From: Streptomyces cyaneochromogenes
GTDB taxonomy: Bacteria; Actinomycetota; Actinomycetes; Streptomycetales; Streptomycetaceae
Assembly: GCF_003963535.1 (NCBI RefSeq)
Contig: NZ_CP034539.1
Coordinates: forward strand, 1,612,001 to 1,676,000
Direction: 5' to 3'
DNA length: 64,000 nucleotides
Part shown: piece by piece, positions 1-64,000 of the stretch
How positions within the stretch are numbered: the first letter of the stretch is position 1
Layout: each line of letters starts with the position of its first letter
Translations under genes and position numbers: made by a program
The notes under the pieces: generated by a model
The model's database searches: none
What the model was told of the DNA's origin: nothing
Seen by the model: only the letters and a program-made list of their open reading frames with translations

Positions 1-2
1 TC

Positions 3-50
3 ATCTCCACCGGCGATGGCGCCCACAACGTCATCCGGCGGCAGGGGTGA
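3..50 (+). CDS. possible C-terminal end of an upstream gene (partial)
   Basis: Frame 3 is open from the window edge to the TGA at 48-50 and would encode ISTGDGAHNVIRRQG as a C-terminus. The GTG of the next gene (47-49) overlaps this stop as GTGA, the usual layout of coupled Streptomyces genes. The STGDGAHN stretch resembles the leader segment often seen just before the domains of STAND/TPR proteins, so it could instead be the true N-terminus of the next protein separated by a frameshift. Only 16 codons are visible. Confidence 0.2.
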   Translation: MSTGDGAHNVIRRQG

Positions 51-3000
51 CACCCGAGCCGTTGCACATCGGGCAGAACGACGGGATCGTCTCCCTCGGC
101 GATCACGCGGTCAACATGCTGTACCGCGCCGAGCGGATGACGGTCGTCCCCCCGGAGCTGCTGCGGCGGCCGGCCGAGGTGTCGCCGGTGGGCGGGGTGA
201 TCGGTCAGCCACCGCTCCCGGCACCGCTGTTCGTCGGCCGGGAGGCCGAACTGGCCGCGCTCGACGAGGCGCTCCGCGACGCCTCGGCCGGTCGTCGGCT
301 GCACACGGTGTGCGGGCTCGACGGGCTCGGCAAGACGACCCTGACGGCGCGCTACGCGGCCACCCGCGGCGCGGAGTACGCCCAGGTCGGCTGGCTCCGC
401 GCGGACAGCCCCGGCGCGGTCGAGGACGGGCTGAGCCGTATCGCGCTGGCCCTCGAACCACACCTCGCCGAGCTGCCGTCCGCCTTCCTGCGGGAGCGGG
501 CGCTCAACTGGCTGAGCGCCCGCGGCGACTGGCTGCTGGTGCTCGACGAGGTCACCGACCGTGAGCACGTCTCCGAGCTTCTGGCCAGGGCGCCGGGTGG
601 GGCCTTTCTGCTGACGACGGACAGCCGGTCGCTCGCGGCCGGCCTCGGCTCCTACTCCGCCCTGGGCCCGTTCCCCGCGGACACCGCGCAGTCGCTGCTC
701 ACCGCGCAGCTGCGCCAGGGCGGCCTGGCGGCCGAACCGTCCGTGCTCGCGGACATCTGCCGCGCACTGGGACACCTTCCCCTGGCCGTCGCGCAGGCCG
801 GCGCCTTCCTCACCGAGACCAGGCTCGCGCCGGTCGAGTACCTGGCGAAACTGCGGTCGGATCCCCGCGGCGTCTACCACGAACCGGCGCCGGGAGCACC
901 GGACAACCGGAGCCTCGTCACCGTCTGGCGCATGACCACCGAGCGGATCTCGGGCCATCCCCAGGCACTGCGCGTGCTGGCGTTCCTGTCCTGGCTCGCT
1001 CCCGAAGCGATCCCGCGGTGGCTGGTCGCGACCGCGGTCCCCAAGGAGGACGTCGACCCCGCCCTCGGAGTGCTGGCCGCGCACGGACTCATCGACCTGA
1101 GCCCCGAGACGATCTCCGTCCATCCGCTGCTGCAGGGCTGGTACCGCACCCGTACCCGGGCGGCCCGCCGAGGCGAGGAGCGGATCGACGAGGGGTTCAC
1201 CGCCTGCTGTCTGGCCCTGGCGGCCACCCTGCCGCAGACCACGGATCCGGAGACCTGGCCGAGGTGGCGCGCGCTGCTGCCGCATGTCGAGGCCCTGCAG
1301 CGCAACGCACCGAGCCGACGCCACATGGCCATCGTGACCACCGCGAACAGCACGGGGGCCTATCTGACCGAACAGGGCGAGGTCGTCCGGTCCGTGGCCC
1401 TGCTGGAGCAGGCATGGGCCGACGCGTACACCTACTTCGGGATCGAGCACCCGTCCACCTACGTGGCGGAGCAGCAACTGGCCCAGGTCTACCAGGACGC
1501 CGGGCGGACCACCGACCTCCTCAAACTGCGCTCAAGGGTGCTCGGCGCGTGGGTGAACGCCAAGGGCAAGGAGGACGAGTTCACGCTCACCGCCATGGCG
1601 AACGTCGCCAAGGCCCACCTGCTCGACGGTGACCGTGAGAAGCCCACGGCCGTGTACCGGTTCGTGCTCGACACCCTGCTGCGCAAGCTCGGCCCGGACC
1701 ACAAGCGGGTCCTGCGGGTCCGGGACGACCTGGCCGACGCCTACGACACGCTCGGTGACCTCCATGCCTGCCTCGCGGAGCTGGAGACCAACGCCGCCGC
1801 CTGGGTACGGGTACAGGGCCCCGCCCATCCGGAGTCCGTCCACTGCCGGCGTCACCTCGCCGACGTCCGGGCGTCGCTCGGGGACACGGCCGAGGCGGTG
1901 CGGATCCTCGAACAGCTCGTTCGGGACGTGGCGAAGGCCGAGGGGCACGATGCCCCGGGCACCCTCACGCTCCGCACGGATCTCGCCTTCGCCCGGCACC
2001 ACGACAACGACCCGACCGGCGGCGTGGCCGAGCTGGATGCCGTGATCGCGGACAGCCGCCGGGTGCTCGGCGCCCGCCACCCCGACACGGTGTACCGGCG
2101 GCAACGGCTGGCCGACGCGTTGCTGGCCACCGGCGACACCGACCGGGGCGTCGCCGAGCATCGCCATGCGCATTCGGACCTGGAGGCCGAACTGGGTCCG
2201 GAACACCGCGACGTCCTGGAAGCCAAGGGTCTCGTAGGCGCCGCACTCGTGGTCGCGGGCGACTTCGACGCGGGCATCAGGACACTGGACGAGACGGTGG
2301 CCGAGCAGACGACCGCCCTCGGCGCCGATGACGAGGGCTCCCTGGACACCCGCGAGACGCTCGTCATGGCCCTGTTGGCAGCCGGGCAGGTCGACCGGGC
2401 ACAGGACGCGGCCGCGTCGCTGGCCGCCGATTCCCACCGGGTCCTGGGACCCGGGCATCAACGGACACGGCATGCACAGGAGATGCTGGACGAGGCACGC
2501 GCCGGCCAGAAGACGGCCACGCCCCATCCCTCCTCCCCGCCGGCCCCTGCGGTCCCCCCTCCGGTCCCGCCGCACCCCTCAGTTCCCCTTCCGGCCCCGC
2601 CGCACCCCTCAGTCCCCCCTCCGATCCCGCCGCACCCCGCAGTCCCCCCTCCGGTCCCGCCGCCCCCTTCAGTACCTGCGGTCCCGCCTCTCCCTCCGAT
2701 GCCACCCGGCCCGCCCCGGAGCGAGTCCCAGGCCCCGCACGGCGCCGTGACCGATCGGCTGGACGCCCTCTTCGAGCAGGCCGCGGCTCTGGAGACGGCC
2801 GGCGCACTGGCGGCGTCCGCGCCGCTGTGGCAGCAACTGATCACCGAGGGGACGAGTCACGTCGGCCCCGGCCACCCCAAAGTCGCCGGGTTCCGCCATC
2901 TGTTCGCACTCAACCGTTTCCATGCCGAGGACTACACGACGGCGATCGCGCTGCTCGTGGAGAACGACCCGTACAACACCGCCGCGTTCGGCGCGCTCCA

Positions 3001-3430
3001 CCCGGAGACGCTCAAAGGACGGGTCCTCCTCGCCGGCGCGTATGTGGAGACCGGGCAGCCCGACCGTGGGATCCCCCTGTACGAGGCGGCCCTGCCCCAC
3101 CTCGCGCCGGCCCTGGGCGAGGATCAGGTTGACACCTGGCGTGCGTTGTTCGGCCTGGGCACCGCGTACTCGCACACCGGCCGACACAACGAGGCCATCG
3201 CCCTCTACGAACGCTGCGTCGCCGCCCGCCCCCTCCCCGCACCCGGCGCCGCCCTCGCCATGACCTCCCTGGCCGTGGCCCACCACATGCTCGGCAACAC
3301 CGGGCGAGCAGCCGACCTCTACACGCAGATCCTCCAGGCCCACCGCTCCCAGGGCCGCCCCGAGGACAACACCACCCGCAACCTCCGCCGTTACCTCAAG
3401 CGCGCCCAGAAGGGGCGCCCCCTCCCCTGA
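47..3430 (+). CDS. STAND (NB-ARC-like) ATPase with tetratricopeptide repeats
   Basis: This predicted cytoplasmic signalling ATPase has 1127 residues. The first ~60 residues are a leader ending in PAPLFVGREAEL, the usual lead-in to a STAND NTPase. A P-loop GLDGLGKTT lies at about 90-98, a Walker B-like LLVLDE at about 163-168 and a GxP motif (GHLPLAVAQAG) near 245. Residues ~430-820 are TPR repeats of the Streptomyces kinesin-light-chain type. A proline-rich linker (~825-889) follows, then a second TPR block to the end. Proteins of this architecture use the NTPase as an oligomerisation switch and TPRs as sensor or scaffold; some act in phage defence, others in regulation. No effector domain is visible, so the output is unknown. 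Start: GTG at 47, but the frame stays open upstream to the window edge, so an earlier start is possible. Confidence 0.85.
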   Translation: MTPEPLHIGQNDGIVSLGDHAVNMLYRAERMTVVPPELLRRPAEVSPVGGVIGQPPLPAPLFVGREAELAALDEALRDASAGRRLHTVCGLDGLGKTTLTARYAATRGAEYAQVGWLRADSPGAVEDGLSRIALALEPHLAELPSAFLRERALNWLSARGDWLLVLDEVTDREHVSELLARAPGGAFLLTTDSRSLAAGLGSYSALGPFPADTAQSLLTAQLRQGGLAAEPSVLADICRALGHLPLAVAQAGAFLTETRLAPVEYLAKLRSDPRGVYHEPAPGAPDNRSLVTVWRMTTERISGHPQALRVLAFLSWLAPEAIPRWLVATAVPKEDVDPALGVLAAHGLIDLSPETISVHPLLQGWYRTRTRAARRGEERIDEGFTACCLALAATLPQTTDPETWPRWRALLPHVEALQRNAPSRRHMAIVTTANSTGAYLTEQGEVVRSVALLEQAWADAYTYFGIEHPSTYVAEQQLAQVYQDAGRTTDLLKLRSRVLGAWVNAKGKEDEFTLTAMANVAKAHLLDGDREKPTAVYRFVLDTLLRKLGPDHKRVLRVRDDLADAYDTLGDLHACLAELETNAAAWVRVQGPAHPESVHCRRHLADVRASLGDTAEAVRILEQLVRDVAKAEGHDAPGTLTLRTDLAFARHHDNDPTGGVAELDAVIADSRRVLGARHPDTVYRRQRLADALLATGDTDRGVAEHRHAHSDLEAELGPEHRDVLEAKGLVGAALVVAGDFDAGIRTLDETVAEQTTALGADDEGSLDTRETLVMALLAAGQVDRAQDAAASLAADSHRVLGPGHQRTRHAQEMLDEARAGQKTATPHPSSPPAPAVPPPVPPHPSVPLPAPPHPSVPPPIPPHPAVPPPVPPPPSVPAVPPLPPMPPGPPRSESQAPHGAVTDRLDALFEQAAALETAGALAASAPLWQQLITEGTSHVGPGHPKVAGFRHLFALNRFHAEDYTTAIALLVENDPYNTAAFGALHPETLKGRVLLAGAYVETGQPDRGIPLYEAALPHLAPALGEDQVDTWRALFGLGTAYSHTGRHNEAIALYERCVAARPLPAPGAALAMTSLAVAHHMLGNTGRAADLYTQILQAHRSQGRPEDNTTRNLRRYLKRAQKGRPLP

Positions 3431-3491
3431 GACGTCGCTCTCGCGGAGCGGCCGCATCCGGTCCGGGCAGGCCTACGCAGGTTCGCGAGCC

Positions 3492-6482
3492 CTACGCGCC
3501 CCGCTGCCGCAGCACCGACCCCGATCTCCCCTTCACAACCTCCAACTGCGCATGGATCCGCCGCCGCAGATCGGCGACATGGCTGACGATCCCCACACTG
3601 CGGTCCCGCTCACGCAGTGAGTCGAGGACGTCGAGTACCTCGTCGAGGGTCTGGTCGTCGAGGCTGCCGAAGCCCTCGTCGATGAAGAGGGTGTCGAGCC
3701 GGACGCCGCCCGCCTCGTCGGTGACGACGTCCGCGAGGCCGAGGGCGAGGGCGAGGGAGGCGAAGAACGTCTCACCGCCCGACAGCGTCGCCGTGTCCCG
3801 CTCCCGCCCGGTCCAGGCATCGACCACGTGCAGCCCGAGCCCGCTGCGGCCACGGCCGGCCCGGTCGTCGGAGTGGACAAGGGTGTAGCGGCCTGACGAC
3901 ATGCGCTGCAGCCGTACGGTCGCGGCGGCGGCGACCTGTTCGAGGCGGGCCGCCAGCACGTAGGACTCCAGCCGCATCTTGCGTTCGTTGTCCGCCGAGG
4001 TGCCCGCGGCGAGCGCGGCGAGGCGGGCCACCCGGTCGTACTCGTCTCGCAGCGGGGCGAGTTGGCGTACGGCGGCGGCCACTCGGTGGGACAGCCGGTC
4101 GAGGTCGGTGCAGCGCCGGGCGGCGGCGTCGCGGGCGGACGCGGCGTCGCGGGCGCGCTGGGCGGCGGTCGAAGCGGTGCGCTCCGCGGACGCCGTGTCG
4201 GCGGTCGGTTGCTGGGCGGCGGCCGCGGTGTCGGCCTCGGCGAGGACGGCGCGTACGGCTGCCTCCTCGGACTGCCAGGCGTCCAGGCGTCGTTGGAGTT
4301 CGCGGTGGGCGGTGTCGTCGAGGAGAGCGGCGGCCGCGGCCTGCGGGGTGTCGAAGCCCGCACGGAAGGCGGCGTCGGCCAGACGGGCGTCTGCGTCCTT
4401 GAGCCGCTGGGCGGTGTCCTCGGCGGCGCGCGCGGTGTCGGCGGCCTCGGTGAGCAGCGCGACCTGCCGTTCCAGCTGCGCTGCCCGCGTGGCGACGCTG
4501 TCGGCGGCGCCGCGCGCTTGGGTCAGCTCCTCCTCCAGGACTGCTCTTTCCCGGTCGAGCCGCTCTCGATGGCCCACCCGGGAGGCCACTCTGACCGCCG
4601 CCTGCTGCCGGTCCGCGGTCCGCCGCTCGCGCTCCGCCTCGGCCCGGCGCAGCTCCTCGTGTGCCGGGTGCAGGGCGGACGCGTCCCGCCGGGCCTGTGC
4701 GTAGAGGCGCTCCAACTCGTCGCAATGCGCGGCGAGTTGCTCCGTCGGCGCGTCCCCGGCCTCGGCGGTGGCGGCGGCCAGTGCCTCGCGTACGACGCCC
4801 AGGTGCCGTTCCTTCTCCGTGTGCCGTTCCTCCGCCTGCTGGTAGGCGGCCAGGGCGCGCTCCTCCGCCTCCCGGTCCACGTGCCCGGCGTCCTTGCGGG
4901 CGGGGGCGGGGTGGTCGGTGGCCCCGCAGACCGCGCAGGGCTCTCCGTCCTCGAGCCGGGCGGCCAGTTCGGCGGCGATGCCGTTGAGGCGCTGCTCCTT
5001 GACGTCGAGCCAGTGCGCCTTGGCCTCGAGCACCTGTTCCTGTGCCAGGCGGGCCTGTTCGGCGGCCGCGTCCGTGTCACCGGCGAGCTGGTCGCGCATC
5101 CGCGCGGCACCGAGGCGCTGCTGCGCGGGCTCGCGCTGCACGGCGAGCTGCTCGGCGCGGGTCGCGGCCTCCTGGGCCGCGTCGATACGGCTCTGGAGCG
5201 CGCCGCGGCTCCCCTCCCACTCGGCGAGCCAGGCCTCTGCTTCCTGCAGCAGGCCCTCGTCGGCGCGTTCCTGACGGTCCAGCTCGTCACGCTCGTCGAC
5301 CAGTGCGAGCAGCCGCTTCTCGGCGCGGCGGGCGGACTCCAGTCCGCCCAGTTCTTCGGCGGCCCGGCGCGCGGCGGTCGCGAGTCCGGCCGCGCCGGCC
5401 CCCACGAAGGCCTCCGGCAACACTCCACGCGCGCGTGCTTCGGCCGCGGCCGCCCGCCGGTGCTCCGCCTCGACCGCCTCACGCAGCTCCAGTGCGGGTG
5501 CCACGGCCTCCGCCTTGCGGGAGCGCTCCATCCTGACCTGCGCCTGCCGATAGCCGTCGGCCCGCTCCTCCAGCACCAGAGCCCGCTGCCGGGCTTCGGC
5601 GAACCGCCGCTGCAACCGGGCCACTTCGCGTACGTCGGCCAGGGCGCGGTCGGCGGCGGCCTGGGCGGACTCGGCGGCCAGGAGGCGGCAGTGGGCGACG
5701 GTCAGCTGTTCGCGGGCGGTGCTGCGGGCGACGGCAGCGGCATCCAGGATGGCCTCGGCCAGGCCCGGCTCGCCCGGTGCGAGGTCGGGCAACCGCATGG
5801 CGTCGTCCGCCGCCTGCTGCATCCGGTGCGCGTCGGCCAGCAGCGCGGCGTCGCCGTCCCGCACCTGCGCCTCGGCCGCCCGGCGGCGCTCGGTGAGGCG
5901 CTTCTCGACCTCGGCGAAGCGGTGGGTGTCGAAGAGCCGCCCCAGCAGCTTGCCGCGGGCCTCGGCGTCGGCGCGCAGGAAGCGGGCGAAGTCGCCCTGG
6001 GGCAACAGCACGACCTGGCAGAACTGCTCGCGGCTCATGCCGAGCAGCTGGGTGATCTCCTCGCCGATCTCCTGGTGCGAGCGGCTGAGGTCCTTCCAGG
6101 TCCCGGCCTGCGCGTCGTACTCGCGCAGCCAGCTCTGGGCCTTGTCGAGCGTCGTACCCGAACCGCGCTTCTTGGGGCGCTCCCAGGGTGGCTGCCGGGT
6201 GATCTCCAGCCGTCGCCCGGCGACGGTGAGTTCGAGGAGGACCTGCGTGCGCGTGCCGGCCGCGGCGTGGTCGCTGCGCAGGGTCATGCCCTGGCCGCTC
6301 TGCCGGGCGCCCGGCACGGAGCCGTAGAGGGCGTAGCAGACGGCGTCCAGGACGGAGGTCTTGCCGGCGCCGGTGGGGCCGTGCAGCAGGAAGAGCCCTG
6401 CGGTCGACAGCGCGTCGAAGTCGACGCTCTGGGAGCCGCCGAACGGCCCGAACGCCGTCACATCGAGGCGATGCAGCCTCAC
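3492..6482 (-). CDS. sbcC: Exonuclease subunit SbcC (Rad50-like SMC ATPase)
   Basis: ATPase subunit of the SbcCD (Mre11-Rad50-type) nuclease, which processes DNA ends and hairpins during repair and replication; 996 aa, normal size. The N-terminus MRLHRLDVTAFGPFGG is followed by Walker A GPTGAGKTS at about 33-41. Long Ala/Glu/Arg-rich coiled coils flank a central zinc-hook CAVC. The C-terminal ATPase half has the signature LSGGETFFASLALALGL and Walker B LFIDEGFGSLDD. The GTG start at 6482 overlaps the sbcD stop as GTGA (6479-6482), so SbcC is translationally coupled to SbcD. The frame remains open further upstream inside sbcD, but that extension has no family match. Confidence 0.95.
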   Translation of the reverse strand: MRLHRLDVTAFGPFGGSQSVDFDALSTAGLFLLHGPTGAGKTSVLDAVCYALYGSVPGARQSGQGMTLRSDHAAAGTRTQVLLELTVAGRRLEITRQPPWERPKKRGSGTTLDKAQSWLREYDAQAGTWKDLSRSHQEIGEEITQLLGMSREQFCQVVLLPQGDFARFLRADAEARGKLLGRLFDTHRFAEVEKRLTERRRAAEAQVRDGDAALLADAHRMQQAADDAMRLPDLAPGEPGLAEAILDAAAVARSTAREQLTVAHCRLLAAESAQAAADRALADVREVARLQRRFAEARQRALVLEERADGYRQAQVRMERSRKAEAVAPALELREAVEAEHRRAAAAEARARGVLPEAFVGAGAAGLATAARRAAEELGGLESARRAEKRLLALVDERDELDRQERADEGLLQEAEAWLAEWEGSRGALQSRIDAAQEAATRAEQLAVQREPAQQRLGAARMRDQLAGDTDAAAEQARLAQEQVLEAKAHWLDVKEQRLNGIAAELAARLEDGEPCAVCGATDHPAPARKDAGHVDREAEERALAAYQQAEERHTEKERHLGVVREALAAATAEAGDAPTEQLAAHCDELERLYAQARRDASALHPAHEELRRAEAERERRTADRQQAAVRVASRVGHRERLDRERAVLEEELTQARGAADSVATRAAQLERQVALLTEAADTARAAEDTAQRLKDADARLADAAFRAGFDTPQAAAAALLDDTAHRELQRRLDAWQSEEAAVRAVLAEADTAAAAQQPTADTASAERTASTAAQRARDAASARDAAARRCTDLDRLSHRVAAAVRQLAPLRDEYDRVARLAALAAGTSADNERKMRLESYVLAARLEQVAAAATVRLQRMSSGRYTLVHSDDRAGRGRSGLGLHVVDAWTGRERDTATLSGGETFFASLALALGLADVVTDEAGGVRLDTLFIDEGFGSLDDQTLDEVLDVLDSLRERDRSVGIVSHVADLRRRIHAQLEVVKGRSGSVLRQRGA

Positions 6483-7642
6483 CGGGCCACCTCCCGCACC
6501 GCCTCGTCGGCCCGCACCGCGTCGAACGCGTCCCGCAGCACGCCCTGTTCGCGCTCGTCGGGCCCGGCCCCCCGCACATGCGCCACGAAGTCCTCCGCGA
6601 TCTCCTGGTCGCTCCTGCCCGCGAGTCGCTGCGCATAGGACACGTCGGGGTCGTCCGGCGCCCGCTCGGGGTCGAAGACCAGGCTGAGCGTGTGCGGGAA
6701 GCGTTCGGCGAGGCGGGCCATGGGGTCCGCGGGGCGCACCGGGTCGGTGAGCGTCGCCTCGACCCACGCCTCCTCGTGCCGCGCGAGCCCCGGATCGGCG
6801 AGCAGTTCCTCCAGCGTCCCCCGGATCCGGGCCAGCGCACGGGGCACCGGGCAGTCGACGCGCTCGGCGGTGACCGCGCCGTCGGCGTCCAGGTCGACGA
6901 GCCACATGCTCTTGCGGTGGTCGGACTCCGAGAAGGAGTACGGCAGCGGCGAGCCCGAGTAGCGGACGCGCTCGGTGATGGTCTGGCAGCCGTGCAGATG
7001 GCCCAGGGCCGCGTAGTCGACGCCGTCGAAGACGCCGGCGGGCACCGCGGCCACCCCGCCGACGGTGATGTCCCGCTCGCTGTCGCTGGCCTCGCCCCCG
7101 GTGACGAAGGCGTGCGCGAGGACGACGGACCGTGTGCCCCCCGCGCGCGTGGCGAGGTCGGCGCGCACCCGGTCCATGGCGGCGGCGAGCACGGCCTCGT
7201 GCCCGGGCCTGTCCACCGCGAACTCGTCCTTCACCAGGGCGGGTTCGAGATAGGGCAGCCCGTAGAAGGCCACGTCACCGAAGTCGTCCCGGAGCACGAC
7301 CGGCGTGCCGCACGCGGACGGCTCGGTGCGCAGATGGATGCCCGCCCGGCCGATCAGCCCGGCGCCGACGCCGAGCCGGCGTGCCGAGTCGTGGTTGCCG
7401 GAGATCATCACCGTGGGCACACCGAGGTCGGCGAGCCGGTGCAGGGCGTCGTCGAACAGCTCGACCGCGGCGAGCGGCGGGACCGCTCGGTCGTACACGT
7501 CTCCCGACACGACCACCGCGTCCACGCCGCGCTCACGCACGGTCGTGACGAGGTGGCCGATGAACTCGGCCTGTGCACCGAGCATGGCGACCCGGTGGAA
7601 CGCCCGGCCGAGATGCCAGTCGGAAGTGTGCAGCAATTTCAT
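6479..7642 (-). CDS. sbcD: Exonuclease subunit SbcD (Mre11-like nuclease)
   Basis: Metallophosphoesterase subunit of SbcCD, 387 aa. Metal-binding motifs appear in family order: HTSDWHLGRAF at the N-terminus, GDVYDRAVP, ISGNHDSARRL, and GHLHGCQ in the C-terminal half of the nuclease domain, then the capping domain. The ATG at 7642 is chosen because the family starts at MKLLHTSDWHLG; 47 upstream in-frame codons resemble no family sequence. It is the first gene of the sbcD-sbcC operon. The 289 bp upstream of the start (7643-7931) holds no gene I can recognise and marks the left edge of an accessory stretch. Confidence 0.96.
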   Translation of the reverse strand: MKLLHTSDWHLGRAFHRVAMLGAQAEFIGHLVTTVRERGVDAVVVSGDVYDRAVPPLAAVELFDDALHRLADLGVPTVMISGNHDSARRLGVGAGLIGRAGIHLRTEPSACGTPVVLRDDFGDVAFYGLPYLEPALVKDEFAVDRPGHEAVLAAAMDRVRADLATRAGGTRSVVLAHAFVTGGEASDSERDITVGGVAAVPAGVFDGVDYAALGHLHGCQTITERVRYSGSPLPYSFSESDHRKSMWLVDLDADGAVTAERVDCPVPRALARIRGTLEELLADPGLARHEEAWVEATLTDPVRPADPMARLAERFPHTLSLVFDPERAPDDPDVSYAQRLAGRSDQEIAEDFVAHVRGAGPDEREQGVLRDAFDAVRADEAVREVAR

Positions 7643-7931
7643 AAAACGGCTCTGACCTGCATGTTTCTCTCGGTTACGCCCCAAAACCAGCACAAGCCAG
7701 CACGGGAATCCCGGGCTGGCACCCACCACGCTAGCGCCTGGGGGCACCTGATCCACCACGGACCTCATATTGCGGGCTCGCATCAGCCATCACGCCCAGA
7801 AAAATTGGTCGAGCAGACGCATAGTCGAAATGCTGAGCCCGACGAGTTCACGCTTCCCCTGCACTCCACGGAGTGGCAGTGCCTGACCGCACTGGTCCGC
7901 AACGCACAGCCCGCGGCGAGTTCGGCCGCCG

Positions 7932-8330
7932 TCACGCGCGTCGCTGCTTCGAGCGCGAGGGCCTGCAGACGAACCTTATGGGCGCCGAGTGGTCCGGCGC
8001 CTCCCCGGTTGTTGCCCCCCCCTTGGTATCCCACCACTCTTCCAGGTGGGCGTGGACGAGGTGCACGAGCTGCCCCAGTCGGTCGGGAGGGGGTGCGGGC
8101 GAGGTGAGCACATCCACCCAGGGCTTGTCGTCCCACGGGAAGGCGACCACCCAACATGCATCCGGGCGGCCTTGGCGGCCTACAGTCAGCCAGTACGTCA
8201 ACCTCGCGCTGCCGTCCGGATGGTGCTCGACCGTCATTTTGGTGACGTCGGAACGGAGTCCGTCAGCCGTGGCGTACGAGCGGCTCAGGGCCTGCTCAGC
8301 TGGTGTCTGTTCCTCCACAGGGGCAACCAC
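7932..8330 (-). CDS. Hypothetical protein, family not recognised
   Basis: A 132-residue protein with no signal peptide or membrane segment. The central part (MTVEHHPDGSARLTYWLTVG, then QGRPDACWVVAFPWDDKPWV) alternates polar and hydrophobic residues as in a small beta-sheet fold, and a helical LVHLVHAHLEEWWD segment follows. The GTG at 8330 is preferred because a strong Shine-Dalgarno GAGGTGAAAGG lies just before it; an in-frame ATG at 8348 and an earlier one also exist. It is a single gene on the minus strand, divergent from the DUF6174 lipoprotein gene. The codon pattern supports this strand over the overlapping plus-strand frames. Function unknown. Confidence 0.55.
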   Translation of the reverse strand: MVAPVEEQTPAEQALSRSYATADGLRSDVTKMTVEHHPDGSARLTYWLTVGRQGRPDACWVVAFPWDDKPWVDVLTSPAPPPDRLGQLVHLVHAHLEEWWDTKGGATTGEAPDHSAPIRFVCRPSRSKQRRA

Positions 8331-8577
8331 CCTTTCACCTCGGCCCATACCCCAACACCGCGTTTTAGCAACGAGCATCCCCGCGGCGGCCCGCTGATCG
8401 ACCTTGCAGGTCGTCAGGAGGTTGCTGGTCCCGCGGGTACGTGAGCAGCTGCGACCTCAGGGAGGTTGAACGTCTGTGCGGCGTCTCGGTCGCCTAGGTG
8501 CTCGGGGACCGTGATCGCCTCGAACGTTCTGGGGAGGAGCGGCGTCATAGTCGTAACCGTTGAAGAAGGGGACCGCC

Positions 8578-9069
8578 ATGGCTCTCGTACACTCCCGGGC
8601 CCGTTCCGTGCTCTCCGCTGCCGCGCTGATCGCGGGGATGGTGTGGGTGACCGCCGCCTGTGGCGGCGAGACGTCTCCAGAACCAGCCGAAGGGACTTCA
8701 CCGAAGGGCACGACCACACAGAGCAACGCCACGTGGAACGAGCCTGCCTCCTACGTCTACACACTCACCTCGAACGAACAGGCCCTGGCGGGGAGCTTCC
8801 GGGTGACGGTCCGGGACGGCAAGGTGACCAAAGCGGTGGGCCTCGACGACAGCAGTCGGGAGGTGGTGGAGCGAGGACCTGGTCAGATCCCCAAGATCGG
8901 CGACCTGCTGGACAGGCTGGAGAAGGCCCGGCACGAGCAGGCGGACACGGCGGACGTGGAGTACGCCGCCGACGGGCATCCCTTGCGGATCATCCTGGAC
9001 TGGGACGAGAACTCCATCGATGACGAAGCCAAGTACGTCATCAGCTCCTACGAACCGGCTGGCAGTTAG
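8578..9069 (+). CDS. DUF6174-type lipoprotein
   Basis: Exported lipoprotein of 163 aa. The N-terminus has Arg, then a hydrophobic stretch ending in a lipobox-like TAACGG (Cys near residue 27), then a Ser/Thr/Pro/Gly spacer. The mature part shows the DUF6174 pattern: SYVYTLTSNEQ, GSFRVTVRDGKVT, IPKIGDLLDRLEKA, then a Gly-His-Pro segment and a final DWDENSIDDEAKYVISSY. DUF6174 proteins are small secreted or lipid-anchored streptomycete proteins of unknown role. Start ATG 8578 has SD GAAGAAGGGG seven bases upstream; the in-frame TTG 18 bases earlier overlaps that SD and is unlikely. A strong hairpin follows at 9143. Confidence 0.8.
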   Translation: MALVHSRARSVLSAAALIAGMVWVTAACGGETSPEPAEGTSPKGTTTQSNATWNEPASYVYTLTSNEQALAGSFRVTVRDGKVTKAVGLDDSSREVVERGPGQIPKIGDLLDRLEKARHEQADTADVEYAADGHPLRIILDWDENSIDDEAKYVISSYEPAGS

Positions 9070-9142
9070 GTATCTCAACCCGTCGCCCCCGGCGCAGACG
9101 GACCGTACGTGGACCCGGACACCGTATGCCTGCCGACGAGCG

Positions 9143-9173
9143 CGGCCGGTCGAATGCGGAATTCGACCGGCCG
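9143..9173 (+). terminator. Hairpin terminator after the DUF6174 gene
   Basis: Thirteen-base-pair perfect stem (CGGCCGGTCGAAT / ATTCGACCGGCCG) with a 5-base loop, 73 bases after the stop at 9069. A partial repeat of one arm (TTCGACCGG) follows at 9179. There is no U-tract, as usual in streptomycetes. The rest of the 319-base gap 9070-9388 is AT-richer than its surroundings and should hold the promoter of the metalloprotease gene, but no clear -35/-10 pair was identified. Confidence 0.6.
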
Positions 9174-9388
9174 AATAGTTCGACCGGACGAACGATCGGG
9201 ATGAGACACCTGCGGTAAAGGCGCCCGTGCGCCAAAGAATGACTGAAAACCGGCCGGAATAAGTGGAACTCGTAATTCCAAAGAAAAACGTTGCGTCCAT
9301 CCATTTCGGACACTTAGCATTCCTCAGGCACCACAGGAGGCACACAGGTTCCATGCCACGGCTCTTTCAGCCAGTGAGGAATGTAAGT

Positions 9389-9922
9389 ATGCGCTCGATG
9401 CGTCCGGCCCGAAGCCTTGTCATCACGTCCCTGGCGACCGCTTGTACCATCGCGCTTTTCGCCGCACCCGCACACGGCACCTACTGGTCCGGAGGAATGC
9501 CCCGCGCTGATTTCTCGATAAGAACCTACTCCTATAACCCCACATGGCAGGGCCCGCTCGACAACGGAATTGTGAACTGGAACGGAACGCCCACTCCGGC
9601 GGCGATCGGCAAGCTGTCCAGCTCCCCCAACACCCTGACGGCGACGTCCTACTCTGACACCTGGTACGGCCTCTTCACCTCGTCTGGCCCGCGCGACAGC
9701 AGCCGCACTTTCACGATCAAGCTGAACAGCAGGACGATCTCCAGGGACGCCACAAACTTCAGCAACATGGTAACCCGCGTCTTCTCGCATGAGCTGGGCC
9801 ACGGACTCAGCATGGCCGACAATCCGTCCACGTCCTCCTCGTCAATCATGAAATACACGGCGTGGAACACTCTGGTGAAACCAACGACGTACGACATCGC
9901 CGAAGTAAACCGAATCTACTGA
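9389..9922 (+). CDS. Small secreted zinc metalloprotease (matrixin/snapalysin-like)
   Basis: Predicted exported endopeptidase of only 177 aa. A Sec signal peptide is clear: MRSMRPARS, a hydrophobic core, and AHG just before TYWSGG. The zinc motif HELGHGLSMAD fits the met-zincin pattern HExxHxxxxxD; the Gly that usually follows the third ligand His region is Ser here. A Met-turn SIMKY lies about 25 residues later, followed by PTTYDIAEVNRIY, the usual matrixin-type end. Start ATG 9389 follows SD GAGG with 9-base spacing and gives a perfect signal peptide; the ATG at 9353 would add 12 residues. Base composition is visibly more AT-rich than neighbours. The next gene starts 15 bases after the stop, so the two are probably co-transcribed. 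Confidence 0.8.
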   Translation: MRSMRPARSLVITSLATACTIALFAAPAHGTYWSGGMPRADFSIRTYSYNPTWQGPLDNGIVNWNGTPTPAAIGKLSSSPNTLTATSYSDTWYGLFTSSGPRDSSRTFTIKLNSRTISRDATNFSNMVTRVFSHELGHGLSMADNPSTSSSSIMKYTAWNTLVKPTTYDIAEVNRIY

Positions 9923-9936
9923 CGAGCGGGGGAAAA

Positions 9937-10554
9937 GTGAAGAAGAATCGGTTCCTCTCCCTGGCCTGCGCCGCAGGAATTCTTTCCTTAATTACGGCGT
10001 GTGGATCCGGAGCCAGTCAGTCGTCTACGCCCAACCAGGTCGCGTACCATGCCTCGTACCCCGATTTCTCCTCTTCCGAGGAGCTCTACGGAAAAGCAGA
10101 CCTCGTCGTGCGAGCGGTAGTACAGCCGGGCACGGAAGTCCGAGAGCTTTCGTCCGGCGGAACGGACAGCGACGACCCCCGACTCAACCCTCAGGCCGGC
10201 GTGGACAGCGGCGAGCAGCCCGCCGAAGACCCCGTTGTGGTGACGGTCCGCAAGATCAAGATCACCAAGCTCCACAAGGGCGTCGGCAAGGTCGGGGACA
10301 CCATCGAGGTCAAGGAACTCGGGGGCAACCTGGGCGGCACCGAGTACGTCTCCGACGAGTCCACGCCCCTCGTTCCCGGAAAGCCGTACTTGCTCTTCCT
10401 GACCACCTTCCCGGACCAGCCGGCCTCGGTAATCACGCCGGTGCAGGGCCAGTACCCCTTGGACGGCGCGGGAGAGCCGCAGTCCCTCCCCGACAACAAG
10501 CTCAAGATGACCACGAAGAATCTGGAGCAGCTCACCAGGGCGGCGAGCCAGTAG
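9937..10554 (+). CDS. Putative lipoprotein, co-transcribed with the metalloprotease
   Basis: A 205-aa lipid-anchored extracytoplasmic protein of unknown function. VKKNRFLSLACAAGILSL leads to a lipobox ITACGSG with Cys near residue 22. The mature part is a compact mixed sheet domain: LVVRAVVQPGTEV, VVVTVRKIKITKLHKG, GDTIEVKELGGN, PGKPYLLFLTTF. This resembles OB-fold-like small secreted domains found in several Gram-positive lipoproteins, but I cannot name the family. The GTG at 9937 has SD GGGGGAAAA directly upstream; the longer frame overlaps the protease gene. Fourteen bases separate it from the upstream stop, so protease and lipoprotein probably form an operon and may act on the same surface target (inference). 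Confidence 0.7.
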   Translation: MKKNRFLSLACAAGILSLITACGSGASQSSTPNQVAYHASYPDFSSSEELYGKADLVVRAVVQPGTEVRELSSGGTDSDDPRLNPQAGVDSGEQPAEDPVVVTVRKIKITKLHKGVGKVGDTIEVKELGGNLGGTEYVSDESTPLVPGKPYLLFLTTFPDQPASVITPVQGQYPLDGAGEPQSLPDNKLKMTTKNLEQLTRAASQ

Positions 10555-10585
10555 CCACCAGGGCGGGCACGCAAGAGCGGCCTGA

Positions 10586-10845
10586 CAGACGGCTGCCAAG
10601 GCCAAGCCGCACTGCCTGACAGGCCGGGCGATCGGCGAGATACTCGGAGTACCGATACCGCCCCGCTCTAGGGAGAGTGCCCACCGTGGTCCTGGCGATG
10701 TCGCTGGCAGTCCTGTAGGGCTACTCCTTCACCTTGTTCGCGGTCCGCCGGGTCGGCTTGGACCTCAAGTCCGCGATCGAGCTGGCCCTCGCCACGCCGG
10801 TCAACAAGTGGATGATCGGCTGCGGCAAGAGCCGTCCCCCTACCA
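10586..10845 (+). pseudogene. DUF4396 membrane protein remnant
   Basis: Fragments match the remembered DUF4396 pattern in order but in broken frames. KPHCLTGRAIGEILG (from 10601) corresponds to the family's HCLTGCAIGE motif. VVLAMSLAVL, then TAG, then GYSFTLFAVRRVGLDLKSAI matches the second half, with an in-frame stop at the LxxGY position. The sequence then jumps from ELALA straight to TPVNKWMIGCGKS, which resembles the extreme C-terminus (PVNRWLIARGKG). So there is a nonsense codon, at least one frame change and an internal deletion. The bases from 10846 to the insertion sequence at 11067 contain nothing I recognise. Confidence 0.55.
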
Positions 10846-11066
10846 CTGACAACCAACCCGACTGGTTCAAGGCCGGGGTACCCCGACACGACAGGGGTGC
10901 CCCGACCTCGTTTGCGTTGTGACGAGTGCCTGTGGCGTGAAGCAGTTACACGGCGCCGCTCGCCCCCTCGGGGAACTGCTCAACCTGAACATGCCCGGAG
11001 CGCCCGCGAAAGTCGGGTACCTGGCGTCTCGGTCGGTCCGCTTGCGTAGCGCCGGTGGCGCAGTAA

Positions 11067-11934
11067 GACCGTGTCCTACGTGGTGAGGCGGACGAGTCGC
11101 TTGTAGCAGCAGATGGCTGCGGCGAGCCCGAGAAAGGCCAGGTAGTTTCGGGGATGTCGCTCATAGCGGGGACTGAGCCTGCGGTAGCCCGACAGCCACG
11201 AGATGGTCCGCTCGATCACCCACCTGCGGCGACCCAGCCGTTCGCTGGACTCGATGCCCTTGCGCGCGATCCGCACTCCAATGCGCTTGCCGCGAAGCCA
11301 TTTCCGCAGGTCGGGTCGGCCATACGCTTTGTCGGCGTGCAGGCGCTCGGGCTTGAAGTATCGGCCGCGGTGGGGGTCGTGTCTCGTTTTGGTGACCCCC
11401 CACCATCGGCTTCAAGCCCTCGCTGTCGTGGACGTTTGGCGGCCGAGATGCCGACGACCAGGGGCAGTCCGTTCGCGTCCGACAGGACGTGCATCTTGGA
11501 ACCCGGCTTGCCGCGGTCCACGGGGCTCGGACCTGTGTGTTCGCCCCCTTTTTAGCCCTGACGTGGGCGGTGTCGAGGACGACGCGGGTGACGTCGATGA
11601 GGCCGGCGTCGTCGAGGCTGTGCAGCACGGCTTCGTGCAGACGGCCCCAGACACCGGCCCTCGACCAGATCACGAACCGACGGTGGGCGGTCGACTTCGA
11701 CATGCCGAAGCAGGGCGGCAGTTGGCGCCAGGCGCATCCGCTGACCAGGACGTAGATGATGGCCGCGAAGAGCGTCTCATCAGGCGTGTCCTGCGTTCCG
11801 CCGCCTTGCGGCCGGACCTTCGACGGCGGGATGAGCGGCCTCGCGATCTCCTACAGCCCGTCCGGAACAATCCAACTCCACGCACCCCGCCCCATGTACG
11901 GCTCAACGTTCGCCTCACCACTTGGGACACGGTC
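11067..11934 (-). mobile_element. IS5-type insertion sequence, degenerate
   Basis: An 868-bp element with ~27-bp terminal inverted repeats. The left end GACCGTGTCCTACGTGG and the right end, read inward, GACCGTGTCCCAAGTGG match at all but a few positions. It is flanked by the 3-bp direct repeat TAA (11064-11066 and 11935-11937), a target duplication fitting the IS427-like group of the IS5 family. The transposase lies on the minus strand and is inactivated. Intact ends and target duplication indicate a fairly recent, single insertion. Confidence 0.85.
11076..11895 (-). pseudogene. IS5-family transposase (DDE), inactivated
   Basis: Reads as one DDE transposase through three frames. ATG 11895 gives MGRGAWSWIVPDGL, then TAG (11851-11853) where the family has Trp. 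The frame then continues with EIARPLIPPSK, CAWRQLPPCFGMSKSTAHRRF and VVLDTAHVRAKKG. At AAAAAGGGGG (about 11548-11557) a -1 shift gives DRGKPGSKMHVLSDANGLPL, the normal programmed frameshift of this group. Two further single-A gains, near AAACG at about 11435 and CAAAACG at about 11393, must be corrected to read NVHDSEGLKPMVGG and then RKGIESSERLGRRRWVIERT and the C-terminus. One nonsense and two indels make it non-functional, unless they are sequencing errors. Confidence 0.85.
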
Positions 11935-12105
11935 TAAGCACATGCTCTATCGCTCACGACTCATTGCCCGCCTCGTGCGTGCCCGCGAGACCCTCGGCGC
12001 ATGGACCGGCAGAAACATACGGTGCCCTTGCCTAATATCCTTCCCTCCCATTCGGAGAGGGGACGGTCAACGCCGCTGACGCGGCTCTTGTGCCCATCAA
12101 CGTCC

Positions 12106-13497
12106 TCAGCTGCTGTTGGCGATGAGGCTGTCGAGGATCTCCTCCGTGCGGTTCGGGTGCGGAGCCTTGGCCGTGAGTCGTTCCATGAATCTTGTGTAGG
12201 CACCCGTGTCCGCGTCGGGCACGGTACTGCCTGGGGCCGTACCGGCGAGATCGAGGATTCGGCACAGGATGTCCGCGGTGCGGTGGGGCTTCTCGGCGGC
12301 AGTCGCCAGCTGATCCAACAGGCTCTGGTAACGGTTGCCGTCGTCCCACCTACTGAGGTATACGGCACCAGAGAGCTGTTCCAGGTAGACGACATCGGAC
12401 AACACGGGTTCCGCGAATCGCAGGACGGTAACCGGCGCACCGATGTCCGCGGTAACAGCTTCTTGGAGCGGCAGAATTTGAAGCGCGATGTTAGGCAGGT
12501 TCGACATCCTCAAGAGGTGCTCTAGTTGCTCTCGCATTACATCTGATCCACCTACCGGCCGACGCAGGGCGCTCTCGTCCACTACAGCCCACAGCCTCGG
12601 CGCATCAGCGGTATGAAGCAGCTGCTGACGTTTCATGCGCAGCTGCACGCGGCGGTCAATGTCCTGTTCGGTGGCCGTCGGGTTTCCCATGCGGATGACC
12701 GCCCTTGCGTACTCCGGGGTCTGAAGCAGACCGGGTACGAACTGCACCTCGTAGGTCTTGATCAGGTCGGCGCTGCGTTCCAGGTCGAAGAACGTTTGCA
12801 CCCATGAGGGCATGATGTCGCAGTACTCGTGCCACCAGCTCTTCTCCTTGGCCCCATGCCAAGCATCCAGAACGAAGCGTCGTTCCTCCGGCTTGTCGAC
12901 CCCGTAGAGGGTGAGTAGTTGTTCCACCTCCTCCAAATTCGGCAGGACAGTCCCGCACTCCACTCGGCTGATTTTGCTCGCCGAGCAACGAATGGTCCGC
13001 GCGGAATGTTGGGACGTGAGCTGGCAGATCTGGCGCAGCTCCCGCAACCGAGCGCCCAGGACGATCCGTTGCGCGGCCGGGGTGAGGGGGGGGTGCTCGG
13101 GGCGGCGGACACCGGCCGGCGATGCCGCCGTAACGGCCGGTCGCCTGGGCTCGCAGACCACCCCTTCCCGCTCTCCTGCCTGGGGGTTTGCCGGTGCCCC
13201 TGCTTCGTCGTACACAACAGCGGACGTACCTCGGGGCCGCAGAGCCCGCTGCGCACCCGTCACGTGGTAGCGGGCCGCCGTGCGCAGCCAGCGCAGTGCC
13301 TGATCCCGGCGTCCAAGCTCGAGAAGTTCCAGGCCCAACGCATAAGCCTCATGGCCGAGTTCCGCCTGATCGGCCTGCAGGGCCACGGCGGCGCGCTCCT
13401 CGTCCGTGAGGCGGTCGATGCTGTCCATGACGGCGTCAAAGCCATCACCGCATCCAGCCGGGACAACGGACTGCCGACGCTGGTCCTCGGTGCTCAC
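12106..13497 (-). CDS. XRE-type helix-turn-helix protein with DUF5753 domain
   Basis: A 463-residue regulator. Residues ~20-85 are helical and TPR-like (YALGLELLELGRRDQALRWL). After a Pro/Ala-rich linker, ~150-215 form an XRE-like HTH (LGARLRELRQ, CSASKISRVECGTVLPNLEEVEQLL). Residues ~225-410 are DUF5753 (WWHEYCDIMPSW, YEVQFVPGLLQTPEYARAV, VVDESALRRPVGG, LPLQEAVTADIGAPVTVLRF). DUF5753 proteins are abundant in streptomycetes and usually pair with DUF397 peptides; here there is no DUF397 gene. The GTG start (13497) instead overlaps the stop of a sigma factor gene, suggesting a role in controlling that sigma factor. The N-terminal helical extension is unusual for the family. Confidence 0.8.
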   Translation of the reverse strand: MSTEDQRRQSVVPAGCGDGFDAVMDSIDRLTDEERAAVALQADQAELGHEAYALGLELLELGRRDQALRWLRTAARYHVTGAQRALRPRGTSAVVYDEAGAPANPQAGEREGVVCEPRRPAVTAASPAGVRRPEHPPLTPAAQRIVLGARLRELRQICQLTSQHSARTIRCSASKISRVECGTVLPNLEEVEQLLTLYGVDKPEERRFVLDAWHGAKEKSWWHEYCDIMPSWVQTFFDLERSADLIKTYEVQFVPGLLQTPEYARAVIRMGNPTATEQDIDRRVQLRMKRQQLLHTADAPRLWAVVDESALRRPVGGSDVMREQLEHLLRMSNLPNIALQILPLQEAVTADIGAPVTVLRFAEPVLSDVVYLEQLSGAVYLSRWDDGNRYQSLLDQLATAAEKPHRTADILCRILDLAGTAPGSTVPDADTGAYTRFMERLTAKAPHPNRTEEILDSLIANSS

Positions 13498-14084
13498 TTG
13501 TACACCCCCTCGCCCGTACCTTCTGGCCGATAGGCACTCAGAACAGCGGTATCGCGGAGCCGTTCCAGGGCCTTCTTCAGCAGCTTCTTGACTCCGTTCG
13601 AACCGATCCCCATGAGCACGGCTGTCTCGGCGATCGTCAGGCTGTCGATGTAGTGAAAATGCAGGGCCTCACGCTGCCTCGCGGGTAAACAGGCAAGCGC
13701 ACGCCCGATGTCGACGCGGCGTTCGATGCCAGTGGGCAGGTCCGGCGCGATCGCATGGATCAGCAAGGTCACGTCCTCGCCTTCGAAAGGAACCTCTCGG
13801 GCGCGTCCGCGCCGCTGCCAGAGCTCTGCAATGCGGCACTTCGCGATCGCGTAGAGCACCTTCACTGGTTCGTCGTAGAACTCGACGTAGTGGTCGTATC
13901 TGCTGAAGAAGAGGCGCCAGACGTCCTGGCACAGATCCTCCGCCTCCGGCTTCCCCTCGACCCGCCGCGCCACGAACGCCATGAGCTTCGGGTGATGTGT
14001 CGTGTATACGGCCCGCATCTCATCGCGGCGCTCACGGCCCTCCGCAGCACGGGCGGAGGCATTGTCCTCCCGTGCCGGGCTCAC
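13494..14084 (-). CDS. ECF-type RNA polymerase sigma factor
   Basis: Sigma-70 family factor of 196 aa. Region 2 is at about 22-95: YTTHHPKLMAFVARRV, EAEDLCQDVWRLFF and KVLYAIAKCRIAELWQRRGR. Region 4 is at about 125-180: ALACLPARQREALHFHYIDSLTIAETAVLMGI and NGVKKLLKKALERLRD. It directs RNA polymerase to a small set of promoters, normally under an anti-sigma partner. The gene is the middle of three genes whose starts and stops overlap by four bases (GTGA at 14081-14084 and 13494-13497), so the products are probably made in fixed proportion. No conventional zinc anti-sigma gene is adjacent; the flanking membrane protein or the DUF5753 protein may take that role (inference). Confidence 0.88.
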   Translation of the reverse strand: MSPAREDNASARAAEGRERRDEMRAVYTTHHPKLMAFVARRVEGKPEAEDLCQDVWRLFFSRYDHYVEFYDEPVKVLYAIAKCRIAELWQRRGRAREVPFEGEDVTLLIHAIAPDLPTGIERRVDIGRALACLPARQREALHFHYIDSLTIAETAVLMGIGSNGVKKLLKKALERLRDTAVLSAYRPEGTGEGVYK

Positions 14085-14380
14085 CGGGCCTCTTCACCTT
14101 CTACCGCCCACCCGGAATGCACCGTGCGGCCGTCGGCGATGGTGCGGTCGGTGCCGATGTCGACGGACCACTTGGTCCCGGCGACCTGCTGACGCACGGT
14201 CACCGACCGGCCGGTGCCCCTGGCCGCGACGATCACGACGGCCATGGCTCGCCGCTGCTCCCGGGCGAGGGCCGTCCGTCCCCGGATCCGCAGCGCCGCG
14301 GCAGCCAGACCGCACAGACCTGAAATGACTGCGACCACTTCGCCGGGATTCACAGATTGCAGCACCGCGGGCGGGACCAC
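14081..14380 (-). CDS. Small membrane protein in the sigma factor operon
   Basis: A 99-aa protein with one hydrophobic stretch near the N-terminus (GEVVAVISGLCGLAAAALRI), an Arg-rich turn, and a second moderately hydrophobic stretch (RAMAVVIVAARG) before a polar C-terminal tail rich in Val/Thr/Asp. Family not recognised. Its stop overlaps the sigma factor start (GTGA), so it is the first gene of the trio. The start is uncertain: GTG 14380 has SD GAAGG very close, and GTG codons at 14365 and 14353 are alternatives. A one-helix protein upstream of an ECF sigma factor is compatible with a membrane sensor or anti-sigma role, but there is no direct evidence. Confidence 0.55.
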   Translation of the reverse strand: MVPPAVLQSVNPGEVVAVISGLCGLAAAALRIRGRTALAREQRRAMAVVIVAARGTGRSVTVRQQVAGTKWSVDIGTDRTIADGRTVHSGWAVEGEEAR

Positions 14381-14435
14381 CGGCCTTCACTCGATCAAAA
14401 ACAGTGTCCCGTCTACATCCACGCACAGGGCGGTT

Positions 14436-14797
14436 TCGGGTACCCCCTGCGTCGTCGCGTTCGACTTTTCCTGGGAGGAGCGGATCGTCGTCGACCACCT
14501 CGGGTACGCCGACGACGGGATCATCCATGTCACCGCCCATTCGGCTACACGGAGACACCGGACGTGCCCGACACCCTGGCCATGCTCGACCCGGCCCGAA
14601 CCGAAGGGCCGCTGCAACTCGACCAGACGTCCTATTTCCTGCCGAAGATCGAGCTCCGGCGCGGGAAGGCCCCGACGATGGCGCCCTGGCGCAAGCGACT
14701 GTTCATCGCCACCTCCTACATCACGGCCGATGCCGCCGAGCACTTCGGCCTGCCCCGCCACCGCACGGTCATCATGGGCTCGCACATCGAGGTGTAG
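14436..14797 (+). pseudogene. Kup-type potassium transporter, C-terminal remnant
   Basis: Only the cytoplasmic C-terminal part of a Kup transporter remains. VAFDFSWEERIVVDHLGYADDGIIHVTAH is in one frame. After loss of a single base near 14540, FGYTETPDVPDTLAMLDP, LDQTSYFLPKIEL, MAPWRKRLFIAT and DAAEHFGLPRHRTVIMGSHIEV with a normal stop follow in another. All membrane helices are missing. The remnant abuts the promoter side of the sigma factor operon on the opposite strand. Confidence 0.75.
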
Positions 14798-15298
14798 CCG
14801 GGCCGGACGCCAAGGGCGAGTACGACACGGGCGACGCTCACACCCGTACGTACCTCGGCCGCCAGGGTGCGCCCATTCGGCTTGCGTGGACGGTCAGTTG
14901 CAGCAGGCGTAGCGAGCGCACACGGCAAGGTCACTGAGGTCGGGTACACGGCAGGCGACGCGGTCGGCGGCGGTCTTCTCCCTCCATTGCCGCGATCGCC
15001 GTCAAGGAAGGCCCCGACGCCTCGCAGGGCAAGGGCTGCTGATCGTGATCGCGACCGCCCCGACCGACAGCGCACCTACCTGCGACTGCGCGCGGAAACC
15101 CTCGCCATTCGCGCAGGTCAGCGGAGACCACCCACCCATCGCGGCAGCTCACGGCGTCGCCGGTCTCTTGCGAAACATCTCACCAGCAGGAGCCAGCGGC
15201 CCAGCGCACAACGTCGCCTGCCCTCGACACCCCACCGATACTGGCAACCTTGACCGGGCCTGACCTGCCCAACAGGACACCCGACCCCCATCAAAAAC
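14798..15298. other. Intergenic stretch without recognisable gene
   Basis: Six frames give only short Arg/Pro/Ala-rich translations typical of noncoding high-GC DNA. No family motif, hairpin terminator or RNA gene was recognised. It lies between the Kup remnant and a cluster of short direct repeats and is probably eroded accessory DNA. Confidence 0.5.
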
Positions 15299-15337
15299 GA
15301 GCGTCAAATGAGCGTCACGAGCGTCATTTCGGCGTCA
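15299..15337. repeat. Cluster of short direct repeats GAGCGTCA
   Basis: Three perfect copies of GAGCGTCA start at 15299, 15310 and 15319, followed by GGCGTCA at 15331. Spacing is 9-12 bases. The surrounding DNA is AT-richer than the chromosome average. Such spacing is seen in recombinase arm sites, replication iterons and regulator binding sites; no integrase or replication gene is visible nearby, so the function is open. Confidence 0.45.
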
Positions 15338-15392
15338 AGATATCGCCTGTAACGCCCACACCGCACATAATGCGCACTCGCAAAACCGCAGG

Positions 15393-15482
15393 TCAGGAGC
15401 CCTTTGCCACCGGCTCAAGGATGGCAACCCACTCCAAGTGATGCGTCATCGGAAACACGTGGAACCCCAGGTATCCGCACGA
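15393..15482 (-). pseudogene. C-terminal fragment resembling a TrmA/RumA-type RNA methyltransferase
   Basis: The minus strand reads CGYLGFHVFPMTHHLEWVAILEPV and stops six codons later. FPMTHHxExVAxLEP is the closing motif of actinobacterial TrmA/RumA-type uridine methyltransferases, where it follows the catalytic glutamate. The rest of the gene is absent: upstream in-frame sequence has no motif. It may be debris of a deleted gene or a 3' end carried by an integrating element. Confidence 0.4.
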
Positions 15483-15892
15483 GAGCAAAGTCGGACCGAT
15501 CCACTGCCCCGTTTGGTGATGGAGCGAGTGTGGCCGTCACCTTGTTCGCGAACTCGCAGCCCGCTCTACCCAGCACAGAACCAGCACGGGACAGGTCGCC
15601 AGGGATGGTGACGGATGCCCAGAGGTCAGCACCGAACCAGCACCGGCGCCACCGACGAACCCCTCATCAGCGAAATGACACCTGCCCTGACCTGCACCTT
15701 TGCCAAAATGGCCACAGTTATGACAGGAAGCGCCCCGAAAATGTGTGCAGCAGCCTCATGATCCCCGAGACTGACGGCCGGGTCTGACAGCACGGGCGGT
15801 TACTCCCGTATCGCCCCGTCATGACAGGCCCGCCATATGCCCGTTACGGACATTTCACCCGAGCCTGCCCGACGTGACCGCAGATCGGACCG
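15483..15892. other. Intergenic stretch without recognisable gene
   Basis: No frame carries a convincing protein. The sequence includes several CCAGCAC copies (for example near 15568 and 15644) but no hairpin terminator, promoter or RNA gene that I can support. It borders the conserved yigZ-family gene and forms the right edge of the accessory stretch. Confidence 0.45.
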
Positions 15893-16519
15893 TCACGCGT
15901 CCCCGTACGCCTCGCCCCCGAGCTCGAACCCCGCGGTCCCCGCCGTGACGTCCGCGAGCCACGCCCGGAACGCCTCCACCTCGGCGTCCGGCAGACCGAC
16001 CTCGATGGTGACCGCCTCGGCGTACCGCACGTCGCGCACCTCGCGGCCGGTCGACCGCAGGTCGTTCTCCACCTTGCCGGCGCGCTGGTGGTCGACGGTG
16101 ACCGTGGCCAGCCGGAAGCGCCGCCGCGTGAGCGTGCCGAGCGCGTCCAGGGCCTCGCCCACGGCTCCGCCGTACGCCCGGATGAGCCCGCCCGCGCCGA
16201 GCTTCACACCGCCGTAGTAGCGAGTGACGACGGCGACGACGTAGCGCATGTCGCGGCGCAGCAGCATCTGGAGCATGGGGACGCCGGCCGTGCCGCCCGG
16301 TTCGCCGTCGTCACTCGCCTTCTGGATCGCGGCGTCGGCGCCGATGACGTAGGCCCAGCAGTTGTGCGTGGCGTCCGCGTGCTCCTTGCGGACGGCGGCG
16401 AGGAACTCCTGGGCCTCCTGCTCGGTGGCGGCCGGGGCGAGCGCACAGATGAAGCGTGAGCGGTTGACCTCGGTCTCGTGCACGCCCGCGCGGGCGACTG
16501 TGCGGTACTCGTCCTGCAT
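15893..16519 (-). CDS. YigZ/IMPACT family protein
   Basis: Conserved 208-aa protein of the YigZ family, related to yeast IMPACT/Yih1. Role in bacteria is not established; an RNA or ribosome-linked function is suspected from structure. The N-terminal UPF0029 domain (~20-130) shows ATHNCWAYVIG, ASDDGEPGGTAGVPMLQML and VVTRYYGGVKLGAGGLIRAY, all diagnostic. The smaller C-terminal ferredoxin-like domain (~140-200) is present. ATG start at 16519. It is followed 48 bases upstream on the same strand by the SixA-type phosphatase gene, so co-transcription is possible. It marks the return to conserved chromosome after the accessory stretch. Confidence 0.93.
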   Translation of the reverse strand: MQDEYRTVARAGVHETEVNRSRFICALAPAATEQEAQEFLAAVRKEHADATHNCWAYVIGADAAIQKASDDGEPGGTAGVPMLQMLLRRDMRYVVAVVTRYYGGVKLGAGGLIRAYGGAVGEALDALGTLTRRRFRLATVTVDHQRAGKVENDLRSTGREVRDVRYAEAVTIEVGLPDAEVEAFRAWLADVTAGTAGFELGGEAYGDA

Positions 16520-16566
16520 CGGGCCAGCCTATGCGCAGCGCCCACGCCCGCCCGCGCGGGAGGGGC

Positions 16567-17112
16567 TCACTTCTTCCTGCCCCGCGCCACCATCACGTCC
16601 GTCAGCAGCGCCGTGCCGGGCTCGAGGGCCCGCCAGGCGGCCCCGTGCCAGGCCAGTACGGCGATCGCCGACGTCGGGAACTTCGTGCGCACCTCGTCCA
16701 GGGTGTCGTCGAGACCGTCCCCGGCGAGGGCGAGGACGAGGTCCTCCAGGCCGGGGTTGTGCCCGACCAGCAGCAGTGTCTCGACCTCGGGGGGCACCTC
16801 GTGCACGACCTCCAGCAGGTCGGGTACGTCGGCCGCGTACAGCCGCCGGTCGTGGCGCACCGGCGGTGGGGTGCCCCACTCGGCTGACGCCAGTTCCCAG
16901 GTTGCACGCGCGCGTGCCGCGGTCGAGCACAGCGCGAGGTCCGGCAGGCAGTCGGCTTCGGCGAGCATCCGGCCCGCGACCGGGGCGTCCCGGCGGCCGC
17001 GCGGGGCGAGTGGGCGTTGGTGGTCGGCGACGCCCTCCGGCCACGCGGACTTGGCGTGCCGCAGGACGACCAGTCGGCGCAGCGGGCCGGCTCCGATGCG
17101 GGCGGCGGTCAT
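16567..17112 (-). CDS. SixA-type histidine phosphatase
   Basis: Histidine phosphatase superfamily protein of 181 aa. The catalytic RHG-type motif is VVLRHAKSAWPEG (residues ~14-26) with the nucleophilic His in RHAK, and the second catalytic His is in LLVGHNPGLEDLV. This is the short SixA form, which in E. coli dephosphorylates a phosphohistidine protein; the substrate here is unknown. The ATG (17110-17112) overlaps the stop of the upstream CysRS-like gene as ATGA, so the two are translationally coupled. Confidence 0.9.
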   Translation of the reverse strand: MTAARIGAGPLRRLVVLRHAKSAWPEGVADHQRPLAPRGRRDAPVAGRMLAEADCLPDLALCSTAARARATWELASAEWGTPPPVRHDRRLYAADVPDLLEVVHEVPPEVETLLLVGHNPGLEDLVLALAGDGLDDTLDEVRTKFPTSAIAVLAWHGAAWRALEPGTALLTDVMVARGRKK

Positions 17113-17828
17113 GAGGAGGTTCCCAGGTCGTGGGTGAGGTCGAGGCCGAGGAGGCGGTCGGCATAGGCGTACGTCTCGAAGCGTGCGCCGTCCGGCAGGT
17201 CCGGCGCGCTCTCCACCCAGCGCAGGACTCCGAGGACCCCGGGCACGTCGAGATCGTCCTCCCAGGCGGTGCGCAGCTCTGTCCGCACCTCGTCGGGGAT
17301 GGGCCGGGACGGCCGCTGCGCCCAGCCGGCGACGGCACGACGCCAGCGTACGAGGGTGTCGTGGGCGTCGGCGAGGGCGGCCGTGTCGAGCCGTACGGGC
17401 ACGCTTCTGCGCCGGGAGAGCAGGGCGAGACGCAGCGCGGCGGGGTCGGCCTCGGCGGGGGGTGCCTCCGAGTGCACGGGCGCCACGGTGACCCGCACCC
17501 CGTCGGGCTCCGCGCCTCCCTCGCGCACGACATGGAGGACCTGCGCCTCGCCCAGTCCGGACGCGGCGTCCCGGCCGTCCTCGAAGGGCCGCACGCCCAG
17601 CGCCGCGGCGCCGGCCCGCAGTTCCGCCTGCTGCCGCTCCTCGTCGAGCAGCGCCCAGACCGGCGTACCGCCGAGCTCCAGGGCGCGCACGAGCAGATCG
17701 GCGACCAGCAGTATCCGCAGGGCGGTGACGTCGAAGCCCTCTGTATGCGCCTCGATGCGGGTCAGGCCCCGGCGGGCCGGGGCGGCGTCGACGGGCTCGC
17801 CGGTTCGGGCGTCGATGATGCGCAGCAC
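17109..17828 (-). CDS. CysRS-like domain protein (catalytic motifs absent)
   Basis: A 239-aa protein that reads like a degenerate class I aminoacyl-tRNA synthetase/MshC fragment: LRIIDARTGEPVDAAPARRG corresponds to the CysRS lead-in, and TALRILLVADLLVRALELGGTPVWALLDEE to the first Rossmann helix region. The CPTVY zinc Cys and the HIGH and KMSKS signatures are missing, so it cannot be an active synthetase. The C-terminal half (LALLSRRRSVPVRLD, DDLDVPGVLGVLRWVESA) resembles the helical region after the active site. Start GTG 17828 is chosen because conservation should begin at LRIID; longer frames run into noncoding-looking sequence. Coupled by ATGA to the SixA-type gene. Function unknown. Confidence 0.65.
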   Translation of the reverse strand: MLRIIDARTGEPVDAAPARRGLTRIEAHTEGFDVTALRILLVADLLVRALELGGTPVWALLDEERQQAELRAGAAALGVRPFEDGRDAASGLGEAQVLHVVREGGAEPDGVRVTVAPVHSEAPPAEADPAALRLALLSRRRSVPVRLDTAALADAHDTLVRWRRAVAGWAQRPSRPIPDEVRTELRTAWEDDLDVPGVLGVLRWVESAPDLPDGARFETYAYADRLLGLDLTHDLGTSS

Positions 17829-18054
17829 GGAGCGAGCGTAGGCGGACGGTCCGCCCCGCGCAGCCATCCGACCCGCTTTCCGGACACCGTGGCGAGCCTC
17901 GGGTCTGCCGGGAGTCCGCTGGTCATCCATGGTTGTACGGCCCATCCACGCGCGCGACGCGCATGTCGTACCAGGACATCGCCACCCCCTGCCGTGCGCA
18001 CTGCCCGCACGGTACTGCGCACCGGCCCGCCCGGACAGGAGTTCGGGGGCCGTG

Positions 18055-19323
18055 CTACCGGAGTCGTCCCTCGTGGAGCACGCCGGAACCGCTGCCCCGA
18101 CGGAGCAGGGCCGCCGTGTACACGTCCGCGGCCGATGCCCAGCCGAAGGACCGGGCATGCCGGATGGCGGCCTCGCCCATCCGGGCCGAGCGGGCAGGGG
18201 TGTCGGCGAAGCCGTACAGGGCCCGCGCGTAGTCCGCCGGGTCGTGTCCGGGTACGAGAACGCCGCTCACCCCGTCCCGCACCGCCACCGGCAGGCCGCC
18301 GACCTGCGCGGCGATCACCGGGGTGCCGCAGGCCTGTGCCTCGACGGCGACCAGACCGAAGGACTCGCTGTGGGACGGCATGACCAGGACGGACGCCGCC
18401 CGGTACCAGTCGGCGAGCCGGTCCTGGCCGACCGGCGGCCGGAACAGCACGACATCCCCGATGCCCAGGCGGGCCGCCAGCTTCTGCAGCCCTTCCGGCT
18501 CGGCCAGGCCGCTGCCGCTGGGCCCGCCCACGACCGGCACCACGATCCGCTCACGCAGCCGCGGCCGCTCCGCCAGCAGCCGGGCCACCGCACGCAGCAG
18601 TACGTCCGGCGCCTTCAACGGCTGTATGCGGCCCACGAACAGGGGGATCAGCGCGTCCTGCGGGAGGCCGGGGCGGGACCGTGCCACGGCCCGTCCGGCC
18701 TCGACACCCCGGGCGTCGGACCGGAAGCGCTCCAGGTCGACACCGGGGTGGACGACGGCGACCCGGCCGGGGTCGGCGTCGTAGTGGCGGAGCAGGTCCT
18801 CCGCTTCCTTGCCGGTGTTCGCTGTCAACCGGTCGGCGGCCCGAACGACCTGGGTCTCGCCGAGCACGCGGGCCGCCGGTTCAGGGGTGTCGCCGTCGGC
18901 CAGGCCGGCGTTCTTGACCTTGGCCATGGTGTGCATGGCGTGGACGAGCGGGACGCCCCAACGCTCGGCGGCGAGCCGGCCGACGTGACCGGAGAGCCAG
19001 TAGTGGGAGTGGACCAGGTCGTAGTGGCCGGCCCAGCTGTGCGTCTTCACCCACGGCGTGACGCAGGCCTGGGCCGACCACCACCCCTCCACCTCTATGC
19101 CGAGGACGGCGAGGCGCTTGGCCAACTCGACGATGTAGACGTTCATTCCGCCCGCGTCGCCGGTACCGGGCTGGTGCAGCGGTGAGGTGTGCACGCTGAG
19201 CATCGCGACGCGGCGGGGGCGGTGGCGGGCGTCGGGTGGCCGCGACCGGGGTGGGCCGGCCGGCGTGCTGCCGTGGGCGCAGCCGTGCTGGAGCTCTTCG
19301 AGCCGGGTCCGGTACCGGCTCAC
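18055..19323 (-). CDS. MshA-like D-inositol-3-phosphate glycosyltransferase, internally rearranged
   Basis: GT4 family glycosyltransferase of 422 aa. MshA makes the first mycothiol precursor from UDP-GlcNAc and inositol phosphate. N-terminal motifs match MshA closely: [35 protein letters not shown], and later [82 protein letters not shown]. Between GIEVE and [11 protein letters not shown] the family's ~60 residues are replaced by ~19 odd residues, partly because 32 bp are inverted (19037-19068). It is shorter than typical MshA (~450) and probably impaired. GTG 19323 overlaps the fdhD stop (GTGA). Probably a paralogue rather than the housekeeping copy. Confidence 0.8.
19030..19075. repeat. 7-bp inverted repeat bounding an inverted 32-bp segment
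   Basis: GGCCCAG (19030-19036) and CTGGGCC (19069-19075) bracket 19037-19068. On the plus strand this block reads, in frame, [15 protein letters not shown], the expected MshA segment, although the gene runs on the minus strand. Swapping the 32-bp core restores the consensus on the coding strand without changing the frame. Confidence 0.75.
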
Positions 19324-20180
19324 CTCGCCGGCCCGCCCGCCATGGTCTCGGCCCGCAGGTCGAGGCGCTGCTCGCCCGCGTACACGTTCATGGAGCCGCC
19401 GCGCAGAAAGCCGACGAGCGTGAGCCCCGTCTCCGCCGCCAGGTCCACGGCGAGGGAGGACGGCGCCGAGACCGCCGCCAGCACCGGGATGCCCGCCATG
19501 ACCGCTTTCTGCGCCAGCTCGAAGGACGCCCGCCCGGACACCAGCAGTATGTGCTGCGACAAGGGCAGTTGGCCGGACAGCAGCGCGCGGCCGATCAGCT
19601 TGTCGACGGCGTTGTGCCGGCCGACGTCCTCCTTCAGGTCCAGCGGCTGGCCCTCGGGCGAGAACAGTCCGGCGGCATGCAGGCCACCGGTGCGGTCGAA
19701 CACCCGCTGCGCGGCGCGCAGTCGGTCCGGCAGGGTGGCCAGCAGTTCCGGGGTGACCCGGACCGGGGGTGTGTCGGCGATCGGCCAGCGCGTCGTGGTC
19801 CGTACGGCGTCGAGGCTTGCCTTGCCGCACAGGCCGCACGACGACGTGGTGTACACGTTCCGTTCGAGGGTGATGTCGGGCAGCGGTACGCCCGGGGCGA
19901 GTTGGATGTCGACGACGTTGTACGTGTTCGAACCGTCCTGGGTGGCACCGGCGCAGTACACGATGTTCGCCACGTCCTCGGCCCGGCTCACCCCCCCCTC
20001 GCTCACCAGGAATCCGACGGCGAGCGCGAAGTCGTCCCCGGGTGTGCGCATGGTGATCGCCAGCGGCTTGCCGCCGAGCCGTATCTCCAGTGGCTCCTCC
20101 GCCACCAGGGTGTCCGGGCGCGTGCTGCGCACACCGTCCCGGATGCGCACCACGCGGCGTCGTTCGGTGACCCGTCCCAT
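19320..20180 (-). CDS. fdhD: FdhD, sulfur carrier for formate dehydrogenase maturation
   Basis: FdhD passes sulfur from a cysteine desulfurase to the molybdenum cofactor of formate dehydrogenase; 286 aa, usual length. Diagnostic motifs: [34 protein letters not shown], the redox motif SSCGLCGK (Cys pair near 120), [25 protein letters not shown] and [15 protein letters not shown]. The gene follows sdaA by 27 bases on the same strand and overlaps the mshA-like gene by GTGA. No formate dehydrogenase structural gene lies in the window, but formate is an expected end product of the neighbouring demethylation genes through formaldehyde and PurU. Confidence 0.96.
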
Positions 20181-20207
20181 GGCCTCACTCCCCGTTCTGT
20201 CGGCTCC

Positions 20208-21590
20208 TCAGCACTCGATGACGTTGACGGCGAGGCCGCCGCGGGCCGTCTCCTTGTACTTGACCTTCATGTCGGCACCGGTCTCCTTCATGGTCTTGAT
20301 CACCTTGTCGAGGGAGACGTGGTGGCGGCCGTCGCCGCGCAGGGCCATCCGGGCCGCGGTCACGGCCTTGACCGCGGCCATGCCGTTGCGCTCGATGCAG
20401 GGGATCTGAACGAGGCCGCCGACGGGGTCGCAGGTGAGGCCCAGGTTGTGCTCCATGCCGATCTCGGCGGCGTTCTCGACCTGTTCGGGGCTGCCGCCGA
20501 GGACCTCGGCGAGACCTCCGGCGGCCATCGAGCAGGCGGAGCCGACCTCGCCCTGGCAGCCGACCTCGGCGCCGGAGATGGAGGCGTTCTCCTTGAAGAG
20601 CATGCCGATGGCCCCCGCCGCGAGGAGGAAGCGGACGATGCCGTCCTCGTCGGCGCCCGGCACGAAGTCGAGGAAGTACTGCAGGACGGCGGGGATGATG
20701 CCCGCCGCGCCGTTCGTCGGGGCGGTGACGACCCGGCCGCCCGCGGCGTTCTCCTCGTTGACCGCCATCGCGTACAGCGTCACCCACTCCATGGCGCGGC
20801 CCGCCGAGTCACCCTCGCTGCGCAGCGCCCTGGCCGCCGCCGCGGCCCGGCGACGGACCTTCAGACCGCCGGGGAGGATGCCCTCGCGGCCCAGCCCGCG
20901 TGCGACGCAGGCCTCCATGACCCGCCAGATCTCCAGCAGGCCCGCGCGGATCTCCTCCTCCGTGCGCCAGGCCTTCTCGTTCTCCAGCATCAGCGCGGAG
21001 ATCGACAGGCCGGTCTCCTTCGTCAGCCGCAGCAGCTCGTCGCCGGTGCTGAACGGGTGGGCGAGCACCGTGTCGTCGGCCCTGATCCGGTCCGCGCCGA
21101 CCGCGTCCTCGTCGACCACGAAGCCACCGCCCACCGAGTAGTACGTCTTCTCCAGCAACGGCAGACCGTCGGCGTCGTACGCGAAGAGGATCATGCCGTT
21201 GGCGTGGTACGGCAGCGAGCGTCGACGGTGCAGCACCAGCTGGGTCGAGGCGTCGAACTCGATCTCGTGGGCCGGACCGATCTCGGCACCGAGGAGGCGG
21301 ATGCGCCCGGTGCCGCGGATCCGCTCGACGTCCAGGTCGGCCTGGGCGACATCGACCGTGTGCGGCTCGTGTCCCTCCAGGCCGAGCAGTACCGCTTTCG
21401 GTGTGCCGTGGCCGTGGCCGGTGGCGCCGAGCGAACCGAACAACTCCGCCCGTACCGCGGCGGTCTGGGCGAGCACGCCGTCCTGCTTCAGCCGGGCGAC
21501 GAACATCCCGGCTGCGCGCATCGGGCCGACGGTGTGCGAGCTGGACGGGCCGATGCCTATGGAGAACAGGTCGAAGACGCTGATTGCCAC
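20208..21590 (-). CDS. sdaA: L-serine ammonia-lyase (iron-sulfur type)
   Basis: Single-chain L-serine dehydratase, 460 aa, converting serine to pyruvate and ammonia. The N-terminal beta domain shows [20 protein letters not shown]. The alpha domain carries [31 protein letters not shown] and [20 protein letters not shown], whose cysteines bind the 4Fe-4S cluster. It starts with GTG 21590, 68 bases after glyA. Together with GlyA it drains glycine from betaine breakdown to serine and pyruvate. In the order of the run (reductase, gcvH, glyA, sdaA, fdhD, mshA-like) it is probably part of one long transcript. Confidence 0.96.
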
Positions 21591-21658
21591 GCCATACTCC
21601 GGGGGTTGGAGGGGCGTGCCGAGCAGTCACGGGCTCGCCCTTGCGGGAAGGTTGTCGG

Positions 21659-22933
21659 TTACAGACCGGGGTACAGCGGGTGCTTGTCGGCCAGTGCCTT
21701 GACGCGGGCCTTGAGTGCTGCGGCGTCGGCGGTCCCGAAGGGAGAGGGCGCCTTCAGCGTCTCGGCGATGACGTCGGCGACCTCGGTGAAGTCCTCGGCG
21801 GTGAAGCCGCGGGTGGCCAGTGCCGGGGTGCCGATGCGCAGGCCCGAGGTGACCATCGGCGGGCGCGGGTCGTTGGGGACCGCGTTGCGGTTGACCGTGA
21901 TGCCGACCTCGTGCAGACGGTCCTCGGCCTGCTGCCCGTCCAGCTCGGACGCACGCAGGTCGACCAGGATCAGGTGCACGTCGGTGCCGCCGGACAGCAC
22001 GTTCACGCCCGCCTCGCGCGCGTCGGTGGCGGTCAGACGCGCGGCGAGGATCTGCGCGCCCTCGACCGTGCGGCGCTGACGCTCCTTGAACTCCTCCGAG
22101 GCGGCGACCTTGAAGGAGACCGCCTTGGCCGCGATCACGTGCTCCAGGGGGCCGCCCTGGAAGCCCGGGAAGACGGAGGAGTTCAGCTTCTTCGCGAAGG
22201 CCTGCTTGGCGAGGATGATGCCGCCGCGCGGCCCGCCGAGGGTCTTGTGCGTGGTGGAGGTGACCACGTCCGCGTACTCGACCGGGTTGGGGTGCAGCCC
22301 CGCCGCGACCAGCCCGGCGAAGTGCGCCATGTCGACCCACAGGTACGCCTCGACCTCGTCGGCGATCCGCCGGAACTCGGCGAAGTCCAGCCGGCGCGGG
22401 TACGCCGACCAGCCGGCGATGATCACCTTCGGCCGGTGCTCCTTGGCCAGCCGCTCCAGCTCGGCCATGTCGACCAGGCCGGTGGCGGTGTCGACGTGGT
22501 AGGCGACCACGTTGAACTGCTTGCCGGAGAAGTTCAGCCGCATGCCGTGGGTGAGGTGGCCGCCGTGGGCCAGGTCCAGGCCGAGGATGGTGTCGCCGGG
22601 CTGGGCCAGGGCGAACAGGGCGGCCTGGTTGGCGGAGGCGCCGGAGTGGGGCTGGACGTTGGCGTACTCGGCGCCGAACAGCTCCTTGACCCGGTCGATG
22701 GCGATCTGCTCGGCGACGTCGACGTGCTCGCAGCCGCCGTAGTAACGCCGGCCGGGGTAGCCCTCGGCGTACTTGTTCGTGGCGACCGAGCCCTGCGCCT
22801 CCATGACCGCGACCGGCGCGAAGTTCTCGGAGGCGATCATCTCCAGGGTGGACTGCTGGCGCTCCAGCTCGGCGTCGAGCGCGGCGGCGATCGCCGGGTC
22901 CAGCTCGTGCAGGGGCTGGTTGAACAGGGTCAT
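21659..22933 (-). CDS. glyA: Serine hydroxymethyltransferase
   Basis: PLP enzyme joining glycine and 5,10-methylene-THF into serine; 424 aa, usual size. Motifs: [70 protein letters not shown], and the PLP lysine in [15 protein letters not shown] 22933 overlaps the gcvH stop as ATGA; the frame extends upstream only as a shadow within gcvH. In this island it can use both products of sarcosine and dimethylglycine oxidation, glycine and methylene-THF. A separate housekeeping glyA probably exists elsewhere, as is common in Streptomyces (inference). Confidence 0.96.
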
Positions 22934-23367
22934 CGGCGGTCTCCTCGGGTGTGGGCGCAGTGAGCGGCGTAGGCATCGGCGGACAGCGCGCCGGCGATGT
23001 TCTCGACCCGCAGCCTGAACAGCCGGCCGCCGGTGTAGGGGGCGGCGTTGACGACGCCGGGATCGTCGGCCGGCGCGGTGTTGACTTCCAGGACCCGGCC
23101 GGAGGCGGGGGCGTACAGGCGGCTGGAGGCGGTCAGTGACTCGATCCGCCCGCAGCTCTCCCCCGCCTCGACCCGGGTGCCCACTTCGGGCAGGCGGAGT
23201 TCGACGACGTCGCCGAGGGACTTCGCCGCGAACGCGGTGATGCCGACGGTGGCGTTGCCCTCGTCCACGACCAGCCACTCGTGGTCCCAGGTGTACCGCA
23301 GGTGCCGCGGGATGCTCGTGGCGGTGTCCCCTGCGGATTCGGGGGAGAGCCGGGGCGCGGAGCTCAT
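22930..23367 (-). CDS. gcvH: GcvH-like protein lacking the lipoyl lysine
   Basis: Glycine cleavage H-protein family, 145 aa, slightly longer than the usual ~125-130. Family motifs: [54 protein letters not shown], and a C-terminal [11 protein letters not shown]. In true H-proteins the lipoate lysine sits in ESVKA; here that stretch is [13 protein letters not shown] with Thr in the Lys position (codon ACC), so it cannot be lipoylated in the normal way. The extra N-terminus is low complexity. ATGA overlaps link it to the reductase gene upstream and to glyA downstream. No gcvT, gcvP or other glycine cleavage gene is nearby, so another scaffold or carrier role is likely. Confidence 0.85.
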
Positions 23368-24545
23368 GACACGACGGCCGCGGCGGCGGGGACGAGGGTG
23401 CGGCGGAGGCGGTTGAAGAACTTCGGCTGGTTGAGGGAGAGCACGGCGACGGGGGTGCCCTCGCGCCGGTAGACGGCCGTGAAGGTGCGGCTGTCGACGT
23501 CGCCTTCGACGACCTCGGGCACGGCGCCGGGGGCGACGTGTCCGGCGACCTGGAGGCGTACCTGGTACTGGTCGGACCAGAAGTACGGCGCGGTGAGCGG
23601 GGCGGTGGCCGACACGCCGGTCAGCAGGGTGCGGGCGGCGGTCTTCGCCTGCTCGGTGGCGTTGCTCCAGTGTTCGATGCGGGCGTGCCGTCCGGTGAAC
23701 GGGTTGGGGCAGCGGGCGACGTCACCGACGGCGACCACACCCGGGACGCCGGTCGAGCAGCCGGTGTCGCACACGACGCCGTCGTCCACCCGCACTCCGG
23801 AACCGGCGAGCCAGTCGGTGTTGGGCCGGACGCCGACCCCGACGACGACGATGTCGGCGGGCAGCAGCCGTCCGTCCGCCAGCCGTACGCCCGTGACCCG
23901 GCCCTCGCCGACGAGTGCGGCCACGCCGGTTCCGCACAGCAGCCGAACCCCGTGGTCACTGTGGAGCGAGGAGCACACCAGCCCCATCTCGCGCCCGAGT
24001 TGGCGCTCCAGGGGTACGTCCAGGGCCTCGACGACTGTGACGTGGAGCCCGAGCCGGTGCGCGGTGGACGCCACCTCGGCGCCGACGAACCCGGCGCCGA
24101 TGACGACGACCCGGGGCAGGCCGTCCAGCAGTTCGGCGCGCAGGGCCTGGGCGTCGTCCAGGGTGCGCAGGGTGTGGACGCCCGCCAGCCCGTCCGTGCC
24201 GGGGAGGGTGCGAGGGTTGGCGCCGGTCGCGACGACGACGCCGTCGGTGCGCACATGCCGTCCGCCGGTCAGGGTGACGGTGCGGGCGACGGGGTCGAGC
24301 CGCACGGCGCGCTCGCCGAGCAGCCACTGCACGTCCAGGGCCTCGTATTCGTCCGCGTCGCCCAGCGCGAGCGCGTCGGCGTCGATGTCGCCCTTCAGGA
24401 AGCTTTTGGACAGCGGGGGGCGGTCGTAGGGAGTGTGGCGCTCCTCCCCCACGACGACGATCTCGCCGTCGTAGCCCTCTGCGCGCAGCGCGCGGACCGT
24501 GCTCAGTCCTGCCAGCGACGCTCCGACGACGGTGATGCTCCTCAT
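23364..24545 (-). CDS. FAD-dependent ferredoxin reductase (betaine demethylase type)
   Basis: NAD(P)H-dependent FAD oxidoreductase of the ferredoxin/rubredoxin reductase family, 393 aa. FAD-binding [20 protein letters not shown] is at the N-terminus, then [12 protein letters not shown], the NAD(P)-binding [16 protein letters not shown] near 145-160, and the second FAD contact [13 protein letters not shown] near 275. A C-terminal reductase domain ends [17 protein letters not shown]. It probably passes electrons to the Rieske oxygenase encoded just upstream (gbcA copy at 24701). ATG 24545 begins the family consensus; 12 earlier codons are discarded. The stop overlaps the gcvH start (ATGA). A second, more divergent copy lies at 48331. 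Confidence 0.9.
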
Positions 24546-24584
24546 GCCGGCTCCAGATCGGGGTTGTCTCGCATAACACAACGA

Positions 24585-24601
24585 CGCTCGCTATACGCAA
24601 C
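24585..24601. promoter_or_regulatory. Candidate IclR operator (one good half) upstream of reductase
   Basis: CGCTCG-CTATA-CGCAAC: the right arm and spacer are identical to the palindrome at 26019, the left arm is degenerate. It lies 40 bases before the reductase start at 24545 in the gap to gbcA, so it may drive the reductase-gcvH-glyA-sdaA run. Confidence 0.45.
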
Positions 24602-24700
24602 ATGCTGTTCGCGCAGCGCAGGCATTGTCAAGGGAGGCGTCGCATATGAATTTCCGATGACGCTCCGAGTTGCGCGATCCGCAACTTCAGGAGAGGTGGA

Positions 24701-25834
24701 TCAGTGCGGGGGCCGCACTTCCAGCTTGTTCTGCAGCCAGGTGTGGAACTCGCCTATGTGGTGCTCACTGGGCACCAGGACACCGCCGCCGGCGTACGCC
24801 TTCGAGCTCATCGCCGGCTGGGTGCGCTCACAGGCGTCGAAGTCCTGCTGGTTGACCCGGTGGAACAGCTCCACCGAACGCTCCACGTCCTTGCCGCTCT
24901 CCACGACGTGCGGCAGGTAGAGCCAGTCGCACTCGACGACCGTGCGGTCGGGTGCCATCGGGTACATCCGGTGGAAGATCACGTGGTCGGGCACCAGGTT
25001 GACGAAGACCTGCGGCCGGACGGTGATGGCGTAGTAGCGGCGGTCCTGATCCTCGGCGACACCCGGGATGCGGTCCAAGCCCTCGGAGCCGTCGACGGTG
25101 AAGCCCTGGACCTCGTCGCCGAACTCGGCGCCGTGGCCGACGTAGTACTGGGCGGCGTAGCCGTCCGCGAACTCCGGGAGCACTTCGGTGAGTTCGGGGT
25201 GGATGGTGGCGCAGTGGTAGCACTCCATGAAGTTCTCGATGATGAGCTTCCAGTTGGCCTTCACGTCGTAGGTGATACGGCGGCCCACCTTCAGCTCGTC
25301 GATGCCGTAGCGCTCGATCGACTCGACGTCGCCGAGCCGCTCGACGATCGCGCCCTGCACGACGGCCTCGAAGGAGGGCGGCTCGTCGGCGAGGCACACC
25401 CACACATACCCGAGCCACTCCCGCACATGGACGTTGATCAGCCCGTACGCGGTGCGGTCGAGGTCCGGCATCGACGTGAGGTTCGGCGCGGCGACGAGCT
25501 TGCCGTCCAGGCCGTAGGTCCAGGCGTGGTACGGACACTGGAAGGCCCGCCTGACCTCGCCGGACTCCTCGGTGCAGAGCTTGGCGCCGCGGTGTCGGCA
25601 GATGTTGAGGAACGCCTTGACCGAGCCGTCCCGCGAGCGGGAGATCAGCACGCTCTCGCGGCCCACCTGGTAGGTGCGGAAGGCGCCGGGCTTGTCCAGC
25701 TCGGCGGCGCGGGCCACACAGAACCACATGGCCTCGAAGACCCGCTCCTGCTCCTGGGCGAAGACCCCGGGGTCGGTGTAGTACTCACCGGGCAGCGTGG
25801 GGATCAGGCTCGGCGGCAGGTTCGTGCTGGTCAT
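24701..25834 (-). CDS. gbcA: Glycine betaine demethylase, Rieske oxygenase subunit (copy 1)
   Basis: Ring-hydroxylating-type Rieske non-heme iron oxygenase, 377 aa, proposed to remove one methyl group of glycine betaine as formaldehyde, giving dimethylglycine. The Rieske cluster motif is CRHRGAKLC and CPYHAWTY (C-x-H, 17 residues, C-x2-H) at about 88-112. The mononuclear iron site follows as NFMECYHCATIHPEL near 210. The N-terminal YYTDPGVFAQEQERVFEAMWF and the overall length match GbcA/carnitine-oxygenase relatives rather than aromatic dioxygenase alpha subunits. ATG 25834 is preferred over longer frames. Electrons would come from the FAD reductase downstream. A near-identical paralogue is at 47052. 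Confidence 0.9.
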   Translation of the reverse strand: MTSTNLPPSLIPTLPGEYYTDPGVFAQEQERVFEAMWFCVARAAELDKPGAFRTYQVGRESVLISRSRDGSVKAFLNICRHRGAKLCTEESGEVRRAFQCPYHAWTYGLDGKLVAAPNLTSMPDLDRTAYGLINVHVREWLGYVWVCLADEPPSFEAVVQGAIVERLGDVESIERYGIDELKVGRRITYDVKANWKLIIENFMECYHCATIHPELTEVLPEFADGYAAQYYVGHGAEFGDEVQGFTVDGSEGLDRIPGVAEDQDRRYYAITVRPQVFVNLVPDHVIFHRMYPMAPDRTVVECDWLYLPHVVESGKDVERSVELFHRVNQQDFDACERTQPAMSSKAYAGGGVLVPSEHHIGEFHTWLQNKLEVRPPH

Positions 25835-26018
25835 CGTGTCACCTTCGGAGAATGTCGGACGCGCACCCGGCGGGGGTCGAAGAGGGCGATGGGAACATGC
25901 ATGCCGAGCCCGCGAGGAAGCGGCCGGGCAGGGTGGGGATGCGCGGGCGCAGGTACTCGGCGATGGCCGCGATCTCGTTGACGCCGATCGCCCCCAAGGC
26001 GGCCGAGCCGCCAGGTAA

Positions 26019-26035
26019 GTTGCGCTATACGCAAC
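26019..26035. promoter_or_regulatory. IclR operator, palindrome between gbcA and iclR
   Basis: GTTGCG-CTATA-CGCAAC, perfect 6-bp arms with a 5-base spacer, 185 bases upstream of gbcA copy 1. Just to its right is a second GAGCAAC half site (26047-26053). The rest of the 468-base gap 25835-26302 contains no gene that I can support; a candidate minus-strand -10 (GTATAG) lies inside this palindrome, so regulator binding would block the gbcA promoter. Confidence 0.65.
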
Positions 26036-26290
26036 TTCCTTCGCTATGAGCAACAACTCTCAAACTGTCTCCCCGTGGGCACCCACTGTCAAGGGGTTGC
26101 CGGAGCGACGTTGCCACCCGGCGCAAAACGGACACCGGACGCCCATAGGTGTGACGCCGAGGGTGCTGGTCAACGAGAACTGCACAATGGCCTTCCGCCG
26201 AGCGGGCGGGCCGTGCGACCATGCGGGCGCCCGATTCCGGCCGCCCCATCCGCCTTCCGCAACCCCTGGGGAAACCTGGGCCGCCTTGCG

Positions 26291-26311
26291 TATAGTTGCG
26301 CTATGAGCAAC
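26291..26311 (+). promoter_or_regulatory. Leaderless promoter and autoregulatory operator of iclR copy 1
   Basis: A -10 box TATAGT (26291-26296) lies seven bases before the ATG at 26303, so transcription should begin at or next to the start codon. The palindrome GTTGC-GCTATGA-GCAAC (26295-26311) overlaps the -10 box and the start codon. The same arrangement is found at the second iclR (46241-46261), which argues against chance. Confidence 0.65.
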
Positions 26312-27100
26312 TACACCGCAGAGAGCGAAACAACGGGTCCCGCGGTGGGTGGGGTGCAGTCCGTCGATCGCGCCGTCAGCGTCCTGGAGATCCTCGCCCA
26401 GCGCGGCGAGGCGGGCGTCAGCGAGGTCGCCGCCGAGATCGACGTCCACAAGTCGACCGCGTTCCGTCTGCTCGGGGCACTGGAGTCGCGCGGCCTGGTC
26501 GAGCAGACGGCCGAGCGGGGCAAGTACCGGCTGGGCTTCGGGATCGTCCGCCTGGCCGGCGCGGTCACGGGCCGACTCGACATCACCCAGCAGGGCCGGC
26601 CGGTGTGCGAGCGGCTCAGCGAGGAGATCGGCGAGACGGTCAACATCGCGGTCCTTCAGGAGCACTACGCGGTCAACCTCTACCAGGTGTACGGCCCCGG
26701 CGCCGTCGGCACGCACAACTGGGTCGGGCAGCTCACCCCGGTCTACGCCACGTCGAGCGGCAAGATCCTGCTGGCCCACCTGACGGCGGAGGAGCGCGCC
26801 GACGTGCTCGCGGAGTCCGGGGTGCACAAGCTGACGCCGCACACCCTGACGGCCCGGACGAAGCTGGAGAAGGACCTCGCCGAGGCGCGGGAGCGCGGGT
26901 ACGCGGTGACGCTGGAGGAACTCGAGATCGGGCTGCACGCCCTGGCGGCGCCGATCCGCTCCCGCGACGGCGAGGTCGTCGCCGCACTCAGCGCCTCCGG
27001 CCCCGCGTACCGCCTCACCGAGGACCGCATCCACGAGCTCGCCCCCCTGCTGATCAGCGGCGCGGAGGAGATCAGCCGCCGGATGGGCCACTTGGGCTGA
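26303..27100 (+). CDS. IclR family transcriptional regulator (copy 1)
   Basis: A 265-aa IclR-type regulator. The N-terminal winged HTH (~18-80) contains [41 protein letters not shown] and [18 protein letters not shown]. The C-terminal effector domain (~95-255) has [48 protein letters not shown] and [19 protein letters not shown]. It is nearly identical to the regulator at 46253, and the two share promoter sequence through the start codon. It is divergent from gbcA copy 1. The palindromes GTTGCG-N5-CGCAAC across the island are its likely sites. The effector is probably choline, betaine or a demethylated derivative (inference). There is no room for a 5' leader; the mRNA is probably leaderless. 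Confidence 0.93.
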   Translation: MSNYTAESETTGPAVGGVQSVDRAVSVLEILAQRGEAGVSEVAAEIDVHKSTAFRLLGALESRGLVEQTAERGKYRLGFGIVRLAGAVTGRLDITQQGRPVCERLSEEIGETVNIAVLQEHYAVNLYQVYGPGAVGTHNWVGQLTPVYATSSGKILLAHLTAEERADVLAESGVHKLTPHTLTARTKLEKDLAEARERGYAVTLEELEIGLHALAAPIRSRDGEVVAALSASGPAYRLTEDRIHELAPLLISGAEEISRRMGHLG

Positions 27101-27214
27101 GGCTCCCGTCCGGTCCCGTCGGCAGAACGGCCCCCTGTGACGTCGTCGACCAGCCGTGCGCCCACGTCCGGTGCGCGGACGGCGACCTCGGCACGAAGGT
27201 CCATGCACAAACCC

Positions 27215-27245
27215 CTGTGGGAGCCCCTCGGCGGAGCTCCCACAG
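27215..27245. terminator. Bidirectional hairpin between iclR and soxG
   Basis: CTGTGGGAGC / GCTCCCACAG, a 10-bp perfect stem with an 11-base loop, in the gap between two convergent genes (iclR ends 27100, soxG ends 27279). It can serve both directions. Confidence 0.65.
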
Positions 27246-27278
27246 TGCTGACGGGACAACCAGTCCCGCTCAGGTCGC

Positions 27279-27881
27279 TCAGACGTACTCCGTCGCCGCG
27301 TCGAGCACCCAGTCCGCCAGATAGCCGGCGAACGACGAGCGGACCAGGACCCAGAATCCGGCCCGGGGTTCGTCCCGGGCGACCAGGACGATCTGCGTGC
27401 GGCCCAGGGTCGTCTGGGCACAGCGCCCGGGTCCGAAGGCCCGCGGGTGCAGGTCCAGCGGGCAGCCGTGGGCCAGCAGGTCGTGGGCGCGGGGGCCCGT
27501 GACAAGGAGCGTGGTGCGCTGCGCGGAGACGTCGATGACGGAGACCGGCTCGTCCCCTGCCGCCTCCCGGATACGACTCTCCAGGTCCCGCTCACTGCCC
27601 GGAGGCCCCACCAGCAACCACTCGTCGGGGCCGAGCCACAGCGCGGTCAACTCCCCCGCGCGGACGACGGTGTTCGGTTGGAGGGGAAGTTGGAGGTCGA
27701 GTGCGAGCCCTACGGCCTCCGCAGCCGCCCCCTTCGCGTCGAGACGCACGCTGATCTGGGCCAGGAAGGGCAGTTCGGCCAGCCGGATCGCGCCCCCGGA
27801 CGTGCGGGTCGCGGCGGCAAGGCGGTCGGCGATGTGCGACAGAGGGCTGCGGAGCGGGGCGGTAAGGGCGGTGTCAGCCAT
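27279..27881 (-). CDS. soxG: Sarcosine oxidase gamma subunit
   Basis: Gamma subunit of heterotetrameric sarcosine oxidase, 200 aa. The family's GcvT-like fold shows as LAELPFLAQISVRLD, GPDEWLLVGPPG, VIDVSAQRTTLLVTGPRA, HDLLAHGCPLDLHPRAFGPG, and a final FWVLVRSSFAGYLADWVLDA. It binds alongside alpha and supports assembly; it has no own catalytic site. It is the last gene of the dmg-folD-soxB-soxDA-soxG run. Its ATG lies inside the end of the alpha gene (8-base overlap, 27874-27881), so the two are translationally coupled. Confidence 0.92.
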   Translation of the reverse strand: MADTALTAPLRSPLSHIADRLAAATRTSGGAIRLAELPFLAQISVRLDAKGAAAEAVGLALDLQLPLQPNTVVRAGELTALWLGPDEWLLVGPPGSERDLESRIREAAGDEPVSVIDVSAQRTTLLVTGPRAHDLLAHGCPLDLHPRAFGPGRCAQTTLGRTQIVLVARDEPRAGFWVLVRSSFAGYLADWVLDAATEYV

Positions 27882-30800
27882 CGCGGCGGGCTCCCTCGGG
27901 GTCGTAGAGGACGGGACTGGCGACGGTCACCGGGACCAGCCGGTCGCCCACGGGTGCGTACAGCCGCTCGCCGATACGGTCCCGGCCGCCCTTGACCAGG
28001 GCGAGCGCGAACGTCCGGCCGAGGGCCGCGCTGCGATAGCTGGACGTGACATGGCCGAGCATCGGCACGGGCGGGGTCAGCAGCACACCGTCGGCGATCA
28101 GGTGGGTGCCCTCCGGGAGGAAGGTGCCCGGGTCCTCGGGGAGCAGGCCGACCAGGTGCTTGCGGTCGGGGCGGGAGGTGTCCGCGCGGGCGTAGGACCG
28201 CTTGCCGATGAAGTCGGGCTTCTTCTTCGACACCACCCAGCTCATGCCGAGGTCCTGCGGGGTGACCGTGCCGTCGGTGTCCTGGCCGATGATCGGGTAG
28301 CCCTTCTCGGCCCGCAGGACGTGCATGGTCTCCGTGCCGTAGGGGGTGATGCCGTACGGGGCGCCGGCCTCGTACACGGCCTCCCACAGGGCGAGGCCCT
28401 GCCAAGGTGACACGTTGATCTCGTAGGCGAGTTCGCCGGAGAAGCTGATCCGGCAGACCCGGGCCTCGATGCCGGCGACGGTCGTCTCACGCCAGGCCAT
28501 GAACGGGAAGTCGTCGTTGGCCACGGCGAGTTGGGGCGCGAGCGAGCCGAGGACCTCGCGGGACTTCGGACCGACCAGGGCGACCGTGGCCCACTGCTCG
28601 GTCACCGAGGTGCAGTGGACCTTCAGCTCGGGCCACTCGGTCTGGAGCCACTCCTCCATCCAGTCGAGTACGGCGGCGGCGTTGCCCGTCGTCGTGGTGA
28701 CCAGGAAGCGGTCCTGGGCGACGCGGATGACCGTGCCGTCGTCGAAGACCATGCCGTCCGGGCGGCACATGACGCCGTAGCGGATCATGCCGACCTTCAG
28801 GGTGCTCATCATGTTGGTGTAGAGACGGTCGAGGAAGACCCCGGCGTCCGGACCCTGCACGTCGATCTTGCCGAGTGTGGAGGCATCCATGAAGCCGACG
28901 CTTTCGCGGGTGGCCCGGCACTCGCGCAGTACGGCGGCTTCCATGTCCTCGCCGTCCTGTGGGTAGTACCAGGGGCGCTTCCACTGGCCGACGTTCTCGA
29001 ACAGGGCGCCGTGCGCGACATGCCACTCGTGGATGGCGGTCGTGCGGACCGGGTCGCTCAGCGCACCCCGGTCGCGGCCCGCGAGGGCGGCGAAGGAGAC
29101 CGGTGTGTACGGCGGGCGGAACGTGGTCGTGCCGAGTGCCGAGATGTCCACGCCGAGCAGTTCGGCGACCACACCGCTGGCCAGGACGCCCGATGTCTTG
29201 CCCTGGTCGTTGGCGGTGCCGGCCGTGGTGTAGCGCTTGGTGTGCTCGACCGAGCGCAGGCCGGCGCCGGTCGCGCGGGCCAGGTCGTCGACGGTGACGT
29301 CGCGTTGGAGGTCGACGAAGCGGGGGGCGTCCGGGTCACCCGGGACGACGTACACGTGCATCGCCGCCGTCGGCCGCGGCTGCGCGGGCACCTCGGGGAG
29401 GCGGGGCGCCTCGGGGGTGTAGCCCTCGGCCTCGACGGCACGGGCACCGGCGGCCGCGCCCTGTGCCAGGACCGTGGCCGGGTCGAGGACGCCGCTCGCG
29501 CTGCCCGCGACCTCGACCGCCTGACGGCAGCTGTCGGGTACGAAGGAGCCCAGCGTCTGATCATGGCGCAGCTTGCCGCCGGACTGGCTGAACAGGTGCG
29601 CCACCGGGTTCCAGCCGCCGGAGACCAGCAGCAGGTCTGCGGCGAACTCCCGCTGCCCCGAGGACTCTCCGTACGGCGCGACGGTCACGGCGGTGAGCCG
29701 TGCCCCGCCCTGCGTGCCGGTGACGGCGTGCCCGGCCAGCACCTCGATGCCGGCCGCCCTCGCGCGCTCGGCCCACTCCCCCGGTTCGGGGCGGGTGTCG
29801 ACGATCGCGGTGACGGCGAGGCCCGCCGAGGCCAGGTCCAGGGCCGCCGCGTACGCGCTGTCGTTGGTCGTGAAGACGACCGCGTGACGGCCGGGCAGGG
29901 CGCCATGGCGGTTGACGTGCGTGCGGGCCGAGGAGGCCAGCATCACGCCGGGGCGGTCGTTGTCCGCGAAGGCCAGCGAGCGCTCGTGGGCGCCGGTGGC
30001 GAGGACGACCCGGCGGGCACGGATGCGCCAGACGCGTTCGCGGGAGACGTTCTCGGGGGCTTGGGCGCCGAGGTGGTTGGTGCGGCGTTCGACGGCGAGG
30101 AGGTGGTTGTCGTCGTAGTAGCCGAAGACGGTGGTGCGGGACAGGACGCGGACCTCGGGGGCGGCGTCGAGCTGCTCGGTCACCTCCCGTACCCAGTCGA
30201 GGTGTTCGGCCGTGCCGAGGAGGCTGCCTCCGGGTTCCGGCTGGTCGTCGGCGAGGATGACGCGGGCGCCGCTTCTCGCTGCCGCCGCGGCTGCCGCGAG
30301 GCCGGCCGGGCCCGCGCCGACGATGAGCAGGTCGCAGTGGGCGTGTACGGCGTCGTAGCGGGCGGGGTCGGGGGCGGTGGCGAGGCGGCCCTGGCCGGGG
30401 AGGCTGGTCGCGACCAGGCCGTCGTAGAGCTCGACGGTCGTCGCGGGGAGCATGGGCTCCGGGAAGGGTTCCTCGATCTGGATGACCGCGTTGGGTTCTT
30501 CGACGCCGGCGGAGAAGATGCCCCGGGGGCGGCCGAGCTTGATGCTGGTACCGGCCTGGACGACGCCGTTCGCCAATAGTGCCGAGGCGAGGGTGTCGCC
30601 TCTGTAGCCCTGGTATTCGGTGCCGTCGAAGGTGAAGGTGAGGGGGGTGTCGCGGTCGACTCGGCCGCGGGTCGCGTGGCGGAAGGGCTGGGTTGTCTCG
30701 CCCCCGCCGCCCCTACCCGTCCCATCCTGAAGGGGCTCCGCCCCTTCGACCCCGGCTGGGGGCTCTGCCCCCAGACCCCCGATCGGCCCCGAAAGGGCCT

Positions 30801-31119
30801 CGTCCTCAAACGCCGGACGGGCTGAGACAGCCTGCCTCGGCTCAACAGTTGCCGGGCGTTCCTCGCCCGACCTGTACACCGCCAGCACCTCGTTCGTCGC
30901 CGTGTCCCGTACCGCGTTGAACCAGCGGCGGCAGCCGGCCGCGTGGCTCCAGCGCTCGGCGAAGGGGCCCTTCGGGTTGTCGCGGAAGAACAGGTAGCGG
31001 GCCCACTCCTGGTCGGAGAGGGACGCCGGGTCCTGCGGGTACGGCACGTGGGCCTGGCCGCCGTAGTGGAACTCGGCCTCGTCGCGGGGCCCGCACCACG
31101 GGCAGGGGATGAGCAGCAT
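27874..31119 (-). CDS. soxA: Sarcosine oxidase delta-alpha fusion (SoxD-SoxA)
   Basis: One open frame of 1081 aa joins two normally separate subunits. Residues 1-~93 are SoxD: CPWCGPRDEAEFHYGGQAH, YLFFRDNPKGPFAERWSH, GCRRWFNAVRD, with its zinc Cys and His. Residues ~95-143 are a low-complexity linker that is the translation of a hairpin repeat (30722-30830). From ~TTQPFRHATRGRVDRDTPLT on it is SoxA: LANGVVQAGTSIKLGRPRG, the NAD site [21 protein letters not shown], and a C-terminal GcvT-like folate domain (MDASTLGKIDVQGPDAG, SFSGELAYEINV). I find no ATG or GTG at the usual SoxA start, so fusion seems real. The complex oxidises sarcosine to glycine, forming methylene-THF and peroxide. Confidence 0.9.
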   Translation of the reverse strand: MLLIPCPWCGPRDEAEFHYGGQAHVPYPQDPASLSDQEWARYLFFRDNPKGPFAERWSHAAGCRRWFNAVRDTATNEVLAVYRSGEERPATVEPRQAVSARPAFEDEALSGPIGGLGAEPPAGVEGAEPLQDGTGRGGGGETTQPFRHATRGRVDRDTPLTFTFDGTEYQGYRGDTLASALLANGVVQAGTSIKLGRPRGIFSAGVEEPNAVIQIEEPFPEPMLPATTVELYDGLVATSLPGQGRLATAPDPARYDAVHAHCDLLIVGAGPAGLAAAAAAARSGARVILADDQPEPGGSLLGTAEHLDWVREVTEQLDAAPEVRVLSRTTVFGYYDDNHLLAVERRTNHLGAQAPENVSRERVWRIRARRVVLATGAHERSLAFADNDRPGVMLASSARTHVNRHGALPGRHAVVFTTNDSAYAAALDLASAGLAVTAIVDTRPEPGEWAERARAAGIEVLAGHAVTGTQGGARLTAVTVAPYGESSGQREFAADLLLVSGGWNPVAHLFSQSGGKLRHDQTLGSFVPDSCRQAVEVAGSASGVLDPATVLAQGAAAGARAVEAEGYTPEAPRLPEVPAQPRPTAAMHVYVVPGDPDAPRFVDLQRDVTVDDLARATGAGLRSVEHTKRYTTAGTANDQGKTSGVLASGVVAELLGVDISALGTTTFRPPYTPVSFAALAGRDRGALSDPVRTTAIHEWHVAHGALFENVGQWKRPWYYPQDGEDMEAAVLRECRATRESVGFMDASTLGKIDVQGPDAGVFLDRLYTNMMSTLKVGMIRYGVMCRPDGMVFDDGTVIRVAQDRFLVTTTTGNAAAVLDWMEEWLQTEWPELKVHCTSVTEQWATVALVGPKSREVLGSLAPQLAVANDDFPFMAWRETTVAGIEARVCRISFSGELAYEINVSPWQGLALWEAVYEAGAPYGITPYGTETMHVLRAEKGYPIIGQDTDGTVTPQDLGMSWVVSKKKPDFIGKRSYARADTSRPDRKHLVGLLPEDPGTFLPEGTHLIADGVLLTPPVPMLGHVTSSYRSAALGRTFALALVKGGRDRIGERLYAPVGDRLVPVTVASPVLYDPEGARRDG
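30722..30830. repeat. Streptomyces intergenic-type hairpin repeat inside the soxD-soxA frame
   Basis: Two tandem 19-nt hairpins, GAAGGGGCTCCGCCCCTTC (30729-30747) and CTGGGGGCTCTGCCCCCAG (30756-30774), then a smaller GGCCC/GGGCC hairpin (30785-30799) and the stretch CCTCAAACGCCGGACGGGCT. This combination is, from memory, a recurrent intergenic element of Streptomyces genomes. Here it is translated in frame as the SoxD-SoxA linker. Confidence 0.75.
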
Positions 31120-31147
31120 GGATCGGCTCCCAGAGCTTCCAGTGGTC

Positions 31148-32380
31148 CTAGTGGGCCACCGCGGCCGCGCCGTGCTCGTCGACGAGCGCGCCGGTGGTGA
31201 ATCGGTCGAGCGAGAAGGGGGCGTTGAGGGCGTGCGGGGTGTCGTTGGCGATGGTGTGGGCGTAGACCCAGCCGACGCCCGGGGTGGCCTTGAAGCCGCC
31301 CGTTCCCCAGCCGCAGTTGAGGTAGAGGTTGTCGACGGGGGTGAGCCCGATGATCGGTGAGGCGTCGGGACTGGTGTCGACGATGCCGCCCCAGGTGCGC
31401 AGGACGTGGGCGCGGGCGAAGACCGGGAAGAGCTCCAGGGCCGCCGACATCTGCTCTTCGATGATGTGGAAGGCGCCGCGCTGGGTGTAGGAGTTGTACG
31501 CGTCGATGCCCGCGCCCATCACCAGCTCGCCCTTGTGGGCCTGGCTGACGTACACGTGGACCGCGTTGGACATCACGACCGTGGGGTGCACCGGTTCCAG
31601 GAGCTCGGAGACCAGGGCCTGCAACGGGTGGCTCTGGAGCGGGAGTTCGATTCCGGCCATGGCGGCGAGGACCGAGGTGTGGCCCGCGGAGCAGAGCGCC
31701 ACCTTGCCGGCCGCGATGGGGCCGAGGTTCGTCTGCACGCCGACCACCCGGCCGCCGACCACGTCCAGGCCCGTGACCTCGCAGTTCTGGATGATGTCGA
31801 TGCCCGCCGCGTCCGCCGAGCGGGCCAGGCCCCAGGCCACGTAGTCGTGCTTGGCGATGCCGGCGCGCGGCTGGTAGGTGGCGCCCAGGACCGGGTAGCG
31901 CACGTCCGGGGAGATGTTGACGATCGGGCAGACTTCCTTGACGCCGTCCGCGTCGAGCCATTCCGCGTCCACGCCGTTCAGGCGATTCGCCTCGACCCGG
32001 CGCACGCTGTCGCGGACGTCCTGGAGGCTGTGGGCCAGGTTCAGCACGCCCCGCTGGGAGAAGAGGATCGGGTAGTCGAGCTCCTCCGCCAGTCCCTCCC
32101 AGAGCTTGAGCGCGTGCTCGTAGATGCCGGCGCTCTCGTCCCACAGGTAGTTGGAGCGGATGATCGTGGTGTTGCGGGCCATGTTGCCGCCCGCGAGCCA
32201 GCCCTTCTCCAGGACGGCGACGTTGGTGATGCCGTGGTTCCTGGCGAGGTAGTGCGCGGTGGCCAGGCCGTGTCCGCCGCCGCCGACGATCACTACGTCG
32301 TACGACCGCTTGGGCTCGGGATTGCGCCACAGCCAGTCCGGGTGGTCGGGGAGGTCGGCGCCGGGGGTGCGGGGGCTCAT
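31148..32380 (-). CDS. soxB: Sarcosine oxidase beta subunit
   Basis: Catalytic FAD/FMN subunit of heterotetrameric sarcosine oxidase, 410 aa. The N-terminus [26 protein letters not shown] is the dinucleotide-binding site. [22 protein letters not shown], with its His-free FMN region, and the C-terminal [19 protein letters not shown] and [13 protein letters not shown] motifs are typical of SoxB. It demethylates sarcosine to glycine. The ATG at 32380 lies 31 bases after folD, and soxDA begins 28 bases after the soxB stop, all on one strand. Confidence 0.95.
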
Positions 32381-32411
32381 CGGACGGCTCCGTCCTGGGG
32401 CAGGGACAGGT

Positions 32412-33272
32412 TCATACGGCGTTCGCGTTCCTCTCGGCGGCCTCGACGACGTTGGCCAGCAACATCGCCCGGGTCATGGGACCCACACCGCCGGGCATGG
32501 GCGCGAGCCATCCGGCGACCTGGGCGGCGTCGGGGTGGATGTCGCCCACCAGCCCCTGGTCGGTGCGGGTGATACCGACGTCCAGGACCGCCGCACCGGG
32601 GCGCAGCATGTCCTTGGTGACCAGCCCGGGCGAGCCGGCGGCGGCGATGACGATGTCGGCCTCGCGCACGTGCCAGGCCAGGCCCTTGGTGCCGGTGTGG
32701 CACAGGGTCACGGTGGCGTTCTCGGAGCGGCGGGTCAGGAGGAGGCCGATCGGGCGGCCCACCGTGATACCGCGGCCGATCACGCAGACGCGCGCTCCCG
32801 CGAGCGGCACCTCGTGGCGGCGGAGCAGTTCGACGATGCCGCGCGGGGTGCACGGCAGCGGGGCCTCGACGCCCAGGGTGAGCCGGCCGAGGTTGACGGG
32901 GTGCAGGCCGTCGGCATCCTTGGCCGGGTCCATGCGCTCCAGTACGGCATTGGCGTCCAGCCGGCGCGGCAGCGGGAGCTGGACGATGTAGCCGGTGCAG
33001 TCCGGGTCGGCGTTGAGCTCGTCGATCGTGTCCTCGACCTGTTGCTGCGAGGCGTCGGCGGGCAGGTCCCGGCGGATGGAGGCGATGCCGACCTGGGCGC
33101 AGTCGCGGTGCTTGCCGGAGACGTAGGCGCGGCTGCCGGGGTCGTCGCCGACCAGGACCGTGCCGAGGCCGGGCGGGCGACCGTCCGTCGCGGTCAACTT
33201 GGCCACGCGCTCCGCGAGTTCGCGTCGGATGTCGGCGGCGGTCGCCCTGCCGTCGAGCAGCTGTGCGTTCAC
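32412..33272 (-). CDS. folD: Methylenetetrahydrofolate dehydrogenase/cyclohydrolase FolD
   Basis: Bifunctional enzyme turning 5,10-methylene-THF into 10-formyl-THF with NADP; 286 aa. Conserved motifs are present: [12 protein letters not shown] near 48-59 with the catalytic Lys, [54 protein letters not shown] and [17 protein letters not shown] start at 33272. It lies between dmg and soxB, so it processes the methylene-THF these oxidases make; the product can go to PurU. The same gene company (dmg, folD, sox, purU, glyA) is known from the Arthrobacter dimethylglycine/sarcosine locus. Confidence 0.95.
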
Positions 33273-33308
33273 CAGCGGTGTTCCTTCCCTCGGAGTCGAG
33301 GCTGAGGG

Positions 33309-35810
<2,502 letters not shown>

Positions 35811-35893
35811 TCAGGTTGCGCAACTCAATGTGCCTTCCGCACAGGTGGGTGTCAAGGGCTGCGGGACCTAGGAAAACGGGCCGGAACACAGCG

Positions 35894-35940
35894 ATGCCCG
35901 GCGGTCGGTGCGCGCGGGGTGCGCACCGACCGCCGGGCAT
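35894..35940 (-). terminator. Strong hairpin terminator after the opu operon
   Basis: A ~21-bp stem (ATGCCCGGCGGTCGGTGCGC and its complement) with a ~5-base loop, 35 bases beyond the stop of the OpuAC-type gene. It separates the betB-opu run from the dmg promoter region. Confidence 0.8.
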
Positions 35941-35974
35941 GTTTCGACCGGCTCGCGACGTACGGTTCGCGGAG

Positions 35975-36937
35975 CTACTTGATCCAGGCCTCCACCTTGT
36001 CGCGGTTGGCCTCGACCCACTTCTTCGCCGCCGCCTCGGGGGTCATCTTGTCCACCGCGATGTACTTGGCCACGGTGTTCTGGTCGTCGTTGGTCCAGGT
36101 GAAGTTCTTCACCAGGTCATAGGCGGGGCTGCCCGACTCGGCGAACTTCGCACTGACGATCTTGTCCAGCTTGTACACGGGGTAGTCGCAGTTCACCTTC
36201 TCCGTGTCGGCGTCGCAGCCCTCCTTGTACTCGGGCAGCTTGACCTTCTCCAGCGGCACCTCGGACATGAACCACTGCGGCTCGTAGAAGTAGCCGATCA
36301 CCCATTCCTTGTCCTTCTCCGCCTTGCGGAAGGCCTGGATGAGGGCGGTCTCACTGCCCGCGTACACGACCTTGTAGTCCAGCTTCAGGTTCTTCACCAG
36401 CGCCTCGTCGTTGGTGACGAACGACGGGTCGCCGTCGAGGAGCTGGCCCTTGCCGCCGGACTCGGACGTCTTGAACTCGGCGGCGTACTTGTTGAGGTTG
36501 TTCCAGTCGAGGATGTCCGGGTGGGCCTTGGCCAGCCACGGCGGCACGTACCAGCCGATGAGGCCTTCGTTGCCGGTCGCCCCGGCGTCGACGGCGGTCT
36601 TCTGGTCGGTGATGTACTTCTTCTTCAGGTCGTCGTGACCCCAGTTCTCGACGACGGCGTCGACCTCGCCCGTCCCGAAGCCCTGCCAGGCGATCTCTTC
36701 CTTCAGGTCCTTCTTGGTGACCTTGCAGCCGAGGTCCTGCTCCGCGACGTAGGCGATGACCGCCGCGTTGGCCTCGTACCCCACCCACGGGTTGACCGCG
36801 AGGTTGAAGGTGCCGCACTTGCCGGACTCGCCCGAGCCGCCGGCGCTGTCGTCACCGACCTTCGCGCCACCGCAGGCCGTGAGGGTGAGGCCGAGTATCG
36901 CTATGCCGGCCGCTCCGGCTCGCCAGTGTCTTGCCAT
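35975..36937 (-). CDS. Glycine betaine ABC transporter, substrate-binding lipoprotein
   Basis: OpuAC/ProX-type binding protein, 320 aa, lipid-anchored outside the membrane. The signal is MARHWRAGAAGIAILGLTLT with lipobox TACGG. The mature part begins GTFNLAVNPWVGYEANAAV and includes WQGFGTGEVDAVVENWGHDD, IGWYVPPWLAKAHPDIL, FYEPQWFMSEVPLEKVKLPE; the Trp/Tyr residues are those that form the aromatic cage for quaternary amines in this family. It follows the permease gene by 11 bases. A strong terminator follows. ATG 36937 is chosen; a much longer open frame upstream is only a shadow of the permease gene. Confidence 0.93.
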   Translation of the reverse strand: MARHWRAGAAGIAILGLTLTACGGAKVGDDSAGGSGESGKCGTFNLAVNPWVGYEANAAVIAYVAEQDLGCKVTKKDLKEEIAWQGFGTGEVDAVVENWGHDDLKKKYITDQKTAVDAGATGNEGLIGWYVPPWLAKAHPDILDWNNLNKYAAEFKTSESGGKGQLLDGDPSFVTNDEALVKNLKLDYKVVYAGSETALIQAFRKAEKDKEWVIGYFYEPQWFMSEVPLEKVKLPEYKEGCDADTEKVNCDYPVYKLDKIVSAKFAESGSPAYDLVKNFTWTNDDQNTVAKYIAVDKMTPEAAAKKWVEANRDKVEAWIK

Positions 36938-36948
36938 GGTGGTGCTCC

Positions 36949-38975
36949 TTATGCGCTGGTGCGGCGAGCCGCCGCCTGAGTGATCCGGTCGAACATGACG
37001 CCGAGAAGGACGATGGCCAGCCCCGCGGCGAGCCCCTTCCCGTACAGCTGTCCCTGCGAGAAGCCGGCCACGACGTCGTAGCCGAGGGCGCCTGCTCCCA
37101 CCAGGCCGCCCACCACAACCATCGACAGCACGTAGATCAGGCCCTGGTTGGTGGCGAGAGTCAGGGCGCCGCGTGCCATCGGCAGTTGAACCTTGGTGAT
37201 GATCTGCCAGGTGTTGCACCCGGCGGAGGTGGCCGCCTCGACGGTGGTGGCGGGCACGTTCCGCACCCCGTCCGCGATGATCTTCATGGCGACGGGGGCG
37301 GCGTAGACGACGGCGGCGACGATCGCCGTGAAGCGGGTCGCGCCGAACAGTGCGAGGAACGGTACGAGGTAGACGAACGGCGGCATGACCTGTGCCGCGT
37401 CCAGGCTCGGCCTGACCAGCCGGTCCACGAGCGCGCTGCGTCCCATCCACACGCCGAAGACGATGCCGAGCAGCATCACGAGCACCGTGGCGACCACGGT
37501 CGAGGCCAGCGTCGTCATGCTGTCCGACCACACTCCGGTGCCGACCAGGAGGCCCACGCACACGGCCGTGGTGATGCCGGCGCGCCATCCGCCGAGGACG
37601 ACGCCGAGCGCGACCAGGGCCGCGCCGACGAGCCACCACGGGGAGTCGGTGAGCAGTGTCTGGAACGGGTTGAGCAGACCGTTGGTGATGGCGTCGCGGA
37701 AGGCGTTGGTGATACCCGACAGGTTGTCCTGCGCCCAGGTGGTCACGGTGTCGGCCCCGCTGGAGATGGCACGGCCGGTGCCTGCCTCGCCGGGGAACTC
37801 CGCCGCCCAGATGTAGGTGTGGGACAGGTAGACCAGGACCGCCGTGACGGCCGCCCCCACGCCCAGGAGCGGGCGTCGCCAGGTCAGGAATCGGTTCTTC
37901 GAACGTCGGGCCGCCTCCGCGCGTCCGCTCGCCGCGGTGGTGACCCGGTCCAGGACGATGGCCATGACGACGATGGCCAGCCCCGCGTTGAAGGCCGTGC
38001 CGACGTCGAGCGACTGCAGTGCCTGGACGACGGTCTTGCCGAGGCCGGGCGCGTCGATCAGGGCGGCGATGGTCACCATGGCCAGGGCGGCCATGATGGT
38101 CTGGTTCACGCCCATCACCACGGTCCGCTTGGACATCGGCAGCAGCACCTTCGTCAGGGACTGCCGCCGGGTGGCGCCCAGCGAGTCGGCCGCCTCGACC
38201 GTGGTCTCGGGGACGGAACGGATGGCGTGCGCGGTGATGCGGATCGTCGGCGGCGCCGCGTAGATCAGCGTGGCGATCGTGGCGGAGGCCGGGCCGATCT
38301 GGAAGAACAGGGTCAGCGGTGCCAGGTAGACGAAGGTCGGCATCGTCTGCATGAGGTCCAGGAAGGGCGTCACGATCCGGTTGAACCGGTCGGACAGCCC
38401 CGCCCACACGCCCAGCGGGATCGCGAACAGCAGCGCCACGAAGACGGCCGAGACGGTGAGCGCCAGCGTGTCCATGCTCTCCTGCCACAGGCCCTGCAGG
38501 CCCAGGAAGGTGAAGCCGGCCACCGCCAGCAGCGCGACCCGCCAGTTGCCCAGGGCCCAGGAGACATAGCCGGCGATGCCGACGACACCGAGCCAGCCGA
38601 TCTGCGGGACGGGGCGGTCGGCGGAGGGCTGTGAGATCAGTTCCTGGACGAAGGTCACCAGGGTGTCGATGACCAGGCGGATCTCGTTGAAGAAGTACAG
38701 GAACAGCGGGTTGGAGTTGCGGTTCGCGCCGATCGAGTCGTTGACGTCGTTGAACCACCGGTGCAGATCGGTCAGGTCCGCCGCCCCCAGGGCGAGGGTC
38801 TGCCGGCCGCGCAGCACCAGGAACAGCACCAGCCAGACGACCAGGATCGCGCCCACGACCATGGACCGGCTGACCTTGCGCACGCCCTTGGCCGGAGCGG
38901 GCCGCTCCACGGCCCCGCTCGCCCCCGTCTCGTCCGGTCCGTCCGGTTTCTCGGTCTTCTCCACGGCGACGGTCA

Positions 38976-38976
<1 letters not shown>
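36949..38976 (-). CDS. Glycine betaine ABC transporter, double permease
   Basis: Integral membrane protein of 675 aa with two homologous OpuAB-type permease domains, unlike the single ~280-aa permease of Bacillus OpuA. Domain 1 has the EAA-type loop ETTVEAADSLGATRRQSLTKV near residue 260. Domain 2 has ATTVEAATSAGCNTWQIITKV near 580. Each is surrounded by hydrophobic helices (WLVLFLVL, ALLAVAGFTFLGL, WWLVGAALVALGVVLGG). A cytoplasmic Glu/Asp-rich N-terminus precedes the first helix. ATG 38976 overlaps the ATPase stop by one base (TGATG); GTG 38979 is an alternative. Fusion of two permease domains suggests an intramolecular dimer with one ATPase partner. Confidence 0.92.
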
Positions 38977-41551
<2,575 letters not shown>

Positions 41552-41576
41552 GCGCCGAGCCTTTCAACCGAAATTC

Positions 41577-41593
41577 GTTGCGCATCGTGCACC
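41577..41593. promoter_or_regulatory. Candidate IclR operator upstream of betB
   Basis: GTTGCG-CATCG-TGCACC: the left arm is perfect and the right arm matches four of six positions. It is 26 bases before the betB start codon. Confidence 0.45.
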
Positions 41594-41738
41594 CGATTGC
41601 TTGTGGTGGAACACCCTGGCGAATGTGCAGACCGGCGTCAAGGGGTTGGCCGGTGACGATTTGACCATGCGATCACTTGCCCGGCCACCCTTGACCGCAA
41701 GCGGCACCGAGCCGACCATGTTGCGTATCGCTCACCAT

Positions 41739-41755
41739 GTTGTGCAATGCGCACC
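41739..41755. promoter_or_regulatory. IclR operator upstream of purU
   Basis: GTTGTG-CAATG-CGCACC, ten of twelve arm positions matching, 15 bases before the purU ATG. A second weaker copy GTTGCG-TATCG-CTCACC lies at 41720-41736, so two sites are spaced about two helix turns apart. Confidence 0.55.
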
Positions 41756-41769
41756 GACGGAGGCCGCAC

Positions 41770-42642
41770 ATGTCCCCTCGCCCACAACCCGGCCGTGAGT
41801 ACGTCCTCACTCTCTCCTGCCCCGACAGCGCGGGACTGGTTCACGCCGTGAGCGGCTTTCTCGTCAGGAACTCCGGCAACATCCTGGAAAGCCAGCAGTT
41901 CGACGACCGACTTCAGAACCGTTTCTTCATGAGGGTTCACTTCGACGTTTCCGACCCGAACGTCGATCTGGAGCAGCTGCGCTACCGGTTCGGTCCCGTG
42001 GCCCAGGCCTACGGCATCACCTGGGCCCTGAGCGAGGCGGCCACGCCCACCCGGACCCTGATCATGGTGTCCAAGTTCGGGCACTGCCTGAACGACCTGC
42101 TCTTCCGCCGGCGGACCGGCGCCCTCAACATCGAGATCCCCGCGATCGTCTCCAACCACCGGGACTTCGAGGGGCTCGCGGAGACCTACGGCGTCCCCTT
42201 CCACCACATCCCGGTGACCAGGGACACCAAGCCCGAGGCCGAGGCGCGGCTGATGGAGCTCGTGCGTGAGCTGGACGTCGACCTGGTGGTGTTGGCCCGC
42301 TACATGCAGGTCCTCTCCGACGACCTGTGCAAGCAGCTGGAGGGCCGCGCCATCAACATCCACCACTCCTTCCTCCCCAGTTTCAAGGGCGCGCGCCCCT
42401 ACGACCAGGCCTACACCCGGGGCGTGAAGCTCGTCGGCGCGACGGCGCACTATGTGACGCCGGACCTGGACGAGGGGCAGATCATCGAGCAGGACGTGAT
42501 CCGGGTGGACCACTCGCTCGACCCCGGCGACCTGGTCACGGTCGGGCGGGACGTCGAGGCGCAGGTGCTCGCACACGCGGTGAAGTGGCACAGTGAGAGC
42601 CGCGTGATGCTGGACGGCAACCGCACGGTGGTCTTCCGCTGA
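41770..42642 (+). CDS. purU: Formyltetrahydrofolate deformylase
   Basis: PurU hydrolyses 10-formyl-THF to formate and THF, releasing the folate loaded by methyl oxidation; 290 aa. The N-terminal ACT domain shows YVLTLSCPDSAGLVHAVSGF and NILESQQFDDRLQNRFFMRV. The C-terminal formyltransferase-like domain contains ILIMVSKFGHCLNDLLFRR-like sequence (TLIMVSKFGHCLNDLL), INIHHSFLPSFKGARPYDQA and VTPDLDEGQIIEQD, with the catalytic His, Asn and Asp. ATG 41770. It runs divergently from betB, and the shared 200-base region carries three palindromic sites. Formate made here would need formate dehydrogenase, matching FdhD at 19320. Confidence 0.95.
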   Translation: MSPRPQPGREYVLTLSCPDSAGLVHAVSGFLVRNSGNILESQQFDDRLQNRFFMRVHFDVSDPNVDLEQLRYRFGPVAQAYGITWALSEAATPTRTLIMVSKFGHCLNDLLFRRRTGALNIEIPAIVSNHRDFEGLAETYGVPFHHIPVTRDTKPEAEARLMELVRELDVDLVVLARYMQVLSDDLCKQLEGRAINIHHSFLPSFKGARPYDQAYTRGVKLVGATAHYVTPDLDEGQIIEQDVIRVDHSLDPGDLVTVGRDVEAQVLAHAVKWHSESRVMLDGNRTVVFR

Positions 42643-42656
42643 ACCACGGCCACACA

Positions 42657-42684
42657 GGGGCGGGACCGGATTCCGGTCCCGCCC
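42657..42684. terminator. Bidirectional terminator after purU
   Basis: A 13-bp stem GGGCGGGACCGGA / TCCGGTCCCGCCC followed by TTTT, 15 bases after the purU stop and before a convergent gene. One arm with its tail (GGTCCCGCCCTTTTCGTA) is duplicated in tandem up to 42711. Confidence 0.8.
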
Positions 42685-42736
42685 TTTTCGTAGGTCCCGC
42701 CCTTTTCGTATACGACGCCGGGCGCGCCGCCCCCGC

Positions 42737-43579
42737 TCACCACGGCTGCCGGAGGAAGGCGAGGAGCGCGGCCGTGAGTTCCGCGGGGGCGTCCTCCTGG
42801 ACGAGGTGGCCCGCACCGCCGATCGGTTCGAACCGCGCGCCGGGGACGAGGGCGGCGAGCTCGCGCCCCTTCGCCACCGGGATCCAGGTGTCGTCCTCGC
42901 CCCAGCAGACGAGCGTGGGCATGCCGATTTCGCCGTACCGGCCCTGGATCTCGTCGGTGTAGCGCTGGTCGGCCTGGGCGATCTGCCGGTAGAAGGCCGC
43001 TTGGCCGGGGCCGTCCAGCCAGGGCTCGACGAGCCGGTCGAGGACCGCGGGGTGCAGGCCGGGGCTGCTGGCGGAACCGACGTACTCGCGCACCAGGGCG
43101 CCGTGCAGCGCGGGCGGCAACCGCTCGAACACGTCGGCGTGCTCGCCGACGAGCCGGAAGAACGGCGAGCCCCAGGGCGCCAGCGCGACCGGATCCACCA
43201 GGGCGAGGGCACGGTAGCGGGCACCGTGCAGCAGATGCGCCCGCAGGGCGACCGCACCGCCGAAGTCATGGGCGACCACGAGCGGCTCCACCAGGCCCCA
43301 GTGGCCCAGGAGTTCGGTGAAGACCCGGCCCTGCGCCGCCAGGGACACATCCTGCCCCGCCGTCTTCTCTGAGGCCCCGTAGCCGGGCATGTCCCAGACG
43401 AACACCTGGTGGTCCCGGGCGACCGAGCGGGCCACGGAACGCCAGACGTACGACGAGAAGGGCGTGCCGTGCAGCAGGACGACCGGTGGGCGGCCGGACG
43501 GCCCCAGGCGGTCCCAGCGGACGTCGCCCGATGCGCCGGTGAAAGTTCGGGTCAGCTGCCAGTCGGTGTCGGTCGTCAT
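42737..43579 (-). CDS. Alpha/beta hydrolase with aspartate nucleophile
   Basis: Alpha/beta-hydrolase of 280 aa. Oxyanion region VVLLHGTPFSSYVWR; nucleophile elbow VVAHDFGGAVALRAH with Asp, the arrangement of haloalkane dehalogenases and epoxide hydrolases rather than Ser esterases; acid WGEDDTWIP; catalytic His GGAGHLVQEDAP. The cap region (~130-205) is present. The substrate is unknown. It lies between purU (convergent) and the MTHFR-like gene, whose stop is 12 bases upstream of its ATG (43579), so it is co-transcribed with the choline oxidation genes and may act on a side product of methylamine metabolism (inference). Confidence 0.85.
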   Translation of the reverse strand: MTTDTDWQLTRTFTGASGDVRWDRLGPSGRPPVVLLHGTPFSSYVWRSVARSVARDHQVFVWDMPGYGASEKTAGQDVSLAAQGRVFTELLGHWGLVEPLVVAHDFGGAVALRAHLLHGARYRALALVDPVALAPWGSPFFRLVGEHADVFERLPPALHGALVREYVGSASSPGLHPAVLDRLVEPWLDGPGQAAFYRQIAQADQRYTDEIQGRYGEIGMPTLVCWGEDDTWIPVAKGRELAALVPGARFEPIGGAGHLVQEDAPAELTAALLAFLRQPW

Positions 43580-43591
43580 CCTTCTCCCGGT

Positions 43592-44428
43592 TCAGCCGCC
43601 CAACCGGTCCAGCAGCGCGCGGCGCCACCGCTCCGTCTCGGCGATCTGGTTGAACGTGAACAGGTGCAGCCCGGCCACCCCCGCCGAGGGGGCGGTGAGA
43701 GCCTCCTGCGTGCGGGACAGCAGCCGCTCGGGTGCATACCCGCCGGGGGCCGCGAAACGCACGAACCACGAGGCGTGTTTCGTCAGGAAGCGCGTCGACT
43801 CCCCCACCCCGATCTTCGTGGCCATGGCCAGCAGCTTCGCGCGCTGGACGGGGCCCGCGACGCCCACGTGGACCGGCAGGGTGACGCCCCTGCGCCGTAT
43901 ACGAGCGAGCCAGTCCCCCAGGACCCGCGGGTCGAAGCACAGGTTGCTCACGATGTACGTGGCGTGCTCGCGCTTGTCCCACATCGCCTGGACGGTGACG
44001 TCGTCGTGGATGAGCGGATGGCTCTCCGGGTAGCCGGTGATGCCGACGCGGGCGAAGGGGCTGCCCAGCTCGCTCAGCCCGCGCAGCACCGGCAGCGCCC
44101 CGTCGTAGACCCCGGCAGGCGGGTCGGAGTCGCCGGCCGGGACGAAGACGTCGTCCACGCCCGACTCGCGGAGCCGGCCCGTGACCTCTTTGAGGTGTAC
44201 GTCGTCCCGCAGCAGCCGCGCCGGCACGTGCGGGACGACCCGGTAGCCGTGCGCCGCGAGCCGGCCGGCGAGGTCGAGGGTCGGCTCCAGGCCCTTGACC
44301 GGCGACGCCGTCACGGTGACGACGACGTCGCGCGGGACATGGGCGAGGACCTTGTCCTCGGTCGCCTTCGCGGGCAGCACCTCGTAGCGGACGCTGTTCA
44401 GCAGCGCCCGGAGTCCTGCGGTGCCCAA
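43592..44428 (-). CDS. Methylenetetrahydrofolate reductase-like protein
   Basis: A 278-aa TIM-barrel protein resembling MetF and related folate methylene reductases. Visible segments: YEVLPAKATEDKVLAHVP, VVVTVTASPVKGLEPTLDLA, VVPHVPARLLRDDVHLKEV, FVPAGDSDPPAGVYDGAL, VGITGYPESHPLI, SNLCFDPRVLGDWLARI and LHLFTFNQIAETERWRRALL. Several MetF core residues are altered, so the reaction is uncertain. In one-carbon islands like this it may reduce methylene-THF made by dmg and Sox. The start appears to be TTG 44428 with SD GGAG six bases upstream; an in-frame TAG at 44432-44434 rules out a longer N-terminus. Confidence 0.75.
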   Translation of the reverse strand: MGTAGLRALLNSVRYEVLPAKATEDKVLAHVPRDVVVTVTASPVKGLEPTLDLAGRLAAHGYRVVPHVPARLLRDDVHLKEVTGRLRESGVDDVFVPAGDSDPPAGVYDGALPVLRGLSELGSPFARVGITGYPESHPLIHDDVTVQAMWDKREHATYIVSNLCFDPRVLGDWLARIRRRGVTLPVHVGVAGPVQRAKLLAMATKIGVGESTRFLTKHASWFVRFAAPGGYAPERLLSRTQEALTAPSAGVAGLHLFTFNQIAETERWRRALLDRLGG

Positions 44429-44431
44429 CGC

Positions 44432-46102
44432 CTACTCCGCCTGCTTCTGGGCGTCGGGGTGGCGGTAGTACGCGGCCTTCGACGGCGCGAGCGGCTCGTT
44501 GCCGAGGATCAGGTCGGCGGCCTTCTCGGCGATCATCATCACCGGTGCGTAGATGTTGCCGTTGGTGACGTACGGCATGACGGAGGCGTCCACCACACGC
44601 AGTCCCTCGACTCCGTGCACCCGCATGCTGGTGGGGTCGACCACCGCCATCTCGTCGGTACCCATCTTGCAGGTGCAGGACGGATGCAGGGCGGTCTCGC
44701 CGTCCTTGGCGACCCAGGCGAGGATCTCCTCGTCGGTCTCCACGGACGGTCCGGGCGAGACCTCCCCGTCGTTGTAGGGCGCGAGCGCGGGCTGGTTGAG
44801 CAGCTTGCGGGCCACTCTGATCGCCTCGACCCATTCGCGGCGGTCCTGCTCGGTGGAGAGGTAGTTGAAGCGCAGGGCAGGATGCTCGCGCGGGTCCTTG
44901 CTCTTGATCTTCACGGAGCCGATCGCGTCGGAGTACATGGGGCCCACGTGGACCTGGTAGCCGTGTCCGCCCGCGGGCACGGAGCCGTCGTAACGGACCG
45001 CGATGGGCAGGAAGTGGAACATCAGGTTGGGGTAGTCCACGTCCTCGTTGCTGCGGGCGAAGCCGCCGGCCTCGAAGTGGTTGGTGGCGGCCGGCCCCTT
45101 CCGGAACAGCCACTGCAGGCCGATGAAGGGGGCCCGCCACTTCGCCAGGTACGGCTGCATGGAGACGGGCTGCTTGCAGGCGTACTGGATGTACACCTCC
45201 AAGTGGTCCTGCATGTTCTCGCCGACGCCGGGAAGGTCGTGGACGACATCGATCCCGAGGGCGCGCAGTTCCTCGGCATTGCCGACGCCGGAAAGCTGGA
45301 GCAGTTGCGGGGAGTTGATGGCGCCACCGCAGAGGATGACCTCCTTGGCGCGGACCTGCTGGAGCGCGCCCCGGCCCCGCCGGTACTCGACACCGACGGC
45401 GCGCTTGCCCTCGAAGAGGACGCGGGTGACGAGGGCGCGGGTCCTGACGGTGAGGTTCGGTCGCTTCGTCGCGGGCTTGAGGTACGCCTTCGAGGCCGAG
45501 AGCCGACGCCCGCGATGGACATTCCGGTCGAACTTGGCGAAACCTTCCTGCCGGTAGCCGTTGACATCGTCGGTGGGTGCGTACCCCGCCTCCTCGGTGG
45601 CCTTGAGGAAGGCTCCGAACAGGGGGTTGGTCGCCGGGCCGCGTTCGAGGACGAGGGGGCCGTCGTGACCGCGGAACTCGTCGTCCGGATCGGCCGCCAG
45701 ACAGTTCTCCATACGCCGGAAGTACGGCAGACAGTGCGCGTAGTCCCAGGTCTCCATGCCCGGGTCGGCCGCCCAGCGCTCGTAGTCCATGGGGTTGCCG
45801 CGCTGGAAGATCATTCCGTTGATGCTGCTCGAACCGCCGAGCACCTTGCCGCGGGCGTGGTAGATACGCCGGCCGCCCATGTGGGGCTCGGGCTCGGACT
45901 CGTACTTCCAGTCGTAGAACCGGCTGCCGATGGGGTAGGTCAGCGCCGCGGGCATGTGGATGAAGACATCCCACGGGTAGTCGGACCGGCCCGCCTCCAG
46001 GACCAGCACCCGGTTCGCCGGGTCAGCGGAGAGTCTGTTCGCCAGTGCGCTGCCGGCCGAACCGCCACCGACGATGACGAAGTCGTACTGCAGGGGAGCC
46101 AT
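44432..46102 (-). CDS. betA: Choline dehydrogenase-type GMC oxidoreductase
   Basis: FAD-dependent glucose-methanol-choline oxidoreductase, 556 aa, expected to oxidise choline to betaine aldehyde. FAD-binding [20 protein letters not shown] is at the N-terminus; [20 protein letters not shown] and [18 protein letters not shown] are the two GMC signatures. The active-site pair is [11 protein letters not shown] (His) and [20 protein letters not shown] (Asn). Some relatives act on other alcohols, so the substrate rests on context: betB, opu and gbcA neighbours. ATG 46102 matches the family. An operator is centred 77 bases upstream. Downstream follow the MTHFR-like and hydrolase genes. Confidence 0.88.
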
Positions 46103-46170
46103 GATGCCTCGTCTCGCTCGCGCCGTAGATGTGCGAGGCATGCTAAACCCGGTAGCGCTATACGCACCAG

Positions 46171-46187
46171 GTTGCGAACCGCGCAAC
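46171..46187. promoter_or_regulatory. IclR operator upstream of betA
   Basis: GTTGCG-AACCG-CGCAAC, all 12 arm positions matching the consensus, 69 bases before the betA start. A partial site GTAGCGCTATACGCAC lies immediately left (46152-46167). Confidence 0.68.
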
Positions 46188-46240
46188 TTCTGGGTCTTCG
46201 TTTCGACGGCGTTACTTGCAGTGGTGTTGTTTACTGCGCG

Positions 46241-46261
46241 TATAGTTGCACTGTGAGCAAC
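46241..46261 (+). promoter_or_regulatory. Leaderless promoter and autoregulatory operator of iclR copy 2
   Basis: TATAGT (46241-46246) seven bases before the GTG start at 46253, overlapped by the palindrome GTTGC-ACTGTGA-GCAAC (46245-46261). The arrangement and most bases match iclR copy 1. Confidence 0.65.
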
Positions 46262-47050
46262 TACAGCCCTGACACAGAAACGTCGAATTCACAAGCAGGC
46301 GGCGTCCAGTCGGTGGACCGCGCCATCAGCGTCCTGGAGATCCTCGCCCAGCGTGGCGAGGCGGGCGTCAGCGAGGTGGCGGCCGAGATCGAGGTGCACA
46401 AGTCCACCGCGTTCCGTCTTCTCGGTGCCCTGGAGGCGCGCGGCCTGGTGGAGCAGGCCGGCGAGCGCGGCAAGTACCGGCTCGGTTTCGGGATCGTCCG
46501 GCTGGCCGGCGCCGTCACCGGCCGTATCGACATCACCCAGCAGGGCCGTCCGGTCTGCGAGCGCCTCGCCGAGGAGATCGGCGAGACCGTCAACATCGCC
46601 GTGATGCAGGAGCACTACGCGATCAACCTGTACCAGGTGCGCGGTCCCGGAGCCATCACCGCCCACAACTGGGTCGGCCAGCTGACTCCCCTGCACGCCA
46701 CGTCGAGCGGCAAGATCCTGTTGGCGTATCTGCCGACCAAGGAGCGCACGACCCTGCTGACCGAGGCCGGCATGAAGAAGGTCACACAGCGCACCATCAC
46801 CGCCAAGACGAAGCTCGAGAAGAACCTCGCCGAGACGCGGGAGCGGAACTACTCCATCACTCTGGAGGAGCTGGAGATCGGCCTGCACGCCATGGCCGCA
46901 CCGGTCCGCAACCGGGACGGCGACGTCATCGCCGCGCTCAGCGCCTCCGGTCCCGCCTACCGGCTCACCGAGGATCGCATGCACAAGCTCTCCCCGGTGC
47001 TGCTCAAGGGCGCCGAGGAGATCAGCCACCGGATGGGCTACCTGGGCTGA
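46253..47050 (+). CDS. IclR family transcriptional regulator (copy 2)
   Basis: A 265-aa paralogue of the regulator at 26303 with the same length. The winged HTH ([40 protein letters not shown]) is almost identical to copy 1, so both should recognise the same DNA. The effector domain is more diverged ([54 protein letters not shown]), suggesting a different or differently tuned ligand. GTG 46253 follows directly on the promoter. It is divergent from betA and ends two bases before the convergent second Rieske gene's stop. No terminator separates the two, so their transcripts probably overlap. Confidence 0.93.
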
Positions 47051-47051
47051 G

Positions 47052-48182
47052 TCACGCCTGAGGAGTGCCCAGGCGCTCGTTCACCCAGTCGTGGAACGCG
47101 CCGATGTGATGCTCACTGGGCACGAGTACGCCACCCTTGGCGTACATCCGGGAGCTCATACCGGGCTGGGTGCGCTCGCAGGCGTCGAAGTCCTGCTGAT
47201 TGACCCGGTGGAAGAGTTCCACCGACCGACTGACGTCCTTGCCGCTGTCGACGACGTGCGGCAGGTAGAGCCAGTCGCACTCGACGATCGTGCGGTCCAC
47301 GGACACCGGATACATCCGGTGGAAGATCACATGGTCGGGGACGAGATTGATGAACACCTGGGGCTTGACGGTGATCGCGTAGTAGCGGCGGTCCTGGTCG
47401 TCCGCGACCCCGGGAATGCGGTCCAGACCCTCGGAGCCGTCGACGGTGAAGCCCTGGACGTCCTCGCCGAACTCGGCGCCGTGACCGACGTAGTACTGGG
47501 CGGCGTAACCGTCCGCGAACTCCGGGAGCACCTCGGTCAGTTCCGGGTGGATGGTGGCGCAGTGGTAGCACTCCATGAAGTTCTCGATGATGAGCTTCCA
47601 GTTCGACTTGACGTCGTAGACGATCCGCTTGCCGACGGAGAGACTGTCGATGTCGTAGCGCTCGATCGACTCGACGTCGCCGAGCCGGGCCACGACCTCC
47701 CCTATGACGTCCTCCTCGAAGGAGGGCGGGTTCTCCGCGAGGCAGACCCACACATAGCCGAGCCATTCACGCACGGCCACACTCACCAGGCCGTACTCGG
47801 TCCGGCCCACGTCGGGCATCTTGGTGAGGTTGGGCGCCGCGACGAGCTTGCCGTCCAGGCCGTACGTCCAGGCGTGGTACGGGCACTGGAAGGCCCGCTT
47901 GACCTCGCCGGACTCCTCGGTGCAGAGCTTGGCGCCGCGGTGCCGGCACACATTGAAGTACGCACGGATGCTGTTGTCCCTCGCCCGGGTGACGAGGATG
48001 CTCTCGCGGCCCACGTCGACGGTGCGGAAGGCGCCGGGCTTCGCCAGTTCGGAAGCGCGGGCCACGCAGAACCACATGGTCTCGAATATGTGCTCCTGCT
48101 CCTGGGCGAAGATCCCCGGGTCCGTGTAGGAGGAGCCGGGGAGAGTGGCGATCAGGCTGTCCGGCAGGCTGGTCGAGGTCAC
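47052..48182 (-). CDS. gbcA: Glycine betaine demethylase, Rieske oxygenase subunit (copy 2)
   Basis: A 376-aa paralogue of the oxygenase at 24701, with long identical blocks. The Rieske motif CRHRGAKLC and CPYHAWTY and the iron site NFMECYHCATIHPEL are intact. Differences cluster at the N-terminus (LPGSSYTDPGIFAQEQEHIF), at the middle surface (VSVAVREWLGYVWVCLAENP, VGKRIVYDVKSNWK) and the C-terminus (AFHDWVNERLGTPQA). Whether it takes glycine betaine or a related quaternary amine such as carnitine or stachydrine cannot be told from sequence alone. GTG 48182 has SD GAGGAG six bases upstream. Rieske ferredoxin and second FAD reductase genes follow upstream on the same strand. Confidence 0.9.
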   Translation of the reverse strand: MTSTSLPDSLIATLPGSSYTDPGIFAQEQEHIFETMWFCVARASELAKPGAFRTVDVGRESILVTRARDNSIRAYFNVCRHRGAKLCTEESGEVKRAFQCPYHAWTYGLDGKLVAAPNLTKMPDVGRTEYGLVSVAVREWLGYVWVCLAENPPSFEEDVIGEVVARLGDVESIERYDIDSLSVGKRIVYDVKSNWKLIIENFMECYHCATIHPELTEVLPEFADGYAAQYYVGHGAEFGEDVQGFTVDGSEGLDRIPGVADDQDRRYYAITVKPQVFINLVPDHVIFHRMYPVSVDRTIVECDWLYLPHVVDSGKDVSRSVELFHRVNQQDFDACERTQPGMSSRMYAKGGVLVPSEHHIGAFHDWVNERLGTPQA

Positions 48183-48249
48183 GGTGCACTCCTCGGGAGA
48201 ACGTCGTGGAGGGGTCGGTCACGCGCCGGGAAGAGCGACTCCGGACGGC

Positions 48250-48266
48250 GTTGTACATGGAGCAAC
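48250..48266. promoter_or_regulatory. IclR operator upstream of gbcA copy 2
   Basis: GTTGTA-CATGG-AGCAAC, nine of twelve arm positions matching the consensus, 68 bases before the gbcA copy 2 start. A further CGCAAC half site follows at 48280-48285. Confidence 0.55.
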
Positions 48267-48330
48267 ACCGCGTGCCATGCGCAACCGCAGCATGGGCTGC
48301 CGCTGGGGCGGTGTCAAGATGCGAGGGGTG

Positions 48331-49494
48331 TCAGGATGCGGTGGCGGCGAGCTGCTTGCGCCAGCGCGTGAACAGCCGCGGCTGGTTCATCCCGAGCACG
48401 GCGACCGGGTTCCCGGCCCGCCGGTAGACGGCCAGCACGTCGCGGTCGTCCGCGGCGCCCGCCTCGATGGTCACGCTGTCCGCTCCGGCCGCATGACCGG
48501 CGAACTGGATCTTCACGCCGTACTGGTCGGACCAGAAGTACGGCGGCCGGGGCACACCCGGTTCCACCGCACCGCCCGCCAGCAGCGCGGCGACCGCGGC
48601 GTCGGGGCGCTCGCGCGCGCCGGTCCAGTGCTCGACGCGGCGATGGAAACCCGCGCGCGGGTCGTACCAGTTGGCGCAGTCACCGACCGCGACCACACCG
48701 GCCAGGCTGGTGCGGCCGTCGGCGCCGCACTTGACGCCGTTGTCGAGAGCGATGCCGGAGCCTTCCAGCCACTCGACGTTCGGGCGTGCGCCCACACCGA
48801 CGACCACGATGTCGGCGGGGATGCCACGGCCGTCCTCCAGCAGGACGGCGTCGACACGGTTCTCCCCGCTCAGCCCCTTGACGCCCACACCGCACTCCAG
48901 CCGTACGCCGTGGTCGGCGTGGAGGGCGGAGACGATGGCGCCCATGGTCTCGCCGAGAGGTCCGGCGAGCGGGGTCGGGGCCGCTTCGACGACGGTCACG
49001 TCGAGCCCCAGGGCGTACGCGGTGGAGGCGACCTCGGCTCCGATGAAGCCTCCGCCGATCACCACCAGCCGTCCGCCGCGGGCCAGTTCGTCCCGCAGGG
49101 CGCGGGCGTCGTCCAGGGTGCGCAGGGTGTGCACTCCGGCCAGGCCTTCGGAACCGGGAAGGGTACGCGCCGCGGCGCCGGTCGCGATGACGACACCGTC
49201 GGCGGACACCTCCCGCCCGTCATCGAGCCGGACGGCACGCCGCGCGTGGTCGAGTCCGGTGGCGCGGACGCCCAGCAGCCACTCCGCCCGCAGGTCCTCG
49301 TCGTCCGTCTCCAGTGCGAGTTCGGCCTCGCCGAGCGTGCCGGAGAGGAACTCCTTGGACAGCGGGGGCCTGTCGTACGGGCGGTGGAGTTCGTCCCCGA
49401 TGACGACCAGCCGACCCTCGTAGCCCTGCTTGCGCAGTGAGCGCGCCGCCGACAGTCCGGCCAGCGAGGCCCCGACCACGGCGACGGTCCTCAC
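48331..49494 (-). CDS. FAD-dependent ferredoxin reductase, second copy
   Basis: A 387-aa oxidoreductase of the same family as the one at 23364 but clearly diverged. [20 protein letters not shown] is the FAD site; [14 protein letters not shown] follows; the NAD site is [20 protein letters not shown]; the second FAD contact is VVAVGDCANWYDP. The C-terminus ends VAVLGMNQPRLFTRWRKQLA. It probably reduces the Rieske ferredoxin encoded just upstream. GTG 49494 overlaps the ferredoxin stop (GTGA, 49491-49494), so the pair is translationally coupled. Together with gbcA copy 2 it forms a three-component oxygenase set. Confidence 0.9.
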   Translation of the reverse strand: MRTVAVVGASLAGLSAARSLRKQGYEGRLVVIGDELHRPYDRPPLSKEFLSGTLGEAELALETDDEDLRAEWLLGVRATGLDHARRAVRLDDGREVSADGVVIATGAAARTLPGSEGLAGVHTLRTLDDARALRDELARGGRLVVIGGGFIGAEVASTAYALGLDVTVVEAAPTPLAGPLGETMGAIVSALHADHGVRLECGVGVKGLSGENRVDAVLLEDGRGIPADIVVVGVGARPNVEWLEGSGIALDNGVKCGADGRTSLAGVVAVGDCANWYDPRAGFHRRVEHWTGARERPDAAVAALLAGGAVEPGVPRPPYFWSDQYGVKIQFAGHAAGADSVTIEAGAADDRDVLAVYRRAGNPVAVLGMNQPRLFTRWRKQLAATAS

Positions 49495-49853
49495 GCGGGA
49501 CCTCCGGCGAGCCGGGCGGCGATGCAGGGCGGCAGGTTGGGCGCGTCCGTGGACAGCCGGACGTAGACGACGCCGTCCTCGACGATGACCTCGTGCGTCC
49601 GGACCGGAAGCTTGGCCGGCGGGGCGTCCACCGCGCCGGACCTCAGGTCGAACTTCGAAGCATGCAGCGGGCATTCCACCTCGCGCCCCTCCAGCCAGCC
49701 GTCGGCGAGCGACGCGTCCTGGTGGGTGCAGGTGTCGTCGATGGCGAAGAGCTCGCCGTCGTCGGTGTGGAACACCGAGACCGGCGGATCGATGTCGAGC
49801 CGGTGGGCCTCGCCTCGGGGGAGATCCTCGAGACGGCACGCGGGAATCATCAT
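49491..49853 (-). CDS. Rieske [2Fe-2S] ferredoxin
   Basis: A 120-aa soluble Rieske ferredoxin of the oxygenase-electron-carrier type. Cluster ligands: CTHQDASLADG (C-x-H) near 42 and CPLHASKFD (C-x2-H) near 61. The N-terminus MMIPACRLEDLPRGEAHRL and C-terminal PVRTHEVIVEDGVVYV are typical. It carries electrons from the FAD reductase to a Rieske oxygenase, probably both GbcA copies, since the first copy has no ferredoxin of its own in the window. The start has two ATG codons in a row; a palindromic operator is 28 bases upstream. Confidence 0.93.
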   Translation of the reverse strand: MMIPACRLEDLPRGEAHRLDIDPPVSVFHTDDGELFAIDDTCTHQDASLADGWLEGREVECPLHASKFDLRSGAVDAPPAKLPVRTHEVIVEDGVVYVRLSTDAPNLPPCIAARLAGGPA

Positions 49854-49880
49854 GACACCTCGGTGCGTATAACGAAACGG

Positions 49881-49897
49881 ATTGCGGTAAGCGCAAC
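49881..49897. promoter_or_regulatory. IclR operator upstream of the Rieske ferredoxin
   Basis: ATTGCG-GTAAG-CGCAAC, 11 of 12 arm positions matching, 28 bases before the ferredoxin ATG. Confidence 0.62.
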
Positions 49898-50067
49898 ATC
49901 AGTCTGAGGTCGCCCAGAACCCTTGTCAAGGCATTCAGAGGGCACTCTGAGCCGTACTCTGACGTTGCGCCATAGAGAACTCGCTTCATATAGGACAACA
50001 ACGGCCCGCCGCATCGACTCGCGGGGCCGCGAGCCGAGGGCGGGCGCGTGAGGGTCGCCGAGGGGCG

Positions 50068-50697
50068 TCAGAAGCCGCGGTCGATCCACTCCTGGAGGTG
50101 CGGCGCCTCGGCGCCGATGGTGGTCGTGTCGCCGTGTCCGGTGTGCACGACGGTGTCGCCCGGCAGGGTCAGCAGCCGGTCCCGGATCGAGTCGACGATG
50201 GTCGGGAAGTGGCTGTACGACCGTCCCGTCGCCCCCGGCCCGCCCGCGAACAGCGTGTCGCCGCTGAAGAGGGCGTTCAGGTCCGGCGCGTACAGGCAGA
50301 CGGCTCCCGGCGCGTGACCGGGCGTGTGCAGCACGGTCAGTTCGATCCCGGCCACCGCGAGGCCCTGCCCGTCGGTCAGTTCGGCGTCCGGTGCCCGGTC
50401 GGGGTGGGTCTGCTTCCACAGCGGCAGGTCGTCCGGATGCAGGAGGACCGGGGCACCGGTGCGTTCCGCGAGGGCGGGTGCGGCGTCGATGTGGTCGTTG
50501 TGGGCGTGGGTGCACACGATGGCCCGCAGGGTGCGCCCGCCGACGGCTCGGGCGATGGCGTCGGCGTCGTGTGCGGCGTCGATGACGATCACCTCGTGGT
50601 CGTCGCCGACGATCCACACGTTGTTGTCGACGTCCCAGGTGCCGCCGTCCAGCGAGAACGTGCCCGAGGTGACGAGACGCTCGATACGCGCGGCCAT
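50068..50697 (-). CDS. MBL-fold hydrolase, possible formyl-mycothiol hydrolase
   Basis: Metallo-beta-lactamase fold protein of 209 aa, glyoxalase-II-like. Metal ligands: THAHNDHIDAAPAL (HxHxDH), HTPGHAPGAVCLY, LFSGDTLFAGGPG and a final HTGHGDTTTIG. In actinobacteria a protein of this type commonly accompanies the mycothiol-dependent formaldehyde dehydrogenase and is thought to hydrolyse the mycothiol thioester. That pairing is seen here: ATG 50697 overlaps the dehydrogenase stop by one base (TGATG). The start is chosen for this overlap and for the sequence [14 protein letters not shown]; the longer frame lies within the dehydrogenase gene. Confidence 0.88.
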   Translation of the reverse strand: MAARIERLVTSGTFSLDGGTWDVDNNVWIVGDDHEVIVIDAAHDADAIARAVGGRTLRAIVCTHAHNDHIDAAPALAERTGAPVLLHPDDLPLWKQTHPDRAPDAELTDGQGLAVAGIELTVLHTPGHAPGAVCLYAPDLNALFSGDTLFAGGPGATGRSYSHFPTIVDSIRDRLLTLPGDTVVHTGHGDTTTIGAEAPHLQEWIDRGF

Positions 50698-51782
50698 CAC
50701 AGCACCACCACCGAGCGCAGCACGTCGCCGCCGTGCATCCGCTCGAAGGCCTTCTCGACCTCGTCCAGCGCGATGGTCTCCGTGACGAAGGCGTCCAGGT
50801 CGAGCCGGCCCTGGAGATAGAGGTCGATGAGCATCGGGAAGTCCCGGGAGGGCAGGCAGTCGCCGTACCAACTCGACTTCAGCGCCCCGCCCCGGCCGAA
50901 GACGTCCAGCAGCGGCAGCTCCAGCTTCATCTCCGGGGTCGGCACGCCGACCAGGACGACCGTGCCGGCGAGGTCCCGGGCGTAGAAGGCCTGCTGGTAC
51001 GTCTCCGGACGACCGACCGCCTCGATGACCACGTCCGCACCATGGCCGCCGGTCAGCTCACGGATCGCCTCCACCGCGTCGGCGTTCCTGGAGTTGACGG
51101 TGTGGGTCGCACCCAGCTTCTCCGCCGTGGCCAGTTTCCGGTCGTCGATGTCGACCGCGATGACCTTCGCCGCGCCCGCAAGATTCGCCCCGGCGATCGC
51201 CGCCGCCCCCACGCCACCGCAGCCGATCACGGCGACCGAGTCACCCCGGCCGACGTTGCCGGTGTTGATGGCCGCACCGATGCCCGCCATCACACCGCAC
51301 CCCAGCAGACCCGCGGCAGCAGCCGACGCGGTCGGGTCGACCTTCGTGCACTGCCCCGCCGCCACCAGCGTCTTCTCCGCGAACGCGCCGATGCCCAGCG
51401 CGGGCGAGAGCTCGGTGCCGTCCAGCAGGGTCATTTTCTGCTTGGCGTTGTGGGTGTTGAAGCAGTACCACGGACGACCGCGCAGACAGGCCCGGCACTG
51501 ACCACACACGGCGCGCCAGTTGAGGATGACGAAGTCGCCGGGCGCGACGTCGGTCACCCCCTCCCCCACCGACTCCACGATGCCCGCGGCCTCATGGCCG
51601 AGCAGGAAGGGGAAGTCGTCGTTGATGCCGCCCTCGCGATAGTGCAGATCGGTGTGGCAGACCCCGCAGGCCTCGATCTTCACCAGCGCCTCACCCGGAC
51701 CCGGGTCCGGCACGACGATCGTCTCCAGGCTGACGGGGGCGCCCTTGCCCCGCGCGACGACAGCACGGACCTGGTGCGTCAT
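50697..51782 (-). CDS. S-(hydroxymethyl)mycothiol dehydrogenase
   Basis: Zinc alcohol dehydrogenase, 361 aa, matching the actinobacterial mycothiol-dependent formaldehyde dehydrogenase group (AdhE2/MscR). Catalytic zinc: [15 protein letters not shown] and [14 protein letters not shown]; the structural zinc region [20 protein letters not shown] lacks one of the usual four-Cys positions by eye; the NAD site is [20 protein letters not shown]. It oxidises the formaldehyde-mycothiol adduct and so can dispose of formaldehyde from GbcA. ATG 51782 matches family starts. The next gene encodes the MBL hydrolase. The upstream region contains a weak copy of the island palindrome. Confidence 0.9.
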
Positions 51783-51817
51783 GGCCACTCCTCGGCTGAT
51801 CGAGACTTGAATCAGAT

Positions 51818-51834
51818 GTTGCTCATTACGGCAC
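51818..51834. promoter_or_regulatory. Weak candidate IclR operator upstream of formaldehyde dehydrogenase
   Basis: GTTGCT-CATTA-CGGCAC matches the consensus at about eight of twelve arm positions, 36 bases before the start codon. A CGCAACAC half site follows at 51848-51855. Reported because of its position; similarity alone is weak. Confidence 0.3.
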
Positions 51835-52004
51835 ACATCTCACGTGTCGCAACACAGCATCCTTGAGCGCGAACCGGCGGTCAAGGAGCGCGACGAGGGT
51901 TCCCTCAGCCGGTCGGAATCCCGGCGCGACAGCACGAACGCCCGGCCGGGTCGTGGCCGCACCGGGACGGTTCCACGACCCCGCCGGGCGCGGGTCCGCC
52001 GGCG

Positions 52005-53192
52005 TCAGCCGGCGGATGAGGATGAGGAATGCGTGGGCTGCGTCGACTGCGGCGCCTGTGCGGACTTCGCGCCGTCCGTGGACGTGCCTTTGCGTCCGCG
52101 GATGATGAGCGGGTCCTGGCGCAGATCGCGGGTGAGCGCGATACACAGGCCGATCATCACCAGGGTGAAGGGGGCCGCCGCCAGAATGGTGAGGTTCTGC
52201 AGCCCGGTGAGCGCGTCGCCCTTGCCGCCGCCGATGAGCAGCATGATCGCGGCGACCGCTCCGGTCAGCACACCCCAGAACACCACGACGGTCCGGGTCG
52301 GCTCCAGGGATCCACGCTGCGAGAGCGTGCCCATGACGATCGAGGCGGCGTCGGCGCCGGAGACGAAGAAGATTCCGACGAGGATCACCACCACGATGCT
52401 CGTCACCCTCGCGATCGGGTACTGCTGGAGCACGTCGAGGAGCTGCCCCTGGGCCGTCCCGGCGGGCGCCACTGAGGCGGTCCTCCTCCTGCAGGTGCAT
52501 CGCCGAGCCGCCGAAGATCGCGAACCACAGCAGGCTGACGGTGCTGGGCACCAGGATGACCCCGCCCACGAACTGCCGGATGGTCCGGCCGCGGCTGATG
52601 CGCGCGATGAACATGCCGACGAACAGCGTCCAGGAGATCCACCAGGCCCAGCAGAAGACCGTCCAGCCGGCCAGCCAATCGGCGACCCCCTCACCGCTCG
52701 ACGCCTCGGTGCGCTCTGCCATCTGGGTCAGGTCGCCGAGGAAGGCGCCGATGGAGGTGGGCAGCAGGTCGAGGATGAAGATGGTCGGCCCGACGAGGAA
52801 CACGAAGACCGCCAGGGTCACCGCCAGAACCATGTTGATGTTGGACAGCCACTGGATGCCCTTGGTGATCCCGGACACGGCCGAGGCGACGAACGCCACG
52901 GTCAGCACCGCGATCACGGCGACCAGCAGGCCGGTGCCGACGGATCCCATCCAGCCGAGCCCGGTGAAGCCGCTGCCGATCTGCAGGGCGCCGAGCCCCA
53001 GGGAGGCCGCGGACCCGAAGAGGGTGGCGAAGATGGCGAGGATGTCGATGCCCCTGCCGCCCCAGCCGTTCGCCCGCTGCTCACCGATCAGCGGGGTGAA
53101 CACGGCGCTGATCAGCTGCCGGCGTCCGCGCCGGAAGGTGCTGTAGGCGATGGCCAGCCCGACCACCGCGTACATCGCCCACGGGTGGAGCT
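52005..53192 (-). pseudogene. BCCT (betaine/choline/carnitine) transporter, broken
   Basis: The sequence starts abruptly at [21 protein letters not shown], which lies about one third into BCCT proteins, then shows [34 protein letters not shown] and the conserved Trp-rich [24 protein letters not shown]. Near 52480, after AMHLQEE, the frame changes; the new frame continues [39 protein letters not shown] and a normal C-terminus ending at 52005. So about 170 N-terminal residues are missing and one base is lost or gained. It would have imported glycine betaine or choline; uptake now rests on the OpuA-type system. Confidence 0.85.
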
Positions 53193-53325
53193 GGGTCGGA
53201 CGTGCGGAGTTGCCCGACCTCGACGGACCTGACCCGCGAACGGCCGCGCGCGTTGGGGAATCAGCGCACACGGACCGCTGTTGCCCGGAACAGCAGCCCT
53301 TGCACGATCCCCAAGGAGGCCCAGC

Positions 53326-53733
53326 GTGTACGGCGACCCGGCGACAGTCCGCAAGATCCTCACCGAGCTCGGCGACACCTGGGCCGTCGTGGGCCTGTCG
53401 ACCAACCAGCGGCGTGCGGCCTACGGGGTCGCCGACGTCCTCCAGCGTTTCGGCAAGCGCATCGTGCCCGTGCACCCGAAGGCGGAGACGGTCCACGGGG
53501 AACAGGGATACCCCTCTCTGGAAGCGATCCCCTTCGAAGTCGACGTCGTCGACGTGTTCGTCAACAGCGACCTCGCCGGGGCCGTCGCCGACGAGGCCGC
53601 GGCCATCGGCGCGAAGGCCGTCTGGTTCCAGCTCGGCGTCATCGACGTGGCCGCCTACGACCGCACGCGCGCCGCCGGCCTCGACATGGTCATGGACCGC
53701 TGCCCGGCGATCGAGATCCCGCGCCTGGGCTGA
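53326..53733 (+). CDS. CoA-binding protein (YccU-like)
   Basis: A 135-aa Rossmann-type CoA-binding domain protein. Motifs: [60 protein letters not shown] and [20 protein letters not shown], then [17 protein letters not shown]. The molecular role is not established. GTG 53326 has SD AAGGAGG nine bases upstream. It runs away from the BCCT pseudogene, whose missing N-terminus would have covered this place; the junction is near 53192. Confidence 0.9.
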
Positions 53734-53815
53734 CCGGCTGACGGCACGTCGCCGAGCCACCGAGCCCGCCCCGGAGCCCTCCCCTCCCCACATCACCGGC
53801 CCCCATAATGCTCGG

Positions 53816-55039
53816 GTGACTGCGACCTCCCCCCACACCAACTCCGGTGCCCCGCAACGCTTCCCGGTCGTCATCGTGGGCGCCGGGCCGGCCGGCCTCA
53901 CCATCGGCAACATCCTGCGGGCGGCGTCCGTCGACTGTCTGGTCCTGGAGACCGAGACACGTCAGTTCATCGAGCAGCGGCCGCGGGCCGGGGTCATCGA
54001 GGAGTGGGCGGTACGCGGACTGGAGCGGCGGGGCCTCGCGGACACGCTGCTGGCGCGGGCGCAGCGGCACACGGAGTGCGAGTTCAGGTTCGCCGGGGAG
54101 CGCTACCGGTTCGCGTACGCCGAGCTGACGGGACAGCACCACTGGATCTATCCGCAGCAGTTGCTGGTGACGGACCTGGTGCGCGAGTACGCGGATGTCC
54201 GCGGCGGAGCCATACGCTTCGGCGTTCAGGACGTGGAACCACGCGGCCTCGACACCGACCACCCCTCAGTGTCGTACACCTGCCCGCAGACAGGTCGACG
54301 CGAGGTCGTGTACTGCGACTTCGTGGCCGGCTGCGACGGGGCGCGCGGGGTGACGCGCGCCGCGGTGTCCGACGGCCGTGCCCACATCTCCCGCAGCGAC
54401 TACGGCATCGGCTGGCTGGCGCTGCTCGCCGAGGCACCGCCGTCCTCCGACTGCGTGCTGTTCGGCATGCATCCGAACGGGTTCGCCGGACACATGCCGC
54501 GCAGCGCCGAGGTGACCCGCTACTACCTCGAGTGCCCGCCCGGCGACGACCCGGAGACCTGGTCGCACGACAGGGTCTGGACGGAGCTGCAGCAGCGGCT
54601 CGGGGCGAACGGCGCGCCGCCGCTGACCGAGGGGCGGCTGATCGAGAAGCGCGTCCTCGACATGCACAACTACGTGGTCGAACCCATGGTGTTCGGCCGC
54701 CTCTTCCTGGCCGGCGACGCCGCCCACCTGACCGCCCCGATCGCCGCGAAGGGCATGAATCTCGCCCTGCACGACGCCTTCCTGCTCGGCGACGCGATGG
54801 TCGCGTACCTCACGAAGGGCGACGGCACCGGCCTGGACGGCTACTCGGCGGCCTGCCTGGGCCGGGTGTGGGACTACCAGGAGTTCTCCCACTGGCTCTC
54901 CGAGGTCTACCACGGCGCGTCCTCGGGCGACCCCTACCGCGCGGGCACCACTCTCGCCCGCCTCCGCCGCCTCTTCGGCTCCCCGACCGCGGCGATGGCG
55001 TTCGCGGAGCAGTACCTGGGCACGAACGCCGACTACTGA
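53816..55039 (+). CDS. pobA: 4-hydroxybenzoate 3-monooxygenase-like flavoprotein
   Basis: Group A FAD aromatic hydroxylase, 407 aa. FAD site [40 protein letters not shown] matches the PobA substrate-side segment; [15 protein letters not shown] is the DG motif; the second GD motif is [20 protein letters not shown] followed by [15 protein letters not shown]. It would form protocatechuate from 4-hydroxybenzoate; the exact substrate is not proven and no ring-cleavage genes are adjacent. GTG 53816 fits the spacing to the preceding gene, and the first ~14 residues before the FAD site are low complexity. Confidence 0.85.
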
Positions 55040-55095
55040 GTCACAGCCGGCCGTCGCTGAGGGAGCGGATCTGCCGGCGGCCCTCTCTGCGCGGG

Positions 55096-55147
55096 TGCGC
55101 ATCGTACGCAGGTGATAGGTGCATGCGTGCGCTCATACGCACATAAT
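55096..55147 (+). promoter_or_regulatory. Tandem palindromes and -10 box before cation efflux gene
   Basis: TGCG-CATCGTA-CGCA (55096-55110) and GTGCG-CTCATA-CGCAC (55127-55142) share TGCG...CGCA arms, 31 bases apart, about three helix turns. A -10-like CATAAT follows at 55142-55147, so the second palindrome overlaps the promoter. It is a plausible metal-regulator operator; the regulator is not encoded nearby. Confidence 0.45.
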
Positions 55148-55198
55148 GGCGTCGTGGGTGGTCACCAGTCCACTCCCACGCACCGGAAGGGGAGCGCC

Positions 55199-56341
55199 GT
55201 GAGCGACGGGCACTCGCACGAGCACCAGGGCCATCACGGCCACCCTCACGAGCACGAGCACCACCACGGCCACAGCCACGGTCACGGAAACGGCCACGGT
55301 CACGGAAACGGCCACAGGCACGGCCACGGCCACCACGAGCACTCCCACACCCCGTCCCCCCTCCGCCACCGCCTCACCCACCTCCTCCGCCCCCACTCCC
55401 ACGAAACCGCCGACAAGCTCGACTCCGCCCTGGAGTCCTCGGCCCGCGGCATGCGCGCACTGTGGGTCTCGCTGGCCGTGCTCGGGGTGACGGCGCTCGT
55501 TCAGGCGGTCGTGGTGGTCGTCTCCGGATCGGTCGCGCTGCTCGGCGACACGGTGCACAACACCGCGGACGCGCTGACCGCGGTACCGCTGGGCATCGCC
55601 TTCGTGCTCGGCCGGCGCGCGGCGACCCGTCGCTTCACGTACGGCTACGGGCGGGCCGAGGACCTCGCGGGCATCGCCATCGTGCTGACGATCGCCGCGT
55701 CCGCGGCGTTCGCGGCGTGGACGGCCGTCGACCGCCTGCTCGACCCGCGCCCGATGCAGCAGATCCCGGCCGTGGCCGCGGCGGCGCTCGTCGGGTTCGC
55801 GGGGAACGAATGGGTGGCCCGGTACCGGATCCGGGTGGGCCGCTCGATCGGCTCGGCCGCGCTGGTCGCGGACGGACTGCACGCCCGTACCGACGGATTC
55901 ACGTCACTCGCCGTCCTGTTGAGTGCCGGGGGTGCGGCGCTCGGGTGGCAACTCGCGGACCCCATCGTGGGGTTGGCGATCACGGCCGCGATCACGCTGG
56001 TACTGCGGGACGCGGCACGCGAGGTCTTCCGGCGGGTGATGGACGCCGTGGACCCGGCCCTGGTGGACCGGGCCGAGGGGGCGCTTCGGGAGGTCGCGGG
56101 CGTGCGCGAGGTGGGCGAGCTGCGGCTGCGCTGGATCGGGCACCGGCTGCGCGCCGAGGTGGCGGTGGTCGTGGACGGCGAGGCGACAGTACGCCAGGCG
56201 CACGCCATCGCCGTCGACGCCGAACACGCCCTGCTGCACGCCGTCCCCCGGCTCACCGCGGCCCTGGTCCATGCCGACCCGGCACCGGCGCCGGGCGAGG
56301 CGGATCCGCATCTGGCCCTCGCCCACCACGCCACGGCCTGA
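55199..56341 (+). CDS. Cation diffusion facilitator, His-rich
   Basis: Predicted Zn(II)/Co(II)/Cd(II) efflux transporter, 380 aa. Residues ~5-60 are a histidine-rich tail in which more than a third of residues are His, built partly from a GNGHGH-type tandem repeat; it should bind metal in the cytoplasm. Six membrane helices follow. Metal site residues are seen in SGSVALLGDTVHNTADALTA (helix 2, HxxxD) and LVADGLHARTDGFTSLAVLL (helix 5). The C-terminal domain (~290-365) has VAGVREVGELRLRWIGHRLR. GTG 55199 has SD GGAAGGGG. Tandem palindromes precede it, suggesting metal-controlled expression. Confidence 0.92.
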   Translation: MSDGHSHEHQGHHGHPHEHEHHHGHSHGHGNGHGHGNGHRHGHGHHEHSHTPSPLRHRLTHLLRPHSHETADKLDSALESSARGMRALWVSLAVLGVTALVQAVVVVVSGSVALLGDTVHNTADALTAVPLGIAFVLGRRAATRRFTYGYGRAEDLAGIAIVLTIAASAAFAAWTAVDRLLDPRPMQQIPAVAAAALVGFAGNEWVARYRIRVGRSIGSAALVADGLHARTDGFTSLAVLLSAGGAALGWQLADPIVGLAITAAITLVLRDAAREVFRRVMDAVDPALVDRAEGALREVAGVREVGELRLRWIGHRLRAEVAVVVDGEATVRQAHAIAVDAEHALLHAVPRLTAALVHADPAPAPGEADPHLALAHHATA

Positions 56342-56351
56342 GCCCAGGACC

Positions 56352-56909
56352 TCAGGCGACGCCGAGTCCTTCCAGTACGACCGCCCCCGGCAGCTCCGCG
56401 AACGCCTTGCCCGGCACCAGCAGCTTGCCCCGTCGGCGCCCGCTGCCGACCAGGACGTACGGCAGGTCGACGACGGCCGAGTCCACCAGCACCGGCCAGC
56501 CGTCGGGCAGCCCGATCGGGGTGATGCCGCCGTACTCCATGCCGGTCTCGCCGGTCGCCGTGTCCATCGAGGCGAACGACGCCTTGCGGGCGCCGAGTTG
56601 GCGGCGGACGACACCGTTCACGTCGACCCGGGTGGTGGAGAGCACGACGCACGCGGCCAGCGTGCTCTCGCCACCGCGCTTGCCCGCGACGACCACGCAG
56701 TTCGCGGACTGTTCCAGCAGTTCCTGCCCGTAGTGCTCGACGAAGACGGCGGTGTCCGCCCACTGCGGGTCGGTCTCGACGTAGACGATCTGGTCGGCGG
56801 GGACGCTGCCACGCCAGTGGCGTACGGCTTCGGCGACCGGGCCGATGAGTTCGTCGAGGCAGTCGGGGGCGGGGGTGGCGTTGTCGAAGTGTCCGATCGG
56901 CGCGTCCAT
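56352..56909 (-). CDS. YbaK/ProX-type aminoacyl-tRNA deacylase family
   Basis: Protein of 185 aa with the YbaK/EbsC editing fold, which removes wrongly attached amino acids from tRNA. Family cues: ANCVVVAGKRGGESTLAACV, RRQLGARKASFASMDTATGE with the region holding the catalytic Lys, TGMEYGGITPIGLPDGWPVL with the GGxxPxG element, and VDSAVVDLPYVLVGSGRRRG. The N-terminal ~35 residues are specific to the actinobacterial subgroup. ATG 56909. It lies convergently to the cation efflux gene with only ten bases between the stops, and no hairpin was seen between them. Confidence 0.87.
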   Translation of the reverse strand: MDAPIGHFDNATPAPDCLDELIGPVAEAVRHWRGSVPADQIVYVETDPQWADTAVFVEHYGQELLEQSANCVVVAGKRGGESTLAACVVLSTTRVDVNGVVRRQLGARKASFASMDTATGETGMEYGGITPIGLPDGWPVLVDSAVVDLPYVLVGSGRRRGKLLVPGKAFAELPGAVVLEGLGVA

Positions 56910-56952
56910 GACCGCACGCTAACAGGCCCGCCGACACCGCCGGAGCGGGATC

Positions 56953-57525
56953 TCAGCGGGCGGGCGGGACCGAGACGGCCAGCATCCACTCGGTCGGGAC
57001 GTCGCCCTGATTGCCGTACGAGTGCGGGGCGTCGGCCTCGAAGGTGGCGCTCGCGCCGGCCGGGACGCGGTACTCCGTGCCGTCGACGGTGAGGGTCAGT
57101 TCGCCCTCCGTGACGTGGACGATCTCGACGGTGCCGACGGGGTGCGGGTCCGAGTCGCTGCTCTCGCCCGGCATCATCCGCCAGTGCCACATCTCCAGCG
57201 GGCCGGGCGCCTCGGCACCGGCGAGGAGCCGGCTGTGACTGCCCGCGTCGGTGTGCCACAGCCGCACGACCTGGTCGGCCGGGACGACCCGCACCTTCGG
57301 CCCCTGCTCGTAGTCGAGCAGGGTGGTGATGCTGACCCCGAGCGCGTCACCGATCTTGACCACCGTGCCGAGGCTGGGGTTGGTGCGCGCCTGCTCGATC
57401 TGGATGAGCATGCCGCGGCTGACACCTGCCCGGGCGGCGAGCACGTCCAGCGTGAAGCCGCGGGCCGCACGCCAGTGCTTGACGTTGCGCGCCAGGGACT
57501 GGGTCAACAGGTCGAGGTCCGACAC
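56953..57525 (-). CDS. XRE-cupin transcriptional regulator
   Basis: Regulator of 190 aa with an N-terminal XRE helix-turn-helix (~8-65: LARNVKHWRAARGFTLDVLA, GVSRGMLIQIEQARTNPSLG, KIGDALGVSITTLLD) and a C-terminal cupin (~105-185: GPLEMWHWRMMPGESSDSDP, HPVGTVEIVHVTEGELTLTV, ASATFEADAPHSYGNQG). Such proteins sense small organic ligands through the cupin. GTG 57525 is divergent from the EamA transporter gene (57633). The 107-base gap contains an imperfect inverted repeat, so it probably controls the transporter and itself. Confidence 0.9.
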   Translation of the reverse strand: MSDLDLLTQSLARNVKHWRAARGFTLDVLAARAGVSRGMLIQIEQARTNPSLGTVVKIGDALGVSITTLLDYEQGPKVRVVPADQVVRLWHTDAGSHSRLLAGAEAPGPLEMWHWRMMPGESSDSDPHPVGTVEIVHVTEGELTLTVDGTEYRVPAGASATFEADAPHSYGNQGDVPTEWMLAVSVPPAR

Positions 57526-57531
57526 ATTCCG

Positions 57532-57559
57532 TCCAAATTCCGGAGTTCAATATTCTGGA
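57532..57559. promoter_or_regulatory. Imperfect inverted repeat between XRE-cupin and EamA genes
   Basis: TCCAAATTC... and ...GAATATTGAAC-type arms ending in TCTGGA form an AT-rich imperfect inverted repeat directly before the regulator start, in otherwise GC-rich sequence. Position suggests a shared operator for the divergent pair. Confidence 0.35.
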
Positions 57560-57632
57560 TGACAGGGTCCAGCGTGCTGCACTACGGTGGGGTGCACCCG
57601 ATCGTTCACCGAACTGTACTGCGAGGCACCCC

Positions 57633-58490
57633 GTGACAGCACTCTTCGCCCTGGCCACCAGCCTGCTGTGGGGACTGGCCGACTTCGGCGGCGGACTGCT
57701 GACCCGGCGCACCCCCGCGCTCACGGTGGTCGTCGTCTCGCAGGGAATCGCCGCGGTCGTACTCGGTGTGATCGTGATCGCCACCGGCGGCTGGAGCGAG
57801 GCCGGATCCCAGCTGTGGTTCGCGGTCGCCGCCGGTGTGGTGGGGCCGGTCGCCCTGCTCTGCTTCTACAAGGCGCTCGCGCTCGGTCCCATGGGCGTGG
57901 TCTCCCCGCTCGGCACCGTGGGCGTGGCCGTCCCGGTCGGTGTGGGCCTCTTCCTCGGCGAGCGGCCAGGTCTGATTCAGGTCGCGGGCATCGCGGTCGC
58001 CGTACTCGGCGTCGTGCTCGCGGGCGGACCGCAGCTGCGGGGCGCGCCCGTGCAGCGGCAGGCCATCCTGCTCACGCTGATCGCGGCCTTCGGCTTCGGC
58101 ACGGTGTTCGCGCTGATCGCGGAGGCGTCGACCACCGTCACCGGCCTGTTCCTCGCCCTCTTCGTGCAGCGCGTGGTCAACGTCGCGGCGGGCGGCCTCG
58201 CGCTGTACGCCTCCGTGCGGCGGGGCGCCGCGGCCCTCCCGGAGGACGGCTTTCCCTGGCGCTCGCTGCCCGCGTTCGCCTTCGTCGGCCTCGCCGACGT
58301 CGCGGCGAACGGCACCTATGTGGTCGCCGCCCAGCACGGCCCGGTCACCGTGGCCGCCGTCCTGGCCTCGCTCTACCCGGTGGTGACCGCCCTGGCGGCA
58401 CGTGGCTTCCTCAGCGAGCGGCTGCGTGGGATGCAGGCCGCGGGCGCGGGGCTCGCGCTGGTGGGCACGGTGCTGTTGGCGGCCGGCTGA
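57633..58490 (+). CDS. EamA-type (DMT superfamily) transporter
   Basis: Membrane protein of 285 aa with two EamA repeats and about ten helices. Repeat 1: LFALATSLLWGLADFGGGLL, VVVVSQGIAAVVLGVIVI, VGPVALLCFYKALALGPMGV, TVGVAVPVGVGLFLGERP. Repeat 2: LTLIAAFGFGTVFALIAEAS, AFAFVGLADVAANGTYVVAA, VLASLYPVVTALAARGFLSE. Substrates of this family are amino acids, sugars or drugs and cannot be told from sequence. GTG 57633; control by the divergent XRE-cupin regulator is likely from position. Confidence 0.9.
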   Translation: MTALFALATSLLWGLADFGGGLLTRRTPALTVVVVSQGIAAVVLGVIVIATGGWSEAGSQLWFAVAAGVVGPVALLCFYKALALGPMGVVSPLGTVGVAVPVGVGLFLGERPGLIQVAGIAVAVLGVVLAGGPQLRGAPVQRQAILLTLIAAFGFGTVFALIAEASTTVTGLFLALFVQRVVNVAAGGLALYASVRRGAAALPEDGFPWRSLPAFAFVGLADVAANGTYVVAAQHGPVTVAAVLASLYPVVTALAARGFLSERLRGMQAAGAGLALVGTVLLAAG

Positions 58491-58498
58491 CGGCCGAC

Positions 58499-59296
58499 TC
58501 AGGACTCCGCGGCAGGCTCGGCGAGTTCGGCGGCCGCCTTCTCGTCCAGCTCCGCCAGCCTCGCCGCCGTCTCCTCGTCCAGCTCGGCCAGCGCCTGCAG
58601 CTGCTCGGGGGTGATCCCGTCGGGTATCGGCACCGGCGCCGGGGTCCGAAGAGGCGGCTGCCAGCCGTCGCCGGGCGTCCAGCGCCGTACGACACGGGCG
58701 GGCGCCCCCGCCACGACGGCGTGGTCGGGCACCGTGCCCCGGACCACCGCACCGGCCGCGACCACGACGTTCCGCCCGATCCGCGCGCCCGGCAGGATCA
58801 CGGCACCGGTGCCGATCCAGCACCCCGGGCCGATCTCCACCGCCTCCATCCGCGGCCACTGCTTGCCGATGGGCTCGTGCGGATCGTCGTACGAGTGGTT
58901 GGTGGACGTGACGTAGACGTACGGCCCGAAGTAGCAGTCGCTGCCGATGGTGACCGTCGTGTCGGCGATGACATGGCTGCCGCGACCCAGCACCACGCCG
59001 TCCCCTATGCGCAGGATCGGCTCCGGGCCCAGGTCGAGGTCGGGCATCAGACCGGCGGTCAGCGTCACCTGCTCGCCGACGATGCAGTGGGAGCCGAGGT
59101 GGATCCAGGGTTCGCCGAACACGGTGCCCAGCGGAAAGGCCAGGCGAGTGGCTTCGCCGATCGAGCCGAAGCGGAGGCGGCCGGGGTTCTCGGCGGTCAC
59201 CGAACCCGTGCGCTGCGCCCAGGCCCAGGCCGCGTGGACGGCGCGCTGGGCGAGGCCGCGCCGCCAGGATGAGAACGTGTTCTTGCGCTTGGGCAC
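58499..59296 (-). CDS. Left-handed beta-helix acyltransferase
   Basis: A 265-aa hexapeptide-repeat acyltransferase of the maltose/galactoside O-acetyltransferase type. Helix rungs are visible as FGEPWIHLGSHCIVGEQVTL, GDGVVLGRGSHVIADTTVTI, VEIGPGCWIGTGAVILPGAR and GRNVVVAAGAVVRGTVPDHA; the likely catalytic His is in VTSTNHSYDDPHEPIG. A C-terminal tail (~230-265) repeats AELDEE/AELDEK and is predicted helical; it is unusual for the family and may be a coiled-coil oligomerisation arm. GTG 59296. It converges with the EamA gene, the stops being 8 bases apart. Confidence 0.88.
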   Translation of the reverse strand: MPKRKNTFSSWRRGLAQRAVHAAWAWAQRTGSVTAENPGRLRFGSIGEATRLAFPLGTVFGEPWIHLGSHCIVGEQVTLTAGLMPDLDLGPEPILRIGDGVVLGRGSHVIADTTVTIGSDCYFGPYVYVTSTNHSYDDPHEPIGKQWPRMEAVEIGPGCWIGTGAVILPGARIGRNVVVAAGAVVRGTVPDHAVVAGAPARVVRRWTPGDGWQPPLRTPAPVPIPDGITPEQLQALAELDEETAARLAELDEKAAAELAEPAAES

Positions 59297-59406
59297 GCGT
59301 TCACCGTACTGAGCATGCGGCGCACTGATGGGGTGGGAGGCCTGTGATCTTCGCCCTACCGGGTGGCGTAGCGTGCGTCTACGACGTGCGTGGTGAGGAG
59401 AGGGCG

Positions 59407-59937
59407 ATGACGCAGAGAGCGCTGATCATGGGTATCGGGGGACGGGCACCGAAGATCGATGAGGCGGCATTCGTGGCCCCTATGTCGTCAGTGATCGGGG
59501 ATGTGACGCTGGAGGCGGGCGCGAGCGTTTGGTACGGGGCCGTGCTGCGCGGCGACGTCGAGAGGATCTCCGTCGGCGCGAGCAGCAACGTGCAGGACAA
59601 CTGCACGCTTCATGCCGATCCCGGCTTCCCCGTGACCGTCGGCGAGCGGGTGTCCATCGGGCACAACGCCGTGGTGCATGGGGCGACCGTTGGAGACGAC
59701 TGTCTGATCGGGATGGGCGCGACTGTGCTGAATGGCGCCGTGATCGGGGCGGGGTCTTTGGTCGCCGCTCAGGCTCTGGTGCCGCAGGGGATGCAGGTGC
59801 CGCCCGGGTCGCTCGTCGCGGGGGTGCCGGCGAAGGTGAAGCGGGAGCTCACGGAGGAGGAGCGGCAGGGTGTGACGCTCAACGGGACCATGTATGCGGA
59901 GTTGGCGAAGGCACACCGGGACGCGCACGGGGCGTGA
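59407..59937 (+). CDS. Gamma-carbonic anhydrase family protein
   Basis: Left-handed beta-helix protein of 176 aa, gamma-carbonic anhydrase-like. Rungs: FVAPMSSVIGDVTLEAGASV, WYGAVLRGDVERISVGASSN, VQDNCTLHADPG (first His), VSIGHNAVVHGATVG (two His), GMGATVLNGAVIGAGSLVAA. The three histidines form the intersubunit zinc site. The C-terminal helix (KVKRELTEEERQGVTLNGTM) is typical. Whether it hydrates CO2 or is inactive is not clear from sequence. ATG 59407 with SD GAGGAGAGGG; the longer frame is unlikely. Divergent from the acyltransferase gene. Confidence 0.92.
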   Translation: MTQRALIMGIGGRAPKIDEAAFVAPMSSVIGDVTLEAGASVWYGAVLRGDVERISVGASSNVQDNCTLHADPGFPVTVGERVSIGHNAVVHGATVGDDCLIGMGATVLNGAVIGAGSLVAAQALVPQGMQVPPGSLVAGVPAKVKRELTEEERQGVTLNGTMYAELAKAHRDAHGA

Positions 59938-59973
59938 GGCCGTGCGCGGTCCGCGGGTTCCTTGCGGGGCGCT

Positions 59974-60618
59974 TCACTCCCCCGCGGCTACCGGTTCCGG
60001 TTCCTGATGGGCCACCTGGGCCTTCTTCGCCTTGCGCTTGATGATCAGCATCGACGTCAGGCCGATCAGGACCGCCGCCACCAGGCCCAGCCACGAGAAG
60101 CGCTTCAGCCAGGACTCGGCGACCACGCCCACGTAGTAGATGACCGCGGTCGTGCCGCCCGCCCAGAGGATGCCGCCGAAGACGTTGGCGATCAGGAACT
60201 TCCAGTACGGCATCCGCAGGACGCCCGCGAGGGGGCCGGCGAAGATGCGCAGGAGGGCGACGAAGCGGCCGAAGAAGACGGCCCACATGCCCCACTTCTG
60301 GAAGGAGCGCTCGGCGGTGGCGATATGGCCCTCGCTGAAGTGCTTGGGGAACTTCGTGCCCAGCCAGGCCAGGAGTGGGCGACCGCCCTTGCGGCCGATG
60401 GCATAGCCGATGGAGTCACCGATGATCGCGCCCGCGGTCGCGCAGGCGCCGAGCACGACGGGGTCGATCTCACCGTGCTGTGAGGCGAGCAGCGCCGAGG
60501 AGACCAGGATGATCTCGCCGGGCAGTGGGATGCCCAGGCTTTCCAGGCCGATGACCACGCCGACCAGCAGATAGATCGCCAGTGGGGGCACCGTTTCGAG
60601 CCATTCCTGGACGTGCAA
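59974..60618 (-). CDS. DedA family membrane protein
   Basis: Polytopic membrane protein of 214 aa. DedA features: ESLGIPLPGEIILVSSALLA, AGAIIGDSIGYAIGRKGGRP, FGRFVALLRIFAGPLAGVLR, NVFGGILWAGGTTAVIYYVG. DedA proteins act in membrane homeostasis, probably as lipid flippases. The start appears to be TTG 60618, supported by SD GAGG eight bases upstream and the family start MHVQEWLE; no ATG or GTG lies at a suitable place. The C-terminus is basic (IIKRKAKKAQ). Confidence 0.93.
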   Translation of the reverse strand: MHVQEWLETVPPLAIYLLVGVVIGLESLGIPLPGEIILVSSALLASQHGEIDPVVLGACATAGAIIGDSIGYAIGRKGGRPLLAWLGTKFPKHFSEGHIATAERSFQKWGMWAVFFGRFVALLRIFAGPLAGVLRMPYWKFLIANVFGGILWAGGTTAVIYYVGVVAESWLKRFSWLGLVAAVLIGLTSMLIIKRKAKKAQVAHQEPEPVAAGE

Positions 60619-60654
60619 CGCCGCTTCCTCTCGTCTCCTGGACCCTGCGTTCCC

Positions 60655-60684
60655 GGCGCACGCTCACGGCCGTGAGCGTGCGCC
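60655..60684 (-). terminator. Perfect hairpin after the esterase gene
   Basis: GGCGCACGCTCACGG and its exact complement form a 30-base palindrome, 9 bases beyond the esterase stop (60693) and 37 bases before the DedA start on the same strand. It should end esterase transcription. Confidence 0.7.
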
Positions 60685-60692
60685 GGGGCAGC

Positions 60693-62273
60693 CTACCCGT
60701 TCTGAGTGACGGTCTCGGCGTCCCAGAGGTTGCACCGGTGCTCACTGTGCACGGTGGCGCTCGTCTCATTCCCGCCGGCGGACGTGGTGCGCAGGGCCAG
60801 CACCGCCCCCGGCCGGGACGGCATCGCGGGCTGTCCCGCCGCGCGCGGCACCCCGTCCCGGACGAAGGAGCCCCAGTACTGGACCATCTGCCGCGCCAGC
60901 CTCCGCTGCTCGGCGTTCAGCGGTGACGGGAGGCCGAAGTGCTTGAAGAGGTACTGCACCTCGTTGACATGGGTCGCGCCGAAGTCGAAGTCCGTGCCGA
61001 GGTTGCGCAGGGACGCGAAGGGCGGGGAGGTGCGGTCGGCGAACTCGTACGCGTAGACCTTGCCGCGTCCGGCGAGTGTGGAGTCGAGGCGGAGGGCCGG
61101 GCAGGCGAACAGCTGGTCGCCCTGGGCCGTGGCGTAGGCGATGGTCGGTGCGGGGTAGGAAGACAGGGGGTAGCGCGCGAGCGCCTCGTCGCCGTAGTCC
61201 GCCCGCATGACCGTCGGGTACCGGTCGGCGGTGAGCGGGGTGCCGCTCAGGTCGAAGCGGGCGAATGCGAAGAGGCGCCCCTCGTCCTGGTTCGCGCCGT
61301 TCATGACCGGTACGCCGGCAGCGGCGCCCTGCGCGAACGCCTCCTTCGGCTGCCTCGGCAGGAACGCGCCGCCGGTCACCGGCGCCCAGTCGAACCCGCT
61401 CTGCGCCGCCAGGATCTCGGCGGGCGGCTTGGCCCGCAGACAGGCGACGTCGGCACAGCCGAGCTTCTGCGCGAAGGCGGCTCCCTGGGCCACGGCCGTC
61501 TCGTGCGTGCGCGCACCGCAGTCGCCGTACGCCCCGCTCTGGATGATCCCGGCCCGGAACAGACCCTTCGCCGTCGGCGAGGCCAGCTGGGTGCAGACCG
61601 AGCGGCCGCCCGCCGACTCGCCCGCGATGGTCACACGGCCCGGGTCACCGCCGAAACGGCCGATGTTGGCACGGGTCCAGCGCAGCGCGGCCTGCTGGTC
61701 GAGCATGCCGAAGTTGCCGGACACCTTGTCGCGGGCCTCTCCGTCGAGGCCGGCCGTCGCGAGGAAACCCATCGCCCCGAGGCGGTAGTTGACGGTCACG
61801 ACGACCGTGCCGGTCTGCCGGGCGAAGGTGTCGGGGACGACGTCCTGGCCGGCCCCGGCGGTGAGCCCTCCGCCGTGGAACCAGACCAGGACCGCCCGGC
61901 GGGCGGAACCTTCGGGTGTACGGGCCTTTTCGGGGACGTACACATTGAGGTCGAGGCAGTCCTCGGTGTGGCTCGGCCGCTCGTAGCCGGGGTCCCAACT
62001 CGCCGCCTGCACACACTTGTCGCCGAAGTCCTGTGCCGTACGAACGCCTTGCCAGGGCTTGACCGGCCGCGGCTCCCGCCAGCGGAGTCCCGCGACGGGC
62101 GGCTCGGCGTAGGGGATGCCGAGGAACTGCCGTCCCTCGGCGGTGGTTTCACCCTGTACCCAGCCCGCGTCCGTGCGGACCACGGGGTCCTCGGTGGCCT
62201 GCGCATGCGCGGGCACGGGAATGATGAGCGGCGCCGCGAGGGCCAGCAGCGCGATGGACAAACGACGTAACAC
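60693..62273 (-). CDS. Secreted type-B carboxylesterase
   Basis: Predicted exported carboxylesterase/lipase, 526 aa. The signal peptide is VLRRLSIALLALAAPLIIPV ending AHAQA. The type-B signature VTIAGESAGGRSVCTQLASP carries the nucleophilic Ser (~195). The oxyanion hole region is VLVWFHGGGLTAGAG; the C-terminal catalytic His is in ATHVNEVQYLFKHFG. Substrate unknown. GTG 62273 has SD GGAGG seven bases upstream; the longer frame adds 13 residues that would precede the signal peptide. Cys pairs (DCGARTHET, CADVACLRAKP) suggest disulfides in the mature enzyme. Confidence 0.92.
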   Translation of the reverse strand: MLRRLSIALLALAAPLIIPVPAHAQATEDPVVRTDAGWVQGETTAEGRQFLGIPYAEPPVAGLRWREPRPVKPWQGVRTAQDFGDKCVQAASWDPGYERPSHTEDCLDLNVYVPEKARTPEGSARRAVLVWFHGGGLTAGAGQDVVPDTFARQTGTVVVTVNYRLGAMGFLATAGLDGEARDKVSGNFGMLDQQAALRWTRANIGRFGGDPGRVTIAGESAGGRSVCTQLASPTAKGLFRAGIIQSGAYGDCGARTHETAVAQGAAFAQKLGCADVACLRAKPPAEILAAQSGFDWAPVTGGAFLPRQPKEAFAQGAAAGVPVMNGANQDEGRLFAFARFDLSGTPLTADRYPTVMRADYGDEALARYPLSSYPAPTIAYATAQGDQLFACPALRLDSTLAGRGKVYAYEFADRTSPPFASLRNLGTDFDFGATHVNEVQYLFKHFGLPSPLNAEQRRLARQMVQYWGSFVRDGVPRAAGQPAMPSRPGAVLALRTTSAGGNETSATVHSEHRCNLWDAETVTQNG

Positions 62274-62383
62274 CGGTCCACCTCCACATTCGTCCGCAGT
62301 TGAAGGAACCACGTTGTGAGGCGCTGGTGACGCGTGTCAACGAGGCGGACGAGAAACGGCCGAATGATGGCAGCACGAGAAGG

Positions 62384-62410
62384 AGGGGTCACCCCGGCGG
62401 GGTGACCCCT
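62384..62410 (-). terminator. Hairpin after the sigma-like/ricin gene
   Basis: AGGGGTCACCCC / GGGGTGACCCCT, 12-bp perfect stem with a 3-base loop, 3 bases beyond the stop at 62414 on the minus strand and 110 bases upstream of the esterase start. Confidence 0.75.
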
Positions 62411-62413
62411 CGA

Positions 62414-64000
62414 CTAGCGGACGGCGGTGCCGAGCGCCGTCGTGGCGGTGTCCACGACGGCGGACACCGTGGCCGGCACCTCGGCCGGCAGGGCCACGAC
62501 GGCATCGACGGGGTCGGCCGGGGCGGCGGGCTCGGCCACCTCACCGGAATCGTCCTGGACGTACCGGGTCTCGTACTGCGGCTCCGGATGGTCCGACGGC
62601 CCGTCCGGCTCGCCCTTCGGGGACTCGGGCTTGGGCGGCCCGGGGACCGCGGCACCCGGCTTCTCGGACTCGGACTCGGGCTCGGGCTCGGACGCCGCGG
62701 GCTCGCCGCCCTCCCCTTCCTCGTCCGGCTTCCCCTTCTCGGCTTTCAGCTCGGGCGTCGTCTCGCCCACGCCGGCCGGCCCGCCGCCGAGCAGCCAGCG
62801 CTGCGCCTCGGATCCGTCCCGTTCGGCGAGCACCACGCTGTCGTCGTCACCGGAGGCGACCGCCAGCCCTCCGGACCGGCGCGGCAGCAGCTCCCCATGG
62901 ACGGTGAGGTCGTAGCGCACCTCGCCGGCGTGCGCGAGGCAGTTGGCGAGGACGACCGTGCCCTTGTCGGCGTCGGAGTCCAGGCAGAGGGTGGGGTCGG
63001 CGGCGCTGCGCAGCAGGCCGCTGTCCTGGTACGACCACTGCTGGGACGCGGCGGACGAGCACTGCGCCAGCTCGGCCCGGGCACCGGTGCGGATCTCGCC
63101 CTTGCGGAGGTCCAGGCACAGGCCCCGGTCGACATTGCGCAGCCTGCCCAGGGCGATCTCGACGGGGTCCTCGGCCGAGGCGGCCGACGGTGAACCGCCT
63201 GTCGAGGGTCTGGCCACCGTGCCCGGGCTGACGGACTTGCCGCTGGGCACACCCCAGGTCGCCTGCGCGTCGGGGACACCGCTCTCCTCGGACCAGCCCT
63301 TGGCGGTGAGCACCGTGACGAGCAGGGCGAGGGAGGTCAGACCCACGCCCAGGGCGAGGCCCTTCGCGCGTCCGCGCGGCGCGACGCGCTGGTCCGGACG
63401 GTGCCGTCCGCCGCGTCGGGGGCGGTCGCACGACGCGGGGCCCACGCCGCCCCGTCCGGGCCGGGAGCCGAGATAGCGCCGGGCGCCCCAGCCGAGCACG
63501 GTTTCGGCCAGCAGCACTTCGAGTCCGCCCTCGAAATGGCTGAGCTGCTCGGCGGCGTGACGGCAGTATCGGCATTCCATCAGGTGCTGTTGCACATCGG
63601 GCAACAGAGCCCCGCCGCGGCGAATGGGGACGTCGAGGAGGCGGTTGTAGTAACGGCATTCCCGGGTGGGTGCGAGTTCGCGGTGGGCGCGGACGCAACC
63701 CGCCCGGAATTGCTCCCGCACTCCCTCCATCGCGGCCGACGCGGTGCTTGTGTCCACCCCCAGCAGACCGGCGGGTACGGTTATCGGTTCCGCCTCGACC
63801 TCGGTGTGCCAGAGGAGACATTGCGAGGCGCCCGGAAGTGCCCGGAATGCGCGCTCGGCGATGTGGCGCCTTTCGGGCGTCACGGACCGTGCGGCGCGCA
63901 GCCCGCGCCCTCCGGTGGGTTTGCCGAGTTCCGGCATCAGGGCGGAAATTGCGCTGTCGGCCGCCCACTCCTTCACCAGGTCCCGTACGGCGGTGAGGAG
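62414..64000 (-). CDS. Sigma-factor-like membrane protein with ricin-type lectin domain (partial)
   Basis: The frame is open to the window edge, so the N-terminus is missing; 528 codons are visible. The first part (LLTAVRDLVKEWA, SVTPERRHIAERAFRALPGA, TASAAMEGVREQFRAGCVRA) resembles a sigma-70-like N-terminal region. Then QQHLMECRYCRHAAEQLSHF is an anti-sigma zinc-finger-like HxxxCxxC segment. A single membrane helix (LALGVGLTSLALLVTVLTA) separates this from an outside part with a ricin B-type repeat (NVDRGLCLDLRKGEIRTGA, QQWSYQDSGLLRSAADPTLC, EAQRWLLGG) and a Pro/Glu/Ser-rich tail. Such proteins are common in streptomycetes and may link sugar binding to transcription; not proven. A hairpin follows the stop. 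Confidence 0.75.
   Translation of the reverse strand, partial: LLTAVRDLVKEWAADSAISALMPELGKPTGGRGLRAARSVTPERRHIAERAFRALPGASQCLLWHTEVEAEPITVPAGLLGVDTSTASAAMEGVREQFRAGCVRAHRELAPTRECRYYNRLLDVPIRRGGALLPDVQQHLMECRYCRHAAEQLSHFEGGLEVLLAETVLGWGARRYLGSRPGRGGVGPASCDRPRRGGRHRPDQRVAPRGRAKGLALGVGLTSLALLVTVLTAKGWSEESGVPDAQATWGVPSGKSVSPGTVARPSTGGSPSAASAEDPVEIALGRLRNVDRGLCLDLRKGEIRTGARAELAQCSSAASQQWSYQDSGLLRSAADPTLCLDSDADKGTVVLANCLAHAGEVRYDLTVHGELLPRRSGGLAVASGDDDSVVLAERDGSEAQRWLLGGGPAGVGETTPELKAEKGKPDEEGEGGEPAASEPEPESESEKPGAAVPGPPKPESPKGEPDGPSDHPEPQYETRYVQDDSGEVAEPAAPADPVDAVVALPAEVPATVSAVVDTATTALGTAVR

Follow-up and report, generated by a model that had tools for sequence, protein, structure and literature searches.

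An in-frame deletion-inversion scar in the fdhD-linked mshA paralogue of Streptomyces cyaneochromogenes

Introduction

How can a glycosyltransferase gene carry a piece of its own family's sequence on the wrong strand and still read through in frame? The question arises from a 64,000-nucleotide stretch of DNA (the window) that covers 1612001-1676000 of the single-contig, 10.68-Mb genome of Streptomyces cyaneochromogenes (estimated completeness 100%). For an mshA-like gene in this window, the original prediction had described a 32-bp block inverted between the arms GGCCCAG and CTGGGCC, whose flipping would restore the family sequence, and had left the choice between a one-off scar and a reversible switch. 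Two neighboring genes are concerned:

18055..19323, minus strand: scarred mshA paralogue (GT4 glycosyltransferase, 422 aa), whose GTG start overlaps the fdhD stop
19320..20180, minus strand: putative fdhD (named from its sequence), the upstream partner gene, which marks the orthologous locus

Results

An mshA paralogue beside fdhD and a second, intact mshA

The assignment of the gene to the MshA family stood. Against TIGR03449 (mycothiol MshA; curated cut-off 462.5), the scarred protein scores 513.7 bits, split over two stretches, and an unscarred orthologue (L092) 637.5 bits; the MshA structures PDB 3c48 and 3c4q match the gene's family by sequence. A genome search for a housekeeping mshA, which the original prediction had suggested, located an intact second copy (L002) at ~4.665 Mb of the same contig (G000:C1). 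Its match scores 660.6 bits and spans almost all of the profile, and we infer it to be the housekeeping gene; the scarred gene is the fdhD-linked mshA paralogue.

The fdhD stop and the paralogue start overlap in GTGA (19320-19323). The same holds for L090, L091, L092, L098 and L099: in each of them, the match to fdhD stops at the first base of the paralogue's GTG. Such an overlap points to translational coupling. Outside the scar, the gene contains neither a stop codon nor a frameshift. At about 18110-18150 (minus strand), four residues are missing near the C-terminus (GWASA----ADVY) that the 10 other sequences of alignment A1 all contain.

Family sequence on the opposite strand

We compared window positions 18900-19230 by BLASTN with 27 sequences, namely 26 paralogue loci (with three duplicates, hence 23 genomes) and the genome's own second mshA. 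Every one of the 27 subjects broke the query into three pieces, direct, inverted and direct again, the first running to 19087/19088, the inverted one starting from 19027-19031 and the last matching from ~19031 down. The inverted piece, with E-values from 1e-21 to 2e-6, ends early (19074-19084) in eight subjects (L011, L013, L073, L090, L097, L100, L102 and L106); the right direct piece starts at 19032-19036 in L097, L100 and L102. For L090, in which four codons are absent at this place, it extends, gapped, up to 19076.

Could this match be fortuitous? Read inverted, 19028-19087 is identical to L092, its best relative, at 56 of 60 bases, and identity over the 27 sequences lies at 44-56 of 60 except in L097, whose frameshift makes a fixed register fail (18/60). 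The highest score was 36/60 both among 2000 shuffles and among 183 control 60-mers taken elsewhere in the gene. A chance resemblance to MshA is thus ruled out, and the plus-strand family sequence described in the original prediction is real.

Nor does the block look like a product of sequencing. Library preparation is known to produce inverted chimeras at short repeats, and the scar was seen in a single assembly. Yet the genome is a single contig with a completeness estimated at 100%, and the joins are in frame, with a loss of 117 nt. Every one of the 27 sequences, among them the genome's second mshA, departs from the block at 4 or more of 60 positions, so that the block is a copy of none of them. 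We therefore regard a fold-back chimera, or another assembly or sequencing error, as highly improbable.

Anatomy of the scar

Where does the inverted block begin and end? With the relatives numbered from their RVAML codon (window 19212), direct matching covers positions 1-126, down to window 19087. Positions 241-300 pair with the plus strand at 19028-19087, and direct matching resumes at 299, running down from 19031; the counterpart of 127-240 is absent. Between 19212 and 19027, the net loss amounts to 117 nt, or 39 codons, in frame, in agreement with the ~40 residues noted earlier as missing after GIEVE. The block ends are ambiguous by 1-5 nt. The most economical cut places the inverted block at 19030-19087 (58 bp, relatives' 243-300), with the flank resuming at 301 and 126-242 lost. 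If 19087 is put in the inverted block, the right flank can be intact to the base, so that deletion and inversion share a breakpoint. The parts are as follows:

19088..19212, minus strand: direct 5' piece, relatives' 1-125 (RVAML...GIEVE), by BLASTN and position-by-position match
19087..19088: join 1, from GAGGTGGAG to the inverted block; 1-nt microhomology (19087); 117 nt (39 codons) missing
19030..19087, plus strand: inverted block, ~58 bp (possible range 19027-19087), relatives' 243-300
19037..19068: spacer of an internal quasi-palindrome with arms 19030-19036 and 19069-19075, originally read as the 32-bp block
19027..19031: join 2, between the inverted-block end and the right flank; 4-5-nt microhomology (CCGGC on the gene strand)
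18900..19029, minus strand: direct 3' piece as far as aligned, 95% identical to L092

The overlap at join 2 is 4 nt, or 5 nt against some relatives, compared with 1 nt at join 1.

This anatomy revises the limits first proposed. The flipped unit is ~58 rather than 32 bp, extends to 19087 and takes in DHHP, which the plus-strand reading of the block contains and which is present in the orthologue L092. The GGCCCAG/CTGGGCC arms, taken at first as its bounds, lie inside it, and the first of them alone reaches an end. Decisive are positions 19073-19087: in 26 of the 27 sequences, 9-15 of these 15 bases agree with the inverted reading and 3-5 with the direct one; L097 gave 5 (inverted) versus 8 (direct). 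Since this stretch fits the inverted reading alone in those 26, we reject a 32-bp inversion. The arms form a quasi-palindrome, and so their bases look unflipped in either orientation, which accounts for the apparent AWAGHYDL after a 32-bp flip. A longer imperfect repeat around the same arms was also detected in the window. Of the earlier claim that a flip restores the consensus, the part that holds is that inverted family sequence is present; 32 bp is not the unit, and the 39 lost codons stay lost. The statement that the current orientation keeps the frame open proved correct.

Immediately ahead of GHYD, two relatives, L090 and L100, are four residues short. In L090, this is apparently a 12-bp deletion between short direct repeats, and in both the loss would be a separate, short deletion. 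The 32-bp reading looks good against L090 because that sequence is without these four residues at this very place.

A derived state found in one genome

Is the scar an ordinary variant of the family? Among the matches listed from a contig scan of relatives, nine loci (L009-L016 and L073) are of the paralogue type, eight of them adjoined by fdhD (not L013). A search of 392 genomes of the genus, from which the best 30 matches (own genome and 29 others) were taken, added 17 with the paralogue; the remaining 12 are without it in the stretch examined. Three loci occur in both sets and are identical over the compared region (L009/L092, L014/L101 and L016/L103), leaving 23 other genomes. The orthologue comparison thus covers 23 copies: 22 are unscarred and normally oriented, one (L097) is frameshifted and none is scarred. 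Orientation is normal in all 80 best-listed contig-scan loci, whether of paralogue or housekeeping type. Among the best 30 genus matches, 17 loci hold the paralogue, and 16 of these are normally oriented, the other being the frameshifted one. The sequence of join 1, searched with up to 3 mismatches in 150 relatives (91 of the same genus, own genome included), was found in the own genome alone (1/150).

With no scar in the copies of 23 other genomes, an ordinary family variant is rejected, and the option of a one-off scar is the one that stood. When the scar columns were left out of the tree, the window copy grouped with seven normally oriented copies in a clade of 99% support (the node joining it to its nearest sister has a support of 19), and by this sequence comparison the scar is a derived state relative to its relatives. 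Scarred relatives may exist outside the genus sample, which is incomplete, and outside the contig-scan matches listed, from which records of the own or a very near genome may be missing.

The frameshift of the L097 paralogue (G098:C247) lies near residues 88-95 in the numbering of L092, and may reflect independent decay or a draft error in this many-contig assembly.

Does the locus switch between two forms? Known intragenic invertons, a class that Chanin et al. reportedly described in 2024, have both orientations open. Like them, the scar is inverted within a bacterial gene that can be read through either way, and its inner 32 bp are flanked by 7-bp inverted repeats; unlike them, it involves an irreversible loss of sequence and carries no evidence of switching. 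Bacterial intragenic inversions as such have been reported (cited in PMC11868660). A reversible switch between two MshA forms is very unlikely, indeed close to negligible, because flipping cannot give back the lost 117 nt; moreover, the repeats fail to mark both block ends, one arm lying 12 bp inside, the block ends share only 1 and 4-5 nt with their new neighbors, and the loci of relatives are in normal orientation as counted above. A search for recombinases left PF00239 (resolvase) and PF00589 (phage integrase) unmatched in the window (G000:C1:1612001-1676000), with 2 and 7 matches, respectively, elsewhere in the genome, and a switch with a local recombinase is accordingly not supported.

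Consequences for the protein

What has the protein lost? The deleted segment corresponds to L092 residues 78-115 and includes K112, which aligns, its tag allowed for, with K78 of the Corynebacterium glutamicum MshA structure 3c48. In the C. glutamicum enzyme, K78 would be a ligand of the acceptor phosphate. All 15 unscarred copies compared have the aligned lysine, which the scarred gene has lost, and in the inverted part ~19 further residues become antisense-coded. The scarred protein does not have the complete N-terminal acceptor-binding region, K78 equivalent included. As the invariant lysine is lost, MshA activity is probably gone, as judged from the alignment. Structure predictions were of low confidence for both the scarred and the unscarred protein (mean pLDDT 42.7 versus 46.0).

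Has the gene started to decay? Pairwise dN/dS between the window gene and nine relatives is 0.14-0.26, overlapping with 0.10-0.27 among eight of those relatives; together with an otherwise open frame, this means that the decay is recent or that some constraint remains. A count of private amino-acid changes at columns that do not otherwise vary gave 1 for the window copy and 0-3 for 22 others. Relative to outgroup L012, in comparisons that are not independent of one another, the paralogue has 13, 14, 11, 9, 10 and 12 amino-acid changes in the window copy versus 7, 4, 7, 4, 5 and 6 in six sisters, with silent changes at 18, 25, 20, 22, 19 and 19 versus 21, 13, 25, 22, 18 and 23; for fdhD, the amino-acid changes are 4, 6, 12, 6, 6 and 8 versus 6, 5, 5, 5, 4 and 8. 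With L099 as outgroup, the paralogue counts tilt alike (13-15 versus 4-8, likewise non-independent). This excess in the window copy, which leans toward relaxed selection, is weak, because fdhD of the same genome also has the highest mean pairwise dN of seven. That the altered protein, born of one copying error, is expressed in translational coupling with fdhD and fills a new or regulatory role appears quite improbable.

Discussion

How did the scar arise? We favor, with a probability of about 0.6, a one-off complex mutation by template switching in a second mshA copy that is probably dispensable. While the DNA was being replicated or repaired, the nascent strand would have come off its template after GIEVE and continued on the opposite strand from HHP|GHYD. 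There it would have run backwards for ~58 nt, as far as the start of (P)AQLC, before rejoining its first template at GHYD; the outcome would be the loss of 117 nt and the inversion of the next 58 nt (four-point type 1-3-2-4). The scar decomposes into a direct, a local reverse-complement and a direct fragment, as expected of a four-point template switch, and the ends of the pieces meet to within 1-5 nt. From this, we infer a single event for both changes and template switching as its route. Unscarred alleles carry a quasi-palindrome at the scar site, which is seen in the window too. As single-stranded DNA, three of these alleles fold at -14.5, -21 and -18.9 kcal/mol (z -2.04, -2.51 and -1.15), and 6, 5 and 26 of 200 shuffles, respectively, fold at least as well. 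A hairpin may hence have helped the switch, though it is not exceptional.

Two successive events would, however, give an identical sequence. In such a scenario, an in-frame 117-nt deletion and an independent template-switch inversion at the quasi-palindrome followed one another. Spacer inversion between short inverted repeats is documented in yeast coding genes (PMC8604942), and short in-frame deletions do occur elsewhere in the gene (those of L090 and L100 and the window's C-terminal loss of four residues). What makes two events unlikely is that deletion and inversion abut within the 1-5-nt ambiguity, which is unexpected if they were independent, and that the inverted block overruns the palindrome arm by 12 bp on one side.

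Double-strand breaks with Ku/LigD-type end joining could likewise have excised a fragment, trimmed 117 nt at one end and religated it in reverse. Two Ku matches are present in the genome, and the 1-nt and 4-5-nt microhomologies fit this route equally well, which we nonetheless hold to be unlikely: it requires three breaks within ~175 bp plus the capture of a 58-bp fragment, and makes the quasi-palindrome at the site irrelevant. Template switching, end joining, microhomology-mediated break-induced replication and two events would all be expected to leave the same sequence, by which they cannot be told apart.

Either way, the scar is a further example of an already known type of mutation. The template-switch origin that we prefer is reminiscent of the short-range four-point model applied to great apes by Walker et al. 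in 2021 (PMC7954356), with credit to Loytynoja and Goldman. According to that paper, a 1-3-2-4 event swaps a larger region for a shorter reverse complement, and too much sequence disappears for it to be reconstructed. The scar has the same three fragments (L-1, inverted 2-3 and 4-R), unlike the great-ape cases described there lies in frame in a bacterial coding gene, and with 117 nt exceeds the limit of 50 deletions per event stated for their search. As in the yeast inversions of PMC8604942, a quasi-palindrome lies inside coding sequence and the frame is kept; those cases concern spacers with 2-5 substituted bases, in contrast to ~58 inverted bp plus a deletion, with one end off the arm. Human-chimpanzee microinversions, for which PMC8755829 proposes microhomology-mediated break-induced replication, are also small and sit at short inverted repeats, but are described there as pure, <33 bp and without deletion.

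What does this mean for the family? The scar represents a clean bacterial case of a compound, template-switch-type mutation in a coding gene. Because the frame is kept, it hides from pseudogene callers. The protein resembles MshA (D-inositol-3-phosphate glycosyltransferase, TIGR03449) in sequence family and remaining domains and differs from it by 39 deleted and ~19 wrong-strand codons in the N-terminal domain; as it still scores above the MshA equivalog cut-off (NCBIfam), automatic annotation would mislabel it as a working MshA. That a second genome (L097) is frameshifted in the paralogue, possibly by assembly error, suggests that the fdhD-linked mshA paralogue is dispensable. Overall, the deletion-inversion scar at this locus is real, derived and in frame, and the paralogue that bears it is probably dispensable.
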